Positions 1 to 64,000 of a stretch of DNA of 64,000 bases are shown piece after piece; within the stretch, counting starts at the first letter, position 1, and each line of letters opens with the position of its first letter. The position numbers and the translations under genes were made by a program. Source of the DNA: Rhizobium rosettiformans (lineage in GTDB: Bacteria > Pseudomonadota > Alphaproteobacteria > Rhizobiales > Rhizobiaceae); contig NZ_CP032405.1 of the NCBI RefSeq assembly GCF_016806065.1, positions 372,001-436,000 on the forward strand, written 5' to 3'. The notes beneath the pieces are model-generated. The model saw nothing but the letters and a program-made list of their open reading frames with translations, did no database searches and was not told the origin of the DNA.

Positions 1-140
1 CGGCGCAGGGCTTCGAGGTCCGCCTGGACGTCACCGCTGGTCGCGGTACCCGCCGTGTTCGCCTTGTCTTCGATGCGGTCTGCGAGATCGTTTGCCTTGA
101 CTTCGATCTTGCTCTTGGAGGCGCTCGGTACCTGGGCCAT
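1..140 (-). CDS. YqjD/ElaB (DUF883)-like stress protein, N-terminal part only
   Basis: The gene starts at 140 on the minus strand, behind a GGAG box, and runs off the left edge of the window. About 46 residues are visible, opening MAQVPSASKSKIEVKAND and rich in Lys, Asp, Glu and Ala in heptad-like spacing. This resembles the soluble helical start of YqjD/ElaB/DUF883 proteins, which usually end in one membrane helix; that end is not visible. An EcfG-like promoter lies 44-68 bases upstream of the start codon, back to back with that of csbD, so it is probably a general-stress gene. The family call is tentative. Confidence 0.55.
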   Translation of the reverse strand, partial: MAQVPSASKSKIEVKANDLADRIEDKANTAGTATSGDVQADLEALR

Positions 141-183
141 GGAATTCTCCTTGGATTGTTCATGAAAGGCAGTTCGCAACAAG

Positions 184-208
184 AACGCCGTGACCGGACG
201 AGTGTTCC
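184..208 (-). promoter_or_regulatory. EcfG-type general stress promoter (minus strand)
   Basis: Read on the minus strand this is GGAAC (208-204), 16 bases, CGTT (187-184), an exact match to the alphaproteobacterial sigma-EcfG consensus GGAAC-N16/17-CGTT. It would start transcription about 40 bases before the gene that begins at 140. Confidence 0.75.
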
Positions 209-277
209 ATCATCACCTCGGCCTTTTCTTGTGCACGAGGCCACGGGCCCGATCTGATCGGCTTCGACCCAGCCGAT

Positions 278-302
278 GGAACTTCCCGCATTAGCCGACG
301 TT
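278..302 (+). promoter_or_regulatory. EcfG-type general stress promoter of csbD
   Basis: GGAAC (278-282), 16 bases, CGTT (299-302): an exact sigma-EcfG consensus with the same spacing as its divergent partner at 184-208. Transcription would start near 309, about 47 bases before the csbD ATG. Confidence 0.78.
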
Positions 303-355
303 TTCAGCCCCGAGGACATCAAGCCTCGACCATTCACCGACACGGGAGTTATCCG

Positions 356-553
356 ATGAATTGGAATCAGATCGAAGGCAATTGGGAACAGTTCAAGGGC
401 AAAGCCCAGACCCAGTGGGGCAAGCTGACAGGTGACGATCTCGATGTGATCGCCGGCAAGCGCAAGGAGCTCTCAGGCAAGATCCAGGCTGCCTATGGCA
501 AGACCCAGGAAGAAGCCGATCGCGAGATCGACGAGTGGATGAGCCGCAGCTAA
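356..553 (+). CDS. CsbD family stress-response protein
   Basis: A 65-residue hydrophilic protein with the CsbD pattern: an N-terminal MNWNQIEGNWEQFKGK block, the WGKLTGDDL segment and an acidic helical C-terminus. CsbD proteins are small general-stress proteins of unknown biochemical function. It is a single-gene unit, with an EcfG-type promoter upstream and an intrinsic terminator 26 bases downstream. The full family length is present and no alternative start is needed. Confidence 0.93.
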   Translation: MNWNQIEGNWEQFKGKAQTQWGKLTGDDLDVIAGKRKELSGKIQAAYGKTQEEADREIDEWMSRS

Positions 554-578
554 GACCTGCAGGCTAAGGAATGCCCGG

Positions 579-608
579 AACCCGGAAGCGCCCGCTTCCG
601 GGTTTTTT
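579..608 (+). terminator. Intrinsic terminator of csbD
   Basis: A perfect 9-bp stem CCCGGAAGC/GCTTCCGGG (581-589 and 594-602) with a GCCC loop is followed by six T. It lies directly after csbD and just before the 3' end of the convergent oxygenase gene. Confidence 0.9.
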
Positions 609-616
609 GCTGCGCC

Positions 617-1474
617 TCAGGCAGCCACTGTGCTGGCGCCGTAGGTCACGCCCTTTTCTTTCAGCCAGCGGCGATAGGCGATGGACGAGGCATCTGCCCG
701 CGTTGGGATTTCCTTGCGCGGCTCCAGCGGCAGGAGTACCGGCCGCTGGTTTTCAAGGATGATGCGGTCCTGCAGGAAGATCATCTGCTGGAAATGGATA
801 AGCTCCGTGGTCGTTGAGACATCGTCGATCAGATACATGATCGGATGCGCCCGGCAGCGGCCGGGATCGAGCGGCTGGACGAAGAGGCCGATGACATCCC
901 AGCGATTGGTAGCGTTGGGACATGTCTTGTAGAGGATCGTGGCGAACGGCGTCATCACCCGGTACATGTATTGGGTGGTGATGCCGTCGGACGCCGACAG
1001 AGCCGCCTGCGGCTGGAAGAAGGTGCAGTTGGTCGCCCAGACCTCGTCTTCGTCGCGGCGGATTTCGACATCATAGCTCTGTACTTCCGTATGCGGCTCG
1101 GCTCCCAGAACATCCGTATGCACGAAGGGGAAATGCGCCATGTCGAGGAAGTTCTCGACGATGCGAAGTCCTGAAGCCTTCACCGTGACCACGCCGCAGG
1201 GCACATAGCGTCTATCCGGCTCGTCGGCCTCCGGCAGCGGAAAGATCTCGCGCTCGGGCTCGCCCAGCGTCGCCCAGAGAAAGCCGAAGCGATGGCGTAG
1301 CGGCAGCGGCTCGGCCCGCCCCTCGGCAAACACTTCGATCGCCCCATCCGCTTGTCTGACGACAGTCAGATCCGTCCCGAGCAACCGGTTCTGCGATCGG
1401 CCCACAGGGATCACCGCCTCGGTATCGAGCACATACCACTGATCAAGCGACGCCTTGTCGATACCGTTCTGCAT
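617..1474 (-). CDS. Rieske-oxygenase catalytic subunit that has lost its Rieske cluster
   Basis: A 285-residue protein related to the alpha subunit of vanillate/PobA-type Rieske oxygenases. The mononuclear-iron site is intact: N108-x2-D111-x2-H114-x4-H119, with a likely carboxylate ligand D236 in FLQDRIILENQ. The N-terminal scaffold of a Rieske domain is still recognisable (QWYVLDTEA near residue 12, GFLWATLGEP near 64), but the CxH and CxxH cluster-binding hairpins between them are absent. Family members are normally about 340-430 residues with both domains. Electrons would have to come from another protein, and the best candidate is the Rieske-only protein encoded divergently at 1869-2540. 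The substrate is unknown; no reductase gene is nearby. Confidence 0.82.
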   Translation of the reverse strand: MQNGIDKASLDQWYVLDTEAVIPVGRSQNRLLGTDLTVVRQADGAIEVFAEGRAEPLPLRHRFGFLWATLGEPEREIFPLPEADEPDRRYVPCGVVTVKASGLRIVENFLDMAHFPFVHTDVLGAEPHTEVQSYDVEIRRDEDEVWATNCTFFQPQAALSASDGITTQYMYRVMTPFATILYKTCPNATNRWDVIGLFVQPLDPGRCRAHPIMYLIDDVSTTTELIHFQQMIFLQDRIILENQRPVLLPLEPRKEIPTRADASSIAYRRWLKEKGVTYGASTVAA

Positions 1475-1590
1475 AGTCTGTCTTTCCTCTGGAGCACGGG
1501 AGAAACCGCTTGAAACCCGATCTCACCCGCCGCTAGATTGCCCAAAAATTAGAGCGCGCACAATTGCAAGGCAACACTGATCCCCATCCG

Positions 1591-1872
1591 ATGACGGCGA
1601 AAGCCGACCATATGACCGTCGGCTTCACCTTTTCCGGAAGGCTGGAGCCGCAGGGCTTCATCGCGTTCGCCGAACATCGGGCCGCCCGCCTCTCGCTCGG
1701 GCTCAAGATTGCGGCCTGCGACTACGATCGCTGTCGCCTGACGCTGTCGGGCCCGGAAGCCCTGATCGACGCCTTCGAAATGGCGGTCAGCCTCGGCCCC
1801 TATGACAGCATCGTGCTCGACGTGACCCGCTTTCAAACAGACGAAGACTTGCCCGCAAAGGCCGCATCATGA
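1591..1872 (+). CDS. Acylphosphatase-like protein with altered active site
   Basis: About 93 residues from the ATG at 1591; a TTG at 1564 would add nine, and an ATG at 1612 is also possible. No start has a clear ribosome-binding site. The pattern GRLEPQGFIAFAEHRAARL followed by LSGPEALIDAFEMAV and GPYDSIVLDV follows the acylphosphatase fold, where the catalytic loop normally reads GxVQGVGFR. Here the catalytic Arg position is Ile, and the catalytic Asn position is not obviously kept, so it may bind rather than hydrolyse. It ends in a 4-base ATGA overlap with the Rieske gene, so the two are translated together. The fold assignment is by eye. Confidence 0.6.
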   Translation: MTAKADHMTVGFTFSGRLEPQGFIAFAEHRAARLSLGLKIAACDYDRCRLTLSGPEALIDAFEMAVSLGPYDSIVLDVTRFQTDEDLPAKAAS

Positions 1873-2540
1873 CATCAACCTCTCCCTGGATCCCCGTTGC
1901 CCTTTCCGCGGACGTCGAGGCCGGCACCTCTGCCGGCACCCTCGTCAACGGCGAGGAGCGCGTCGTCTGGCGTGACGACAAGGGCGAAATCCATGTCTGG
2001 GAGGACCGCTGTCCGCATCGCGGCATGCGCATGAGCTTCGGCTTCGTGCGCGGCGACCACATCGCCTGCCTCTATCACGGCTGGCGCTACGACACGGGTG
2101 GCCAATGTCGCTACATTCCGGCGCACCCGGATCTCGAGGTGCCCCAGACCATCAAGGTCCCGACCTTTGCCGCAACCGAACGCGCCGGGATAATCTGGAT
2201 GGCACCGGACGGGGCGGATGCAGCGGACCTCTCGACGCTTCCCGAGACGGCCGAAGCCGTCCGCAGCCTGTTTCTCGACCTGGCGACGAATGCGGCTTTG
2301 CTGGCGGTGACGGCAGCTCCACCCGACGGGTATCGTCCGGTCGAGAGTGGGACTGGCTTGGTTACCTTCCAAGGTAACGACCTGACAGTGCTGATCGCAG
2401 GCCAACCCCGCGACGCCGGCCGGACGGCCCTGCACATCACGGTGAGCGGACACACCTCCGCAGCCACCCGCCGCGACCTGATCCTATGGGCGACCGACCT
2501 GCGCAACCGGCTCGAAGCCCAGACGACGGAGGCGGCGTGA
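1869..2540 (+). CDS. Rieske [2Fe-2S] protein lacking the catalytic iron domain
   Basis: A 223-residue protein whose first half is a full Rieske domain: C48-P-H50-R-G and C67-L-Y-H70-G-W, with 16 residues between the two ligand pairs, as in ring-hydroxylating oxygenases. The C-terminal ~110 residues carry no N/D-x2-H-x4-H mononuclear-iron site. It complements exactly what is missing from the divergent oxygenase-like protein at 617-1474, so the two may form one heteromeric oxygenase. It is ATGA-coupled to the acylphosphatase-like gene before it and overlaps the GST gene after it by one base. Confidence 0.85.
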   Translation: MTSTSPWIPVALSADVEAGTSAGTLVNGEERVVWRDDKGEIHVWEDRCPHRGMRMSFGFVRGDHIACLYHGWRYDTGGQCRYIPAHPDLEVPQTIKVPTFAATERAGIIWMAPDGADAADLSTLPETAEAVRSLFLDLATNAALLAVTAAPPDGYRPVESGTGLVTFQGNDLTVLIAGQPRDAGRTALHITVSGHTSAATRRDLILWATDLRNRLEAQTTEAA

Positions 2541-3166
2541 TGATCAGGCTCTACGACTACCACCTCGACGAAAACGGCTTTCGCGTCCGCCTGCTCCTCT
2601 CCATGCTCGGCCTCTCCTTCGAGACGGTTGCCGTCGACAAGGCACCGGGCCGCGAGCAGGAAAAGCCGCATATGCTGGCCCTCAACCCGACCGGCACGCT
2701 GCCGATCCTCGAAGACGGCGATGTCAGGTTGTTCGGCACGGCGGCGATCCTGGCTTATCTCGTCCGCGCCCATGCGCCTGACAGTCCCTGGCTGCCCGCC
2801 GATGCCGCAGACTTCGGACGCGTCCAGCAATGGCTGGGCTTTTCCGGCCGAGAACTGAAACCCGCAATCGACGCCCGCGAGGCGGCCCTCTTCACCACCG
2901 AAGGCGCAAGCGAGGCCGACCTGAAGGCGGCGCGAAAAGCCTTCCGCATCATGGAAGACCACATGACGCTGCGGCAGATCGAAGGCTCGGACTGGTTCGT
3001 CGGCAACGCCCCGTCACTCGCCGACCTCGCCCTCCTGCCCAGCTTTGCGCTTTCGCGTGACTGCGGCATCGACCATGACGAATACCCCGCCCTTCGCCGC
3101 TGGCTGCGCCGCTTCCGCGCGCTGCCTGGCTTCATCACCATGCCGGGCGTACCGGATTACCATTGA
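2540..3166 (+). CDS. Glutathione S-transferase family protein
   Basis: A 208-residue cytosolic GST: thioredoxin-like N-terminal domain (MIRLYDYHLDENGFRVRLLL, with NPTGTLPILEDG for glutathione gamma-Glu contacts) and an all-helical C-terminal domain with SLADLALLPS. The ATG shares one base with the Rieske gene stop, fixing the start and implying coupled translation. The context suggests conjugation or isomerisation of an oxygenase product, which is inference. Length is normal for the family. Confidence 0.88.
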   Translation: MIRLYDYHLDENGFRVRLLLSMLGLSFETVAVDKAPGREQEKPHMLALNPTGTLPILEDGDVRLFGTAAILAYLVRAHAPDSPWLPADAADFGRVQQWLGFSGRELKPAIDAREAALFTTEGASEADLKAARKAFRIMEDHMTLRQIEGSDWFVGNAPSLADLALLPSFALSRDCGIDHDEYPALRRWLRRFRALPGFITMPGVPDYH

Positions 3167-3225
3167 CCTGCCTTGCTGACCGAAAGCCGCTCGGCTAGGT
3201 CGGAGGGCAAGCAGGGAGGTCCGCC

Positions 3226-4182
3226 ATGATCCGCATCGTCTTTCTCGACCGGGACACGCTGTCGCCGGAAACCGTGGTCCGCGCGCCCTCCGTGCCGCAT
3301 GAAATGGTGGTCCATGCCCGCACCGCACCGCATGACGTGGCGGAGCGCATCCGCGACGCAGATGTGGTGATCACCAACAAGGCCCCTGTCCGTGCCGAGG
3401 CTCTGGCTGGTGCTGCGAAGCTGAAACTGATTGCCGTCTCCGCCACCGGCACCGACATTGTCGATCTTGCGGAAGCCAGGACGCGAGGCATCGCCGTCTG
3501 CAATATCCGCAATTATGCGAAACACACGGTGCCCGAACACACCTTCGCGCTGATGCTGGCGCTGCGCCGTTCGATCCTGCCCTATCGCCAGTCGGTGATC
3601 GAGGGACGCTGGCAGCAGGCCGCGCAATTCTGTTATTTCGATTACCCCATCGCGGATCTCGGCGGCTCGACGCTCGGCATCATCGGCCATGGCACACTCG
3701 GCCAGTCCGTCGGGCGCATCGCCGAGGCCTTCGGCATGACCGTGCTGGCCGCCGGTCGTCGCGGCGCAACCGACCTCAAACCCGGCCAGACGGCTTTCGA
3801 CGAGGTCCTGAAGCGCTCTGACGTCATCACCCTGCACTGCCCGCTGACACCGGAAACGCGCGGCGTGATCGGCATCAGAGAATTCGCCCTGATGGAGCGC
3901 CGCCCGCTGCTGATCAACACCGGACGCGGAGGCCTCGTCGATGAACTGGCGCTGGAAAAGGCCCTCGATACCGGCCAGATCTCCGGCGCCGGCTTTGATG
4001 TCACCGATGGCGAACCGCCCGCAGCCAACAGTCCGATGATGCGGATTGCATCACGCGAAAACGTCATCCTCACCCCGCATGTCGCCTGGGCAAGCCGCGA
4101 GGCGATCCAGGCGCTGGCCGACCAGCTGATCGAGAACATCGAGCTCTTTCTAGCCGGCACGCCCCGCAATCTTGTTGGCTGA
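3226..4182 (+). CDS. D-2-hydroxyacid dehydrogenase (glycerate dehydrogenase/HprA-like)
   Basis: A 318-residue NAD(P)-dependent D-2-hydroxyacid dehydrogenase. The Rossmann motif GxGxxG appears as GHGTLG in GSTLGIIGHGTLGQSVG. The catalytic Arg is in INTGRGGLVDE, the Glu in DVTDGEPP and the His in LTPHVAWAS. The closest family pattern is glycerate/hydroxypyruvate dehydrogenase (ATGTDIVDLAEAR). It follows the GST gene by 59 bases in the same direction and may belong to the same operon. The substrate is not proven. Confidence 0.88.
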   Translation: MIRIVFLDRDTLSPETVVRAPSVPHEMVVHARTAPHDVAERIRDADVVITNKAPVRAEALAGAAKLKLIAVSATGTDIVDLAEARTRGIAVCNIRNYAKHTVPEHTFALMLALRRSILPYRQSVIEGRWQQAAQFCYFDYPIADLGGSTLGIIGHGTLGQSVGRIAEAFGMTVLAAGRRGATDLKPGQTAFDEVLKRSDVITLHCPLTPETRGVIGIREFALMERRPLLINTGRGGLVDELALEKALDTGQISGAGFDVTDGEPPAANSPMMRIASRENVILTPHVAWASREAIQALADQLIENIELFLAGTPRNLVG

Positions 4183-4213
4183 TCCAACCAAGGCAGCAGA
4201 AGCCTGTCGCATC

Positions 4214-4381
4214 GGGATACCCCCCTCTGGCCTGCCGGCCATCTCCCCCACAAGGGGGGAGACTGGCTGAATCGCTGGCCCGCTCACATTCCGTTGGCGC
4301 CGCAAAGGGATCGGCAAACGCGGCGCTCCGCTCTCCCCCCTTGTGGGGGAGATGTCACGCAGTGACAGAGGGGGGTATCCC
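4214..4381. repeat. Rhizobial palindromic intergenic repeat (RIME-like), copy 1
   Basis: The ends are inverted copies of GGGATACCCCCCTCTG. Inside lie a second inverted pair, ATCTCCCCCACAAGGGGGGA and CCCCCCTTGTGGGGGAGAT, around a core of about 65 bases. The same architecture recurs at 14321-14491. Such mosaics are typical of intergenic DNA in Rhizobium and Agrobacterium. It fills most of the 274-base gap between the dehydrogenase and the hydrolase gene. Confidence 0.85.
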
Positions 4382-4456
4382 TATGCAACCCCCCACCCCT
4401 TGCCCTTTGGCCGCAACGCATATCTAACTCTCTCAAAAGACACATGGGAGGACGGC

Positions 4457-5530
4457 ATGCGGTATCTGGAGGCGGACTATCAGGGCGAGGAAATCCTGAC
4501 GGCGAAAAAGGGCGCGCTTGGCCTGATCGCCCTCAACCGTCCACGTGTGCTGAACAGTCTCTCCCACGACATGGTCCTCGCCTTTGGCAAGGCGCTCGAT
4601 GCCTTCGAGGCAGACCGCCAAGTGGCCGCCGTCCTCGTCACCGGCGAAGGCGAACGCGGGCTTTGCGCCGGCGGCGATATCAGGATGTTCTATGAAAGCG
4701 GCAAGGCCGGCGACACCAAGGCCTCCGAATTTCTCAAGGCCGAATACCGCCTGAACGCCCGCATCGCCCGCTTCAAAAAGCCCTATGTCGTCGTGATGGA
4801 CGGCATCACCATGGGCGGCGGCGTCGGTGTCTCCAGCCATGGCAGCCACCGCATCGTCACCGAAACCACGAAACTCGCCATGCCCGAAACCGGCATCGGC
4901 TTCTTCCCCGACATCGGCGCCACCTGGCTTCTCTCCCGCGCATCCGGCGAACTCGGCACCTGGATGGGGCTAACAGGTGAAGCGGTGAACGGCGCTGACG
5001 CCATCACCGCAGGCTTTGCCGACTGGTTCGTTCCGCAGGACCGGGTGGCCGAACTGCTGGAGCGGATCGCCGCCCTCCCCGCACCCGCTCTCGGGGCAAC
5101 CATCGCCTCGATCATCCGCGACTACACGGTGGACGGCCCGACCGGCATCTTTTCCGAAGGCCGCACCATGATCGACCGCTGCTTCGCCTTCGACACGGTA
5201 GAGGAGATCATCGCCGCCCTCGAAGAGGAAGGCAGCGAACTCGCGACGCGCACCCTCATCGCCATGCGCGCGAAGTCACCGACCAGCCTGAAGGTGACGC
5301 TCCGCATGCTGCGCGAGGCCCGCCGCTCCAAGGACCTCGAAACCTGCCTCGAACGCGAATTCGCCGGCACCTGCCAAGTGGTCAAGGTACCCGACTTCTA
5401 CGAAGGCATCCGGGCTGCGATCATCGACAAGGACCGCAACCCGAAATGGTCCCCGGCGACGCTGGAGGATGTGGCGCCGGAGAGTGTCGAGGCGTTTTTT
5501 GTCGCGAGAGATGAGCGGTTGTTTGGGTAG
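4457..5530 (+). CDS. 3-hydroxyisobutyryl-CoA hydrolase (enoyl-CoA hydratase/isomerase family)
   Basis: A 357-residue crotonase-fold protein. The start at 4457 is chosen because GGAGG sits five bases upstream and because reading further would run into the repeat. Oxyanion-hole motifs are CAGGDIRMFYESG and DGITMGGGVGVS. The stretch MPETGIGFFPDIGATWLLSR and the ~355-residue length are characteristic of 3-hydroxyisobutyryl-CoA hydrolase rather than ordinary enoyl-CoA hydratase. It releases 3-hydroxyisobutyrate in valine degradation, a route that feeds propionyl-CoA to the Pcc enzymes encoded 3-7 kb downstream. Confidence 0.9.
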   Translation: MRYLEADYQGEEILTAKKGALGLIALNRPRVLNSLSHDMVLAFGKALDAFEADRQVAAVLVTGEGERGLCAGGDIRMFYESGKAGDTKASEFLKAEYRLNARIARFKKPYVVVMDGITMGGGVGVSSHGSHRIVTETTKLAMPETGIGFFPDIGATWLLSRASGELGTWMGLTGEAVNGADAITAGFADWFVPQDRVAELLERIAALPAPALGATIASIIRDYTVDGPTGIFSEGRTMIDRCFAFDTVEEIIAALEEEGSELATRTLIAMRAKSPTSLKVTLRMLREARRSKDLETCLEREFAGTCQVVKVPDFYEGIRAAIIDKDRNPKWSPATLEDVAPESVEAFFVARDERLFG

Positions 5531-5542
5531 GTTCGAAGAGGC

Positions 5543-5806
5543 CTAGAGTTCGCGACCGACGGACGGTGAATCCATATGCTCGCGGACAGAGGCGTTAAGC
5601 TGGGCCAATTGATCCGCGCCGACCAAGAGCTCGGCCAGGGTATAACGTCGGATTGAGCGGTCAACCGGCCGACCGATCAAAACACCATCCTGTACATCGA
5701 GCGTGAGAAGGTCACCGGGCTCGACATTCAAGCGCCGCAGAAGTGCGGACGGAATGCTGAGAATAGCCGAGTTGCGTTGTCTGCGGATCTTTTTCTTGAA
5801 CGGCAT
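5543..5806 (-). CDS. AbrB/MazE-type antitoxin-like DNA-binding protein, no toxin partner
   Basis: An 87-residue protein with an N-terminal SpoVT/AbrB swapped-hairpin pattern (KKKIRRQRNSAILSIPSALLRRLNVEPGD). The start at 5806 has GGAGAG just upstream. MazE-type antitoxins normally precede a MazF/PemK toxin gene. Here the downstream side is occupied by the 3' end of the opposite-strand hydrolase gene 12 bases away, so no toxin gene fits. It may be an orphan antitoxin or a solitary regulator. Confidence 0.75.
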   Translation of the reverse strand: MPFKKKIRRQRNSAILSIPSALLRRLNVEPGDLLTLDVQDGVLIGRPVDRSIRRYTLAELLVGADQLAQLNASVREHMDSPSVGREL

Positions 5807-5940
5807 GACACTCTCCATTTGCACCAACTCGACCTCGCCGCTTCAAGATTGGGCGCAACATCCGGAAGATAACTCATTACGGCGATCGTGTCCCGTAACG
5901 AGCCGTCAGGAGTCTACCGCTTTGCACCAGAAGCGGACAT

Positions 5941-6744
5941 TCAATCGACTTCGTCTGCTGTTGCTACCTTCGCCCGATTTTGTGCCATCACGGCCAGCAT
6001 ATGCTCGCCCCACGCTGAGAATTCCGGCAATCTCTTACTGAAAGTGGAGAGATTCATTACGTAAACATGATTAGATACGCGCCCGTAATTTCCCGAGTGA
6101 TAGTTCTGAACATAGAGAACCTCATCAATTTCACTAGCCACCAAGGTATCCCCGCCTTGCTCGAAAAAGCATTCGTAAAGGGGGCCATCAACCACCATCA
6201 TTGGAACGAAGAAACAGATATCGCCAGAGAGGTCGGAGTAGACTTCTTCGCAATTGTCTCTCTCGTGGATGGCGGCTTTAAAGGCTGAAATTACGCCCGA
6301 TTGAATTTGCTGTGTCTGGCCACTTTTGAAACACGAGTACGACCTTGCTACTCGCTCTACCGCTGCCATTGGACGCATTGCTTCGATAGCCCCGTAGCTC
6401 AGAACGAATCTATCAACGTTGTTTTTCCAGTGAAAGATACCGTAGCCTGACGACCCGTCGTAATCGCTCTTTCTGTTTGTGTAGAAAATGAAGGGATCAG
6501 CAGTCTTTTTAACCTCTATGCAGAGCGAAATCATGCATGTAACTTCCGGCTTTTCTTTTGTGCTGGCGAAAATCTTGTAGGCCCGAATATCTAGCTCGCG
6601 CGCCTTTCCTTCATCCTTGTCAATAAAGTAGACATTTTGGCTCGGCCTCCAATTCGCGTTGTCCAAAATAGACGCGGCCAGCAACTCCGTAGCGAACCCT
6701 GCTTTTTCCGCAGCTTCAATGATCTTTTCTAATGGAATGGGCAT
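5941..6744 (-). CDS. Hypothetical protein with a PD-(D/E)XK-like core
   Basis: A 267-residue protein from the ATG at 6744; a TTG at 6759 is possible. It matches no named family that I recognise. The first 85 residues have the order of a PD-(D/E)XK nuclease core: E20 in a helix (GFATELLAASIL), D52 in ELDIRAYK, and E77-V-K79 in ISLCIEVKKT. The rest has no clear motif. Its DNA is visibly more AT-rich than its neighbours, with codons such as TTT and ATA common, suggesting recent acquisition. No methyltransferase or helicase is adjacent. It could be a stand-alone defence or repair nuclease, but activity is inferred only from the motif. Confidence 0.55.
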   Translation of the reverse strand: MPIPLEKIIEAAEKAGFATELLAASILDNANWRPSQNVYFIDKDEGKARELDIRAYKIFASTKEKPEVTCMISLCIEVKKTADPFIFYTNRKSDYDGSSGYGIFHWKNNVDRFVLSYGAIEAMRPMAAVERVARSYSCFKSGQTQQIQSGVISAFKAAIHERDNCEEVYSDLSGDICFFVPMMVVDGPLYECFFEQGGDTLVASEIDEVLYVQNYHSGNYGRVSNHVYVMNLSTFSKRLPEFSAWGEHMLAVMAQNRAKVATADEVD

Positions 6745-6886
6745 CACCGACCTTATCAAGTGAATTGGCAGACTAGCTCACGTAGCACGGCAGCGATTGC
6801 GAAGGGGCATTTCGTTTAACTGGCAGGCCAGCAAAGGGCCGAATGCAGCCGACGGTGTGCCTAGTTGCAAGTGTAGAAATACCCCC

Positions 6887-8296
6887 CTACTCAATCTCAT
6901 ACGGCATCGGGTTCCTGACCCGGTGATCCACCACCAGCTTCCTTTTCAGCGGCGGCACGGCGCGGCTGGTGCATTTGACGCGCTCGCAGATGCGGCAGGA
7001 AATGCCGATCGGGTCGAAGGCGCCGCGGTTGGAGAGGTCGAGGTCGTCGGCATAGACGAAGGCGCCGGCATAGGAGATCTCGCAGCCGAGTGCCAAGGCG
7101 TAGCGCGGATTGGCGGCGCGGAAGCCGGCGGAGCCTTTTGATACCTGCGTCGCGATGCAGAGATAACGCACGCCATCGGGCGTTTCCGCCGTCTGGCGGA
7201 TGATCCGGCCGGGCGTCTCGAAGGCCTGATGGGCGTTCCACAGCGGACAAGCCGCCCCGAAGCGGGCGAATTGCAGGCGCGCCGCACTATGCCGCTTGGT
7301 GATATTCCCGGCCCGGTCGATGCGGGCAAAGAAGATCGGCACGCCCTTCAGCCCCGGCCGCTGCAGCGTCGAGAGGCGGTGGCAGACCTGTTCGAGCGAA
7401 GCCTCGAAGCGGGCGGCGAGCAGTTCGATATCGTGGCGAAGGTCCCGAGCGGCGGTGAGGAAGCTGCGATAGGGCAGGATCAACGCGCCGGCGAAATAAT
7501 TGTGAAGCCCCATGCGACAGATCTCGACCGCCTCTTCGCTGCGGAAATTCGCCTGTTTCAATACCTGGTCGATCTTCGGGGCAGCGGCCAGCTGGGCGAT
7601 CTGGATGGCGATCTGGAAATCGCGGGTGGGGGCCGAGGCATAGCGACTGACGGTGAGGATCCGCCCCACCGGATCGAAGCGGCGGATCGCCTCATCACCC
7701 GCCTCGCCGCGCACGACGCGCACGCCATGCCGCGCTTCGAGATGGCCTGAAAGAGCCGCGTAATTCTCCCCCTCGCCGAGCTTCAGCTCTGTCGCCAGCT
7801 GCTCGGCGGCGAGGTCGAGATCGTGGATGTAATTGTCGACGAAGTGGAAGAAGTCGCGCACCTCGTCATAAGGCGTCACCTCCTGGCTGGGCGCCGCCCC
7901 CAGCCGGTCGTCGAGGCTTGCCAGCTGCTCGTTGCCGCGCCGGTAAGCCTGATGCGCGGCAATCAGCGCATGGGCAAAACCGGGCGCATTCTGGGTGACG
8001 AGCTTCAGCTCCTGCAGGCTCGGCGAATAGGTCTCGAACAGAGGGTCGGATAGCGCCTCCGTCAGCGCAGAGAGCAGCCGGTCGTTCTGGCCTGAGGACA
8101 GCTCGGTGATATCGATGCCGAACTTTTCCGCCAGCGACAAAAGCACCGAGGCCGAGACCGGGCGCTGGTTGTTTTCGATCTGGTTGAGATAGCTGGTGGA
8201 AATGCCGACCATATCGGCAAACTGCGCCTGGGTTGCCCCATTCGCCTGGCGGATGTCGCGGACCTTGCGGCCGATGAAGAGTTTCCCGATGGCCAT
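6887..8296 (-). CDS. pccR: PccR-type short-chain fatty acyl-CoA responsive regulator (XRE + DUF2083)
   Basis: A 469-residue regulator starting at ATG 8296. The N-terminal XRE helix-turn-helix (residues ~9-60, [22 protein letters not shown]) is followed by an IrrE/ImmA-like region ([13 protein letters not shown]) and a C-terminal acyl-CoA-type domain with the cysteine cluster CRICERVKC. This is the ScfR family: RamB, MccR, and PccR, which controls propionyl-CoA carboxylase in Rhodobacter. It diverges from pccB. TTTGCAAA-type sites lie immediately before its own start codon, implying autoregulation. No Shine-Dalgarno sequence is visible. Confidence 0.9.
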
Positions 8297-8326
8297 TTCG
8301 CAAATTCGCAATTTTCACTTTGCAAA
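8296..8326. promoter_or_regulatory. Putative PccR operator between pccR and pccB
   Basis: TTTCGCAAA (8296-8304), TTCGCAAT (8305-8312) and a perfect TTTGCAAA (8319-8326) are clustered. The PccR consensus known from Rhodobacter is a pair of TTTGCAAA elements a few bases apart. The cluster touches the pccR start codon and lies about 105 bases before pccB. Confidence 0.75.
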
Positions 8327-8430
8327 TTCATAAATCCACAGATGCACCTGTTCAACCGTTTTCTTCTGCGGCACAGTGGAATAGGTGTCACATCAAGGCT
8401 CTGAAGCCAAAAGACCATTCGGGAGGACAT

Positions 8431-9963
8431 ATGCTGACGATCCTGGACCAGCTCGAAGCCCGTCGCGACGAGGCCCGCCTCGGCGGCGGCGAAAAGCGCA
8501 TTGCCGCCCAGCACGGCAAGGGCAAGCTGACCGCCCGAGAGCGCATCGAGGTCCTGCTCGACGAAGGCTCGTTCGAAGAATACGACATGTATGTCACCCA
8601 TCGCTGCGTGGATTTTGGCATGGCCGAACAGAAGGTGCCGGGCGACGGCGTGGTTACCGGCTGGGGCACGATCAACGGCCGCCAGGTCTACGTCTTCTCC
8701 CAGGATTTCACCGTGCTCGGCGGATCGCTGTCGGAAACCCATGCCCAGAAGATCTGCAAGATCATGGACATGGCGATGAAGGTGGGAGCGCCCGTTATCG
8801 GCCTGAATGATAGTGGCGGCGCCCGCATCCAGGAAGGTGTCGCCTCGCTGGCCGGCTATGCCGATGTCTTCAAGCGCAATGTCGATGCCTCAGGCGTCAT
8901 CCCGCAGATCTCCGTCATCATGGGCCCCTGCGCCGGCGGTGCCGTCTATTCGCCCGCCATGACCGATTTCATCTTCATGGTGCGGGATAGCTCCTACATG
9001 TTCGTCACCGGTCCCGACGTGGTGAAGACCGTGACCAACGAGATCGTCACGGCGGAAGAACTCGGCGGCGCCTCGACGCACACGAAAAAGTCCTCCGTCG
9101 CCGATGGCGCCTATGAGAACGATATCGAAGCCCTGGAACAGGTCCGCCTGCTCTTCGATTTCCTGCCGCTCAACAACCGCGAAAAGCCCCCCGTTCGCCC
9201 CTTCCATGACGATCCCTCGCGCATCGAGATGCGGCTGGACACGCTGATCCCCGACAGCTCCAACAAGCCCTATGACATGAAGGAGCTCATCCATGCGCTG
9301 GCCGACGAGGGTGATTTCTTTGAGATTCAGGAAGCCTTCGCCAAGAATATCATCACCGGCTTCATCCGCATGGAAGGCCAGACGGTCGGCGTCGTCGCCA
9401 ACCAGCCCATGGTGCTGGCCGGCTGCCTCGACATCGATTCATCGCGCAAGGCCGCCCGCTTCGTCCGCTTCTGCGATGCCTTCTCGATCCCGATCCTGAC
9501 GCTGGTCGACGTGCCCGGCTTCCTGCCCGGCACCGCCCAGGAATATGGCGGCGTCATCAAGCACGGCGCCAAGCTCTTGTTCGCCTATAGCCAGGCGACC
9601 GTGCCGATGGTGACCCTGATCACCCGCAAGGCCTATGGCGGCGCCTATGACGTCATGGCCTCCAAGCATATCGGCGCCGATATCAACTATGCCTGGCCGA
9701 CGGCGGAAATCGCAGTCATGGGCGCCAAGGGGGCGACCGAAATCCTCTACCGTTCGGAACTCGGCGACGCAGAAAAGATCGCGGCGCGGACCAAGGAGTA
9801 CGAAGTCAACTTCGCCAACCCCTTCAAGGCCGCCGAACGCGGCTTCATCGACGAAGTGATCATGCCGCATTCCTCCCGCCGCCGGATTGCCAAGGCCTTT
9901 GCGAGCCTCAGGAACAAGCAGGTCGGCACGCATTGGAAGAAGCACGACACGATCCCGTTGTAA
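8431..9963 (+). CDS. pccB: Propionyl-CoA carboxylase beta (carboxyltransferase) subunit
   Basis: A 510-residue carboxyltransferase subunit. The ATG at 8431 has GGGAGG seven bases upstream. The N-terminal half ([31 protein letters not shown] acyl-CoA site) and C-terminal half ([32 protein letters not shown]) are both complete. It moves CO2 from carboxybiotin on PccA to propionyl-CoA, giving methylmalonyl-CoA. It is the first gene of an operon that ends with pccA 2.3 kb further on. Confidence 0.97.
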
Positions 9964-10053
9964 GCATGCATTGAGAGTGGGCAAGGACAGCACGGAAGGC
10001 CTATATACCTCTCGGCGCGCCCGAGGCGCATCACCGAGAAAGGATCCGATTTC

Positions 10054-10968
10054 ATGACCGAGACAAAATTCCCGCCCGAGAAGAACCTGCCCGCAGGCTA
10101 TCAGCCGCCGAAGGTCTGGATGTGGGAGCCCGGCAATGGCGGCGCCTTTGCCAGCATCAACCGCCCGATTGCGGGTGCGACGCATGACAAGGAACGCCCG
10201 GTCGGCAAACATCCGCTACAGCTCTATTCGCTGGGCACGCCGAACGGCCAGAAGGTGACGATCCTGCTCGAGGAACTGCTGGCGGCAGGCCATGAAGGTG
10301 CTGAATACGATGCCTGGCTGATCAATATCGGCAAGGGCGACCAGTTTTCCTCCGGTTTCGTCGAGGTCAATCCCAATTCCAAGATCCCGGCCTTGATGGA
10401 CCATGCGCCTGTTGATGGCGGAGAGCCGATCCGGCTGTTCGAGAGTGCCTCGATCATGACCTATCTCGCGGAGAAATTCGACGCCTTCCTCCCGACCGAG
10501 ACTCGCGCCCGCGCTGAAACATTGAACTGGCTGTTCTGGCAGATGGGCTCCGCACCCTTCCTTGGCGGCGGCTTTGGCCATTTCTACACCTATGCGCCGA
10601 TGAAGATCCAATATGCCATCGACCGCTACGCCATGGAGGTGAAGCGCCAGATGGATGTGCTGAACCGCCACCTCGCCGACAACGAGTTCATGGCTGGCAA
10701 GGATTACACGATTGCCGACATGGCGATCTGGCCCTGGTATGGCCGGCTTGCCCTGCATGGCGCCTATGACGATGCCGGCACCTTCCTCTCGGTCGACGAA
10801 TACGAACATGTCCAGCGCTGGACGAAGCAGCTCGCAGCCCGCCCGGGTGTGAAACGTGGCGCGATCGTCAACAAGACCTCCGGCCCGCTTTCCGAACAGC
10901 TGCATGAACGCCACGATGCCTCCGACTTCGATACGATGACGCAGGACAAACTGGCCGGTCAGGCGTGA
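10054..10968 (+). CDS. yghU: Glutathione-dependent disulfide-bond oxidoreductase, YghU type
   Basis: A 304-residue Nu-class GST. The N-terminal extension with LPAGYQPPKVWMWE is a hallmark of YghU. The thioredoxin-like domain contains GTPNGQKVTILLEEL, whose Thr/Asn bind two glutathiones, and NPNSKIPALMDH. A helical domain with KDYTIADMAIWPWYG follows. YghU reduces disulfides with glutathione. It sits 90 bases after pccB and 10 before the next gene, probably in the pcc operon, although the link to propionate is not obvious. Confidence 0.92.
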   Translation: MTETKFPPEKNLPAGYQPPKVWMWEPGNGGAFASINRPIAGATHDKERPVGKHPLQLYSLGTPNGQKVTILLEELLAAGHEGAEYDAWLINIGKGDQFSSGFVEVNPNSKIPALMDHAPVDGGEPIRLFESASIMTYLAEKFDAFLPTETRARAETLNWLFWQMGSAPFLGGGFGHFYTYAPMKIQYAIDRYAMEVKRQMDVLNRHLADNEFMAGKDYTIADMAIWPWYGRLALHGAYDDAGTFLSVDEYEHVQRWTKQLAARPGVKRGAIVNKTSGPLSEQLHERHDASDFDTMTQDKLAGQA

Positions 10969-10978
10969 GGAGAAAACC

Positions 10979-11356
10979 ATGAGCAAAGCGCCCGACATGA
11001 TCAAGCATCGGGGTTTTCCATCCGGCATGCCGGGGACCGGTGTGCAATTCACCATTCGCCGCGCCAACGACAAGGGTGTCACCCCGATCAAGACCCTGCC
11101 GCGAAAGGCGCGACCGGGCACGAAGGAGCACCGGATCGACGCTGCCTTTCTGCATGCGCTCTGGCACCAGTTCGGGGCAGAACCATTCGTCCGCGGCAAT
11201 CTCGATGCAGCCCGCCTCAGCCTGTTGTTTGGTCGCGAGGTCGTGGCCGTCAACAAGGACTTCGACCCTCACTCCTATGACGAAATGCTTGTCATAAACG
11301 AGCGCGTCGCCCGCAAGAGCTTCCCGGAATCCTTCGAAGACGTGTTTGAGGTGTAA
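10979..11356 (+). CDS. Unknown protein, tandem paralogue A
   Basis: A 125-residue basic soluble protein that I do not assign to a family. It shares with the next gene the blocks KHxGFPxGxPGT, TIRRxN, HALW/QALW, FGxEPFxRGNLD, LFGREV, FDPxSY and ARKxFPExF, so the two arose by duplication. There is no signal peptide or membrane segment. GAGGAGAAA lies ahead of the ATG. It is packed 10 bases after yghU and 4 bases before paralogue B. The function is unknown. Confidence 0.8.
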   Translation: MSKAPDMIKHRGFPSGMPGTGVQFTIRRANDKGVTPIKTLPRKARPGTKEHRIDAAFLHALWHQFGAEPFVRGNLDAARLSLLFGREVVAVNKDFDPHSYDEMLVINERVARKSFPESFEDVFEV

Positions 11357-11360
11357 CGTC

Positions 11361-11774
11361 ATGGCAAAAGATCCGCTCATGCCGAAACATCAGGGCTTTC
11401 CCTTGGGATTGCCCGGAACGCAATGGCAATACACGATCCGTCGGCCAAACCCGAAGGTCACGCCCGTCACCAACTGGCCGCGCCACCGCACCATGGACCA
11501 GACGGTGGCACTCGCCGACCTCGGCTTCATGCAAGCGCTCTGGCAGTATTTCGGCACCGAACCTTTCGAGCGCGGCAATCTCGACGGTGAACGCCTCTGC
11601 CGCCTCTTCGGCCGCGAAGTGATTGCCGCCGAGCGCGGTTTTGATCCGCAATCCTACTTCGCCAAGCTCAAGATCAACGAGCAGCTGGCGCGGAAGAACT
11701 TTCCGGAAGCCTTTGGCGAGGTGAAGGACGAAAAGAGCGTGGCGAAAGGCTTGAAAAAGAAGGTCAGGGAATAG
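11361..11774 (+). CDS. Unknown protein, tandem paralogue B
   Basis: A 137-residue protein starting at ATG 11361; an in-frame TTG upstream overlaps paralogue A. It is collinear with paralogue A over its first ~120 residues (MPKHQGFPLGLPGT, TIRRPNPKVTPV, FGTEPFERGNLDGERL, ARKNFPEAFGEV) and has a Lys-rich tail ending KKKVRE. It is soluble, with no recognised domain. Strong conservation between the two copies suggests selection on both. It lies 5 bases before the DUF4160 gene. Confidence 0.8.
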   Translation: MAKDPLMPKHQGFPLGLPGTQWQYTIRRPNPKVTPVTNWPRHRTMDQTVALADLGFMQALWQYFGTEPFERGNLDGERLCRLFGREVIAAERGFDPQSYFAKLKINEQLARKNFPEAFGEVKDEKSVAKGLKKKVRE

Positions 11775-11779
11775 CGGGC

Positions 11780-12016
11780 ATGCCGACACTCCTTCTCTGG
11801 AAAGGACATCGTTTTCTTTTCTACTCGAAGGAAATTGGCGAGCCGCCACATATTCACGTCCTGAAGGACGGAAAGCAGTTGAAAGTGTGGTTGCGGGATC
11901 TCGGTGTTGCCCGCAACGCAGGCTTCGCGGCACATGAGGTGAATGCTATCCTCAAAGTCGTCGCGGAACACCGGCAGGGTTTCGAGGAGGCGTGGAATGA
12001 CCACTTTGGACATTGA
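11780..12016 (+). CDS. DUF4160 domain protein
   Basis: A 78-residue protein with the DUF4160 signature: a beta-hairpin FYSKEIGEPPHIHVLKDGK followed by a C-terminal helix with E/H residues (HEVNAILKVVAEHRQGF). The HIHV motif is diagnostic. Genes of this family are nearly always followed by DUF2442, as here with a 20-base overlap. The pair is suspected to be a toxin-antitoxin-like module, but the function is unproven. Confidence 0.85.
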   Translation: MPTLLLWKGHRFLFYSKEIGEPPHIHVLKDGKQLKVWLRDLGVARNAGFAAHEVNAILKVVAEHRQGFEEAWNDHFGH

Positions 12017-12281
12017 TGAGCGGCAACTGCAAGTCCGCTCCGTGGACGTCACGGACGACAGCATCATCTTCGACATGATGGATGGGCGCAGGATCGTGGC
12101 GCCGCTCTGGTGGTATCCGCGCCTCGCCAAGGCCTCTCCCGAGCAGCGTGCCAAGGGTGAGATTCTCCCCTTTGGTGACGCCGTCGGCTGGGAAGAGATC
12201 GACGAATACATCAGCGCCAAGGCGCTCATCATCGGAGGTGCCGCTCCCGGCGCCGTCCCACCTGCTCAAGCTGCCGAGTGA
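11997..12281 (+). CDS. DUF2442 domain protein
   Basis: A 94-residue protein. The ATG at 11997 has GAGGAGG seven bases upstream, inside the DUF4160 gene. The core VRSVDVTDDSIIFDMMDGRRIVAPLWWYPRLAKA is the DUF2442 pattern, normally the partner of DUF4160. Its stop overlaps a GTG that could start pccA, so the pair is embedded in the pccBA operon rather than merely near it. Confidence 0.85.
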   Translation: MTTLDIDERQLQVRSVDVTDDSIIFDMMDGRRIVAPLWWYPRLAKASPEQRAKGEILPFGDAVGWEEIDEYISAKALIIGGAAPGAVPPAQAAE

Positions 12282-12286
12282 CAACA

Positions 12287-14296
12287 ATGATCCAGAAAAT
12301 CCTCATCGCCAACCGGGGCGAAATTGCCTGCCGGGTCATCAAGACCGCGAAGAAGCTCGGCATCAAGACGGTGGCCGTCTACTCCGATGCCGACCGCAAT
12401 GCGCTGCATGTCGAGATGGCCGATGAGGCGGTGTTTATCGGCCCGGCGCCGTCGAACCAGTCCTATATCGTCATCGACAAGATCCTCGATGCGATCAGAC
12501 AGACCGGCGCCGATGCGGTCCATCCCGGCTATGGCTTCCTCTCGGAAAACGCTGCCTTTGCCGAAGCGCTGGAAAAGGCGGGCGTAACCTTTATCGGCCC
12601 GCCGGTTGATGCAATCCAGGCCATGGGCGACAAGATCACCTCGAAGAAGCTGGCAGCCGAAGCCGGTGTTTCGACCGTGCCCGGCCATATGGGCCTGATC
12701 GCGGACGCCAACGAGGCGGTCAAAATCTCCGATCAGATCGGCTATCCCGTGATGATCAAGGCTTCCGCCGGCGGTGGTGGCAAGGGCATGCGCATTGCCT
12801 GGAATGCCGAAGAGGCCCGTGAAGGCTTCCAGTCGTCGAAGAACGAGGCGAAGAATTCCTTCGGTGACGACCGCATCTTCATCGAGAAATTCGTCACCGA
12901 ACCGCGCCATATCGAAATCCAGGTGCTCGGCGACAAGCACGGCAACACGCTCTATCTCGGCGAACGCGAATGCTCGATCCAGCGGCGCAACCAGAAGGTC
13001 ATCGAAGAGGCCCCCTCGCCCTTCCTCGATGCCGCCACCCGCAAGGCCATGGGCGAACAGGCAGTCGCCTTGGCAAAAGCCGTCGGCTATCACTCCGCCG
13101 GCACGGTCGAGTTCATCGTCGATGGCAAGGAAAACAAGTTCTACTTCCTCGAGATGAACACCCGCCTGCAGGTCGAGCATCCCGTCACCGAACTGGTGAC
13201 CGGCCTTGATCTCGTCGAGCAGATGATCCGCGTCGCGGCCGGCGAGAAACTCTCATTCGGCCAGGAGGATGTGAAGCTCAATGGCTGGGCCATCGAAAGC
13301 CGGCTCTATGCCGAAGACCCCTATCGCAACTTCCTGCCCTCGATCGGTCGCCTCACCCGCTATCGCCCGCCGGCAGAGGGCACGACGGCCGAGGGCACCG
13401 TGGTTCGCAATGACACCGGCGTCTTCGAGGGCGGCGAGATCTCGATGTATTACGACCCGATGATCGCCAAGCTCTGCACCTGGGCTCCCGATCGCCTGAC
13501 CGCCATCGACGCGATGTCGGAAGCGCTCGACAGCTTCGAGGTCGAAGGCATCGGCCACAATCTGCCCTTCCTCTCGGCGGTGATGAACCAGGATCGATTC
13601 CGCTCAGGCAAGATCACCACGGCCTATATCGCCGAGGAGTTCAGGGACGGGTTTAGCGGCGTGACGCCGGATGCCGCCTCAGCTGAAAAGCTCGCTGCCA
13701 TCGCCGCGGTGATCAACCATCGCCTGCAGGCGCGCGCGATCCAGATCTCCGGCACGATCGGCAACCATACCCGCAAACTCGGCAAAGACTGGGTCGTCAA
13801 TCTGGCCGGTAGCGACCACGCGCTGGCCGTCACCGAAGGCACCGGCAACACGCGTGTCGCATTCGAGACCGGCAACGAGATGGTGGTCGCCACCGACTGG
13901 CAGCCCGGCCAGACACTGGCAACCGTCGACATCGGCGGTGACACGCTCGCGGTGAAGGTCGACCTCAAGGGCCCCGCCATCCGGCTCCGCTGGCGCGGCA
14001 TGGATTTGACCGTCCGCGTCCGCTCGCCGCGTGTCGCAGCGCTTGCCAAACTCATGCCGGAAAAACTGCCGCCGGATACGTCGAAGATGCTGCTCTGCCC
14101 GATGCCGGGCGTGATCACCGGGGTGGCCGTGAAGGAAGGCGAGACTGTCGAAGCCGGTCAGGCGCTCGCCACCGTCGAGGCTATGAAGATGGAAAACATC
14201 CTGAAGGCAGAACGCCGCGGCACGGTGAAGAAGATCGTCGTCAAGCCGGGCCAGAGTCTGGCGGTCGATGAGTTGATCATGGAGTTCGAGGGGTGA
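12287..14296 (+). CDS. pccA: Propionyl-CoA carboxylase alpha subunit (biotin carboxylase + BCCP)
   Basis: A 669-residue biotin-dependent carboxylase. Biotin carboxylase domain: KILIANRGEIACRVIKTA near the start, ATP-grasp loop KASAGGGGKGMRI (~residue 155), FLEMNTRLQVEHPVTE (~285). A PCC linker region follows, then a biotinyl domain with EAMKMEN near the C-terminus. The ATG at 12287 gives the typical start; a GTG at 12278 overlaps the DUF2442 stop and is an alternative. It carboxylates biotin for PccB. Having four other genes between pccB and pccA is unusual. Confidence 0.97.
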   Translation: MIQKILIANRGEIACRVIKTAKKLGIKTVAVYSDADRNALHVEMADEAVFIGPAPSNQSYIVIDKILDAIRQTGADAVHPGYGFLSENAAFAEALEKAGVTFIGPPVDAIQAMGDKITSKKLAAEAGVSTVPGHMGLIADANEAVKISDQIGYPVMIKASAGGGGKGMRIAWNAEEAREGFQSSKNEAKNSFGDDRIFIEKFVTEPRHIEIQVLGDKHGNTLYLGERECSIQRRNQKVIEEAPSPFLDAATRKAMGEQAVALAKAVGYHSAGTVEFIVDGKENKFYFLEMNTRLQVEHPVTELVTGLDLVEQMIRVAAGEKLSFGQEDVKLNGWAIESRLYAEDPYRNFLPSIGRLTRYRPPAEGTTAEGTVVRNDTGVFEGGEISMYYDPMIAKLCTWAPDRLTAIDAMSEALDSFEVEGIGHNLPFLSAVMNQDRFRSGKITTAYIAEEFRDGFSGVTPDAASAEKLAAIAAVINHRLQARAIQISGTIGNHTRKLGKDWVVNLAGSDHALAVTEGTGNTRVAFETGNEMVVATDWQPGQTLATVDIGGDTLAVKVDLKGPAIRLRWRGMDLTVRVRSPRVAALAKLMPEKLPPDTSKMLLCPMPGVITGVAVKEGETVEAGQALATVEAMKMENILKAERRGTVKKIVVKPGQSLAVDELIMEFEG

Positions 14297-14320
14297 GGAC
14301 GCCGTCGGCAATTGCGGTCG

Positions 14321-14491
14321 GGGTCCCCCCCTCTGTCGGCTATGCCGACATCTCCCCCACAAGGGGGGAGAGTGGCCGCTCGCGTTCCGCCTACCTCACA
14401 CACTTAACCCTAAGCGTGGGGCAACAGGCCGGCCCCACCCCATTCTCCGCCCTTGTGGGGGAGATGTCCGGCAGGACAGAGGTGGGTACCC
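14321..14491. repeat. Rhizobial palindromic intergenic repeat (RIME-like), copy 2
   Basis: It has the same build as the element at 4214-4381. The outer ends are GGGTCCCCCCCTCTGTC and GACAGAGGTGGGTACCC in inverse orientation, with the inner pair ATCTCCCCCACAAGGGGGGA and CCCTTGTGGGGGAGAT. It lies directly after pccA and before the ParDE-like pair. Confidence 0.85.
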
Positions 14492-14523
14492 GCGCGGTAC
14501 GCCGGCAGACGAAGAAAAGCCGC

Positions 14524-14865
14524 CTAGGACAGCCGCTTCAGCATATGCCGCTGATGGTCCTGCCCGCCGAAGAAGACGGCAAGGACGTGAACGACTTTAG
14601 CTGCCTCGTCTATACGGAAATAAATGACAGCATTGTCTTTCGAAAAGTGTCGAAGGCCGAAGCCAAGGCCTGCATCGAGCGTGCCGCGATGTGGATAGGC
14701 GGCCAGCGCAAACATGTCTGCCGTTATTCCGCGAACCCGCTTCCCCGCCCGCTCATAGGCAACCTGCAATTCGTCGCCGAAGCCAAGATAGGTGCTTACC
14801 AGGTGGTCGAAGATTGCATCGAGATCTTGGATGCTGTCTTTGGTACGCCTGATTTCATAGGCCAT
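14524..14865 (-). CDS. RelE/ParE-type toxin
   Basis: A 113-residue protein of the ParE fold: MAYEIRRTKDSIQDLDAIFDHL at the N-terminus, a central Arg-rich segment, and the C-terminal strand pair HFSKDNAVIYFRIDE/VVHVLAVFFGGQDHQRHM. ParE toxins usually act on gyrase. The gene overlaps its antitoxin by 11 bases and lies on the strand opposite to the flanking propionate genes. Confidence 0.88.
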   Translation of the reverse strand: MAYEIRRTKDSIQDLDAIFDHLVSTYLGFGDELQVAYERAGKRVRGITADMFALAAYPHRGTLDAGLGFGLRHFSKDNAVIYFRIDEAAKVVHVLAVFFGGQDHQRHMLKRLS

Positions 14866-15124
14866 ACTCGACCTTCTTGCGCGCGATCATCTCCTCGATC
14901 TGCACTCGGCTCTCTTCTTCCGAGAGAAATGGCCCTTCCATCCGACGCAGAAGAAGAGCACGCAACGCTTCCTGATCCTCTTCCCGCATCTCCGTCTCTT
15001 CGCGCACCAGATCAAGCCCCCGCTCGACGACGGCGGCAAGGCTTGGAAAATGGCCGTCCTCGACCAGCTTGCGTGCGAATTCCGCCTGCTGGGGCGAGAG
15101 CGAGACAGAGGCTTTCACGGTCAT
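14855..15124 (-). CDS. ParD-type antitoxin
   Basis: An 89-residue protein: an N-terminal ribbon-helix-helix (VKASVSLSPQQAEFARKLVEDGHFPSLAAVVERGL) and an acidic, flexible C-terminus that would wrap the toxin. It comes first in the pair, as usual, and overlaps the toxin gene. It would repress its own promoter, located just upstream of 15124 in the 112-base gap before the mutase gene. Confidence 0.88.
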   Translation of the reverse strand: MTVKASVSLSPQQAEFARKLVEDGHFPSLAAVVERGLDLVREETEMREEDQEALRALLLRRMEGPFLSEEESRVQIEEMIARKKVEYGL

Positions 15125-15236
15125 GGCAAGGCGCTCCGGTTGAGCTTCTAAGAATAACCCGACCCCGAAATTCCGTCAAACAGACCTCCCTCGGCGAACC
15201 GCCGAACCGCGCAGCCTTCAGATAAGGATCGCATCG

Positions 15237-17372
<2,136 letters not shown>

Positions 17373-17398
17373 GACGCAGGCAGCGCTCGGGGAGGAGC

Positions 17399-18994
17399 AT
17401 GGAGACCTACGATTACATCGTCATCGGCGCCGGCACCGCCGGCTGCCTGCTGGCCAACCGGCTCTCTGCCGATCCGTCACGCCGCGTGCTGCTGCTCGAA
17501 GCCGGCGGCAGCGACAATTATCACTGGATCCACATCCCGGTCGGCTATCTCTACTGCATCAACAATCCGCGCACCGACTGGTGCTTCAAGACGGAAGCAG
17601 AGGCTGGGTTGAACGGCCGCGCGATCGGTTATCCCCGCGGCAAGGTGCTCGGCGGCTGCTCCTCGATTAACGGCATGATCTACATGCGCGGCCAGGCCCG
17701 TGACTATGACCAGTGGCGCCAGATGGGCTGTGAAGGTTGGGGTTGGGATGATGTTCTGCCTCTGTTCAAGAGAACCGAGGACTTCCACCGGGGGGCCGAC
17801 GACAAGCATGGTGCAGGCGGCGAATGGCGCGTGGAAAAGGCCAGGCTGCGATGGGACGTGCTGGAAGCTTTTCGCGAGGCGGCCAAACAGGCCGGTATTC
17901 CGGAGACCGACGACTTCAATCGCGGCGACAACGAGGGCTCCGGCTTCTTCGAGGTCAACCAGCGCTCCGGCATCCGCTGGAACACGGCGAAAGCCTTTCT
18001 GAAACCGATCCGCCACCGGAAGAACCTGACGATCCTCACCCGCGCCCATGTCAAGCGGCTGACGGTCGAGGGCGATCGCGTGACCGGCGCCGAAGTGCAT
18101 CACGACGGGGAGCTGAAGCGCTTTGCCGCCCGCCGCGAAGTTGTTCTCTCAGCCGGCGCCATCGGCTCGCCGCAGATCCTCGAACTCTCCGGCATTGGTC
18201 GCGGCGATGTCCTGCAAAATGCAGGGATTGAGACCGTCTGCGAGGTACCCGCCGTCGGCGAAAACCTGCAGGACCACCTGCAACTCCGCCTCGTCTTCAA
18301 GGTCAATGGCGTGCCGACGCTTAACGAACGGGCCTCCAGCCTCTACGGCAAGGCGATGATCGGGTTGGAATACGCGCTACGTCGTTCAGGCCCCATGTCC
18401 ATGGCGCCGAGCCAGCTTGGCATCTTTACCCGCTCCGGCCCGGACAAGGAAACCGCCGATCTCGAATACCATGTACAGCCGGTCTCGCTCGACAAGTTCG
18501 GCGATCCCGTTCACCCCTTCCCGGCGATGACGGCGAGTGTCTGCAATCTCAGACCCGAAAGCCGGGGCTCGGTGCACATATCGGGTCCGGACTTCGCCGC
18601 CCAGCCGAAGATCGCGCCGAACTACCTCTCGACATCAGGCGACCGCGACGTCGCCGTCCGGTCGATCCGGCTTACCCGCCGCATCGCGTCCCAGCCCGCC
18701 TTTGCCCGCTATCAGCCGGAGGAATATCGTCCCGGCCCAGCGCTCGAAAGCGATGCGGAGCTGGAGAAGGCGGCCGGTGACATCGGCACGACCATCTTCC
18801 ACCCCGTCGGCACCTGCCGCATGGGTGCGGATCCGGACAGCGTGGTCGATCCGCGGCTACGGCTACGTGCACTGAAGGGCCTGCGCATCGCGGACGCCTC
18901 GATCATGCCGACCATCACCTCGGGCAACACCAATTCCCCCACTCTGATGATCGCCGAAAAGGCGGCCGCGATGATCCTCGAAGATCACCGCTAA
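17399..18994 (+). CDS. GMC-family FAD-dependent oxidoreductase (choline/alcohol dehydrogenase-like)
   Basis: A 531-residue GMC flavoenzyme starting at ATG 17399, with GGAGGAGC immediately upstream. FAD-binding GAGTAGCLLANRLS is at the N-terminus, GMC signature 1 (GKVLGGCSSINGMIYMRGQ) near residue 85, signature 2 (GAIGSPQILELSGIG) near 260, and the active-site His in HPVGTCRMG near 470. It oxidises an alcohol of unknown identity. It follows the mutase by 26 bases and is probably co-transcribed. Confidence 0.9.
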   Translation: METYDYIVIGAGTAGCLLANRLSADPSRRVLLLEAGGSDNYHWIHIPVGYLYCINNPRTDWCFKTEAEAGLNGRAIGYPRGKVLGGCSSINGMIYMRGQARDYDQWRQMGCEGWGWDDVLPLFKRTEDFHRGADDKHGAGGEWRVEKARLRWDVLEAFREAAKQAGIPETDDFNRGDNEGSGFFEVNQRSGIRWNTAKAFLKPIRHRKNLTILTRAHVKRLTVEGDRVTGAEVHHDGELKRFAARREVVLSAGAIGSPQILELSGIGRGDVLQNAGIETVCEVPAVGENLQDHLQLRLVFKVNGVPTLNERASSLYGKAMIGLEYALRRSGPMSMAPSQLGIFTRSGPDKETADLEYHVQPVSLDKFGDPVHPFPAMTASVCNLRPESRGSVHISGPDFAAQPKIAPNYLSTSGDRDVAVRSIRLTRRIASQPAFARYQPEEYRPGPALESDAELEKAAGDIGTTIFHPVGTCRMGADPDSVVDPRLRLRALKGLRIADASIMPTITSGNTNSPTLMIAEKAAAMILEDHR

Positions 18995-19003
18995 CCGCCG
19001 ATA

Positions 19004-19804
19004 TCAGCTGCGGTCGTCGGCATTCGCCCCGAGCAGCTTCGGCAGATCGCCGAAGCGGGCAACGAGGCCGAAGATGATGGCGGCCACCGCCACGAACAGG
19101 ATCGTCACCGACGCCATCACAGGCGTGTAGCCGTAGCGCAGCGCGTTGAAAATCTTGATCGGCAGCGTCTCCATCACGAAACCGACCGTCATGTAGGCGA
19201 CGATGTATTCGTTGAGCGATAGCACGAAGGCAAAGGCATAACCGGAGACGAGATAGGGCGCGATCAGCGGCAACACGACCGTGCGGAAGATGGTCCGGTC
19301 ATCGGCGCCCATGGTGGCAGCCGCCTCGACCAGCGAGCGGTCGATCGCGGAGAAACCGAGCGACAGCGTCACCAAGGGAAGCGTCACGAAGAAGATCGCG
19401 TGGCTGATAACCGCCGTCCAGGGCTGGCCGTAGAAACCGGTCGCGGCCCAGAAGGTGAGCAAACCCAGCGCCGTGATGACGGGCGGCAGCGTAAAAGGCG
19501 CGATGCCGAGCAGCTGGAAGACCTGTGCCCAGGGCGCAAGGCGCCGCCAGAGGAACCAGGCAAGCGGCAGCGCGATGGCAACCGCCAAAGCGGCCGCGCA
19601 CAGCGCCAGAATGACCGAGGCGAACAGCGCCGCACGCCAGCCGGGATCGGTGAAGATCGCGCCATACCACGAGAGCGAAAAGCCCTGCGGCGGGAAGTTG
19701 AGGCTCTGCTTGGCATTCACCGAGACGCCGGCGACAACGACGATGGGGGCCGCGAGGAAGATGCCGATGAGGGTGAAATAGAGACGGGTCAGGGCCTTAT
19801 TCAT
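19004..19804 (-). CDS. ABC transporter permease, PotC type
   Basis: A 266-residue inner-membrane permease with six predicted membrane segments. The cytoplasmic EAA loop (LVEAAATMGADDRTIFRTVVLPLIAP) contacts the ATPase. Its ATG overlaps the stop of the preceding permease by four bases (ATGA), fixing the start at 19804. It is the last gene of the polyamine-type operon. It faces the GMC gene tail to tail, nine bases apart. Confidence 0.9.
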   Translation of the reverse strand: MNKALTRLYFTLIGIFLAAPIVVVAGVSVNAKQSLNFPPQGFSLSWYGAIFTDPGWRAALFASVILALCAAALAVAIALPLAWFLWRRLAPWAQVFQLLGIAPFTLPPVITALGLLTFWAATGFYGQPWTAVISHAIFFVTLPLVTLSLGFSAIDRSLVEAAATMGADDRTIFRTVVLPLIAPYLVSGYAFAFVLSLNEYIVAYMTVGFVMETLPIKIFNALRYGYTPVMASVTILFVAVAAIIFGLVARFGDLPKLLGANADDRS

Positions 19805-20655
19805 GCTGCCTCTCCCTTGCGACCGATCAGAAGAGTCAGCGCCACCATGCCAAGCGTGACAAGCACGAGGAACACGGCCATGGCAGCCGCAAACGGCATG
19901 TTGGACTGGTAGATCGCCTGGTCGGTGATCAGCACCGACAGCGTCCAGTGCGAGGGACGACCAAGGATCTGCGGCAAAAGATACGAGCCGAGCGCGAAAA
20001 TGAAGACCATGATCAGCGTGGCAATCAGCGTATTGCGCAGCGCCGGCACGACGACCGTGAAGAAAGCCCTGAGCGGCGAGGCCCCGAGTGTTCGCGCCGC
20101 TTCGGTCAACGTCGGGTCGAGCCGGACAAGGGCGGGATAGAGCACGAGCACGGTATAGGGCAGCGCCTGATAGGTCATCCCCGTGAGCACCGCGCCGAAA
20201 TTCGGCATGAGCGCCACGGGGCTTTCCATCAAGCCGATCATCACAAGCAGATTGGTGATGCCGGCGGTGCGCGAAAACAGCGTCGACCAGGCAAAGCCGA
20301 TGATGACTTCCGAGAGCGACAGCACGGAGAGCAACGCCACCAGCCACAGCACCTGCGCTTTGCGCGACATGCGCGCCAGCAGATAAGTGAATGGCAAGGC
20401 GAGCACGACGCAGACCACGGCGACGGCAATCGCAAGCCCCAGCGAGAAGCTGAGTACGCCGCCGAAGAAGAATGACAGGAAACGGGCATAATTGTCGAAG
20501 ACGAAATCCGGCGAATAGAAGCCGGTCGGGTCCCGCTTGAAGAAGGAGACGGCAATCATCGTCGCGAAGGGCACGACGAAGAACAGAATCAGCATGCCCG
20601 CCGGAAAGGCGAGCGGCGCATAGTCGAGTGCGGTTTTCGGGGGCTCGCGTCTCAT
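19801..20655 (-). CDS. ABC transporter permease, PotB type
   Basis: A 284-residue permease with six hydrophobic segments and the EAA loop LTEAARTLGASPLRAFFTVVVP. It overlaps both neighbours by four bases (ATGA at each junction), so the ATPase and the two permeases are translated as a coupled block. Family context: spermidine/putrescine or related compound importer. Confidence 0.9.
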   Translation of the reverse strand: MRREPPKTALDYAPLAFPAGMLILFFVVPFATMIAVSFFKRDPTGFYSPDFVFDNYARFLSFFFGGVLSFSLGLAIAVAVVCVVLALPFTYLLARMSRKAQVLWLVALLSVLSLSEVIIGFAWSTLFSRTAGITNLLVMIGLMESPVALMPNFGAVLTGMTYQALPYTVLVLYPALVRLDPTLTEAARTLGASPLRAFFTVVVPALRNTLIATLIMVFIFALGSYLLPQILGRPSHWTLSVLITDQAIYQSNMPFAAAMAVFLVLVTLGMVALTLLIGRKGEAA

Positions 20656-21686
20656 GCCGACAACACCACGGCGGTTTCAGGATCGATGACGATGCCGACA
20701 TCCTGGCCGACAGCGACGACCGGCCGCTCGCGCGGTGTCGAGACGGCGACGACTTCGGTGCCGGAAACGTCGAGGAAGGTCTCGATCGTGCCGCCGAGAT
20801 CGCGGATGAAAGTGACCTTGCCGGTGATGCGGCCGTCGCCGGGGGCCGCGAGCTTCACATCCTCGGGGCGAACCGAGAGGCTGGCCTGCCCCTGCCCCGA
20901 CGGCGCCGATATGCCGGCGACGGCATGACCGAGCACCAGCGCTGTACCACCCTGCGCGTTCAGCGGCAGGAGATTGGTCGAACCGATAAAATCGGCCACG
21001 AAGCGGTCAGCGGGTTTGCGATAGATCTCGATCGGGCTCGCCGCCTGTCGGATCTTGCCGCCATTCATGACAACGACGGTATCGGCCATGGTCATCGCCT
21101 CCCGCTGGTCATGGGTCACGACAATCGTCGTGATGCCGAGCTGCTGCTGCAGCTTGCGCAGCTCGACCTGCATCGCCTCGCGCAGCTTGGCATCGAGCGC
21201 CGAGAGCGGCTCATCGAGCAGAAAGAGTTTGGGCGAGATGGCGAGCGCCCGGGCAATCGCCACGCGCTGCCGCTGGCCGCCTGAGAGCTTGTGCACGGGC
21301 CGGTCGGCATAGCCAGTCAGGTGGATCATCGAGAGCAGCTCGTCAACGCGCTTCACCTGCTCCTCACGACCGATGCCTCGGATGCGCAAGGGATAGGCGA
21401 TGTTCTCGCCGACGGTCAGATGCGGGAAAAGCGCCAGCGACTGGAAGACCATACCGAGATCGCGCTTGTGCGTCGGCACCTGGGTGATGTCCTTACCATC
21501 CAGCACGATCGCACCATTGGTCGGGCTGTCGAGCCCGGCGATCATGCGCAGCAATGTGGTCTTGCCACAGCCGGAGGGGCCGAGTAGGCAGACGAAGGTG
21601 CCATGCGGCACGGAAAGCTCGACCTGATCGACCGCCGTGAACGGGCCGAACTGCTTGGTGACGGAATTAAGGGCGAGGCCGGACAT
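20652..21686 (-). CDS. ABC transporter ATP-binding protein, PotA type
   Basis: A 344-residue ATPase. Walker A GPSGCGKTT, Q-loop and signature LSGGQRQRVAIARAL, Walker B LFLLDEPLSALD, and a C-terminal TOBE domain as in PotA/UgpC. Two adjacent ATGs exist at 21689 and 21686; the second has the better spacing to GGAG. It is separated from the binding-protein gene upstream by a palindromic repeat. Confidence 0.93.
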   Translation of the reverse strand: MSGLALNSVTKQFGPFTAVDQVELSVPHGTFVCLLGPSGCGKTTLLRMIAGLDSPTNGAIVLDGKDITQVPTHKRDLGMVFQSLALFPHLTVGENIAYPLRIRGIGREEQVKRVDELLSMIHLTGYADRPVHKLSGGQRQRVAIARALAISPKLFLLDEPLSALDAKLREAMQVELRKLQQQLGITTIVVTHDQREAMTMADTVVVMNGGKIRQAASPIEIYRKPADRFVADFIGSTNLLPLNAQGGTALVLGHAVAGISAPSGQGQASLSVRPEDVKLAAPGDGRITGKVTFIRDLGGTIETFLDVSGTEVVAVSTPRERPVVAVGQDVGIVIDPETAVVLSA

Positions 21687-21807
21687 CATGTCTCCGAAAT
21701 CAAATGGTGCAGGCTCGAAGCCCTTTGGCGCGGCAATAGCATCTCACGCCCGAATTGTCTTGCAAACGCTGAGCAGTCCCATGAGGCGCGACACGCGTCA
21801 GTGATTG

Positions 21808-21936
21808 GGGCTTTGCCCCTCACCCTACCCTCTCCCCGCCTGCGGGGAGAGGGGAAGTTGGCCTTGAGCGAGCCGCGTATTTCCTTCTCCCCGCGAGCGG
21901 GGAGAAGGTGCCGGCAGGCGGATGAGGGGCGAGCCT
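21808..21936. repeat. Palindromic intergenic repeat inside the ABC operon
   Basis: Hairpin-forming modules are CTCTCCCCGCCTGCGGGGAGAG (quoted as arms CTCTCCCCGC/GCGGGGAGAG) and TTCTCCCCGCGAGCGGGGAGAA, bounded by CCCCTCACCCT and GATGAGGGGCGAG. This common rhizobial type differs from the two RIME-like copies. It fills the 259-base gap between the binding-protein and ATPase genes, where an RNA hairpin could limit read-through or protect the upstream mRNA. Confidence 0.82.
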
Positions 21937-21945
21937 CTGCCGCTA

Positions 21946-23034
21946 TCAACCGACGATCAGCTCGGTCCACTTCTGGTTCAGCCAGTCCGACTTGGTCTGG
22001 TAGAGATCATAACGCGGCGTGATCGGCTCGATGTCAGAGGAAACGGCGGCGAATTCTTCTGCCGTCAGATCGAGCAGCTCGCGCTTGACCGTCGGCGCCG
22101 TGCCGACCTTGCGCGACAGGGTCGCCTGAACCGAAGGCTGGCACATGTAGTCGATGAAGATATGCGCTTCCTCGGTCTTGGCCGAAGCGCGCGACAGAGC
22201 CCAGCAACCGGAGTCCTGAATGCCGCCTTCCTTCGGGAAGGTCGAGCGAACCGGCTGGCCGTCCGCAGCGGCAAGGCCCGTGACGTCGTGGTAATACTGG
22301 CCCATCGGGATTTCGCCCGACTTCAGCGACTGCTCGAACTGTGCCTCGTCGCGATACCAGAGGCGCACATTCGGCTTCACTTCTGCAAGCTTCTCCAGCG
22401 CCTTCAGGATACCCTCTTCGGTATCGAGCGCGTTGGTGCCGCCCATAAAGGTCTTGGCTGTCACTTCCAGCAAGAAGGAGTTGGAGACAAGCGCCAGAAG
22501 GCCGAGCTTGTCGGCATTCGCCGGATCCCACAGGGCTTCCCAGGAGGTCGGGGCTTCCTTGTAAACATCGGTATTGGTGACCAGCGTGATGTACCAGGCA
22601 ACGGCACCGACGCCGGCGACGCGTCCATCCGGATACTTGTTGACGAAGCGGTCGATCAGGCCCGAGGCATTGCTGATCTTGGCCATGTCGATCGGCGCCC
22701 AGAGCTCGGTCGCCTGGCCCTTGAGCATCGCGACCTGCGACATCATCGAGAGGTCGGCGGGTGCCTGGCCAGCCTTGGCGGCCTGTTCAAGCTGCACGAG
22801 CCAGGCTTCACCGGTCGGCTCGGCGATGGATTCGACGGCGATGCCGGTTGCCTTGGTGAATTCCGGGAAGATGTTCGCGTCGAACGAGTCCTTGAAGTAG
22901 CCGCCATAGACGCCAATCTTGATCGACTTGTCCTGGGCGCGTAGGATCGACGGCATGGCGAGCGTGCCAGCAATGGCGGCAGAGCCCGCGAGCACGCCGC
23001 GCCGGCTGACGGAAGTGGAGAAAATGTCTTTCAT
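21946..23034 (-). CDS. Polyamine-type ABC substrate-binding protein (PotD-like)
   Basis: A 362-residue periplasmic binding protein starting at ATG 23034. The leader has a twin-arginine motif (SRRGVLAG) and cleavage near AxA (LRAQD), so export by Tat is likely. The mature part (IKIGVYGGYFKDSF; GVGAVAWYITLVTNTD; DSGCWALSRASAKTEEAHIFIDY) follows the PotD/PotF pattern. It is the first gene of the transporter operon and lies 90 bases after the ureohydrolase gene, in the same direction. The substrate may be a polyamine or a guanidino compound. Confidence 0.88.
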   Translation of the reverse strand: MKDIFSTSVSRRGVLAGSAAIAGTLAMPSILRAQDKSIKIGVYGGYFKDSFDANIFPEFTKATGIAVESIAEPTGEAWLVQLEQAAKAGQAPADLSMMSQVAMLKGQATELWAPIDMAKISNASGLIDRFVNKYPDGRVAGVGAVAWYITLVTNTDVYKEAPTSWEALWDPANADKLGLLALVSNSFLLEVTAKTFMGGTNALDTEEGILKALEKLAEVKPNVRLWYRDEAQFEQSLKSGEIPMGQYYHDVTGLAAADGQPVRSTFPKEGGIQDSGCWALSRASAKTEEAHIFIDYMCQPSVQATLSRKVGTAPTVKRELLDLTAEEFAAVSSDIEPITPRYDLYQTKSDWLNQKWTELIVG

Positions 23035-23124
23035 GGTCCTGTTCCCTTGGTTGTTGTTGAGGCGTTTTCGCCCGTTCATCTGTATCGGTGGCCGGACCGC
23101 AGGAGCCGTCCGGAATATAAGCGC

Positions 23125-24180
23125 TCAGCGCCCTTTGATCGCCGGACTGTAGACCATCAGGCTGAGGATTTCGAAGAGGATTTGAGCGCCGACATGCGCC
23201 GTATTGTGGTTCGCGTCATATTGCGGCGCGACTTCGACGACGTCACCGCCGATAAGGTTGATGCCCTTGAAGCCACGGATCAGTTCCAGCGCCTCGCGCG
23301 ATGTCAGGCCGCCCACCTCGGGCGTGCCGGTGCCGGGAGCGACGCTTGGATCGAGGCTGTCGATATCGAAGGAGAGATAGGTCGGACCGTCGCCGATCAC
23401 GGCCTTCGCCTTTTCGATGATTGCGGCAATGCCAAGACCGTTGATCTCCTCGGCGTGAATGACGGTCATGCCGGACTCGTAGGAGAACTCCCAGAGATAT
23501 TCGGCAGGTCCGCGAATGCCGATCTGGATCGTCCTGACAGGGTCGAGCACGCCATCGAGCACGGCATTCCGGAACGGGCCGCCATGGTGAAACTTCGTCT
23601 GATCGAAGGCGCCGCCGGTATCGCAATGGGCGTCGATGTGGATCATACCGACCGGGCCGTGCTTCTTGGCAATCGCCTTCATGATCGGATGGGTGATCGA
23701 ATGGTCGCCGCCGACGGAAAGCGGCACAACGCCTTGAGCAACCAGCTTCGTATGATAGGCCTCGATGTCATCATGGCTCATTTCCAGCCGGTAACGGCTG
23801 GAAAAGGGCACGTCTCCGATATCGGCGACCTTCAGATCAAAGACCGGCGCGCATTCGAGCACGTGATTGTAGGGGCCGATACGATCGATGGCCCGCAGCG
23901 CCCGAGGCCCGAAGCGCGAGCCGGGACGGTTGGTCACACCTAGGTCCATCGGCACGCCGACGATCGCGACATCGAGATCGCTGACCTCAGGATTGCGCTG
24001 ATCAACCTGGCGATAGGGCGCGGACACGAAAGTCGGCACGCCGGCATAGGGGGCAGCGCGCGTACCGTTCGAGAAGATCTTCTCGCCCACCTTGGCAAAC
24101 TTCGGATCGAAGATTTCGCCGGCCTTGTCGTTTCCGTATTTCTCGCGCAGCGCGGCCAAGCGCTTTTCGTCGAAAGTCAT
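23125..24180 (-). CDS. Agmatinase-family ureohydrolase
   Basis: A 351-residue Mn-dependent ureohydrolase. Metal ligands are all present: GGDHS, DAHCD and SFDIDSLDP. The N-terminal extension of ~45 residues before the catalytic core is longer than in E. coli SpeB. It releases urea from agmatine or a related guanidino acid (guanidinobutyrate, guanidinopropionate). The neighbouring transporter suggests uptake and hydrolysis of an external guanidino compound. It diverges from the LysR gene, the probable regulator. Confidence 0.9.
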
Positions 24181-24343
24181 GTCTCGTTCCCTGTTTGTGA
24201 ACGATGGAGAGACCATCGTCCATTTTTGCGGCACGATCCGCACCTGCCTTTATTGTGAGCATTAACCCGCAACAGACTTGGAAAATCAATTCACGATGTT
24301 ATAGCAATCGATGTGAGAAAAATTCACGGATCCTGAACCAGTC

Positions 24344-25330
24344 ATGGCAAGCCGCCTGCCCCCGCTCAACCCCCTGCGCGCCTTCGAGGCCGCGGCTCGC
24401 CGCGGCTCGATCTCGGCTGCAGCGCGGGAGCTGAGCGTCACCCATGGCGCGATATCGCATCAGATCCGCAGCCTTGAGGAAACGCTGAAGACCGCACTCT
24501 TCGAGCGCGGCGGCAAGCGGCTGAAACTGACGCCCCAGGGCGCGCTTCTCTTGCCGGCCGTCACCCAGGCCTTCGATGGCATTGCAGCGGCAACAGCGCT
24601 GATGAACCGCCCCTCGACCAGCGGCAGCCTGCGCATCTCCTGCGTGCCCGCCCTGCTTTCGCTGTGGCTCGTGCCTCGCCTCGGCTCCTTCACCGATCGC
24701 TATCCCGAAATCAGCCTGACGTTGACCTCCAGCAATGATTCCAGCCTGATCTATTCCCCCGACATAGACATAGCGATCCTCTATGGCCCGGGCGGCTGGA
24801 AGGATTGCTGGACACGGCTCTGGAGCACGTTTGATCTCTTTCCGGTGGTCAGTCCCACTTTGCTCAACACGCGGCCGCTGCGCTCGACCCGCGATCTGCG
24901 TGACCATGTGCTGCTGCATGGCGACGACGGACGCGAATGGCGAAGCTGGCTCGCGGCCGCCGACGAACTCGACATGCCAAAAGCGCGTGAACACTTCATG
25001 GGCGATGCGCGGCTCTCGACCGAGGCTGCCCGTTTCGGCCAGGGCGTGGCGCTCGGAGACAGCATCACGGCGTCCAGCCTGATTGCCGCCGGAGAACTCG
25101 TGATCCCCTTCGATCTCGCAGTGCCCGCACCCGATGCCTTCTATGTCGCGGCTCGCAATGACGTGCGCGCGGCCCCGATCGCCAAGGTCTTCATCGACTG
25201 GATCTTCGACATGATCGAAACCGAGCGCGCCGCCCAGCCGCGCCCGGCAAGCCGCCCTTCAGGACGAGGCCTGCCATCCGCCCGAAAACGCAACGCCAAT
25301 ACCACTGCCGTGCTCTCGGAAGAGAGCTGA
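24344..25330 (+). CDS. LysR-family regulator, GcvA-like
   Basis: A 328-residue LysR protein: an N-terminal winged helix (LPPLNPLRAFEAAARRGSIS; ELSVTHGAISHQIRSLEE) and a co-inducer domain (GSLRISCVPALLSLWLVPRL). It diverges from the ureohydrolase gene over a 163-base control region holding repeated ATTCACG elements (near 24288 and 24330). It probably controls the ureohydrolase/transporter operon and the aminotransferase downstream. Confidence 0.92.
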   Translation: MASRLPPLNPLRAFEAAARRGSISAAARELSVTHGAISHQIRSLEETLKTALFERGGKRLKLTPQGALLLPAVTQAFDGIAAATALMNRPSTSGSLRISCVPALLSLWLVPRLGSFTDRYPEISLTLTSSNDSSLIYSPDIDIAILYGPGGWKDCWTRLWSTFDLFPVVSPTLLNTRPLRSTRDLRDHVLLHGDDGREWRSWLAAADELDMPKAREHFMGDARLSTEAARFGQGVALGDSITASSLIAAGELVIPFDLAVPAPDAFYVAARNDVRAAPIAKVFIDWIFDMIETERAAQPRPASRPSGRGLPSARKRNANTTAVLSEES

Positions 25331-25349
25331 CAACACCGAGGACAGAGAC

Positions 25350-26525
25350 ATGCCCGCCGCCCCCTTCAATCCGCTCGTCGCAGATCTCTCGGCTCCGCCG
25401 GTGCCTTCGGTTTTTGCCTGGGCACGCGCCTATGATGGCGCGAGCGGCCCGATGATCGATTTGAGCCAGGCCGTGCCCGGCTATCCGCCGCATCCCGATC
25501 TCTTCGCCTGGCTGGCCGAGGCCGCTTCCGCCCGGGCGAATGCCGGCTACGGCCCGATCGAAGGCGAAGCGCCGCTGCGCGAGGCCTATGCGGCGGAGGT
25601 TGCTGCCGTCTACGGCGCGCAGGTCACGGCCGACAACATCCACATCACCGCGGGCTGCAACCAGGCGTTCATGGCAACAGTCTCGGCAATTGCGAGGAGC
25701 GGCGACGCGGTGGCGCTGACCGATCCTTTCTACTTCAACCAGGAAACCACGCTGGCGATGATGGGCATTCGTCGCGAGCTGATCCCGCTCGATCCGGCCA
25801 CCGGCTTCGTCCCCACCATCGAAGGCATCGAGGCCGTCCTGGCGAAGGGCGTTAAGGCCGTGGCGCTGGTCTCGCCCAATAACCCGACGGGCGCCATCTA
25901 TCCGGCGGACCTGCTGCGCCAGGCCTTTGACGCCTGCCGAAAGGCCGGCGCCTTCCTCATTCTCGACGAGACCTATCGCGACTTCCTGCCCGGCGAAGGC
26001 CGCCCGCATGATCTGCTCTCGATCCCCGGCTGGGAGGAGAACCTCATCCTGCTCTACTCCTTCTCCAAATCCTTCTGCATCCCAGGCCATCGGCTTGGCG
26101 CGATCACCGCCGGCCCCCGCGCCGTCTCGGAAATCGCCAAGGTGATGGACAACCTGCAGATCTGCGCACCTCGTGCACCCCAGGCGGCCGTTGCAAAGGC
26201 AATTCCGGCGCTTAAAGCCTGGCGCGACGAGAACCGTCTCGAAATCCTCAAGCGCGCCGAAACGCTGGAAGGCGTCATGGCCAAGCTTCCCGCATGGAAG
26301 ATGGACTCGCTCGGCGCTTATTTCGCCTTCATCCGCCATCCTTTCCTAGGTCGCGGCTCGGCAGAGGTGGCCGAACGACTGGCGAAGAAGGCGGGCGTGC
26401 TCTGCATCCCCGGCGCCTATTTCGGCGACGACTGCCAGGACTACCTGCGCTTCGCCTTCGCCAATGCCGACAGCGCAACAATCGAAGGTCTGGTCGCCCG
26501 TCTTTCGACCTTCAAGCTGGGCTGA
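25350..26525 (+). CDS. PLP-dependent aminotransferase, class I/II
   Basis: A 391-residue fold-type I aminotransferase. PLP contacts: GCNQAF near residue 105, SPNNPTGAIY near 175, DETYRDF near 205, and the Schiff-base Lys in SFSKSFCIPGHRLGA near 235. It starts 19 bases after the LysR gene. Given the context it may deaminate the amino acid left by the ureohydrolase (for example an omega-amino acid), but the substrate is unproven. Confidence 0.9.
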   Translation: MPAAPFNPLVADLSAPPVPSVFAWARAYDGASGPMIDLSQAVPGYPPHPDLFAWLAEAASARANAGYGPIEGEAPLREAYAAEVAAVYGAQVTADNIHITAGCNQAFMATVSAIARSGDAVALTDPFYFNQETTLAMMGIRRELIPLDPATGFVPTIEGIEAVLAKGVKAVALVSPNNPTGAIYPADLLRQAFDACRKAGAFLILDETYRDFLPGEGRPHDLLSIPGWEENLILLYSFSKSFCIPGHRLGAITAGPRAVSEIAKVMDNLQICAPRAPQAAVAKAIPALKAWRDENRLEILKRAETLEGVMAKLPAWKMDSLGAYFAFIRHPFLGRGSAEVAERLAKKAGVLCIPGAYFGDDCQDYLRFAFANADSATIEGLVARLSTFKLG

Positions 26526-26531
26526 TCACTT

Positions 26532-27746
26532 ATGCAGAAGAGCGTGGCGATCATCGGCGGCGGCCCGGCGGGCCTGATGGCGGCGGAGCATCTCGCCGGC
26601 AAGGGCCATCGCGTCACCATCTATGATGCCATGCCGACGGTCGGCCGCAAGTTCCTGCTCGCGGGCAAATCCGGCCTCAACATCACTCATGCCGAGGACT
26701 ATGCGCGCTTCGTCACCCGTTACGGCGCAGCCAACAGCCGGCTGCGCCCGGTGCTCGACCTGATGACGCCGGAGGCCATTCGGGTCTGGGCAGCTGATCT
26801 CGGCACGGAAACCTTTGTCGGCTCCTCCGACCGCGTCTTTCCGAAGGTGATGAAAGCATCGCCGCTCTTGCGCGCCTGGCTGAAACGGCTCGAAGGACTG
26901 GGCGTGACCATCCTCACCCGCCACCGCTGGACGGGTTTCGACGGAGATGCCCTGCTCTTCGAAACGCCGGATGGTCAGAAGCGCGTGACCGCCGACGCTA
27001 CGCTTCTTGCACTCGGTGGTGCGAGCTGGCCGAAGCTCGGTTCGGATGCGGCCTGGGTGCCCCAACTAAAAGCCGAAGGCATTGAGATCACGCCGCTCCG
27101 CCCGGCCAATTGCGGCTTCGACTGTGATTTTTCCGAACACTTCGACAGTCGCTTCTCCGGCCAGCCGATCAAATCGGTGAAGGCCAGCTCTGCAGCGGGC
27201 ACCATCCAGGGTGAATTCGTGATCAGCAAAGGTGGCATCGAGGGTAGCCTGATCTATGCCCATTCGGCGGCACTGAGAGACACGCTCGACCGGGATGGCC
27301 ATGCCGCATTGATCCTCGACCTCACGCCGGGGCGAACGACAGAGAAGCTTTCAGTTGACCTCGCGCGTCAGGACCGCAAGGCCAGCTTTTCCACGCGGCT
27401 CAAGAAGGCCGCTAATCTCGATGGCGTGAAGATAGCACTGCTGCGTGAGGTGACACCGGATGCGAACCAGCTGGATGCGGAGGCGCTGGCACACCTCATC
27501 AAAGCCCTGCCGCTCCCTGTCAAACGCCCTCGCCCCATCGCCGAAGCCATCTCGACGGCCGGGGGCGTCGCCTTCGATGCGCTCGACAACCACTTCATGC
27601 TGAAGGCGCGCCCGGGAACCTTTGTGTCAGGCGAAATGCTGGATTGGGAGGCGCCGACGGGCGGCTATCTGCTCACGGCCTGTTTCGCTACCGGCATTGC
27701 CGCGGCCGAAGGGATCGGCCGCTGGCTCGATACGCAAAGCGGCTGA
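26532..27746 (+). CDS. HI0933/YhiN-type FAD flavoprotein
   Basis: A 404-residue flavoprotein. FAD-binding GGGPAGLMAAEHLAGKGH at the N-terminus, then GRKFLLAGKSGLNITHAE, the hallmark of the HI0933/YhiN family, and a C-terminal FAD stretch with SGEMLDWEAPTGGYLLTACF. The biological role of the family is unknown. It follows the aminotransferase by six bases. The gene ends two bases from the convergent DUF3833 gene. Confidence 0.9.
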   Translation: MQKSVAIIGGGPAGLMAAEHLAGKGHRVTIYDAMPTVGRKFLLAGKSGLNITHAEDYARFVTRYGAANSRLRPVLDLMTPEAIRVWAADLGTETFVGSSDRVFPKVMKASPLLRAWLKRLEGLGVTILTRHRWTGFDGDALLFETPDGQKRVTADATLLALGGASWPKLGSDAAWVPQLKAEGIEITPLRPANCGFDCDFSEHFDSRFSGQPIKSVKASSAAGTIQGEFVISKGGIEGSLIYAHSAALRDTLDRDGHAALILDLTPGRTTEKLSVDLARQDRKASFSTRLKKAANLDGVKIALLREVTPDANQLDAEALAHLIKALPLPVKRPRPIAEAISTAGGVAFDALDNHFMLKARPGTFVSGEMLDWEAPTGGYLLTACFATGIAAAEGIGRWLDTQSG

Positions 27747-27748
27747 CC

Positions 27749-28279
27749 TCAGCGGCTGGCGGTTTTGTGCGAGGCGCCAGGCTTACGGAACTCGACGGTC
27801 GTCTTGGCGACCGGAATACCGAACTTGGTGACGAGCGCCGTATTCAGAACCGTCCCGTCCTCACGCAGCACCATCTTGTCCCAGAAACGCACCTTGTTGC
27901 CCTGTGTCTCCGGGCTCAGATAGACGAGATAGTTAAAGCGGGCGACCGCCCCGTTGAGCGTCACCTTGGTCTCGCCGATCACATCCTCGCGGGTGCCGCT
28001 ATAGGTAGTCGGGCTGGTCTTGGTGAAGCGCCAGGTCTTACGATCCTTCGTGCCATCATCGAAGACGAAGTCTTCGCGCAGCGTCAGCGTCTTGCCGTCC
28101 CATTTGCCGGTCAGATCGACCGTGAAGGTTCGCTTCACGCCATTAATGGCGCTGAATGAACCGACAGCCTCGGTGCGTCCCGTAAAGTAATCCTCGAACG
28201 TAAACCTGTCTGCCGCCTGTCCGGCGGACGGCAACAGGCTCAGGGCAAGCCCGACAAGGGCCAAGCTGAACTTGGGCAT
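27749..28279 (-). CDS. DUF3833 family exported protein
   Basis: A 176-residue protein from ATG 28279, with GGAG nine bases upstream. It has an N-terminal signal peptide (LALVGLALSLLPSAGQA) without a clear lipobox cysteine. The mature part (FTFEDYFTGRTEAVGSF; FTVDLTGKWDGKTLTLREDF; VIGETKVTLNGAVARFNYLVYLS) is the beta-rich DUF3833 pattern. The role is unknown; it is probably periplasmic. Confidence 0.82.
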   Translation of the reverse strand: MPKFSLALVGLALSLLPSAGQAADRFTFEDYFTGRTEAVGSFSAINGVKRTFTVDLTGKWDGKTLTLREDFVFDDGTKDRKTWRFTKTSPTTYSGTREDVIGETKVTLNGAVARFNYLVYLSPETQGNKVRFWDKMVLREDGTVLNTALVTKFGIPVAKTTVEFRKPGASHKTASR

Positions 28280-28395
28280 GGGTGCGTCTCCATCATTGGC
28301 GCGTTGTGCATCCACTACGGCGCCAATCGATGAACGGATCTGGGATTGTTCCAGGAAACGCTTTCGTGAAAGCAAAGGCTGCCTTCACGCCCATG

Positions 28396-29205
28396 TCAGG
28401 GATTGTCGCGCCTGAAGATCCAGTCATGCTCCGGATGGTTCTGGAAGCGCCACTTGCGCAGCGGCCCGGCCATGACGTTGAGATAATACATCTCGTAGCC
28501 ATGCGGCACGCCGCAGGGGTGATGCCCCTTCGGCACAAGCACCACGTCGCCATCCGACACCGCCATGGTTTCGTCCAGCGAGCCGTCTTCGGTAAAGACA
28601 CGCTGGAAACCGAAGCCCTGAGCAGGGTTGAGGCGGTGGTAGTAGGTCTCCTCGAGATAGGTCATCTCGGGGAAATTGTCCTCGTCATGCCGATGCGGCG
28701 GGTAGGACGACCAGTTGCCCGAGGGCGTGAAGACTTCCGTGACCAGCAGGCTGTCGGCGACGTCGCGATCTTCCATGGCGATCGGATAGATATAACGCGT
28801 ATTGGCGCCCTTGCCGCGCTCGACAAAGGAGATGCCATCGGGGCCGATCTGCTGCGCTTCGCGACCGGGCATGGCCGGAGCAGTACAGATCGCGAGCACG
28901 CAATCGGTCGTCGCTTCCGCCGACCAGTCGCTGCCGGCCGGCACATAGACGCAATGCGGCGGGGTTTTCTCGAACACCGACATCCGATGGCCGAGTTCGC
29001 CGAACGCCTTGCCGCCGCCGGAAATTTCGGCCTTGCCCTCGACAAGGACGAGGATGACTTCCGTTTCACCGGTCTGCTCTGCAGCACGCTCACCCGCCTT
29101 CAGGTGATAGAGGCCGAATCCGACATAGCCCCAGCCAGCGCTCGCCGGCGTGATATCGTGTACCTTGCCGGTCTTGCCGGAAGGCTTGCGCAACAGATCC
29201 GTCAT
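28396..29205 (-). CDS. iolB: 5-deoxy-glucuronate isomerase
   Basis: A 269-residue bicupin. Metal-binding His/Glu residues are in YPPHRHDEDNFPEMTYLEETYYHR (key residues H, H, E and a later H in GHHPCGVPHGYEMYYLNVM). It converts 5-deoxyglucuronate to 2-deoxy-5-keto-D-gluconate in inositol breakdown. The start at 29205 has GGGAG seven bases upstream. It is the last gene of the iol series and follows the 88-residue membrane protein by 23 bases. Confidence 0.95.
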   Translation of the reverse strand: MTDLLRKPSGKTGKVHDITPASAGWGYVGFGLYHLKAGERAAEQTGETEVILVLVEGKAEISGGGKAFGELGHRMSVFEKTPPHCVYVPAGSDWSAEATTDCVLAICTAPAMPGREAQQIGPDGISFVERGKGANTRYIYPIAMEDRDVADSLLVTEVFTPSGNWSSYPPHRHDEDNFPEMTYLEETYYHRLNPAQGFGFQRVFTEDGSLDETMAVSDGDVVLVPKGHHPCGVPHGYEMYYLNVMAGPLRKWRFQNHPEHDWIFRRDNP

Positions 29206-29228
29206 TCCTCGTCTCCCAAATTTTTTAA

Positions 29229-29495
29229 TCAATCCGCGTCGGAACGCTCCGCTTCAGCAGCGATCCTGACACGCTCGGCCTCGGCCTTGGCTTCCGCTTT
29301 TTTCATCGTGTGATCATACATGAAAAGCAGCTCGTAACCCGCATAGAGACCAGCCACCACGAAGACCATCGCCCAGCCGGTGGCACCATTCGAATACTCC
29401 ACCCCGGCCCAGGCCAGCGGCAGCACGACGCAGAGGATGCGGCGATAAAGCGGCTTGAAGAAGGGATGGGTCGGATCGAGGATCTGGAACTTCAA
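29229..29495 (-). CDS. Small two-helix membrane protein, TTG start
   Basis: An 88-residue protein best read from a TTG at 29495: GGGAG lies eight bases upstream, and the product opens (M)KFQILDPTHPFFKPLYRRI. Two membrane helices follow (LCVVLPLAWAGVEY and WAMVFVVAGLYAGYELLF), then an Ala/Glu/Lys-rich tail. I recognise no named function; ILDPTHPFF... proteins occur widely in Rhizobiales. It sits between iolE and iolB, after a terminator. Confidence 0.7.
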   Translation of the reverse strand: MKFQILDPTHPFFKPLYRRILCVVLPLAWAGVEYSNGATGWAMVFVVAGLYAGYELLFMYDHTMKKAEAKAEAERVRIAAEAERSDAD

Positions 29496-29560
29496 CGCTT
29501 TGCTCCCGGCAGTCTTGTGAATGGGTCGCCTGCAATAGAGCCCAAATCCGTGTGCTGTCA

Positions 29561-29593
29561 AAACACGGGGCGAAGATTAAGTCCCCGCCCCGT
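29561..29593 (-). terminator. Intrinsic terminator after iolE
   Basis: On the minus strand, ACGGGGCG (29593-29586) pairs with CGCCCCGT (29572-29565), followed by TTTTGACA. It lies just after the iolE stop and before the 88-residue ORF, so the last two genes may need their own promoter or partial read-through. Confidence 0.7.
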
Positions 29594-29600
29594 CTTCAAT

Positions 29601-30494
29601 TCAGATCAGACCGGCATCCTTGGCGAAGCCCTTGAGCGACTTCAGGCCGAGGCTCTGATACTCGAAGGGGTTGCGCACATCCGGGTCCTGCTCGGCCTCG
29701 ATGACGATCCAGCCTTCATAGCCATGCTCGGCCGCAACCTTCAGCACCGGCGTGAAATCAACGCCGCCTTCGCTGTCACCAGGCACGGTGAACACGCCAC
29801 GACGCACGCCTTCGAGGAAGGAGAGCTTTTGCGTGCGCACCTCATCGGCGATCACGGGGCGGACGTTCTTTGCGTGGATATGGCCGACGCGGTGCATGTA
29901 TTTCCTCGCAACCGCTTCCGGATTACCGCCACCGAAATAGCAATGGCCGGTGTCGAGCAGCAGCTTGGCATGCGGGCCCGTGTGTTCCATCAGCTTGTCG
30001 ATCTCGGCCTCGGTCTCGACAACCGTCCCCATGTGGTGGTGATAGACCAGCGAGATGCCTTGGGCAGCCGAGAACTCCGCCAGCGCCTCGACGCCAGCAC
30101 CGAACTTGGGCCATTCGGCATCAGACAGGACCGGACGGTCGGCAAGCGCCGTGTCATCGGCGCCATGAATGGCGTTCGAGGTTTCGCAGACGATGATGAC
30201 CTTGCAGCCCATGGCCTTGAGCACATCGAGGAAGGGCTGCATGGCGGCCTTTTCTTCCTCGATCGTGTTGGTGAGCAGGTTCAGCGAATGCCAGCCGGAC
30301 ACGAATTTCAGACCGCGCGGCTCAAGCACCGACTTGAGACCCGCCGGATCGGTCGGCAGCTTGTGGCCCTTCTCGATTCCGTCGAAACCGATCTTGGCGG
30401 TTTCATCCAGGCACTGTTCGAGGCTGATATGGGCACCGAGACGGCGGTCGTCATCGTTCGACCAGGCGATCGGGTTGGTTCCGAAAAGGATCAT
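29601..30494 (-). CDS. iolE: Myo-inosose-2 dehydratase
   Basis: A 297-residue TIM-barrel protein of the xylose-isomerase-like superfamily ([61 protein letters not shown]). It dehydrates 2-keto-myo-inositol to the trihydroxycyclohexane-dione. It begins two bases after the iolD stop, indicating coupled translation. Confidence 0.96.
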
Positions 30495-30496
30495 GA

Positions 30497-32317
30497 TCAG
30501 GTTCTTTCCTTCAGAGCCGCTTCATAGGCTGCGCGGGCTTGATTGACTTCGGCACGGGCCGAGACTTCCGGCACCGCGACATCCCACCAGTAGCCGCCGG
30601 CCCCGGTGGTCGGATAAGGATCGGTATCGATGACGATCACAGTGGTCTCGGTCGCCGCGCGGGCGGCATTAAGCGCCGTTTCGAGCTCAGAGATCGACGA
30701 TACCTTGTGGGAGCGCGCCCCCATCGATGCCGCATGAGCGGCAAAATCGATGGCGATGGGGCTGACATTCGAATGGGTATAGAGGTTGTTGAACTGCGCG
30801 CCGCCGGTGCCCATCTGCAGCCGGTTGATGCAGCCGTAACCGCGGTTATCGGTGATCACGAGCGTGATCTTCACGCCCATGCCGACAGCCGTCGCCAGCT
30901 CCGAATTCATCATCATATAGGAGCCGTCGCCGACCATGACGATGACGTCGCGATCGGGTTCGGCCATCTTGATGCCGAGACCGCCGGCGATCTCGTAGCC
31001 CATGCAGGAGAAGCCGTATTCCATGTGATAGGAGAGCGGCAGCTTCGACTTCCACAGCTGATGCAGCTCGCCCGGCATGGTGCCGGCGGCGCACATGACA
31101 ACCGTGTTGTCGCGCGAGGCGCGCTGCACGGCACCGATCACCTGCATGTCGGTTGGCAGCGAATTACTGTCCTTGGGCGCAGCCGTCACGGCGTCCGCCT
31201 TGGCAAACCAGGAGGCCTTGAGACCGGCATCCGGTGCGGCATACGTGTGATCACCGAGCGCCGCCGAGAGCTTTTCCAGACCGATCTTGGCATCCGCCAC
31301 CAGCGGGATCGCATCATGTTTGGCGCTGTCGTAAGGCTGCACATTGAGCGCCAGGATCTTTCGATCAGGGTTCTTGAACAGCGCCCAGGAGCCGGTGGTG
31401 AAATCCTGGAAACGCGTGCCGACGCCGATGACGAGATCGGCCTTTTCCGAAACCACATTGGCGCTTTCGGCACCGGTCACGCCGACAGGGCCGAAATTCA
31501 GACCATGGTCCCAGGCCAGTGCCGACTTGCCGGCCTGCGTCTCGACGACGGGGATCTGGTGCTTCTCGACAAAGGCCTTCAGCGCGTCGGTGGCGCCTGC
31601 AAAATGCACACCGCCACCGGCGACGATGACAGGGTTCTTCGCCGCCTTCAGCGCCGCAACAGCCGCTTCGAACTCGACGACATCAGGCTCCGGACGGCGG
31701 AAGCGCCATGTCTTTTTGGCAAAGAAGCTCTCCGGATAGTCATAAGCCTCAGCCTGCACGTCCTGGCAGAAGGCAAGCGTGACCGGGCCGCAATCGGCGG
31801 GATCAGTCAGCGTGCGCATGGCGCGCGGCAGAGCGGTCAGGAGTTGTTCCGGCCGCATGATCCGGTCGAAGTAACGGGAGACAGGGCGGAAGCAATCATT
31901 CGCCGACATCGTGCCGTCGCCGAAATCCTCGAGCTGCTGCAACACGGGATCGGGGCCGCGATTGGCAAAGACATCGCCGGGCACGAAGAGCACCGGCAGG
32001 CGGTTGACATGCGCGAGGGCTGCCGCCGTCACCATGTTCAGCGCGCCGGGGCCGATGGACGAGGTCACGGCCATGGCGCGGCGACGGCCGAGCTGCTTGG
32101 CATAGGCGATCGCCGCATGCGCCATCGACTGCTCGTTCTGGCCGCGATAGGTCGGCAACTCGTCGCGGATGCCGTAGAGCGCCTCGCCGATGCCGGCGAC
32201 ATTGCCGTGACCGAAGATCGCCCACATGCCGGCGATATAGGGAACGCCGTCCTCATTCATCTGGTTGGCGAGGTAACGCATCATCGCCTGGGCGGCGGTC
32301 AGCCGGATCGTCTTCAT
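30497..32317 (-). CDS. iolD: 3D-(3,5/4)-trihydroxycyclohexane-1,2-dione acylhydrolase
   Basis: A 606-residue ThDP-dependent enzyme. N-terminal PYR domain [19 protein letters not shown], central domain, and C-terminal ThDP motif [17 protein letters not shown]...DNRGYG. It opens the ring to 5-deoxyglucuronate. The start at 32317 shares four bases (ATGA) with the iolC stop and has GGGAGGA ahead. Confidence 0.97.
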
Positions 32318-34242
32318 GCTTTTCCTCCCTTGGCGGAAACCGCCTTTTGGCGTGCCGCATCCCAAATCGCGCAGAGGCTCTGGTAACGGGCCGCCATGTC
32401 CTCCACGGCTTGACCATCCGTGATGCTGCCAGCGAGCCACTTGCGCGCGGCGTCGCCGAAGATGGTGCGTCCGACGGCGAAACCTTTCACCAGATCGAAA
32501 CCGGCAGCAAGCTGGAAGCTCTCCTCAAGTTCCGCCTGCGGCGCATCGAGACCGAGCACGACGATGCCGCGCGTGTTTGGATCGTTGCGTTCGATGGCGT
32601 TGCAGGCATTGGCCCAGGACGCCGTGGTCTTCATCGGCTCCAGCTTCCACCAGTCGGGATAGACTCCGATTTCGTAGAAACGCTCGATAATCTTGGCCAC
32701 CGTCTCGTCGTTACAGGCGCCGACCTTGGAGGGGATGACCTCCAGCAGGAATTCGAGGCGATTGCGGCGCGCCGCATGGAAGAGCCTGAGCACCGTCTGC
32801 TCCTGCTCGGACTTCATCTCCGGCGTATCGTCCGGGTGATAGAAGGCGAGTACCTTCACCACATGATCCACAGGCCATTCGACAAGACCGCCAAAATCCG
32901 GGCCGATCTCGGGCTCCAGAGTCAGCGGACGCGAACCCGGCCATTCCACTGGGCGACCAATCCAGAGACCCGTGCCGGCCGCGCGATAAAGTGCCTCACG
33001 ACCGAGACGGCTGTCGCAGAGCAGGCCATAACCGGAATTGCCGTCGGAGACTTTAAGTGCCGCATCCAGGCAGAGGTTCTTGAAGGCACCGATCTTCTCC
33101 TCCGAAACGCGGGCATCCTTGGCCATGGCTTCGAGCTGCATGCGGTGGTCAAAGGCAAAGACCCGCATGGTCGACCAGTCATTCTTGCGGTTGGTCGACC
33201 AATGCACCTGCTCCAGAGCCTCGTCCTTGCGCAGCGCCTTGTTCCTGATGCCAGTGCGGAAGAAGTATTGCAGCTCTTCCCAGCTCGGATAGGCCGGTGT
33301 GCAGCCGTGGCGCGAGACGGCGAATGCACCGCAGGCATTGGCAAACTTCAGCGAGGTCGGCCAGTCCTGGCCGGTGAGCCAGCCCTTGAGCAGTCCCGAC
33401 ATGAAGCCGTCGCCGGCGCCGAGGACGTTGAAGACTTCGATCGGGAAACCCTGGCCGGTCTGGCCGGCATCGAGACTGTCGGGGATCGCACCGTCAAAGA
33501 CCACAGCGCCCATGGGGCCGCGTTTGCAGACGAGCGTGGCCGAGGACACCTTGCGAACCGCCTTCAGCGCCTCGATCGTGTCGGTCGAACCGCCGGCAAT
33601 GTGGAATTCCTCTTCCGTCCCGACGATCAGATTGAACAGATGCAGGGTCGACTGAAGCTTGCGCGTCACCTTCTCGGATTCGACGAAGCGGCTTTCGCCG
33701 TCACCATGACCGGCAAGACCCCAGAGGTTCGGACGGTAGTCGATATCGAGCGCCGTCAACCGGCCCTTTTCACGGGCGATCTTCAGCGCCTTGAGGACTG
33801 CCGCTTCCGTGCGCGGATTGGACAGATGCGTACCGGTGGCGCAGACGCAGCGCGCTTCTGCGACGAAATCCGGATCGATATCCTCTTCCGACAGCGCCAT
33901 GTCGGCACAGTTCTCGCGGTAGAAGATCAGCGGAAACTGGTGTTCATCGCGGATGCCAAGCAGAACAAGCGCCGTCAGACGCTCCTTGTCCGTCTTCACG
34001 CCGCGCACATCGACGCCCTCGCGCACCAGCTGCTCGCGGATGAAGCGACCCATATGCTCGTCGCCGACGCGGGTGATCAGCGCCGACTTCAGCCCGAGCC
34101 GTGCAGTGCCGGCGGCGATATTCGTCGGAGAGCCACCAATGTATTTGTTGAAGGAGGCCATGTCCTCCAGCCGACCGCCAACCTGGGCCCCGTAAAGGTC
34201 CACGGACGAGCGACCGATCGTGATCAGATCGAGCGAAGCCAA
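32314..34242 (-). CDS. iolC: Bifunctional 5-dehydro-2-deoxygluconokinase / phosphogluconate aldolase (IolC-DUF2090 fusion)
   Basis: A 642-residue fusion. Residues ~1-325 are a PfkB kinase (LDLITIGRSSVDLYG; GGSPTNIAAG; GAGDGFMSGLLKG with the catalytic Asp). Residues ~335-640 are DUF2090, the aldolase-like part that replaces a separate IolJ. A TTG start at 34242 is chosen because GGGAGG lies seven bases upstream and the product then begins (M)ASLDLITIGRSS, as in homologues; a more distant ATG lacks both. It makes DHAP and malonate semialdehyde from 2-deoxy-5-ketogluconate. Confidence 0.93.
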   Translation of the reverse strand: MASLDLITIGRSSVDLYGAQVGGRLEDMASFNKYIGGSPTNIAAGTARLGLKSALITRVGDEHMGRFIREQLVREGVDVRGVKTDKERLTALVLLGIRDEHQFPLIFYRENCADMALSEEDIDPDFVAEARCVCATGTHLSNPRTEAAVLKALKIAREKGRLTALDIDYRPNLWGLAGHGDGESRFVESEKVTRKLQSTLHLFNLIVGTEEEFHIAGGSTDTIEALKAVRKVSSATLVCKRGPMGAVVFDGAIPDSLDAGQTGQGFPIEVFNVLGAGDGFMSGLLKGWLTGQDWPTSLKFANACGAFAVSRHGCTPAYPSWEELQYFFRTGIRNKALRKDEALEQVHWSTNRKNDWSTMRVFAFDHRMQLEAMAKDARVSEEKIGAFKNLCLDAALKVSDGNSGYGLLCDSRLGREALYRAAGTGLWIGRPVEWPGSRPLTLEPEIGPDFGGLVEWPVDHVVKVLAFYHPDDTPEMKSEQEQTVLRLFHAARRNRLEFLLEVIPSKVGACNDETVAKIIERFYEIGVYPDWWKLEPMKTTASWANACNAIERNDPNTRGIVVLGLDAPQAELEESFQLAAGFDLVKGFAVGRTIFGDAARKWLAGSITDGQAVEDMAARYQSLCAIWDAARQKAVSAKGGKA

Positions 34243-34300
34243 GCGATGTCCTCCCTGTGATGCGGGATCTTTCGCCCCGCCTCGCGACCGCTCCGCTTTT

Positions 34301-34339
34301 GGAACAGCCATTCTTGAAATAGACTATAAATTCTATTTC
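34301..34339. promoter_or_regulatory. Putative IolR-controlled region upstream of iolC
   Basis: GGAACAGCCATTCT (34301-34314) matches GGAA-N6-TTCC, the IolR site reported for Sinorhizobium, at all but the last base. Next to it an 8-bp dyad GAAATAGA/TCTATTTC spans 34316-34339 with an 8-base spacer. Both lie 59-97 bases before the iolC start, in an AT-rich stretch between iolR and iolC. Confidence 0.55.
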
Positions 34340-34360
34340 TGTGAATTTCAATACGGACGT

Positions 34361-35179
34361 TCAGCCATCCTGACGCGCCGTGCCGACAGCGACGGACAGC
34401 GTGATCGCAAGACACAAAGTCGCCGACAAAGACCGGAAGGCGCCGAAATCCACTTCCGAGACGGACAGAAGCGTCGCCCCCATGCGGCGCAGCGGGCTGA
34501 CCACCGTGTCGGTGACGGCGACGACAGGAATGCCGCGCGCCCTGACCTGTTCGACCAGCTCAAGCGTCTCGGCGGAATAGGGGGAGAAAGTGACGGCAAG
34601 CAGAGCATCGCCCTCCCGGATGGCATGATGATTGTCGAGCCGCCCGACGACACTGTGCAACATGGCCGGCACACCCATCTTCTCGAAGGCATAGGCCATG
34701 TAGCTCGCGACCGGAAAGGAGCGGCGCAGACCGATGATGTGGATCATGCGCGCCTCGGACAACTGCTTGACGGCCACCTCCATCGCCTGAGGATCAACGG
34801 TCTTGACGAGATTTTCCAGCGAAAGCCGCCCCGCCTCGACGAATTCGGCGAGAAGGGCGGAGGGCGATCCCTCGGCCTTATCCCGCAAGTGCTGAAGACG
34901 CGTGGAATAGTCAGGCCAGCCGCCGACGAAACTCTCGCGAAACAGCTTCTGCATCTCCGAAAAGCCTGTGAAGCCCATGATCTGACAAAAGCGCATGAAG
35001 GCGGACGGCTGCACGCCCGCACCATCCGCCATCTCCGCCACCGTGGAAACCGCAATGCGATCCTTGTTGGCAGCGACATAATCGGCGCATTGCTTGAGCC
35101 GCTTGGGCAGGCTGCCGGAAACTTCCAACAGCCGATCTTCAAAGTCCTTGATCGTCTGCGGTCCACCGCTCTCGCTCAT
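34361..35179 (-). CDS. iolR: RpiR/MurR-family repressor of inositol catabolism
   Basis: A 272-residue regulator: N-terminal HTH_6 domain (LPKRLKQCADYVAANKDRIAVSTVAEMA; PSAFMRFCQIMGFTGF) and a C-terminal SIS sugar-phosphate-binding domain (ARMIHIIGLRRSFPVASYMAYAF; LLAVTFSPYSAETLELV). It starts at 35179 behind GGGGAG. It lies between iolG and iolC and probably represses both, with an inositol intermediate as inducer. Confidence 0.9.
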   Translation of the reverse strand: MSESGGPQTIKDFEDRLLEVSGSLPKRLKQCADYVAANKDRIAVSTVAEMADGAGVQPSAFMRFCQIMGFTGFSEMQKLFRESFVGGWPDYSTRLQHLRDKAEGSPSALLAEFVEAGRLSLENLVKTVDPQAMEVAVKQLSEARMIHIIGLRRSFPVASYMAYAFEKMGVPAMLHSVVGRLDNHHAIREGDALLAVTFSPYSAETLELVEQVRARGIPVVAVTDTVVSPLRRMGATLLSVSEVDFGAFRSLSATLCLAITLSVAVGTARQDG

Positions 35180-35247
35180 TCGCTCCCCTACCCTCATCCG
35201 GACACATCGTCCCGCTTGACAGAAATCGTATCACGATCTAGCAAAAT

Positions 35248-35261
35248 GGAACATATATTCC
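35248..35261. promoter_or_regulatory. IolR operator upstream of iolG
   Basis: GGAACATATATTCC is an exact GGAA-N6-TTCC dyad, extended by TGGAA/TTCCA. It lies between iolR and iolG, 69 bases after the iolR start and 124 before iolG. A half-site (GGAACAGCTTTC) follows at 35289-35300. The consensus is known from Sinorhizobium IolR work; its use here is inferred. Confidence 0.72.
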
Positions 35262-35384
35262 AAAACGCGGCATTTGCCAGCGCGAAATGGAACAGCTTTC
35301 AGGCGCCACCATCAGGAGCGTCCAACGACATCACGATCGCCTCCTCTCGATGAGAGACAAAGGCGCGACAGGGAGGAAATGAAC

Positions 35385-36380
35385 ATGCTCACGAGACTGG
35401 CACTTCTGGGCGCCGGCCGCATCGGCAAGGTGCATGCCAAGGCAATCGCGGAAGACAAGCGCGCGAAACTCGTCGCAGTTGCCGATGCATTCGCGGACGC
35501 CGCAAACGCCATCGCGGCCCAGACCGGCTGCGCGGTGAAGACGATCGAGGAGATCGAGGCCGACAAGGACATCGATGCCGTCATCATCTGCACGCCGACC
35601 AACACCCATGCAGACCTGATCGAACGCTTCGCCAAGGCCGGCAAGGCGATCTTCTGCGAAAAGCCGATCGATCTGGATGTTGCCCGTGCGAAGGCCTGCC
35701 TCGAGACCGTGCGCGCCGTCGGCGGCAAGGTCATGCTTGGCTTCAACCGCCGCTTCGACCCGCATTTCCAGGCCGTGCGCAAGGAGATCGACAAGGGCTC
35801 GATCGGCAAGGTCGAGATGGTCACGATCACCAGCCGTGACCCGGGCGCGCCGCCTGCCGAGTATATCAAGGTCTCCGGCGGCATCTTCCGCGACATGACC
35901 ATCCATGACTTCGACATGGCCCGCTTCCTGCTCGGCGAGGAAATCGAAACGGTGCAGGCCTCGGCTTCGGTTCTCGTCGACCCCAAGATCGGCGAACTCG
36001 GCGACTATGACAGCGCCTCGCTGATCCTGACGACGAAGAGCGGCCGCCAGGCGATCATCTCCAATTCGCGCCGCGCCTCCTATGGCTACGACCAGCGCAT
36101 CGAGGTTCATGGTTCGCTGGGTTCTGTCTCGGCCGAAAACCAGCGCCCGGTCTCGATCGAGGTCGCCAACAAGGACGGCTATACCCGCCCGCCGCTGCAC
36201 GACTTCTTCATGACTCGCTACACGGCAGCTTATGCCGCTGAAATCTCTGCCTTCATCGACGCGCTCGACAACGGCACGCCGATGGCACCCTCGGCGGAAG
36301 ACGGCCTGATTGCGCTAGCCCTCGCTGACGCCGCCGTCAAGTCCGCCAAGGACAAGTCGGCCGTTACCGTCAGCTACTGA
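35385..36380 (+). CDS. iolG: Myo-inositol 2-dehydrogenase
   Basis: A 331-residue Gfo/Idh/MocA enzyme. Rossmann motif GAGRIGKVHAKAI at residue ~8, EKPIDLD with the conserved Lys near 93, and GIFRDMTIHDFDMARFL with catalytic Asp/His near 170. The second ATG (35385) is preferred over 35379 because it is eight bases from GGAGG. It oxidises myo-inositol to 2-keto-myo-inositol with NAD+. A strong terminator follows. Confidence 0.95.
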   Translation: MLTRLALLGAGRIGKVHAKAIAEDKRAKLVAVADAFADAANAIAAQTGCAVKTIEEIEADKDIDAVIICTPTNTHADLIERFAKAGKAIFCEKPIDLDVARAKACLETVRAVGGKVMLGFNRRFDPHFQAVRKEIDKGSIGKVEMVTITSRDPGAPPAEYIKVSGGIFRDMTIHDFDMARFLLGEEIETVQASASVLVDPKIGELGDYDSASLILTTKSGRQAIISNSRRASYGYDQRIEVHGSLGSVSAENQRPVSIEVANKDGYTRPPLHDFFMTRYTAAYAAEISAFIDALDNGTPMAPSAEDGLIALALADAAVKSAKDKSAVTVSY

Positions 36381-36422
36381 GACGCAAGAGCTCCCGCGTA
36401 ACCGTAAGGTCACGCAGAATGG

Positions 36423-36455
36423 AAACGCCGCCCGAACCTCCTCGGGCGGCGTTTT
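36423..36455. terminator. Bidirectional terminator between iolG and thuB
   Basis: A 13-bp perfect stem AAACGCCGCCCGA/TCGGGCGGCGTTT (36423-36435 and 36442-36454) with a 6-base loop. It is bounded by A and T tracts, so it can serve both convergent genes. Confidence 0.9.
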
Positions 36456-36473
36456 CCGTTTCGATCGCTGAGA

Positions 36474-37532
36474 CTAGACCGCCAGCTCGCGCCGCTCGAC
36501 TTCCGTCAGCATGGCAAGATCGAGGATCTTCTGCAGATTTGCGGCATGCCGGAAGCTCGGCTCCTGGCCATAACCGGAGCGGATCGCCGTGATGAACTTC
36601 TGATAGTTCGTCTCGACCGGATCGACCTCGATCTCCCGCCAGACGGCCTTTTCGACATCTTCCTGCAGGCAGGCCCGAAGACTTGAGCCGTCGAGCCGAT
36701 GGATGACCTCCAACGCGCCCTTGTCGCCATGGACCCGCAGGCGCAACTCGTTGAGATGCCCCGTCGCCCAGCGGCTGGCGTGAACCACGCCCATCGCGCC
36801 ATTGGTGAACTCCGCCGTCATGGTGAAGCTGTCATTGGCATCGAGATCATACTCGCCGATCCTGTTGCCAGGCGCCTTGTCGAAGGTCTTCAGCCGCGCA
36901 AAGACATGGTCGATGTCGGTCGCAGCACCGTAACCGGCAAAGTCGAGGATATGGATACCGACATCGCCCAGCACGCCGTTCGAGCCGTGTTTGGTGGACA
37001 AGCGCCAGAGCCATTGGCTTTCGGTCGACCAGTCGCCCCAGGCCTTGGAGACGAGCCAGCTCTGCAGGTAGGAGGCCTCGATATGGCGGACTTTGCCGAT
37101 CTCGCCACCGATGACCATCTGCCTTGCCTTCTGCACCTGCGCGACATTGCGATAGGTGAGGTTGACCATGTTGACGAGACCGGACATTTCCGCCGCCGTC
37201 GCCATCTCGTCGGCCTTGGCATAGTTCTCGGCCAGCGGCTTCTCGCACATGACATGTTTGCCGGCAGCGAGAAGCTTGAGCGTCGTCGGATAATGCACCT
37301 TGTCCGGTGTGACATTGGTGACCGCATCGAACTCGCCCCAGGCGATCGCCTCTTCCAGCGAGGTGAAGGTGTGGGGAATATTGTGCCGGGCGGCAAAGGC
37401 GCGCACCGTCGCCATATCGAGATCAACAGCCGCGACAAGCTGCACATCGGTAATGGTCGAGAAGTTCATGGCATGGGTATTTGCCATGCCGCCGGTACCA
37501 AGGATCAGCAGGCGTATAGGGGCAGTGCTCAT
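36474..37532 (-). CDS. thuB: ThuB-type Gfo/Idh/MocA oxidoreductase
   Basis: A 352-residue NAD(P)-dependent oxidoreductase: [13 protein letters not shown] near residue 12, [12 protein letters not shown] near 95, and [16 protein letters not shown] near 187. It overlaps the ThuA-like gene by four bases. In Sinorhizobium and Agrobacterium thuA-thuB act in trehalose/sucrose use, apparently via 3-keto sugars. There they follow the thuEFGK transporter; here no transporter is linked, so the substrate could differ. Confidence 0.78.
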
Positions 37533-38314
37533 TTGTAGCCTTCCTCACCGGCTTGGTGCAGGCGCGGACCGCGCTCGGTAATCGGCTCGAGCGCCTGTTC
37601 GACCGGGACATTCGGCGCATCATGGACGGCCGAATAGCGCGACATCGGATTGTAGGCCCACTTCACACCGTTGCGAAGCACCTGCTGGACGGTCGCGTCG
37701 TGATAGGTCGGATAGGTCTCGTGACCCGGCCGGAAATAGAAGATATTGCCCGCACCGCGGCGCCAAGTGAGACCCGAGCGAAAGATCTCGCCGCCGGCGA
37801 ACCACGAGATGAACACCGTTTCCAGCGGCTCCGGAACGGAGAAGAACTCGCCATACATCTCTTCGTTTTCCAGCACGAAGTTCTCCGGAATGCCGGCTGC
37901 AATCGGATGGCCGGGATTGACCGTCCAGATCCGCTCACGCTCACCCGCCTCGCGCCATTTGAGAGCACAGGGCGTGCCCATCAGCCGCTTGAAGGGCTTG
38001 GCAAAATGGCCGGAATGCAGAACAAGCAACCCCATGCCTTCCCAGACACGGCTTGCGACCCGTTCGACGATCTCGTCGGAGACCTCGCCATGTGCCTTGT
38101 GGCCCCACCAGACGAGCACATCGGTCTCGGCCAGCCGGGCTTCTGAAAGGCCATGCTCCGGCTCCTGCAGGGTGGCCGTCGTTGCCTCGATTTCGCTGTC
38201 AGTGTTCAGAGCCGCGGCAATCGTCGCATGCATGCCGTCGGGATAGATCCCGCGGACAATATCGTTTTCGCGCTCGTGAATGTTTTCACCCCAGACAACC
38301 GTTCTGATCGTCAT
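37529..38314 (-). CDS. thuA: ThuA-domain protein
   Basis: A 261-residue ThuA (class I amidotransferase-like fold) protein: [21 protein letters not shown]... at the start, [14 protein letters not shown] near 65, [20 protein letters not shown] near 95 and [15 protein letters not shown] near 207. ThuA proteins are linked to trehalose and 3-keto-disaccharide breakdown. The start has AGGAG upstream. It is the first gene of the thuAB pair and divergent from a LacI gene. Confidence 0.85.
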
Positions 38315-38431
38315 CTGAATTCTCCTTGGTTAGCGCCAGTCAACCGGCCATCAGAAAAGCCTCGACGAGACCCATCGTTCCGTCAGAACTAGGAATGAAT
38401 CAAAACGAAACTAGGGCACGAAGCGGAAAAT

Positions 38432-38447
38432 TTGAAAGCGGTTTGAA
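38432..38447. promoter_or_regulatory. LacI-family-like operator 1
   Basis: TTGAAAGCGGTTTGAA is a near-palindrome with the AAnCGnTT core typical of LacI/GalR proteins. It is about 118 bases upstream of thuA. Confidence 0.45.
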
Positions 38448-38557
38448 GAGCCACACTTGCAGTTGGTAGCTTGGGTGTCAAACAGCCTCTATGTCAGGAT
38501 TTATGTTCTCCACGGACACATATCGCGATCTGTGAGACACTGGGCAGCTCCCATATT

Positions 38558-38573
38558 TTGGAAGCGCTTTGAC
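38558..38573. promoter_or_regulatory. LacI-family-like operator 2
   Basis: TTGGAAGCGCTTTGAC contains the perfect core palindrome AAGCGCTT (38562-38569). It lies about 90 bases before the LacI-type gene, fitting autoregulation. Confidence 0.55.
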
Positions 38574-38662
38574 ATCGCGATACAAGAATTGCCACAATGC
38601 GCCGACGCATGACATAAGCCGTGGGCGGGCAGCAATAGCCTCGCGAAGGTGCAGGCGAACGG

Positions 38663-39691
38663 ATGAAGCTCAAGGACTTTGCCAGAGAGATCGGATTGTC
38701 ACCGACCACAGTCAGCCGCGCGCTGAGTGGCTATCCTGAGGTGAGCGCCTCCACCCGCGTACGGGTAATGGAAGAGGCGGCACGTCTCGGCTATCGGCCC
38801 AACATCAATGCGGTCCGGCTTGCGACGGGTCGGGCCGGCGCGATCGGCGTGGTCATGACCAAGGCCGGCGACTACCAGTTCTCCGAATTCATCAGCGGCA
38901 TGGCCGACCGCCTGAGCAGCGAGGACACCGACATCCTGATCACGCCGATGATCGGGCACGATCCCGGTGACGAGTTGCAGCTCTACCGCAGACTGGCCGA
39001 GAGCCGTCGTGTCGATGCTGTCGTCATCCACTCCCCCTTGCCGAATGACCCGCGCATCGCCCTGCTTGACCGATTGAAGCTGCCCTTCATCGTCCATGGT
39101 CGTTCCGTGACCGATGTGCCGCATGCCTGGCTCGACATCGACAATGAGGGCGCGATCCGACAAAGCACGGAGCACCTCCTCGACCTCGGTCACAAGCACA
39201 TAGCCTTGCTGAACGGTCGTGAGGGGCTGACCTTCACGCTGGATCGTCTAAAGGGTTATAGACAAGCCCTCACCGACCGCGGAATCCCGTTCGATCCAAA
39301 GCTTGTCAGTCATGGTGACTTCACCGACGAAATCGGTTTCCGTTTTGCCCGCTCCGCGCTCAAACAACGCCCGCAGCCGACCGCCTTCGTTGCAGGATCG
39401 ATGATGACGGCCCTCGGCATCTATCGCGCGGCGCGATCGATGAACCTTGTGATCGGCCGGGATGTTTCGGTCGTCGCCCATGACGATGTCTTTCCTTATC
39501 TCACCGCCGAGAACATGGTGCCGCCACTATCGACCACGCGCTCCTCGATCCGGGCTGCCGGCAAGCGCATCGCCGATCTCCTCCTGCAGATACTCGCGGG
39601 CCAACAAGCCAGCGACATTCAAGAACTCTGGCCAGTCGAACTCATTCTGCGCGAAACCAGCCGCCCCGCACCGGAGGAAGCTTCCGTATGA
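38663..39691 (+). CDS. LacI-family transcriptional regulator
   Basis: A 342-residue LacI protein: HTH MKLKDFAREIGLSPTTVSRALSGYPEVS with hinge helix NINAVRLATGRAG, and a periplasmic-binding-like sensor domain (AIGVVMTKAGDYQFSEFISGM). It shares four bases with the kinase gene (ATGA). Position and operator-like sites suggest it controls thuAB and itself. The ligand is probably a sugar. Confidence 0.93.
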   Translation: MKLKDFAREIGLSPTTVSRALSGYPEVSASTRVRVMEEAARLGYRPNINAVRLATGRAGAIGVVMTKAGDYQFSEFISGMADRLSSEDTDILITPMIGHDPGDELQLYRRLAESRRVDAVVIHSPLPNDPRIALLDRLKLPFIVHGRSVTDVPHAWLDIDNEGAIRQSTEHLLDLGHKHIALLNGREGLTFTLDRLKGYRQALTDRGIPFDPKLVSHGDFTDEIGFRFARSALKQRPQPTAFVAGSMMTALGIYRAARSMNLVIGRDVSVVAHDDVFPYLTAENMVPPLSTTRSSIRAAGKRIADLLLQILAGQQASDIQELWPVELILRETSRPAPEEASV

Positions 39692-40542
39692 ACAAGACAG
39701 GCAGGAAGCGGATCGTCGTCATCGGCCACATCAACCATGACCGCATCTGGCGCCTGACCGAGCCGCTGCGTGCCGGTGGCCGGATTGCCTGGTCATCGCG
39801 GGAGACACGGCTCGGCGGCGGCGGATATTTCACCGCGCGGCGGCTGCTCGACCTCGGACACGACGTGGCACTCCTCTCGAACCTGATGTCCGACATCCAT
39901 GGCGAGAACGCCTTTGCGGAACTGCAGGATGCGGGCTTCGATACGTCGCTGATTGCACGACGTGACGGCGAGACGGATTTCGCCGACATCCTGCTGGACC
40001 CGACTGGCGAGCGGACCATCCTTTCCAGCGAGCGACGGCTCTCCCGCACGTTCATGCTCGATCACGAGATTGCGGCCGACGCCTTCTACGTCAACGCACC
40101 CAAACTGCCGGACACCATTCTCGCCTCCCTGAACCGCGCGCCGCTGGTCATCTCGCAGTTGCCGCTACGCGAGGGCGAGCTCCGTGCCGCCGATATCATG
40201 GTCGGTTCGAAAGCCGATTTGCCCGACATTCCCATCGCCGATGTCTGGGGCAAGGCAAGGAGGCTCGCGAGCAATCGGCTCACCCATCTGGTGATGACGG
40301 ACGGTCCCGGCGCCATCTCGGTTTATGACGGAAACACGGAAACGCGAGTGACCCTCGGCCGGCGCGTTACCGTGCGCGACACGATCGGTGCCGGCGACAC
40401 CTTCAGCGGCAGTCTGCTGCACACCGTGCTGGGCGGGAAGAACGTGGTTGAGGCAAGCCAGCTTGCCGGTGACGCGACCACGGCATGGCTTGAACGCCGA
40501 GAATCGCAAACGCGAAGTGCAACAGAAAAATCAATATCATAA
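39688..40542 (+). CDS. PfkB-family carbohydrate kinase
   Basis: A 284-residue ribokinase-like kinase: RIVVIGHINHDRIWRL at the start, ETRLGGGGYFTARRLLDLGH near 35, and RDTIGAGDTFSGSLLHTVLGG with the catalytic Asp near 235. It is translationally coupled to the LacI gene. The substrate is unknown; a sugar or keto-sugar released by ThuAB would fit the location. No terminator is obvious after it. Confidence 0.88.
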   Translation: MNKTGRKRIVVIGHINHDRIWRLTEPLRAGGRIAWSSRETRLGGGGYFTARRLLDLGHDVALLSNLMSDIHGENAFAELQDAGFDTSLIARRDGETDFADILLDPTGERTILSSERRLSRTFMLDHEIAADAFYVNAPKLPDTILASLNRAPLVISQLPLREGELRAADIMVGSKADLPDIPIADVWGKARRLASNRLTHLVMTDGPGAISVYDGNTETRVTLGRRVTVRDTIGAGDTFSGSLLHTVLGGKNVVEASQLAGDATTAWLERRESQTRSATEKSIS

Positions 40543-40614
40543 CATTTTTATTTGATCGAAATCCGGGAACTTCCTGACCCACCTCCGAGTTGCTGGGGCC
40601 AAACGGAGGAAGGC

Positions 40615-40920
40615 ATGACAGAAGCCGATTTCACCTGGAACGTACCCGTCGAACTGGAACTGCACTGTGGGCTGACGAGGCGCTTTCTGAACGCGTATGA
40701 TGCGCTTGATTTTCTCGACGCGGAGTGGCCGACAAGACGCGGCCCGGCCTATGAACGCGCCCTGCGGCTTTGCCGCAACGCCCTGCGTGGCGCTCGTGCC
40801 GCCGAGCTGGCACGCAGCGCCTTCATCGCGGCGGCAGACGAGGCCGGCATGCGCCAATGTTCAAACCCGCGCAAGCAGATGGTGAGCTTCCTGCCAAGAG
40901 CGAGATCCGCCGTCGCCTGA
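40615..40920 (+). CDS. DUF982 protein
   Basis: A 101-residue protein starting behind GGAGGA: FTWNVPVELELHCGLTRRFLNAYDALDFLDAEWPTRRGPAY and the helix ARSAFIAAADEAGM fit DUF982, a family almost confined to Rhizobiales and often multicopy. The function is unknown. A weak EcfG-like box (GGAAC 40566-40570, GTT 40589-40591) precedes it. Confidence 0.82.
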   Translation: MTEADFTWNVPVELELHCGLTRRFLNAYDALDFLDAEWPTRRGPAYERALRLCRNALRGARAAELARSAFIAAADEAGMRQCSNPRKQMVSFLPRARSAVA

Positions 40921-41001
40921 TAGTCCCGACAAACGGATGGCCGCCGCCGGCGGAACGGATCGCCAGATCCACCGTCTGGATCCACTTTGAAGGGGAGCCG
41001 C

Positions 41002-43659
41002 TCAGCCGGCTCCTGAAATCAGCAGAGCGATCGTCTGCCCGTCCATCAACTCTCGCATCAGAAGGCCATTCCCTGCGGAAAGCAGGCGGTCAGACAAGAT
41101 CTCCGTCCAGCCATGCCCCGCAAGAGCCTCCGGCATTTCCACAATCGTATCGCCCCAGAACTGCTCCGACGTCAGCCCCTCGCCCGCCTGAAGCATGGCG
41201 ATCGGCAGACGGCAGGCGACCGTGATCGAAGCGGCACCGTCTATTTCCCGCGCAAACGCCACGGCCTGTGACTGGCGGGGACCCGTGATCGTCAAAGGCA
41301 GATACCGCCCCTGGAGGAAAAGCTCAGGATGCCGGTTGCGAAGCGACAGGCCTCGGCCGACGACCGCTTGTTTCAGCCAACCCTCCGCCAGCGCACGCGG
41401 GTCATTGAATGAGATCGGCGCCTCTGGATCGAAGGCAGACAGGGTCTCAAAGGGCGGCGGACGCCGATTGTCCGGATCGACGAAGCTGAAATCGAGTGCT
41501 TCGCTTCCCTGATAGATGTCGGGAACGCCAGGTGCTGTGAGCTTGATGACGGTCTGGGTCAGGCCGTTCGTCAAACCCGCCCAGATCAGCGGCTGGATTT
41601 CGCGCACGAACTCGGTGACGAAGTGAGGCCTGTCGAGAAGCAGCGTCCGGACATAGTCCTTCACGGCGGTCTCATAGGTCTCATCCACTTCGTTCCAATC
41701 CGTCCGCAGCTTTGCCTCGCGCAAAGACTTTTCCACGAAGGCTGAGATGCGCTCGGCGAAATCGGCGATCCCTTCGCGATCGTCCGCCGTGAGATCGACC
41801 GGCCAGTGACCGATCAGCGCCTGAAAGATCATCCACTCCACCTCGGCTTCGGGCGCGGGCTTGCCGTCGACGTCGATGACGGCATCCCGATTCGCCTTCC
41901 GCCATCCCTCGATCAGGCCCGCAAAGCGGGGCGCATCCTCGGCAAGAGCGAAGAGACGTGCGCGGGCATCCTCGCCGCGTTTCGTATCATGGGTCGAGGA
42001 GGCGGAAAGCCCTGATGGCTGCGTCTTTGCACGCCGCTGCATCTCGGCATGGAAATGATCGAGGCCGCCCTCTTCCGGCTCCAGCTCTCCGCCGACCTCG
42101 TTCAGGGCCAGGAACTCGACATGGCGGAAGAACAACGTGTCCTCGAGCGACTTCGCCATCAACGGCCCGGTCAGCTGCTGGAAGCGGCGACGGAAGAGAT
42201 CGGTTCCGACGCCCCCACCCGCAAGGCGCCCTTCGCCTTTCAGAAGATCGGCGATGGACCAGGCCGCATCAGCTGCCATCTCGTCCAGTCGAGGTTTCGC
42301 GTCTTCAAGCACCTGATCGATGAGTTCTCGATCTTCGGTGCTCATTTCTCCCTGGGCTGCATAGGTCCGGTAACGTGGGAAGGCGAGGAGAAGCTCTTCC
42401 AGGGCGCGGTTCATCGTCTCCTCGTCGAGCCGGAGCAAATCGGCGCCCTGCCCGACCAGGGCCTTCACCTCACCGGCGAAGTTGACCCGGATCATACGAA
42501 GCTTCGCCTCACGCATCTTGTCCGCAACGGGCGTCTGTTCCCCAGCGATCCCGGTATAGGCCTGACGCATGGCGAGGAAGCCTGCGGGATCCAGCAGAAC
42601 CGGAACCTGGGCCGCGATGAATTCGTAGCCGGTCGAGCCCTGCACGGGCCAGCTCTTCGGTAGATCCTCTCCCGTTGCCAGGATCTTCTCGACATAGATT
42701 GGAATGTCCTGCCCGACAGCGTCGCGCAGCTGCTGCAAGTAGCGGCCAGGATCTGCGAGACCATCGACATGGTCGATGCGCAAGCCGTCGACCTGGCCGG
42801 CTTGCACCAGCTCCAGCACCGTCCGATGGGCAGCCTCGAAGACGTCGGATGCCTCGACGCGCAGACCGACCAGGCCGGCGATTTCGAAGAAGCGCCGATA
42901 GTTGAGGCCCTTGGCGGCTTCCGTCCAATGCATCAGGCGAAAAGGTTGGAGGTCGTGGAGAAAGAGCAGAAACTCATGTTCCTGCGCCTTCGCCCGGAAC
43001 TCCTCGAGCAGCCCGTCGCAACCCTGCTCGCGGCAAAGCGAAACGACGGCTTTATGGAACTCGGCCTCCTCCCCGGCTGTCGCCTGGCGCCCGAGATCCG
43101 AGAGCGGTGCGGCCATGGGATTCTCGCAGCTGGCGAGAGCCGCCGGATAGGTCGATGGGTTCAGCGGATAGAGACTATCGAAATAGGCGAGCGCGAGCCC
43201 CCCTTGGTCAGCATCGAGCGTGAGCGAGATCTCTCCATCCACCACCGCCTGCTCGAACGGCTTGCCGAGAAACGGAAGCGTGAGCCGCTGGCTCCAGTCG
43301 ATGTCGAAATAGTGCCCGTAGCGGCTCGCCTCGCCCCATTCGATGACGCTGCGCCACCAGGAGTTCTCCAAACTGGCTGCCATGTGGTTCGGCACGATGT
43401 CGAGGATCAGGCCGAGACCTTCGGCCTTCAACGCGGCAGTCAGCCGTTCGAGCCCCTCCCGGCCGCCAAGCACGGGATCGATGACATTGGCATCGGTCAC
43501 GTCATAGCCATGCGTCGAGCCATCGGTCGCGGCAAACACGGGCGACGCGTAGAGATGGGTAATGCCGAGGCGCTTGAGATAGGGGACGAGCCCGATGGCG
43601 CGGTCGAAGTCCATGCCGCCGCGAAACTGCAAACGGTAGGTCGAAACGGGAAAGGGCAT
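41002..43659 (-). CDS. treY: Malto-oligosyltrehalose synthase
   Basis: An 885-residue GH13 enzyme. N-terminal STYRLQFRGGMDFDRAIGLVPYLKRLGITHLYASP is diagnostic for TreY. The catalytic Asp is in GLRIDHVDGLADPGRY and the Glu in YVEKILATGEDLP, and GVPDIYQGSEALDFSFVDPDNRRP lies in the C-terminal part. It isomerises the end glucose of a maltodextrin into a trehalosyl unit, which TreZ then releases. treZ and treX are not adjacent here. AAGGA precedes the start. Confidence 0.95.
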   Translation of the reverse strand: MPFPVSTYRLQFRGGMDFDRAIGLVPYLKRLGITHLYASPVFAATDGSTHGYDVTDANVIDPVLGGREGLERLTAALKAEGLGLILDIVPNHMAASLENSWWRSVIEWGEASRYGHYFDIDWSQRLTLPFLGKPFEQAVVDGEISLTLDADQGGLALAYFDSLYPLNPSTYPAALASCENPMAAPLSDLGRQATAGEEAEFHKAVVSLCREQGCDGLLEEFRAKAQEHEFLLFLHDLQPFRLMHWTEAAKGLNYRRFFEIAGLVGLRVEASDVFEAAHRTVLELVQAGQVDGLRIDHVDGLADPGRYLQQLRDAVGQDIPIYVEKILATGEDLPKSWPVQGSTGYEFIAAQVPVLLDPAGFLAMRQAYTGIAGEQTPVADKMREAKLRMIRVNFAGEVKALVGQGADLLRLDEETMNRALEELLLAFPRYRTYAAQGEMSTEDRELIDQVLEDAKPRLDEMAADAAWSIADLLKGEGRLAGGGVGTDLFRRRFQQLTGPLMAKSLEDTLFFRHVEFLALNEVGGELEPEEGGLDHFHAEMQRRAKTQPSGLSASSTHDTKRGEDARARLFALAEDAPRFAGLIEGWRKANRDAVIDVDGKPAPEAEVEWMIFQALIGHWPVDLTADDREGIADFAERISAFVEKSLREAKLRTDWNEVDETYETAVKDYVRTLLLDRPHFVTEFVREIQPLIWAGLTNGLTQTVIKLTAPGVPDIYQGSEALDFSFVDPDNRRPPPFETLSAFDPEAPISFNDPRALAEGWLKQAVVGRGLSLRNRHPELFLQGRYLPLTITGPRQSQAVAFAREIDGAASITVACRLPIAMLQAGEGLTSEQFWGDTIVEMPEALAGHGWTEILSDRLLSAGNGLLMRELMDGQTIALLISGAG

Positions 43660-43746
43660 GCTGGCATCCTTGGGGGTGGGGTGTCCGACCCGGACCAACG
43701 CCCACCAGCCTGCCTTGTTCCCGTCGTCCCGGTGGATCCAGGATCC

Positions 43747-44019
43747 TCAGTGTAGGTTGAATTCTCCGTCCACCTTGCGCCACTCGTTCGGGCCAATCAG
43801 CCGCTTGTGGCTGAAGCGCACGGAATGCAGGTCACCGTCGAGATTGGCTCGCCAGAAATCCAGAAACTTCGTCATCTGCGGGAAGTCGGGAGCCAGATCG
43901 TAGTCCTGCCAGAGGAACGTCTGCAGCACCGAGCGGAAGTCTGGCATGCGGTACAGGATGTGTGCGGTCGTTAGGCCGTAGCCCTCCATCTGGAGGGTGA
44001 AGTCATTGGAAGATTTCAT
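43747..44019 (-). CDS. Usg-family protein
   Basis: A 90-residue protein from ATG 44019, behind GAGGG. The sequence FTLQMEGYGLTTAHILYRMPDF...FLWQDYDLAPDFPQMTKFLDFW with HKRLIGPNEWRKVDGEF is the Usg pattern, a small alphaproteobacterial family of unknown function. Its promoter region is shared back to back with groES. Confidence 0.87.
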   Translation of the reverse strand: MKSSNDFTLQMEGYGLTTAHILYRMPDFRSVLQTFLWQDYDLAPDFPQMTKFLDFWRANLDGDLHSVRFSHKRLIGPNEWRKVDGEFNLH

Positions 44020-44113
44020 GCGGTTTCCCTCGTGAACATCGACGATAAAAAGTTTGACAAAAATTCGCGATCTGGCAAGAGGCGACTTGAATTTGTGATT
44101 GAAATTCAGACTG

Positions 44114-44140
44114 TTAGCAGCAGGCACACAAGAGTGCTGA
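44114..44140. promoter_or_regulatory. Degenerate CIRCE element upstream of groES
   Basis: TTAGCAGCA, nine bases, GAGTGCTGA. The canonical HrcA operator is TTAGCACTC-N9-GAGTGCTAA; spacing is exact and 14 of 18 arm positions match. Confidence 0.72.
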
Positions 44141-44157
44141 TTTTTTCGCGCGATCCT

Positions 44158-44186
44158 CTTGAAAGATAAAATCGGAAAAACCAAAT
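44158..44186 (+). promoter_or_regulatory. RpoH (heat-shock sigma) type promoter of groESL
   Basis: CTTGAAA (44158-44164), 16 bases, CCAAAT (44181-44186). This resembles the sigma-32 consensus CTTGAAA-N13/17-CCCATnT. It lies downstream of the CIRCE element and about 100 bases before the groES ATG. Confidence 0.6.
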
Positions 44187-44286
44187 CATCGCGCGCCGGA
44201 TGCCAGGAAAGGGTCCGGCAACCCGTCCGGACCTTATCCGGTCCGGCCTTTGGGGACGTTCCATTTTGTTTGTCCAGGAGGAAAAC

Positions 44287-44601
44287 ATGAAGTTCCGTCC
44301 GCTGCACGACCGCATCGTCGTCCGCCGCGTTTCGTCCGAGGAAAAGACCAAGGGCGGCATCATCATTCCCGACACTGCCAAGGAAAAGCCGCAGGAAGGC
44401 GAGGTCATCGCCGTCGGCCCCGGCGCCCGCAACGATCACGGCCAGATCGTCGCCCTCGACGTGAAGGTCGGTGATCGCGTTCTCTTCGGCAAATGGTCCG
44501 GCACCGAAATCAAGATCGACGGCGAAGAGCTGCTGATCATGAAGGAAGCCGACATCATGGGCATCATCGAAGCCCAGGCTGCCGAAAAGAAAGCCGCCTG
44601 A
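44287..44601 (+). CDS. groS: Co-chaperonin GroES
   Basis: A 104-residue Gro[35 protein letters not shown] (mobile loop region) and the C-terminal [22 protein letters not shown]. It caps the GroEL ring during protein folding. AGGAGG precedes the ATG at 44287. It is the first gene of the groESL operon. Confidence 0.98.
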
Positions 44602-44637
44602 TCCAAATCGGTCATCATTTGCTTTATTGAGGAGTGA

Positions 44638-46266
<1,629 letters not shown>

Positions 46267-46287
46267 GATCCGCTTTCGCAAAAACGC

Positions 46288-46323
46288 AAGGGGCCGCCTG
46301 TCGCAGGCGGCCCCTCCTTGTTT
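46288..46323 (+). terminator. Intrinsic terminator of groESL
   Basis: An 11-bp perfect stem GGGGCCGCCTG/CAGGCGGCCCC (46290-46300 and 46304-46314) with a TCG loop, then TCCTTGTTT. Confidence 0.88.
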
Positions 46324-46341
46324 GAAACGGCCTGGCCTCGA

Positions 46342-47088
46342 TCAGGCCGCAAGCGCCGGGGAAACCGGGCTCAGTCCCTCGAAGGTCGGACGGGCGATGT
46401 AATAGCCCTGGATCAGATCCACGCCGAGTTCCGTCAACACCTGAAGCTCGCCAGCCGTCTCCACACCCTCGCAGACGGCGGTGACGCCGAGATCGCGCAG
46501 CATGTCGAGTGTCCGCCGGACCACGACCTGCTTGACCGCATCGGTATCGATGCCCCGGATCAGATCCATGTCGAGTTTCACAAGGTCAGGCTGGAAACGG
46601 GTCAGAAGATTGAGCCCGGAATAGCCCGCGCCAAAATCGTCGATCGCTGTCTTGAAGCCGATCTCGCGGTAGCTCCGGAGAATGTTGAGCAGATGCGCCG
46701 TGTCGAGCTTCTCGACTTCGGTGAATTCGAAGATGATACGATCGAGCGGAAAATCGGTGCGCCGGGCAGTCTCCAGCGTCTGTCGGATGCAGGCGCGCGG
46801 CTCATAAACGGCATTGGGCATGAAGTTGATTGACAGATGCGGCATGTTGCTGCGCGGAAAGAGGTGAGCCGCCAGCTCGATGGCTCGCACGCGACACTGC
46901 TGATCGAACGCATAGCGATTGTCGGGATCGACCAGGGACAGGACGGAACCTGCCCCGCTCCCGTCAGCGCCTCTCACAAGCGCTTCATGTGCGAAAATCT
47001 CTCCGCGACGCGTATCCATGATCGGCTGGAAGGCCATCGTGAACGTGGAGCTAAACGCAGCCCCATTCTTGCAACCTTGGCAGGTCAT
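46342..47088 (-). CDS. Stand-alone EAL domain c-di-GMP phosphodiesterase
   Basis: A 248-residue protein made almost only of an EAL domain: HEALVRG (E35), LSINFMP, FEFTEVEKLD, AIDDFGAGYSGL, KLDMDLIRG and CEGVETAGE. All metal and catalytic positions that can be checked by eye are kept, so it is probably active. The N-terminus has a CxxC pair (C3, C6) of unknown meaning. No GGDEF or membrane segment is present. Confidence 0.9.
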   Translation of the reverse strand: MTCQGCKNGAAFSSTFTMAFQPIMDTRRGEIFAHEALVRGADGSGAGSVLSLVDPDNRYAFDQQCRVRAIELAAHLFPRSNMPHLSINFMPNAVYEPRACIRQTLETARRTDFPLDRIIFEFTEVEKLDTAHLLNILRSYREIGFKTAIDDFGAGYSGLNLLTRFQPDLVKLDMDLIRGIDTDAVKQVVVRRTLDMLRDLGVTAVCEGVETAGELQVLTELGVDLIQGYYIARPTFEGLSPVSPALAA

Positions 47089-47309
47089 GTTGTCTCCTTG
47101 AAGCCGAGGAATGCATTAAAGCGTGGGGCTCTTAAGGAAGATTGAAGGCGGCTACACAGGTCACTCTTAAAATATCAACCAGCATCGTCCTTATTTCATG
47201 ACCTTTTTTGGGTACCTCATTTAATCAATTTAAATAATAGGATATCCTCGAATATGAGGCTGATTCGAGAAAGCCTCGCGGGCTAAATGACTTAGCTGGG
47301 GATGCGGAC

Positions 47310-47528
47310 ATGAGGGAACAGACTGATATTGAGACCTGGGCGATGGTCCGGGCTCAGCAGATCGTCATGCAGCAAGGCGCAAATCTGGTTGTCGCGGCGC
47401 AGAGGCTGGATCACAAGAAAACCACCGCGAACACCTATGCGCTTCGCAGCGCGATCATGGCATCGCTGATCGAAGCCATGAAATCACCGCCTGCGGAAGC
47501 CTTGGTTTCCATGGAGGCGCAGGCCTGA
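47310..47528 (+). CDS. Hypothetical 72-residue protein
   Basis: A small soluble protein (MREQTDIETWAMVRAQQIV; ANTYALRSAIMASLIEAMK), predicted helical, with no recognised domain. It is preceded by a 221-base AT-rich region that probably holds its promoter. The reading frame has normal rhizobial codon use, which supports a real gene. Confidence 0.5.
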   Translation: MREQTDIETWAMVRAQQIVMQQGANLVVAAQRLDHKKTTANTYALRSAIMASLIEAMKSPPAEALVSMEAQA

Positions 47529-47719
47529 GACGAGGCTCGAGCAGCCGAACATCGGAACCTGCAGAGGACATCGAACGAAGCCCTTGGCGGCCGCGTTGCT
47601 CGATTGAACGTCGCGTTCGAAAGTAATTGGACGGGAAAGCTCTCAGATCGCGTTTCCCCCGGCCGATGCAAGCGTTACCTCACCTTGATCGCGGCAGTCA
47701 GACATGCGAGCGTCCGGCC

Positions 47720-48397
47720 ATGCGCATTCTGCTCGTGGAAGACACGCTCGACGTTGGAGAGGCCATCTCTCGCCGCTTTGAAACCATCGGCCATACGGTC
47801 GATTGGGAGACGAACGGCCGTGCGGCCTCCGAGATCCTCGACTTCACCGAATATGATCTGGTGATCCTGGATGTCATGTTGCCGGGCATGGATGGCTTCT
47901 CGATCCTGAAGCGGATGCGCGACCAGGGCTCGACCGTGCCTGTGCTTGTGCTGACGGCTCGTTCGGAAATCGACGACCGCGTCGGCGCCCTCGACCTCGG
48001 CGCGGACGATTACCTGGTGAAACCCTTCGATTTCCGGGAACTCGAAGCCCGTGCCCGCGTGCTGCTGCGGCGACATGCCGGTGGCGAGGCGACCAACGTG
48101 ATTGCCTGTGGTGACGTGTTGCTCGACCGCACCCAGCGTACGGTCAAGGTCGGCAACCGCGAAGTCCAGCTGAAGCGCCGCGAAATGACCCTGCTCGAAA
48201 TCCTGGCAAGCCGTCCGGGACGCGTCTTCAGCAAGGACCAGTTGCTCGACCAGCTCTTCGGCTTCGACGAACCTGCAGGCCCGAATGCCATCGAGCTCTA
48301 TGTCGGACGCCTGAGAAAGAAGCTTGAAGGCGCCAGGGCGCGTATCGTGACCGTGCGTGGTGTGGGGTATCAATTGGTGTCCGATGCAGAGGACTAG
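47720..48397 (+). CDS. OmpR-family response regulator (TctD-like)
   Basis: A 225-residue regulator: receiver domain with phospho-acceptor D51 (LVILDVMLPGMDGF) and a C-terminal winged helix (REMTLLEILASRPGRVFSKDQLLDQLFG; NAIELYVGRLRKKL). The start at 47720 gives MRILLVEDT. It overlaps the kinase gene by 14 bases. It is the first of three coupled genes. Confidence 0.92.
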   Translation: MRILLVEDTLDVGEAISRRFETIGHTVDWETNGRAASEILDFTEYDLVILDVMLPGMDGFSILKRMRDQGSTVPVLVLTARSEIDDRVGALDLGADDYLVKPFDFRELEARARVLLRRHAGGEATNVIACGDVLLDRTQRTVKVGNREVQLKRREMTLLEILASRPGRVFSKDQLLDQLFGFDEPAGPNAIELYVGRLRKKLEGARARIVTVRGVGYQLVSDAED

Positions 48398-49778
48398 GCG
48401 CTCCCTCTTCGCACGCCTCGTCATCCGCGTTGCAATCGTGCTGGCGGGTGGCGCCGCGATCCTGATGACGGCGGCGTGGCTTTATGCTCGTGCGGCGGCC
48501 GACGAGGCCTATGACCGGCTCCTGCAGGGCGCGGCAATCCAGATCCTCGACAGTCTGGTGGTCGAAGAAGGCCGCATCGCGGTCAACCTGCCGCCGAGCG
48601 CTTTCGAACTGCTCGGCCTCGCACCGCGAGACAAGATCTTCTACCGCGTCATGGCACCCGACGCTTCGACGCTGACCGGCTATGAGGACCTGGAGTTCCC
48701 TGGAGACATTGCCAATGCCCGCACCGAGGTCCTGTTCCAGACGTCACGCTTTCGCGATCAGCCGGTGCGCATGGTGGCCGCCAGCCGCGCGATTGCCGAT
48801 CCCTCGCTCGGTGGTTGGGCCAAGGTCCTGATCGCCCAGACCATCGAGGCCCGTCAGGCACTGACGACCGAATTGACGACCCGCGCCCTGGTACTTGTCG
48901 GCGTCATGAGCCTGCTTGCGCTCGGGGGGACCATTGTTGCCGTGCGCTATTCGCTGCGACCGCTCGATGCACTCGGCGACACGCTTCGCCGCCGGGACAG
49001 CCAGGATCTGACACCGCTCGCTATAAACGTGCCTCGCGAAATCTCCCCATTCGTGGAGTCCATCAACCACTTCATGGGCCGGCTGGATGACCGATTGCAG
49101 CTGTTGCAGCGTTTCATTGCCGACAGTGCCCATCAGATCCGCACGCCCCTGACGGCGTTATCGGCCCAGGTCAGCCTGATCAACGAAGAGGCTCTTTCGG
49201 AGAATGACCGCCGCCACCTCGACCGGGTGAAGAACCGGGCATCGGAGCTCGCGCGCTTCACCACGCAGTTGCTCAACCATGCCATGGTCATCCACCGCTT
49301 CGATTCCGTGCAACTCTCGCCGATCGACGTCGTCGATGTCGCGCGCAAAGCCTTCCGCGCCGCCGTGCCGATCACCATCGACCCTGACATCGTCGTCTCC
49401 TTCGAGGCGCCGCCAGAGCCTTTGATGGTGCTCGGCGATGGCTTGAGCCTGCGCGAAGCGATCGTCAATGTCATCGACAACTCGCTGCGCCACGGCGTGG
49501 TGTCGAGCCTTGCGGTGCGCGTGATCCGCCGGGGCGATTTCGTTCTGGTCGAGGTGGAAGATGATGGCCCCGGCATCCCGGCCCAGGACTGGGCGCAAGT
49601 GACCCGACGCTTCGTCTCATCGAAGTCAGGCGAAGGCAGTTCCGGCCTCGGCTTCGCCATCGCCTCTGAGGTGGCAACGACGCTGAACGGTGCACTGGCC
49701 TTCCGCGAACGCACGCCAGAGACGGGCTTCACCGTTTTCCTCGAGCTCCCCCTGATTGATGCGAGGCCGACCATATGA
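48384..49778 (+). CDS. Sensor histidine kinase (TctE-like)
   Basis: A 464-residue membrane kinase: TM1 near residues 12-35, a periplasmic 2CSK_N-like sensor of ~130 residues, TM2 near 168-190 (ALVLVGVMSLLALGGTIVAV), HAMP, phospho-His in FIADSAHQIRTPL, and ATP site VIDNSLRHG, DDGPGIP, GSSGLGFAIA. Its stop overlaps the next gene start by ATGA. Confidence 0.92.
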   Translation: MQRTRRSLFARLVIRVAIVLAGGAAILMTAAWLYARAAADEAYDRLLQGAAIQILDSLVVEEGRIAVNLPPSAFELLGLAPRDKIFYRVMAPDASTLTGYEDLEFPGDIANARTEVLFQTSRFRDQPVRMVAASRAIADPSLGGWAKVLIAQTIEARQALTTELTTRALVLVGVMSLLALGGTIVAVRYSLRPLDALGDTLRRRDSQDLTPLAINVPREISPFVESINHFMGRLDDRLQLLQRFIADSAHQIRTPLTALSAQVSLINEEALSENDRRHLDRVKNRASELARFTTQLLNHAMVIHRFDSVQLSPIDVVDVARKAFRAAVPITIDPDIVVSFEAPPEPLMVLGDGLSLREAIVNVIDNSLRHGVVSSLAVRVIRRGDFVLVEVEDDGPGIPAQDWAQVTRRFVSSKSGEGSSGLGFAIASEVATTLNGALAFRERTPETGFTVFLELPLIDARPTI

Positions 49779-50872
49779 GCCTTTCAACGCAATTCCGCAC
49801 CCTTGTCGGCGGCCTGCTGGCGGCCACCCTGGCATCGACCTCGGCACTCGCCCTTGAGGGGGAGCGCTCGGTCTTTCCCGCACCCGGCTCGGAACGAACG
49901 AAGCTTGTCATCAACGGGGTGACCGATGCCGATGTCATTGCGCCGCTGATCCGGGACTTCCAAGAAACGGCGCGCGACGTGACGGTCGAATTCAACGACT
50001 ATGTCAGCAACGATCTCTTCCGCGAGGCGGAACTGGCCTGTCGTCAGCGGCGAAGCCACGGCGACCTGTGGATTTCCTCCTCGGTCGACCATCTCGTCAA
50101 GCTCGCCAATGACGGCTGCGCCAGATCCCACCAGTCCGAGGAAACGGAGCGTGTTTCGGCCTGGGCCAACTGGCGCGACGAAATCTTCGGCTTTGCCTTC
50201 GAGCCCGCCGTCATCGTCTATGACGCCTCGCAGGTGCCTCCGGAAGATGTCCCCCGCTCGCATGTCGAGATAGCCGAACTCTTGCGCCGCAAGCCGGACG
50301 AATACTGGACCCGGATCGGCACCTATAATGTTCAGCTGTCAGGCGTCGGCTATTTGCTCGCCTTCCACGATGCCCAGCAGGCGCCGACGAGTTACGGCCG
50401 CCTCCTGGAGAGCTTCAGCCGTGCCCAGGTGGTGACCAGCTGTTGCAACAAGGAAGTGCTCGATCTGATCGAGGAAGGCAGACTGAAGATCGCCTACAAC
50501 ATCCTCGGCTCCTATGCCTATGCTCGCTATCTGCGCAACAACGACATGCAGGTGGTCGTCCCCCGCGATTACACGCTGATCCTGACCCGCGGCGCGATGA
50601 TCCCGACCCATTCGCCCCAGCCGGATCTCGCTGCCCGCTTCGTCGATTACCTGGTTTCCGAGCGCGGCCAGAAGGTGGCCCGCGAGAAAGCCTTCTACTT
50701 TGCCGAAAACGCCCCCCTGCCCCCGGGCGTCGACGGTCCGATCTCGCTGATCGAATCCGGCATCGGCAGGCCGATCCGTGTCGGCCCCGCACTGCTCGCG
50801 GCCCAGGATCGGGCCACCCGGGAAGAGTTCATTCGCAACTGGACCTCGCTCTTCGCGCCCGGCGCACGGTGA
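49775..50872 (+). CDS. Periplasmic binding protein coupled to the two-component system
   Basis: A 365-residue exported protein: signal peptide (TLVGGLLAATLASTSALA), then a type II periplasmic-binding fold (TKLVINGVTDADVIAPLIRDFQ; HGDLWISSSVDHLVKLANDGC; PEPSVIVYD-like FEPAVIVYDASQ). No permease or ATPase is next to it. Sharing ATGA with the kinase gene implies a fixed ratio, so it is more likely the ligand-sensing partner of that kinase than part of an importer. The ligand is unknown. Confidence 0.82.
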   Translation: MSLSTQFRTLVGGLLAATLASTSALALEGERSVFPAPGSERTKLVINGVTDADVIAPLIRDFQETARDVTVEFNDYVSNDLFREAELACRQRRSHGDLWISSSVDHLVKLANDGCARSHQSEETERVSAWANWRDEIFGFAFEPAVIVYDASQVPPEDVPRSHVEIAELLRRKPDEYWTRIGTYNVQLSGVGYLLAFHDAQQAPTSYGRLLESFSRAQVVTSCCNKEVLDLIEEGRLKIAYNILGSYAYARYLRNNDMQVVVPRDYTLILTRGAMIPTHSPQPDLAARFVDYLVSERGQKVAREKAFYFAENAPLPPGVDGPISLIESGIGRPIRVGPALLAAQDRATREEFIRNWTSLFAPGAR

Positions 50873-50894
50873 CGCGTGAAAGCGGCGTGAGGCA

Positions 50895-50927
50895 AACGAA
50901 AAGGGCGGCGCCCTGTCGGCGCCGCCC
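50895..50927 (-). terminator. Intrinsic terminator of the TRAP operon
   Basis: A 10-bp perfect stem GGGCGGCGCC/GGCGCCGCCC (50903-50912 and 50918-50927). On the minus strand it is followed by TTTTCGTTT, so it ends transcription of the permease gene. Confidence 0.78.
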
Positions 50928-50960
50928 CCATAATTCTGATCGATGTTTCCAGGGAGACGC

Positions 50961-53141
50961 TCAGTCCACCCCGCGCGCAATGGCTTCCGTGGTGACGTAG
51001 CGGCGCTGATAGAGGAAGAGCGAGCCCCCGACGACCAGACCAATCACGTCGGAGATCAGTCCGCCACTGATCATGCTCAGTGCCCCGACGAGCAGGAGCA
51101 GTCGCAGCGGCACGCCGAGTGCGCCGAAGAACCATCCCTGGACCGCAGCCGCCAGCATGTAGATGCCGAGGCTTGCCGATACGAACACATGCAGGACTTC
51201 CAGCCAGGTACCCTGCATCAGCATGGCCTGCGAGTAGAAGAACATGAACGGCACCACGAAGGCCGCGAGGCCGATCTTGAAGCTCTCGACGGAGGTCTTC
51301 ATCGGATCGGATCCCGAGAGCGCCGCACCCGCATAGGCCGCGAGCGCCACCGGTGGCGTGATCGCCGACATCACCGCAAAGTAGAAGACGAAGAAGTGTG
51401 CGGTGAGAACCGGAATGCCGAGATTGACCAGACCGGGTGCGACCACAGCGGCAGCAACGGCGTAGGCGGCGGTCGTCGGCATGCCCATGCCCAGCACGAT
51501 GGAAATGCACATGGCGAAGAACAGCGCCAACAGCTGGTTCTGTTCGGCAATGCCCAGGAGCAGGCTGGAGAAGCGAGCCCCGACGCCCGTCAGCGCGATG
51601 ACGCCGACGATGATGCCCGCACACGCGCAGACGGCGACAAGCTGGACCGACATGCGTGCGGCGATGTCGAAGGCCTTCGCCAGCAATCGCGGTCCCATGC
51701 GATGCGGTGTCAGCCAGCTGACCACGGCCGCTGCCATCATCGACACCGTGCCAGCGCGGATAACCGAATATCCGGCAAACAGGGTGTAGATCAGCATGAT
51801 GATCGGGATGAACAGGTAGACCTGCTTCAGCAGCTCCTTGAAGACCGGCAGTTCTTCCTTCGGAAGCCCCTTCATGCCGAGTTTCGTCGCCTGCAGATCG
51901 ACCATGAAATACACGGATGCGAAGTAGAGAACCGACGGAATGATCGCGGCAACCACGATGTCCGTGTAAGGGATCCCCGTGACTTCGGCCATGATGAAGG
52001 CACCGGCGCCCATGATCGGCGGCATGATCTGGCCGCCGGAGGACGCTGCAGCTTCAACCGCCGCGGATGTCTTTGCGGGATAGCCGACCTTCTTCATCAG
52101 CGGGATGGTCAGCGAGCCCGTGGAGACGACGTTGCCCGCAGATGTACCGTTGATCATGCCCATCAGACCGGACGCGAGAACCGCAACCTTGGCCGGACCG
52201 CCACGCGCACGACCGGCTGCCGCAAAGGCGAAGTTGACGAAGTAATCGCCGACCTTAGACGCCTGCAGGAAAGCCGCGAAGGTGATGAACAGGATGATGT
52301 AGGTCGAGGACACCGCCACGGGATCGCTGAGGATGCCCTGGTCGGTGAAGATGTAGGTGAAGAAGCGCCGTGCCTCGTATCCACGATGGGCGAGGAAGCC
52401 GGGCAGATAGGGACCGGCGAAGGAATACAGAATGAAGATCGAGGCGATCACCACCAGGGCAAGGCCCGCGACACGCCGCGTCACTTCGAGGATGAGAATG
52501 ACGCCAACCAGGGCAGCATAGAAGTCCGCCGGCTGCGCCATGGCCGTTCCAGCTCTCAGACGAAGCGGTCCGACATTGAACAGGATATAGCCGAGGACCG
52601 CAATCGAGGCGACGCCGAGCGCATAGTCGGCCCAATCGACGCGGGTCCGGTCACGGCTGGGGAAGAACCAGGCAGCGAGGAGCGCGGCAGCAGTGCCCGC
52701 CAGGAGCGGCAGGCCATAGGTCGAGAAAACGAAGGCTGGAGGACGCGCAATGCCGGCGACCCAGTAGGCGCCCCAGGCATAGGCGATCATGGCAAAGCCG
52801 TAGCCGATGCCACCGACACCCACCAGAAGAAGAAGCCACTCGATCGGATTGCGCCGCACCCGCTCCGGCACGGCGACCGGCAATTGCACGGCCGAATAGA
52901 TCAGGAAGCCGAGAAGCAGACCGCCGCAGACGTGGATCAGGCGATAGGTCCAGGTTTCGAGCGGATAGAGGTTCATCACCCCGATATGGAAGGCGGTATA
53001 GGCGATGCAGAGAACGATGATCGCCTTGTTCGTCCAGTTTGCATGGAGCCGCTGGTTGCTCGCAACCGGCTCGTCATCGACGTTCTGAGCCACGATGGGC
53101 CCAGCGGCTTGCTGCGCTGAGATGTTGTCAGCTTGTGTCAT
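50961..53141 (-). CDS. TRAP transporter fused permease, TAXI type (4TM/12TM)
   Basis: A 726-residue membrane protein with the DctQ-like part (~residues 35-150) fused to the DctM-like part. Typical motifs are GLMGMINGTSAGNVVSTGSLTIPLMKKVGY and SSGGQIMPPIMGAGAFIMAE, and GMGMPTTAAYAVAAAVVAPGL near 560. The start at 53141 gives MTQADNIS. Such fused permeases work with TAXI binding proteins, encoded just upstream. Uptake is driven by an ion gradient. Confidence 0.95.
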   Translation of the reverse strand: MTQADNISAQQAAGPIVAQNVDDEPVASNQRLHANWTNKAIIVLCIAYTAFHIGVMNLYPLETWTYRLIHVCGGLLLGFLIYSAVQLPVAVPERVRRNPIEWLLLLVGVGGIGYGFAMIAYAWGAYWVAGIARPPAFVFSTYGLPLLAGTAAALLAAWFFPSRDRTRVDWADYALGVASIAVLGYILFNVGPLRLRAGTAMAQPADFYAALVGVILILEVTRRVAGLALVVIASIFILYSFAGPYLPGFLAHRGYEARRFFTYIFTDQGILSDPVAVSSTYIILFITFAAFLQASKVGDYFVNFAFAAAGRARGGPAKVAVLASGLMGMINGTSAGNVVSTGSLTIPLMKKVGYPAKTSAAVEAAASSGGQIMPPIMGAGAFIMAEVTGIPYTDIVVAAIIPSVLYFASVYFMVDLQATKLGMKGLPKEELPVFKELLKQVYLFIPIIMLIYTLFAGYSVIRAGTVSMMAAAVVSWLTPHRMGPRLLAKAFDIAARMSVQLVAVCACAGIIVGVIALTGVGARFSSLLLGIAEQNQLLALFFAMCISIVLGMGMPTTAAYAVAAAVVAPGLVNLGIPVLTAHFFVFYFAVMSAITPPVALAAYAGAALSGSDPMKTSVESFKIGLAAFVVPFMFFYSQAMLMQGTWLEVLHVFVSASLGIYMLAAAVQGWFFGALGVPLRLLLLVGALSMISGGLISDVIGLVVGGSLFLYQRRYVTTEAIARGVD

Positions 53142-53184
53142 GGTGGTGTGTCCCGATAAGGAAGCCGGATCTTGCACGAAGGAG

Positions 53185-53206
53185 GGCGGCAGCCGGAGCT
53201 GCCGCC
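53185..53206 (-). other. Intercistronic stem-loop between binding protein and permease
   Basis: A 9-bp perfect hairpin GGCGGCAGC/GCTGCCGCC with a 4-base loop and no T tract. In this position it probably stabilises the binding-protein mRNA or reduces read-through, giving more binding protein than permease. Confidence 0.65.
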
Positions 53207-53240
53207 GATTGCCTGCACCGCGAGGCGCAGGTTCCGGGCT

Positions 53241-54218
53241 TTACTGGCCCTTCAGATCATCGGGAATGGTGATGCCTTTTTCTTCGAAGTAGCGAACCGA
53301 GCCAGGGTGGAACGGCAAGAAGGTGTTCTTCTCGATATTCGCGGAAATCGTCTCAGAGGCCGTGGCATGGATCTGGACCATGCGATCGTTGTTTTCCATC
53401 ACCAGCTTGGTGATCTCGTAGGCAAGCGTCTCAGGCATTTCGGCATTGGCGACCGCGAAGTTCCAGAGGCTGACCGTGCCCTGCGGGTCAGGGAAACCCT
53501 GATAGAGACCACCGGGCACTTCGAAGGCAGCCAGTTCCGGCATGGCTTCGAGGATCTTCGCCTGCTCTTCCGCGCTGAAGCCGAAGATGTTGACCGGGTT
53601 TTCAGCGGCGATCTGCGCGAAGGCCGAAATCGGAACGCCGGCAGCAAAGGCGAAGGCGTCGATCAGACCATCCTTCACCTGGCTGGTCGCGTCATTGGCA
53701 CCCGAGAAGGAGATGACCGGCTTTACGCCGACGCTTTCGAAGTAGCGCGGCCAGTAGGTCGCAGCAGTACCGCCGGCAGGACCGACCGAGACGCGCTTGC
53801 CGTCGAGGTCAGCCACGGACGTGATGCCGGACGACTTCAACGCAACGACCTGGAACGGGGTCTGATACATCGGGAACAGGGCGCGCAGGTTCTTGTGTTC
53901 GACACCCGGTGCAAGTTCGCTGTTGCCGGTCCAGGCTTCGTAGGCCGGACCCATGGTCACGAGACCCATCAGATGGTCGCCGGTCTCAATGAGCGTGGCG
54001 TTCTGGACAGGACCGCCGGTGACTTCAGCAGATGCGTTGACACCCAGCTTTTCGGTGATGAGGCCGGCAAGACCCGTGCCATAAATGAAGTAGGTGCCGC
54101 CCTGGCTGGCGGTACCGATGGTCAGGCTGCCCGGCCAGTCGGCCTTGTCCTGAGCGGAAACGGATGCGGCAAACGTCAGAGCCATGGCACCAGCCATAGC
54201 GATCATGAACTTTTTCAT
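53241..54218 (-). CDS. TAXI-family TRAP solute-binding protein
   Basis: A 325-residue exported protein: signal peptide KKFMIAMAGAMALTFAASVSA, then LTIGTASQGGTYFIYGTGLAGLI, the TAXI hallmark, and DGKRVSVGPAGGTAATYWPRYFES. TAXI proteins bind C4-C5 acids or amino acids such as glutamate; the ligand here is unknown. A strong GGGAGGAC box precedes the start. A putative sigma-54 promoter lies upstream. Confidence 0.95.
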   Translation of the reverse strand: MKKFMIAMAGAMALTFAASVSAQDKADWPGSLTIGTASQGGTYFIYGTGLAGLITEKLGVNASAEVTGGPVQNATLIETGDHLMGLVTMGPAYEAWTGNSELAPGVEHKNLRALFPMYQTPFQVVALKSSGITSVADLDGKRVSVGPAGGTAATYWPRYFESVGVKPVISFSGANDATSQVKDGLIDAFAFAAGVPISAFAQIAAENPVNIFGFSAEEQAKILEAMPELAAFEVPGGLYQGFPDPQGTVSLWNFAVANAEMPETLAYEITKLVMENNDRMVQIHATASETISANIEKNTFLPFHPGSVRYFEEKGITIPDDLKGQ

Positions 54219-54341
54219 GAAGTCCTCCCTGCATGTTTTGACGTGACAGAGTCCGACGCCTCCTCTGGGCCGGACCTTGGGCGAGCTAAGCCTCGGCTTG
54301 AGCGGGAGGCAACGAGGTGTGAGCCCCCCTCACCCGCGCCC

Positions 54342-54357
54342 GGCCATTTTCACGCCG
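54342..54357 (-). promoter_or_regulatory. Possible sigma-54 (-24/-12) promoter of the TRAP operon
   Basis: On the minus strand the sequence reads CGGCGTGAAAATGGCC, giving GG-N10-GC with correct spacing but an imperfect TTGC part. It lies about 125 bases before the binding-protein ATG. It fits the neighbouring sigma-54 activator gene. Confidence 0.4.
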
Positions 54358-54391
54358 CGCATGGGGGGAAATCGTAACATTTCGACAGGTC

Positions 54392-54413
54392 AATGGGTGG
54401 AAAGCCACCCATT
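54392..54413. promoter_or_regulatory. Inverted repeat, candidate DctD-type enhancer site
   Basis: A perfect 9-bp dyad AATGGGTGG/CCACCCATT with a 4-base spacer. It is about 175-195 bases upstream of the binding-protein gene, with no T tract to make it a terminator for dctD. Confidence 0.5.
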
Positions 54414-54457
54414 TCGTGCACGCGGCCGACCTAAGTCCAAGAGATCCAGGCCCAGCT

Positions 54458-55801
54458 TCAACCGTCGACGGCCAGATTCTTGTCCAATCCGTGCTTCTGC
54501 ATCTTCTCGTAAAGCGTCTTTCGCGAAATGCCGAGCTGTTCGTAGACAGGCTTCAGCGCGCCCCCATGGGCCGCAATCGCGCTGGCAATCAATTGCTTTT
54601 CATAGGCTGCCACCTTCTCGGCAAGACGTGTGGCGGATGCATCAGGATCGGTCGTGACGTCGAGCCCGGTTTCAATGCCAAGCACGAGGCGATCCGCAGC
54701 ATTCCTTAGCTCGCGCACATTGCCCGGCCAGTCGCGCTCGGCGATCTCGGACAAGATATCCGGCTCGACCTCCATGTCGTCGCGACCGTAGCGCGCCGAG
54801 GCTTCGCGCACCAGGTGCAGGAAAAGCAGCGGAATATCGGCCCTTCGCTGCGAAAGCGACGGCACCCTGAGCGTCGCGACGTTCAGCCGGTAGAAGAGAT
54901 CGGCGCGAAACCGGCCGGCTGCGACCTCGCTTTCGAGATCGACCTTGCTGGTCGCCAGAAAGCGGACATCGAGCGGCACCGTCTCGTTGGACCCGAGCCG
55001 GGTAATCGTCCGCTCCTGCAGGACACGCAGGAACTTCGCCTGCAGGTCGAAGGGCATGGAGCCGATCTCGTCGAGCAGGATCGTCCCGCCGCGGCCATGC
55101 TCGAACTTTCCGTAGCGCGCGCGGATCGCGCCCGGAAAGGCACCGGCCTCGTGACCGAAGAGCTCGCTTTCGATCAGCGTCTCCGGCAGCGAGGCGCAGT
55201 TGATCGCGATGAACGGTCCCTTCGACCGAGCGCTGACGTCGTGCAGGCTGCGCGCCACGACTTCCTTGCCGGCACCCGTCTCGCCGATGATCAGCGCATC
55301 CGCTTCGGTGGCGCCGATGGCGCGCACACGGTAACGCAGGTCGACCATGACGGGCGTGCGCCCCGGAAGCCGCGTCTCGATATCGTCGCGCTTGCCCGCG
55401 ACCGCCCTCAGGCGCCGGTTCTCGAGCACCAGCGATCGGCGGTCGAGCGCATGACGCACGACACCGGCAAGCGCTTGGCTGGCAAACGGCTTTTCGATGA
55501 AATCGTAGGCGCCTTCACGCATCGCCTTGACGGCAAGCTGCACCTCGCCATGTCCAGTCACAAGAATGACGGGGATTTCGTGATCGAGTTCGCGGATGCG
55601 GTGGAGAAGCGTCATCCCGTCCATGCCCGGCATGCGGATGTCACTCACGACCACGCCATCGAAACCGAAACCGACCCGCGAAAGGATTTCCTCTCCAGAG
55701 GCGAAGGCCTTGACCTGCAGGCCGTGCAGTTCGAGCGCCTGACTGGTGGAGAAGCGCAGCTCCTCCTCGTCATCGACGAGCAAGACCTGTCCAGAATTCA
55801 T
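54458..55801 (-). CDS. dctD: Sigma-54-dependent response regulator, DctD type
   Basis: A 447-residue NtrC-family protein: receiver with D54, AAA+ domain with Walker A GETGAGKE (173-180) and Walker B GGTILLDEI, and a C-terminal Fis-type HTH (YEQLGISRKTLYEKMQKHGL). The sigma-54-contacting loop, normally GAFTGA, reads GAFPGA (220-225). It is ATGA-coupled to the kinase gene. It probably activates the TRAP genes downstream. The symbol is by homology; the substrate need not be C4-dicarboxylate. Confidence 0.88.
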   Translation of the reverse strand: MNSGQVLLVDDEEELRFSTSQALELHGLQVKAFASGEEILSRVGFGFDGVVVSDIRMPGMDGMTLLHRIRELDHEIPVILVTGHGEVQLAVKAMREGAYDFIEKPFASQALAGVVRHALDRRSLVLENRRLRAVAGKRDDIETRLPGRTPVMVDLRYRVRAIGATEADALIIGETGAGKEVVARSLHDVSARSKGPFIAINCASLPETLIESELFGHEAGAFPGAIRARYGKFEHGRGGTILLDEIGSMPFDLQAKFLRVLQERTITRLGSNETVPLDVRFLATSKVDLESEVAAGRFRADLFYRLNVATLRVPSLSQRRADIPLLFLHLVREASARYGRDDMEVEPDILSEIAERDWPGNVRELRNAADRLVLGIETGLDVTTDPDASATRLAEKVAAYEKQLIASAIAAHGGALKPVYEQLGISRKTLYEKMQKHGLDKNLAVDG

Positions 55802-57609
55802 TCCGCCGCCTCGTTCAATGCTTCAGCCTGCAGGAGTTCGATGCGAAAGAGTGCGCCGCCGCCTTCCCGTTTGCCGACCGTCAGGCTGCCACCAAAATCC
55901 TTGATGATATTGTAGGAAATGGAGAGACCGAGACCAAGCCCCTTGCCCACGCCCTTGGTGGTGAAGAAGGGATCGAAGATGCGCTCGACGATCGCCGGCG
56001 GAACGCCTGGCCCACGATCGGCGATCTCGATCACGACGCGTCCCTGTGAACTCCGCGCCGAAAGTTCGATCTTGCGGTCCTCCAAACCTTCGACAGCGTC
56101 GCAAGCATTGGTCAGGATGTTGACCAGAACCTGCTGCAGACGCACGGGCCCACCCTGGACTGCTGGCAGACCGGGCTCGAAACTGAGAGACAGGCTGGCA
56201 TCGGCTGTCCCGAGCCGGGCCGAGACGATCTCAAGCGTCTCCCGAACCACCTCTTCGATCGAGATCGGGCCAAGCTTTTCGTTCGGTTTGCGAGCAAAAT
56301 TGCGCAGGTGGCGCGAGATCGAGGCCATGCGGTCGATCAGGCTGGAAATGCGCCCAAGATTGTCGCGTGCCTCCGATATCCGGTTGCGATCGATCAGCAT
56401 CGTCGCACTGTCGGCATAGGTCTTGGCGGCCGCGAGCGGCTGGTTGAACTCGTGCGACAGGGCCGCCGACATCTGGCCGAGACCGGCGAGCTTGCCTGCC
56501 TGGATGAGGTCCGCCTGGGTCTGGCGCAGTTGCAGATTGACGCGCGCAAGATCGGCCGTCCGCTCCTCGACCCGCCGCTCCAGCTCGGCCTGAGCTTCGA
56601 TCTGCATGTGCATCCGCTCCTGCAGCCGGGCGCGGCGCTGAATGACCACGGCGAGCCCCAGCACGAAGAGGCAGAGAAAGAGCAGGATGGCGACCAGCAT
56701 GGTGCGCGCCTGGGCGTGGATGGTGCCTGTGTCGAAGAGCACCTTCACGGTCCAGTCAGCGTCCGGCATATAATGTTGCAGAACAAGATATTCGCGATTT
56801 CCATCGCTCTGGTTGATGGTCATCAACACATGGTCGTCGAGTGCACCGCGCTTGATCGGCAATTCCCGCAGGACGGCGTCCGAATACCGCCGCGAGGCGG
56901 TGGTCCGTTCGAGACGTTCGGGTGTCAGCGGCAGGACCGAGGCATAGAGCCATTCCGGGTTGCCGGTCATGAAGATGATTCCCTCGGGATCATGCACCAG
57001 GATCTTGTATTCACCGCCGCGCCAGGAGGTCTCGATCTCCTCGATGTCGACCTTGAAGGCGATGACGCCGCGCACCGCGCCGTTCACTTCGATCGGCGAA
57101 GAGAAATAGTAGCCGCGCTTGGCCGATGTCGTGCCAAGCGCATAGAAGCGCGCCTGCTTGCCGGCCGCTGCTTCGTAGAAATAGGGACGGTAGCTGAAGT
57201 TCTCGCCGACAAAGCTCGCCGCCCCGTCGAAATTGCTCGCCGCGATCGTGTTGCCGTCCATTGTCATCACATAGATGTCGGAGGATTCGAGCAGAGCGTT
57301 GATCTCCTTGAGGTAGCGATTGGTCGCGTCGCGAAGCTCCGGATTGCCGGGATCGAGCACAAGCTCCTTCATGTCGTCGTGGTCGGCGATCAGCGCTGGC
57401 AGTGTTTCGTAGCGGCTGAGATGGCCCGATAGCGCCGAAGTCGCCAGTCGCAGCGCACTGTTGGCCTGGAGCGAGGCTTCGTCCATGACCTTGCGCGTCA
57501 TCAATCGATTGCCGACGGTCATCAGCGCCAGGCTCGCGGCAAGCAGCACGAGGACAAGCGCAATGATTATGCGCCGGGCCACAGCCAATCGCCGTGCGGG
57601 TGGTACCAT
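55798..57609 (-). CDS. dctB: Sensor histidine kinase, DctB type
   Basis: A 603-residue kinase: TM1 near residues 14-33, a double-Cache periplasmic sensor (RATNRYLKEINALLESSDIYVMTMDG; GENFSYRPYFYEA), TM2 near 300, a coiled-coil, phospho-His in ALSHEFNQPLAA, and the ATP site NACDAVEG, DRGPGVP, GKGLGLGLSI. The start at 57609 is the best of several weak candidates. It phosphorylates the DctD partner in response to an external organic acid. Confidence 0.9.
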   Translation of the reverse strand: MVPPARRLAVARRIIIALVLVLLAASLALMTVGNRLMTRKVMDEASLQANSALRLATSALSGHLSRYETLPALIADHDDMKELVLDPGNPELRDATNRYLKEINALLESSDIYVMTMDGNTIAASNFDGAASFVGENFSYRPYFYEAAAGKQARFYALGTTSAKRGYYFSSPIEVNGAVRGVIAFKVDIEEIETSWRGGEYKILVHDPEGIIFMTGNPEWLYASVLPLTPERLERTTASRRYSDAVLRELPIKRGALDDHVLMTINQSDGNREYLVLQHYMPDADWTVKVLFDTGTIHAQARTMLVAILLFLCLFVLGLAVVIQRRARLQERMHMQIEAQAELERRVEERTADLARVNLQLRQTQADLIQAGKLAGLGQMSAALSHEFNQPLAAAKTYADSATMLIDRNRISEARDNLGRISSLIDRMASISRHLRNFARKPNEKLGPISIEEVVRETLEIVSARLGTADASLSLSFEPGLPAVQGGPVRLQQVLVNILTNACDAVEGLEDRKIELSARSSQGRVVIEIADRGPGVPPAIVERIFDPFFTTKGVGKGLGLGLSISYNIIKDFGGSLTVGKREGGGALFRIELLQAEALNEAAE

Positions 57610-57702
57610 TCCAATCGTCAAATGCGCGCTCCTTATCGTGCCGAGGATAACTGCCTGGCTGCAGCTTTCCAAGCCGGCTTGCATGCGCGACTGTCTGCTC
57701 GC

Positions 57703-57735
57703 AAAAAAGCCGCCGACCCACAGGGACCGGCGGCT
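57703..57735 (-). terminator. Intrinsic terminator of the chemoreceptor gene
   Basis: On the minus strand AGCCGCCG (57735-57728) pairs with CGGCGGCT (57715-57708), followed by a T6 tract. It separates the chemoreceptor gene from dctB. Confidence 0.82.
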
Positions 57736-57761
57736 CATGATCTTACAGCGATCGGCGGCAA

Positions 57762-60305
57762 TCAGGCAGCGCGATGATGCGCGTGCATGGCCTGCTGACG
57801 GCGGCCTTCAGGCGCGAGCTTGAACTGGTTGATAAGCTGCATCAGCGCATCCGCCTCGTCGGCCAGCTGACGGGTCGCGGCATTGGTTTCCTCGACCATC
57901 GCCGCATTGCGCTGGGTCATCTGGTCCATCTCGTTGACGGAGGAGTTGACCTCTGCCAGCGCATTCGACTGATCGCGGCTGGCCATGGCGATGACCGAGA
58001 CGCGGTCCGCAACCGTGATGATGTTGGCTGAGATCTCGGCGAGCACAGACCCCGTCTGCTGCACCAGTTTGGCGCCGGAGGAGACCTCCGTGCTCGACTT
58101 GTGGATGAGGTCTTTGATCTGCTGGGCAGCCCCCGCCGATCGCTGTGCGAGCTCGCGCACTTCCTGCGCAACGACCGCAAAGCCCTTGCCCGCTTCGCCC
58201 GCACGCGCCGCCTCGATTCCGGCATTGAGCGCCAGCAGGTTGGTCTGGAAGGCGATTTCGTCGATCACGTCGATGATCTGGACGATCTGGCCAGACGCGT
58301 CTTCGATGCGACCCATGGCATCGATGGCGTTTCCGACAACCGTCGACGAGGTATCGGCACGGCCCTTGGTATCGGCGACGATGTTGTTTACTTCCTCGGC
58401 CCGCTCCGCGGACGACTTGACGGTAACCGTGATCTCGTCGACGGCAGCTGCCGTTTCCTCGAGCGAGGCGGCCTGCTGTTCAGTGCGCTTGGCCAACTGA
58501 TCGGCCGCACTGCTCATTTCGGCGGCGTTGCGCTGGATCATGTAGGTGTTCGAGCGGATCTGCGTCATCGTATCCTGCAGATGCTCGAGCGACTGGTTGA
58601 AGTCGTTGCGCAACTGCTCGAGACGGCCGTGGAACGGCGTGTCGATGGTCTCGGAGATATCCCCCTTGGCGAGACGGCCGAGACCGCTGGCCAGCGCATT
58701 GACGGCGAAGTCGATCTGGCGATCGATTTCCTGTTTTTCGAGATCGTTGCGGCGACGCTCGTCCTCCGCCTGAGCGCGTTCGGCTTCGCTGCGGCTTTCG
58801 ATTTCGATCTTCGAAAGTGCGTTCTGCTTGAAAACGCCGAGCGCACGGGCCATCTCGCCGATCTCGTCAACACGGGCTTCGCCGTTGATTTTCGTATCGA
58901 GAACACCTTCGGCCAGGCGACGCATGGCGCCAGTGATCTGGCCGATCGGCCCCTTGAAGGTCATGACAAGCCCGATGCCGGCGAAGATGGAAATCAGGAT
59001 GCCGAGCGCCGTTGCACTGATGGAAATCGAGTTGGCTTCCTGACGTTCCTGCCCGGCCGAAACCTTCTGCATCTCCGCAAAGGTCGTCAGCTGCCTCCAG
59101 ATGACGTTAAGGTCGGCAGCCGCCTCTTCGAAGCTCGCCTTGCGTTCCTGGCTGACCTTCACGAGTTCGGCGCTGGCACCGATCATCGTATCGACAGCCG
59201 GGCCGAGATCCTTCTTGACCTGCATCAGGATCGGCTGATCGGCGGCCGTCTTGTCGAGTTCAGCAAGGAACTTCTTCACAGCGTTGAACTGCTGCTCAAG
59301 CAGCATCCGGTTCTGTTCGGTCGGCTCCAGCAGGAAACGGGCCATCATGATCTGCACGGCGTAGCCGGCGGCCATGACCTGTCGACCGTCTTCGATGACA
59401 GCCTGGGCCTTGGCAAGCGGTGCATCGAGTTCGCCGAACTTGATCGTCGCTTCCTTCATCTTTTGCTGTGCTGCAAGGCCGAGATAGGCATTGAGCTGCG
59501 TAAAATTGCGCAGCTGACCGGTCATGCTCTTGATCGCATCCTCGGACATGTCGTTGCTTGCGAGCGCTGCCTTCAGTTCGCCGCCGATCTTCTCAAGCGT
59601 CTTGGCGGCCGACAGGTTCGCCTTCGGCAGCACTTCCGCCAGCACCTGCTGGCGGGCAAGGATTTCGTCGATGCGCTCCCCAATGACGGCGAATTTCTCC
59701 TCCGGCGTCTTGGCCTTGGTGAAAGCGGAATTGGTTTCGGTGAGGAAAGTGCCGGTGCTGCGAATGCTCTCGGCGTCGCGCAGCATCGTCTTGGCCTCAG
59801 CGTCATCCGCCTGCACGGCGCGCTCCATGGTCGCCATGGCGGCCGTCACGCGTCCCTGTGCAACGACCACCTGCTTGCCCCCCCGCTGCAGGGTCTCGAC
59901 AAGGGCGGTCTCCGAAGCATGCAGCGTCCAGAGATCGTCGATATGGACAAAGACCTGATCGATCAACTTGCCGGCTTCTTCGAGTTCAACACGACCGTCC
60001 GCATCGGGACCAAGCTGAGCCAGCGTGCTGTCCAGATCGCGTCGCTGCTGCTCAAGGCGACCGGTCAGATCAGCCTTGGCCTCTTCTGTCGTATTGGCAA
60101 GAAAGCTGCTCATCGAGGCGGAGACGTCGCGGAAACCGCTCAAGGACTGCAGCACGCTGTTCGAGATTTCGATGCGGCCCTGCAGCAATCCCGACGCGTA
60201 GAGTCCGGTAAAGCCGACAGCGGAAATGCTGATGACGAAAGGCAGAATGAAAATCAGCACCTTCGTCTGAATGTTAAAGCGCGACAATATACGGTCAATG
60301 AACAC
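57762..60305 (-). CDS. Methyl-accepting chemotaxis protein with a long periplasmic helical sensor
   Basis: About 847 residues. TM1 ([23 protein letters not shown]) is followed by ~370 residues of mostly helical periplasmic sensor, perhaps of HBM type, then TM2 ([16 protein letters not shown]), HAMP, and the signalling tip [31 protein letters not shown] (conserved core, shown in part: [16 protein letters not shown]). No CheR-binding pentapeptide at the C-terminus. A GTG start at 60305 is preferred for the GGGGAG nine bases upstream; ATGs at 60326 and 60362 are alternatives. Confidence 0.9.
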
Positions 60306-60572
60306 GGTCTTGGTCTCCCCCGACATCGCCGACGAGCAAAGTTTGCTGTCGTCGAAGTCCATGTCTGAATCGAACGGAGCATGGGCAAGGAAGACTAATA
60401 TGAGTTTAATAAGATCGCTCAGATTGGGGCATGGGCAGTGCTGGATCAGCGATCCGAATGACCAGCCGAACCACAACCCAAAATAGAGATTAAGCACAGA
60501 ACCAGGGCACGCGAGATGGACGATCCCGCATGCCCCAACTTAAGCCTATCTCCCCACCATAAGAAGAGGATG

Positions 60573-61415
60573 TCAGCGCATCTCCTCGATGGCGACCGCA
60601 TCGACATCGGTGTAATCGACATTGTCGCCGGCCATGGCCCAGATGAACGAATAATTCGCCGTGCCGGCCCCGGAATGGATCGACCAGCCGGGGGACAGGA
60701 CGGCTTCCTCGTTCTTCATGATGATGTGGCGCGTCTCGTCCGGTTCGCCGAACAGATGGAAGACACGAGTCTTCTCCGCCATGTCGAAATACAGATAGGC
60801 CTCCATGCGTCGGTCATGGATGTGGCAGGGCATGGTGTTCCACACCGAGCCCTTGGCAAGGCTCGTCATGCCGACCACCAACTGGCAGGTCTTCACACCT
60901 TCGGGGTGAACGAACTGGAAGATCGAGCGCTCGTTGCTGGTTTCCTGCGCGCCGAGATCGAGCCGCTTGGCGTCACCGATGCCGATGTGCCGAGCCGGGT
61001 ACTGCGTGTGTGCCGGAGCACTGAGTAGGTAGAATTTCGCAGGCTCGTCCGCCGACACCGAGGCGAAACAGACCGACGATCCCATGCCGGCATAGACCAT
61101 GTCACGGGTGCCGGCTTCGAACCGCTCTCCATCGACCGTCACCACGCCTGCCCCGCCGATATTGACCGCAATCATCTCACGACGTGCGAGCAGTTCAGGC
61201 GTACCCGCCGGCTTGATGGTTTCGAGCGGCAGTTCCGAGGCGAGCGGCACGGCACCGCCGACGATCATGCGATCGTAATTCGTGTAGTGCAGCTGGATGC
61301 GGCCCGGCACGAAGAGCGGCGGCAGCAGAAAATTCGAGCGCAGTTCATCCGTGCCAAACCCGGCAGCGGTCAACGGATCGATGGCGAAGCGATTGGTGAA
61401 ATCGGTGTGCGACAT
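60573..61415 (-). CDS. kduI: 5-dehydro-4-deoxy-D-glucuronate isomerase
   Basis: A 280-residue cupin enzyme: HTDFTNRFAIDPLTAAGFGTDELRSNF... at the start (only part quoted), MYAGMGS-like DMVYAGMGSSVCF, and metal-binding PCHIHDRRMEAYLYFDM. It isomerises the product of pectin oligosaccharide breakdown. Of two adjacent ATGs, 61415 is better placed after GGGAGG. kduD is not in the window. Confidence 0.95.
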   Translation of the reverse strand: MSHTDFTNRFAIDPLTAAGFGTDELRSNFLLPPLFVPGRIQLHYTNYDRMIVGGAVPLASELPLETIKPAGTPELLARREMIAVNIGGAGVVTVDGERFEAGTRDMVYAGMGSSVCFASVSADEPAKFYLLSAPAHTQYPARHIGIGDAKRLDLGAQETSNERSIFQFVHPEGVKTCQLVVGMTSLAKGSVWNTMPCHIHDRRMEAYLYFDMAEKTRVFHLFGEPDETRHIIMKNEEAVLSPGWSIHSGAGTANYSFIWAMAGDNVDYTDVDAVAIEEMR

Positions 61416-61424
61416 CATTCCTCC

Positions 61425-61456
61425 CATACATGTTATGTCAACTTATCATACATGTT
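61425..61456. promoter_or_regulatory. Direct repeats upstream of kduI
   Basis: Two identical CATACATGTT copies (61425-61434 and 61447-61456) start 22 bases apart, about two helix turns. They lie 10-41 bases before the kduI start and could be an operator for a GntR- or KdgR-type or AraC regulator. Confidence 0.5.
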
Positions 61457-61546
61457 GAGCAGCACTCGGCAAGTGAGAAAATTGATTACTTGAGAGCTAC
61501 CAATGCGAACTAGGAGTGCACCACGATAAAGTCATAAGACAGGTTT

Positions 61547-62461
61547 TCAACCACGCGGCAATGGATAGGCCACCTGACCATCCTCCTCTCCCCTCGGAAA
61601 AGCGCCCTCCCGGTTGCGCCGTTCGGCGTCCCGGTATCCCTGCGGACTGATCCCGATATAGCGCTTGAACATGCGGGAGAAGTAATAGGCGTCCGCATAG
61701 CCGGAGAGAGCGGCGGCCCGCTTCACCGTACAGCCGCCGGCGAGCAGCCCCATGGCGCGCTCCATGCGTTTGAATTCCTGGAACTTGTCCATGGTCCAGC
61801 CAACGCGCTTGCGGAACTCGCGCTTGAAATAGTCGGGATTGTAGGGCGCGGCCGAAAGCACCTGCGAGGTGATCGCCTCGTTCAGCGGATCCGCAGCAAT
61901 CTGGCTGGCGGCGACCATGATCGCCAGCGACAGCTGGTCGGGATTAGCCACCGTCCCGACGGATTGCTCCCGCCAGCCGATGAAGGCCTGCTCGATGAAC
62001 TCGATCAACAGGAACATGAAGACATGATGCTGCTGCAGGCTCGTCGAATACGGCGGCGCCGTCTCGCGAAAATGCTGGACCACCTTCTCCAGCATGCCCC
62101 AGCGGGCAAGCTTCACTGACAAGGCAAGATCCATTTGTGCGATCAGGTCGAGGCGACCGAAGAGATCCAGCGTGAAATGCTGCGCGATCCCGGTATACGG
62201 CTCGACCGAAACCGACCGCCCGACGAATCGCGTATCCGCCGGCAAAAGCATCGCCAAACCCGGCTCCATTTCGACCGTCTTCCCCTCGACTTCATAAATC
62301 CCGCGACCGCTCAGACAGATCACGAGGTCATGCACCCGGTTCGATTTGTCGATCGACCAGGTCTGCGCATGCTGCATGCGGATGGTCGAGCGTGTCAGGT
62401 TGAGCGCCAGCGCCTGCATCGGAATACCGCTGAGTACACTACCTTCAGTTTCGTCCATCAT
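61547..62461 (-). CDS. AraC-family transcriptional regulator
   Basis: A 304-residue protein: N-terminal cupin-like sensor (HDLVICLSGRGIYEVEGKTV; MEPGLAMLLPADTRFVG) and a C-terminal double HTH (SAAPYNPDYFKREFRKRVG; AAALSGYADAYYFSRMFKRYIGISPQGYRD, key helix residues only). It diverges from the GH4 gene across a 164-base gap. It probably controls that gene and perhaps kduI. GAGGGG precedes the start. Confidence 0.92.
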   Translation of the reverse strand: MMDETEGSVLSGIPMQALALNLTRSTIRMQHAQTWSIDKSNRVHDLVICLSGRGIYEVEGKTVEMEPGLAMLLPADTRFVGRSVSVEPYTGIAQHFTLDLFGRLDLIAQMDLALSVKLARWGMLEKVVQHFRETAPPYSTSLQQHHVFMFLLIEFIEQAFIGWREQSVGTVANPDQLSLAIMVAASQIAADPLNEAITSQVLSAAPYNPDYFKREFRKRVGWTMDKFQEFKRMERAMGLLAGGCTVKRAAALSGYADAYYFSRMFKRYIGISPQGYRDAERRNREGAFPRGEEDGQVAYPLPRG

Positions 62462-62625
62462 TTTTCCCCTCTTTGTCGATTTCCGCGCGAGACGTCTGAA
62501 GAGATAGTAGACACAGGACCGGTCGACTTGGGAAGACCGGGGAGGATATCAGGAGGAGGAGGGTAGACGGCAAGACAGGCCACGGAGGTGGGCCGGTCTT
62601 GGCTTGGTCCACCCTGAATATTGCG

Positions 62626-64000
62626 ATGCAGAAAACGGAATACACGCGCCCCGTCACCATCGCCTATGTCGGCGGCGGCTCGCTCAATTGGGCGACGAAA
62701 CTGATGGGCGACCTCGCCCAGGATGGAACGGTTCCGGCAACAGTCCGGCTTTACGACCTCGACCATGCCGCTGCCGAACGCAACGCCCGTATCGGCACCC
62801 GCTATGCCGCCCGCAGCGAGACCGGGGCGCCCGTCACCTACACGGCAGAACGCACGCTGGAGGCAGCACTTCGTGGTGCCGACATCGTCATCATCTCGAT
62901 CCTGCCGGGCTCCTTCGAGGACATGGCGAACGACATCGCGATCCCCGAGCGCTATGGTATCCGCCAGTCGGTCGGCGACACCGTCGGGCCCGGCGGCTTC
63001 ATCCGCGCCATGAGGGCAATTCCGATGATCGCCGAGATCGGCCGCGCCATCGCCAACCACTGCCCTGAGGCTTACGTCTGCAATCTGACAAACCCGATGT
63101 CCGTGCTGACAGGCACGCTCTATGCCGTTTTCCCGCAGATCCGCGCCTGGGGTTCCTGTCACGAAGTGATCAAGACCCGCAAAATCATGGCTTACCTCGC
63201 CAACCGCCAGGCAGGCGAAGTGCTCTACGGCTATCGCAATGCCAAGGTGAACGTGCTCGGCATCAACCACTTCACCTTCGTTGATCGGGCCGCTGTTGGC
63301 GGTATCGACATGATGCCGGCCTTTCTCGATTTCGCGAGAGAGCATCATGCGACCGGCTGGCGGGAATCGCCGCTAGATCCCGCGAACGAACACGATCGCT
63401 ACTTCACCGACAGCTTCCGCGTTAAGTTCGACCTCTCGCTCCGCTTCGGCATCGCCGCAGCAGCGGGCGACCGGCACCTCGTCGAGTTCCTGCCGCAGAG
63501 CTGGTACCTCGATGATCACGCCGCCTGGAAGTTCGGCCTCACCCCGGTCGAGTTCCGGATGCGGGAACGACAGGAGAAGGTCGATTATGCGGATGCCCTC
63601 GACAAGGGCGCCGAGCTGCCGCCAGCCCGCGCCTCGGACGAAGCCATCGTCGAGCAGATCAAGGCTCTGATGGGCGGGCCTGAGCATGTGAGCAATGTCA
63701 ACCTGCCGAACCGGGGGCAGCTCGCCGGCTTTGCAGAGGGCACGATCGTCGAAACCAATGCCCGCTTCAGTGCACTCGGCATCCAGCCCATCGTTGCAGG
63801 CCGTCTGCCGAAGGGTCTTGAACTGCTCGCCCGTCCCCATGCCGACCGGCAGAACGCACTCGTGGCATCAGTCCTGTCTGAAGACGTCGATGCGCTCCTG
63901 CCGCTCTTCGTCTCGGATCCGCTCTTCGCCGCCCTGCCCCAGCATAAGGCGACCCGCCTGTTCCGAGAAATGGTGACGGCTACCCAGCATCGCCTGCCTG
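62626..64000 (+). CDS. Glycoside hydrolase family 4 enzyme (alpha-galacturonidase/galactosidase-like), 3' end beyond window
   Basis: 458 residues are visible and the frame is open at the right edge. The NAD-binding loop VTIAYVGGGSLNW, the metal-binding CNLTNPMSVLT (near residue 152) and GSCHEV, and GINHFTF are GH4 signatures. GH4 uses NAD+ and Mn2+ in an oxidative-elimination mechanism. With kduI and the AraC gene next to it, an alpha-galacturonidase acting on pectin fragments is the likeliest role; alpha-galactosidase or glucosidase cannot be excluded. Confidence 0.88.
   Translation, partial: MQKTEYTRPVTIAYVGGGSLNWATKLMGDLAQDGTVPATVRLYDLDHAAAERNARIGTRYAARSETGAPVTYTAERTLEAALRGADIVIISILPGSFEDMANDIAIPERYGIRQSVGDTVGPGGFIRAMRAIPMIAEIGRAIANHCPEAYVCNLTNPMSVLTGTLYAVFPQIRAWGSCHEVIKTRKIMAYLANRQAGEVLYGYRNAKVNVLGINHFTFVDRAAVGGIDMMPAFLDFAREHHATGWRESPLDPANEHDRYFTDSFRVKFDLSLRFGIAAAAGDRHLVEFLPQSWYLDDHAAWKFGLTPVEFRMRERQEKVDYADALDKGAELPPARASDEAIVEQIKALMGGPEHVSNVNLPNRGQLAGFAEGTIVETNARFSALGIQPIVAGRLPKGLELLARPHADRQNALVASVLSEDVDALLPLFVSDPLFAALPQHKATRLFREMVTATQHRLP

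Follow-up and report, generated by a model that had tools for sequence, protein, structure and literature searches.

Two divergent genes of Rhizobium rosettiformans appear to share out the work of one enzyme, the first encoding a catalytic-only protein without a Rieske cluster and the second a Rieske-only protein without a catalytic site, and we think it very probable that the separate proteins together make one Rieske non-heme iron oxygenase activity, by the steps proposed near the end of this paper. It is the homology, the complementary loss, the co-occurrence, the selection and the gene context that carry this estimate, and from them we infer a complex, an electron path, a reductase, a substrate and an order of events.

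The window, by which we mean the whole stretch of DNA that was analysed, is 64,000 nt long (assembly GCF_016806065.1, contig NZ_CP032405.1, positions 372,001 to 436,000 of the forward strand), and its relevant features are collected in Table 1. The layout of the genes suggests that both promoters presumably lie within the stretch that separates the divergent pair. The frame of the small protein is open from a TTG at 1564, with ATG 1591 or ATG 1612 the likelier starts. The dehydrogenase is a neighbour in 15 of the 98 free-Rieske loci that have the small gene, and those 15 are the window's close relatives. At 359-550 the window also carries a gene for a CsbD-like stress protein, which has no relation to the split oxygenase.

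Table 1. Features of the split-oxygenase module and its surroundings (positions in the window)
Feature	Position	Strand	Basis or remark
Catalytic-only Rieske-oxygenase subunit, NdmC-like, 285 aa	617..1474	-	D111/H114/H119/D236 kept, Rieske cluster lobe missing
Intergenic stretch separating divergent genes	1475..1590		Gene layout
Small acylphosphatase-like protein	1591..1872	+	ORF and family comparison
Rieske-only protein, 223 aa	1869..2540	+	Rieske domain and degenerate catalytic-domain remnant
Glutathione S-transferase-like protein, NdmE-like	2540..3166	+	ATG 2540; GTG 2537 possible
D-2-hydroxyacid dehydrogenase	3226..4182	+	Adjoins module; possible role in system

Two proteins and the residues they keep

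The minus-strand protein falls into the VanA_C catalytic family and has no match among Rieske families; the plus-strand protein matches the Rieske family. Both match the same solved single chains in the PDB, SxtT and SxtDIOX, in largely complementary parts: residues 51-280 of the catalytic protein align with SxtDIOX 101-333, and residues 6-126 of the Rieske protein with SxtT 11-132, the ranges overlapping by about 30 residues. In nine related loci both proteins align to one and the same single ORF. The family matches and these complementary alignments bear out the original prediction of an oxygenase split in two, and the details hold as well. The iron triad and bridging Asp that it named as kept without a cluster are invariant in 56 aligned catalytic-only sequences, and the divergent gene has, as foreseen, the cluster ligands and no catalytic site. 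Its Rieske domain covers approximately residues 1-112, with ligands C48, H50, C67 and H70 invariant in 45 aligned Rieske-only sequences; residues 113-223 are a degenerate remnant of a catalytic domain in which H189 and R212 are invariant. The predicted structure of the catalytic-only protein is poor around H119.

Purifying selection acts on both active halves. Measured against the same eight close relatives, dN/dS is 0.03-0.06 for the catalytic-only protein and 0.24-0.61 for the fast-evolving C-terminal part of the Rieske-only protein. This remnant domain (window 2205-2537) changes several-fold faster than the Rieske domain, yet keeps its invariant His and Arg.

What kind of proteins are these, then? 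The alpha subunit of a Rieske oxygenase has a Rieske motif and a 2-His-1-Asp site in one chain; here the motifs are split over two chains, and both are present when the pair is taken together. A Rieske ferredoxin is a Rieske domain alone, of about 100 aa (103-115 aa for those among the PDB matches); the Rieske-only protein has 223 aa with its catalytic remnant, and its best solved matches are oxygenases, with ferredoxins weaker.

Co-occurrence across genomes

All 99 surveyed genomes with a catalytic-only gene (5 overlaps removed) also have the Rieske gene. Because the same two-gene state recurs in 99 genomes, a frame error or assembly artefact is ruled out, as the original prediction had argued in holding that the split was no misread frame. 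Trans-complementation, which it had also proposed, is well supported by the comparison of sequences: genomes with one gene alone were sought, and among the 99 none carries the catalytic-only gene without a Rieske gene.

The 99 come from four surveys. Among relatives, the catalytic protein finds a match in 31 of 60 genomes; in two of these (G050 and G010) the match is weak and lies in a longer frame of single-chain type, which leaves 29, and in 29 of 29 the Rieske match has an E of 9.8e-27 or lower. In the window's order 64 of 397 genomes match, or 62 once two single-chain cases (G114 and G149, their loci inspected) are set aside, and the Rieske partner lies on the same contig in 62/62, at most 7,587 bases away and within 200 bases in 39/62; this co-occurrence and proximity rule out chance neighbours. 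Rieske matches without a catalytic-only gene occur in 12 further genomes of the order (G114 and G149 included), in frames of 338-491 aa. Nine of 385 genomes match in the class survey, the window's own and one single-chain case (G763) among them, and the partner is present in 7 of the 7 new ones; the 22 matches among 398 genomes of the phylum comprise 9 already counted, 7 single-chain and 6 new, with the partner in 6/6. In a contig collection of 80 loci, where some loci come from one genome and some coincide with survey loci, 77 have the catalytic, Rieske and GST genes together and 73 have the small gene; the three outside the 77 have no Rieske gene in range, and their genomes have one elsewhere. 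Ten of the 29 relatives carry two diverged catalytic-only genes with one Rieske-only gene, and an eleventh (G017) has two near-identical catalytic matches in a fragmented assembly.

Might the Rieske-only protein be a general electron carrier, with the catalytic-only protein using another Rieske donor or none? The cluster has no reductase and the genome does hold other Rieske matches, but the strict co-occurrence and proximity of the two genes, the oxygenases rather than ferredoxins at the head of the structural matches, and the retained remnant with its invariant H189 and R212 all speak for a dedicated partner, as does the Rieske homologue of sister systems, which is fused to a reductase and adjoins the same kind of catalytic subunit. 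We hold the carrier reading to be improbable. Still further from our expectation, to the point that we would be surprised by it, is that the pair is a relic whose catalytic-only protein has given up oxygenase chemistry for, say, ligand binding or hydrolysis. To lose the in-chain cluster is drastic, and the fast evolution of the Rieske protein's C-terminal part would suit a relic; the invariant triad and bridging Asp, the low catalytic dN/dS and the invariant Rieske ligands would not.

Free forms, fused forms and NdmCDE

The closest known system is NdmCDE of Pseudomonas putida CBB5, a 7-methylxanthine N7-demethylase of the caffeine pathway. According to excerpts of a review (PMC4408171), NdmC is without a Rieske cluster, NdmD has an extra one, and NdmE is a GST-like protein postulated to align the two; the same excerpts call the system very unique in its family and place homologous clusters in 18 further organisms, beyond the closest mainly Sinorhizobium and Mesorhizobium. 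Its structure is said to be unsolved in the excerpted text of another paper (PMC13237722). For comparison we used plasmid p1 of Paraburkholderia caffeinilytica, whose caffeine-type cluster holds a nucleobase symporter, two single-chain oxygenases, genes in the NdmC, NdmD and NdmE positions and two formaldehyde genes; the Ndm names there are assigned from gene order and homology, the record itself using generic ones. The window's catalytic protein is 46% identical to the NdmC-position protein over residues 4-280, residues 7-200 of its Rieske protein are 34% identical to residues 12-209 of the 591-aa NdmD-position protein, and its GST is 40% identical to the NdmE-position protein over residues 2-205. 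In other words, a catalytic subunit without a cluster, a Rieske centre supplied by another protein and a GST-like third protein are common to both systems, with homology in all three positions. The differences are that the window's Rieske protein is free whereas that of NdmD is fused to a reductase, that the window has the extra acylphosphatase-like gene, and that in some free-form genomes one Rieske gene goes with two catalytic paralogues. Beside the window's module we found no reductase, methylxanthine demethylase or formaldehyde genes.

How common is the free form? Our 145 loci, some covering one place twice, divide into 111 free-Rieske, 16 fused, 11 single-chain and 7 without a Rieske gene in range. 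In the order survey the free form is the larger group by open frame, 41 of 62 (that is, 41 of the 397 genomes sampled), with 18 of the 41 seen free in retrieved loci and 23 classed on frame length; 12 of the 21 fused-like genomes were classed on frame length and genus. Frame length as a sign of fusion proved misleading in G1114 (L175), where a long spurious frame masked a free Rieske gene.

The gene orders are varied. In Sinorhizobium meliloti a plasmid carries a tandem pair of catalytic-only genes together with a fused Rieske-reductase and a GST, and tandem catalytic-only pairs adjoin one fused Rieske-reductase gene at L118, L138, L141, L142 and L143. The free form in Rhizobium leguminosarum runs acylphosphatase, Rieske, catalytic, GST, amidohydrolase, BMP transporter. 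In Komagataeibacter nataicola the free Rieske, GST and separate VanB-type reductase genes adjoin each other, and at L121 (3909-6842) this species has a further, divergent catalytic-only gene accompanied by a 177-aa Rieske protein, a GST and a separate reductase of its own; at L147 a free Rieske gene lies near a VanB-type reductase with Fer2, FAD and NAD domains. On a plasmid of P. putida 1290 (L117, 8847-10602) the NdmD-like gene is broken into three separate ORFs.

A quick maximum-likelihood tree for the catalytic protein sets all 61 catalytic-only rows apart from 15 single-chain rows by one branch (SH-aLRT 99); the catalytic-only clade contains both fused and free systems, and some branches are long. 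The Rieske tree parts split from single-chain forms weakly (74) and puts most fused rows together (97), in a group that also takes in free rows L156 and L162, the divergent K. nataicola row and the broken P. putida gene. A 359-aa full-length oxygenase at L121 (13834-14913) groups with the single chains in the Rieske tree. On these comparisons the split is probably single and old. It is probably also older than the parting of fused (NdmD-like) from free forms. The nearest single-chain VanA_C-type oxygenases (for example L176, L178, L179 and L183), like SxtT and SxtDIOX, combine the fold, the iron triad and the Rieske motifs of the window pair, but have both centres on one chain; the methylxanthine demethylases NdmA and NdmB likewise differ in being single chains with their own Rieske cluster, and their plasmid homologues are distant in the catalytic tree.

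Because one catalytic clade holds fused and free systems and the window has homologues of all three NdmCDE proteins, its system is best read from these comparisons as a free-Rieske variant, or sister form, of NdmCDE. The original prediction had drawn the analogy of trans-complementation with NdmCDE and noted the fused Rieske there, and both points stand, although the kinship is closer than it stated. It had also spoken of a candidate new oxygenase architecture; the free Rieske and the acylphosphatase-like partner do differ from NdmCDE, but the phrase is too strong, because all three proteins, the GST included, are homologous to proteins in the NdmC, NdmD and NdmE positions. What we see as new is that the Rieske protein is unfused, that it has an acylphosphatase-like companion, that one Rieske gene often goes with two catalytic paralogues and that many related clusters, unlike the window's, have purine-type genes for transport and deamination; neither the open-licence papers among the literature matches listed nor the excerpts of PMC4408171 and PMC13237722 show a description of the free-Rieske form.

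One could go further and see here an ordinary 7-methylxanthine demethylase of the NdmCDE type, with nothing new in its function, from which the reductase domain has been lost or moved. We consider that unlikely, despite the three homologues, the shared catalytic clade and the BMP-type transporters that also occur in fused loci (7/16). Free forms outnumber fused ones in the order; most have the small protein, which no fused locus has; markers for guanine deaminase (34/98) and adenine deaminase (30/98) occur in free loci and both in 0/16 fused; and none of the 98 free loci has the nucleobase symporter seen on the caffeine plasmid.

The small protein, the purine context and a proposed mechanism

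Gene layout and homology agree with the predicted setting of a free 223-residue Rieske protein beside an acylphosphatase-like protein and a GST. The small gene occurs in none of the 16 fused loci but in 98 of the 111 free-Rieske ones; among these 98 it lies on the Rieske gene's strand in 97 (median gap 25 bases, largest 5,117), and the GST gene shares that strand in 98/98. Its likeness to acylphosphatase (PF00708) is weak, seen in 6 of 8 family members tested, all 8 lying below the Pfam cut-off (best 17.3 bits vs 22.5), and one R. leguminosarum plasmid record names a homologue acylphosphatase. The window protein has no acylphosphatase match in Pfam at E 1, and its best PDB match is a weak alignment to 2fhm (E 0.13), in which the positions that we take to be the catalytic Arg and Asn are Ile and Ala. 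The family has a conserved stretch of its own around DAFEMACSLGP. Raw counts are suggestive, a separate reductase accompanying 2 of the 98 free loci that have the small gene and 4 of the 13 that lack it, one of the 4 being the P. putida plasmid with the broken NdmD-like gene. The idea that the small protein replaces a dedicated reductase does not reach significance once the tree is allowed for (median p 0.625 over 6 independent pairs), and because the link fails that correction we keep it only in the four-protein module described below.

On what might such a system act? The larger cluster at L035 includes a BMP (PnrA-like) ABC transporter and a guanine deaminase that scores above its curated cut-off, with an adenine-deaminase-like protein and a TRZ/ATZ-type aminohydrolase that both score below theirs. 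By similarity, at least one of six purine-type markers is found in 71/98 free loci with the small gene, 9/13 without it, 8/16 fused and 9/11 single-chain loci, counts that take in near-duplicates and loci of unequal size; with representatives at 78% identity the same groups give 17/24, 9/13, 7/14 and 7/9. Three BMP homologues occur in the 5.14 Mb of the window's genome, so that the chance of one lying within 20 kb would be about 1%. Neither the window nor its close relatives have purine markers beside the module, where they carry the 2-hydroxyacid dehydrogenase instead; the window's genome has a BMP transporter set at another place. Among the single-chain loci (within L176-L184), a BMP-type binding-protein gene is near in 9/11 and a guanine-deaminase-like gene in 3/11. 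Because near single-chain oxygenases also adjoin BMP-type transporters, the purine context may, on these sequences, predate the split. For the family at large, a GST-scaffolded oxygenase acting on a purine-like compound is likely; that its function is purine oxidation we would guess to be a toss-up, and less than that for the window itself. Cytokinin was set aside as a substrate, the literature matches listed concerning, by title, no bacterial Rieske enzymes.

The steps that we propose are these. A reductase from another part of the genome, perhaps the VanB-like one near 593.7 kb on the main contig, would pass electrons to the [2Fe-2S] cluster of the Rieske protein, and these would then move across an interface between the two proteins to reach the mononuclear iron in the catalytic protein, where O2 would be activated on the substrate. 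A candidate reductase in the window's genome, near another oxygenase, is 32% identical to that of K. nataicola. VanB-type candidates in this genome lie at C1:593678 and C1:2495180. The GST-like protein would hold the halves together, by analogy with what is postulated for NdmE. The halves look like duplicates of one single-chain oxygenase, each having lost what the other kept, and the reaction would most likely oxidise a purine-like compound, perhaps by N-demethylation, in the family as a whole and less surely in the window. A bolder picture, which we offer tentatively and think rather doubtful as a whole, is a four-protein module born of a purine-acting single-chain oxygenase by duplication and complementary loss, in which one free Rieske protein supplies two catalytic subunits, interchangeable and differing in specificity, and a catalytically dead acylphosphatase-fold protein docks a shared reductase in place of a dedicated one, giving rhizobia and their relatives a catabolic route for N-alkylated guanines or adenines.

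Ordinary Rieske oxygenases, arranged as trimers, hold both metal centres in one chain; here the electron path would cross between independent proteins, so that donor and catalytic halves could be separately swapped, mutated and titrated. The free-Rieske form would make of the donor a small, separable protein, and its gene context points to an uncharacterised route of purine oxidation.
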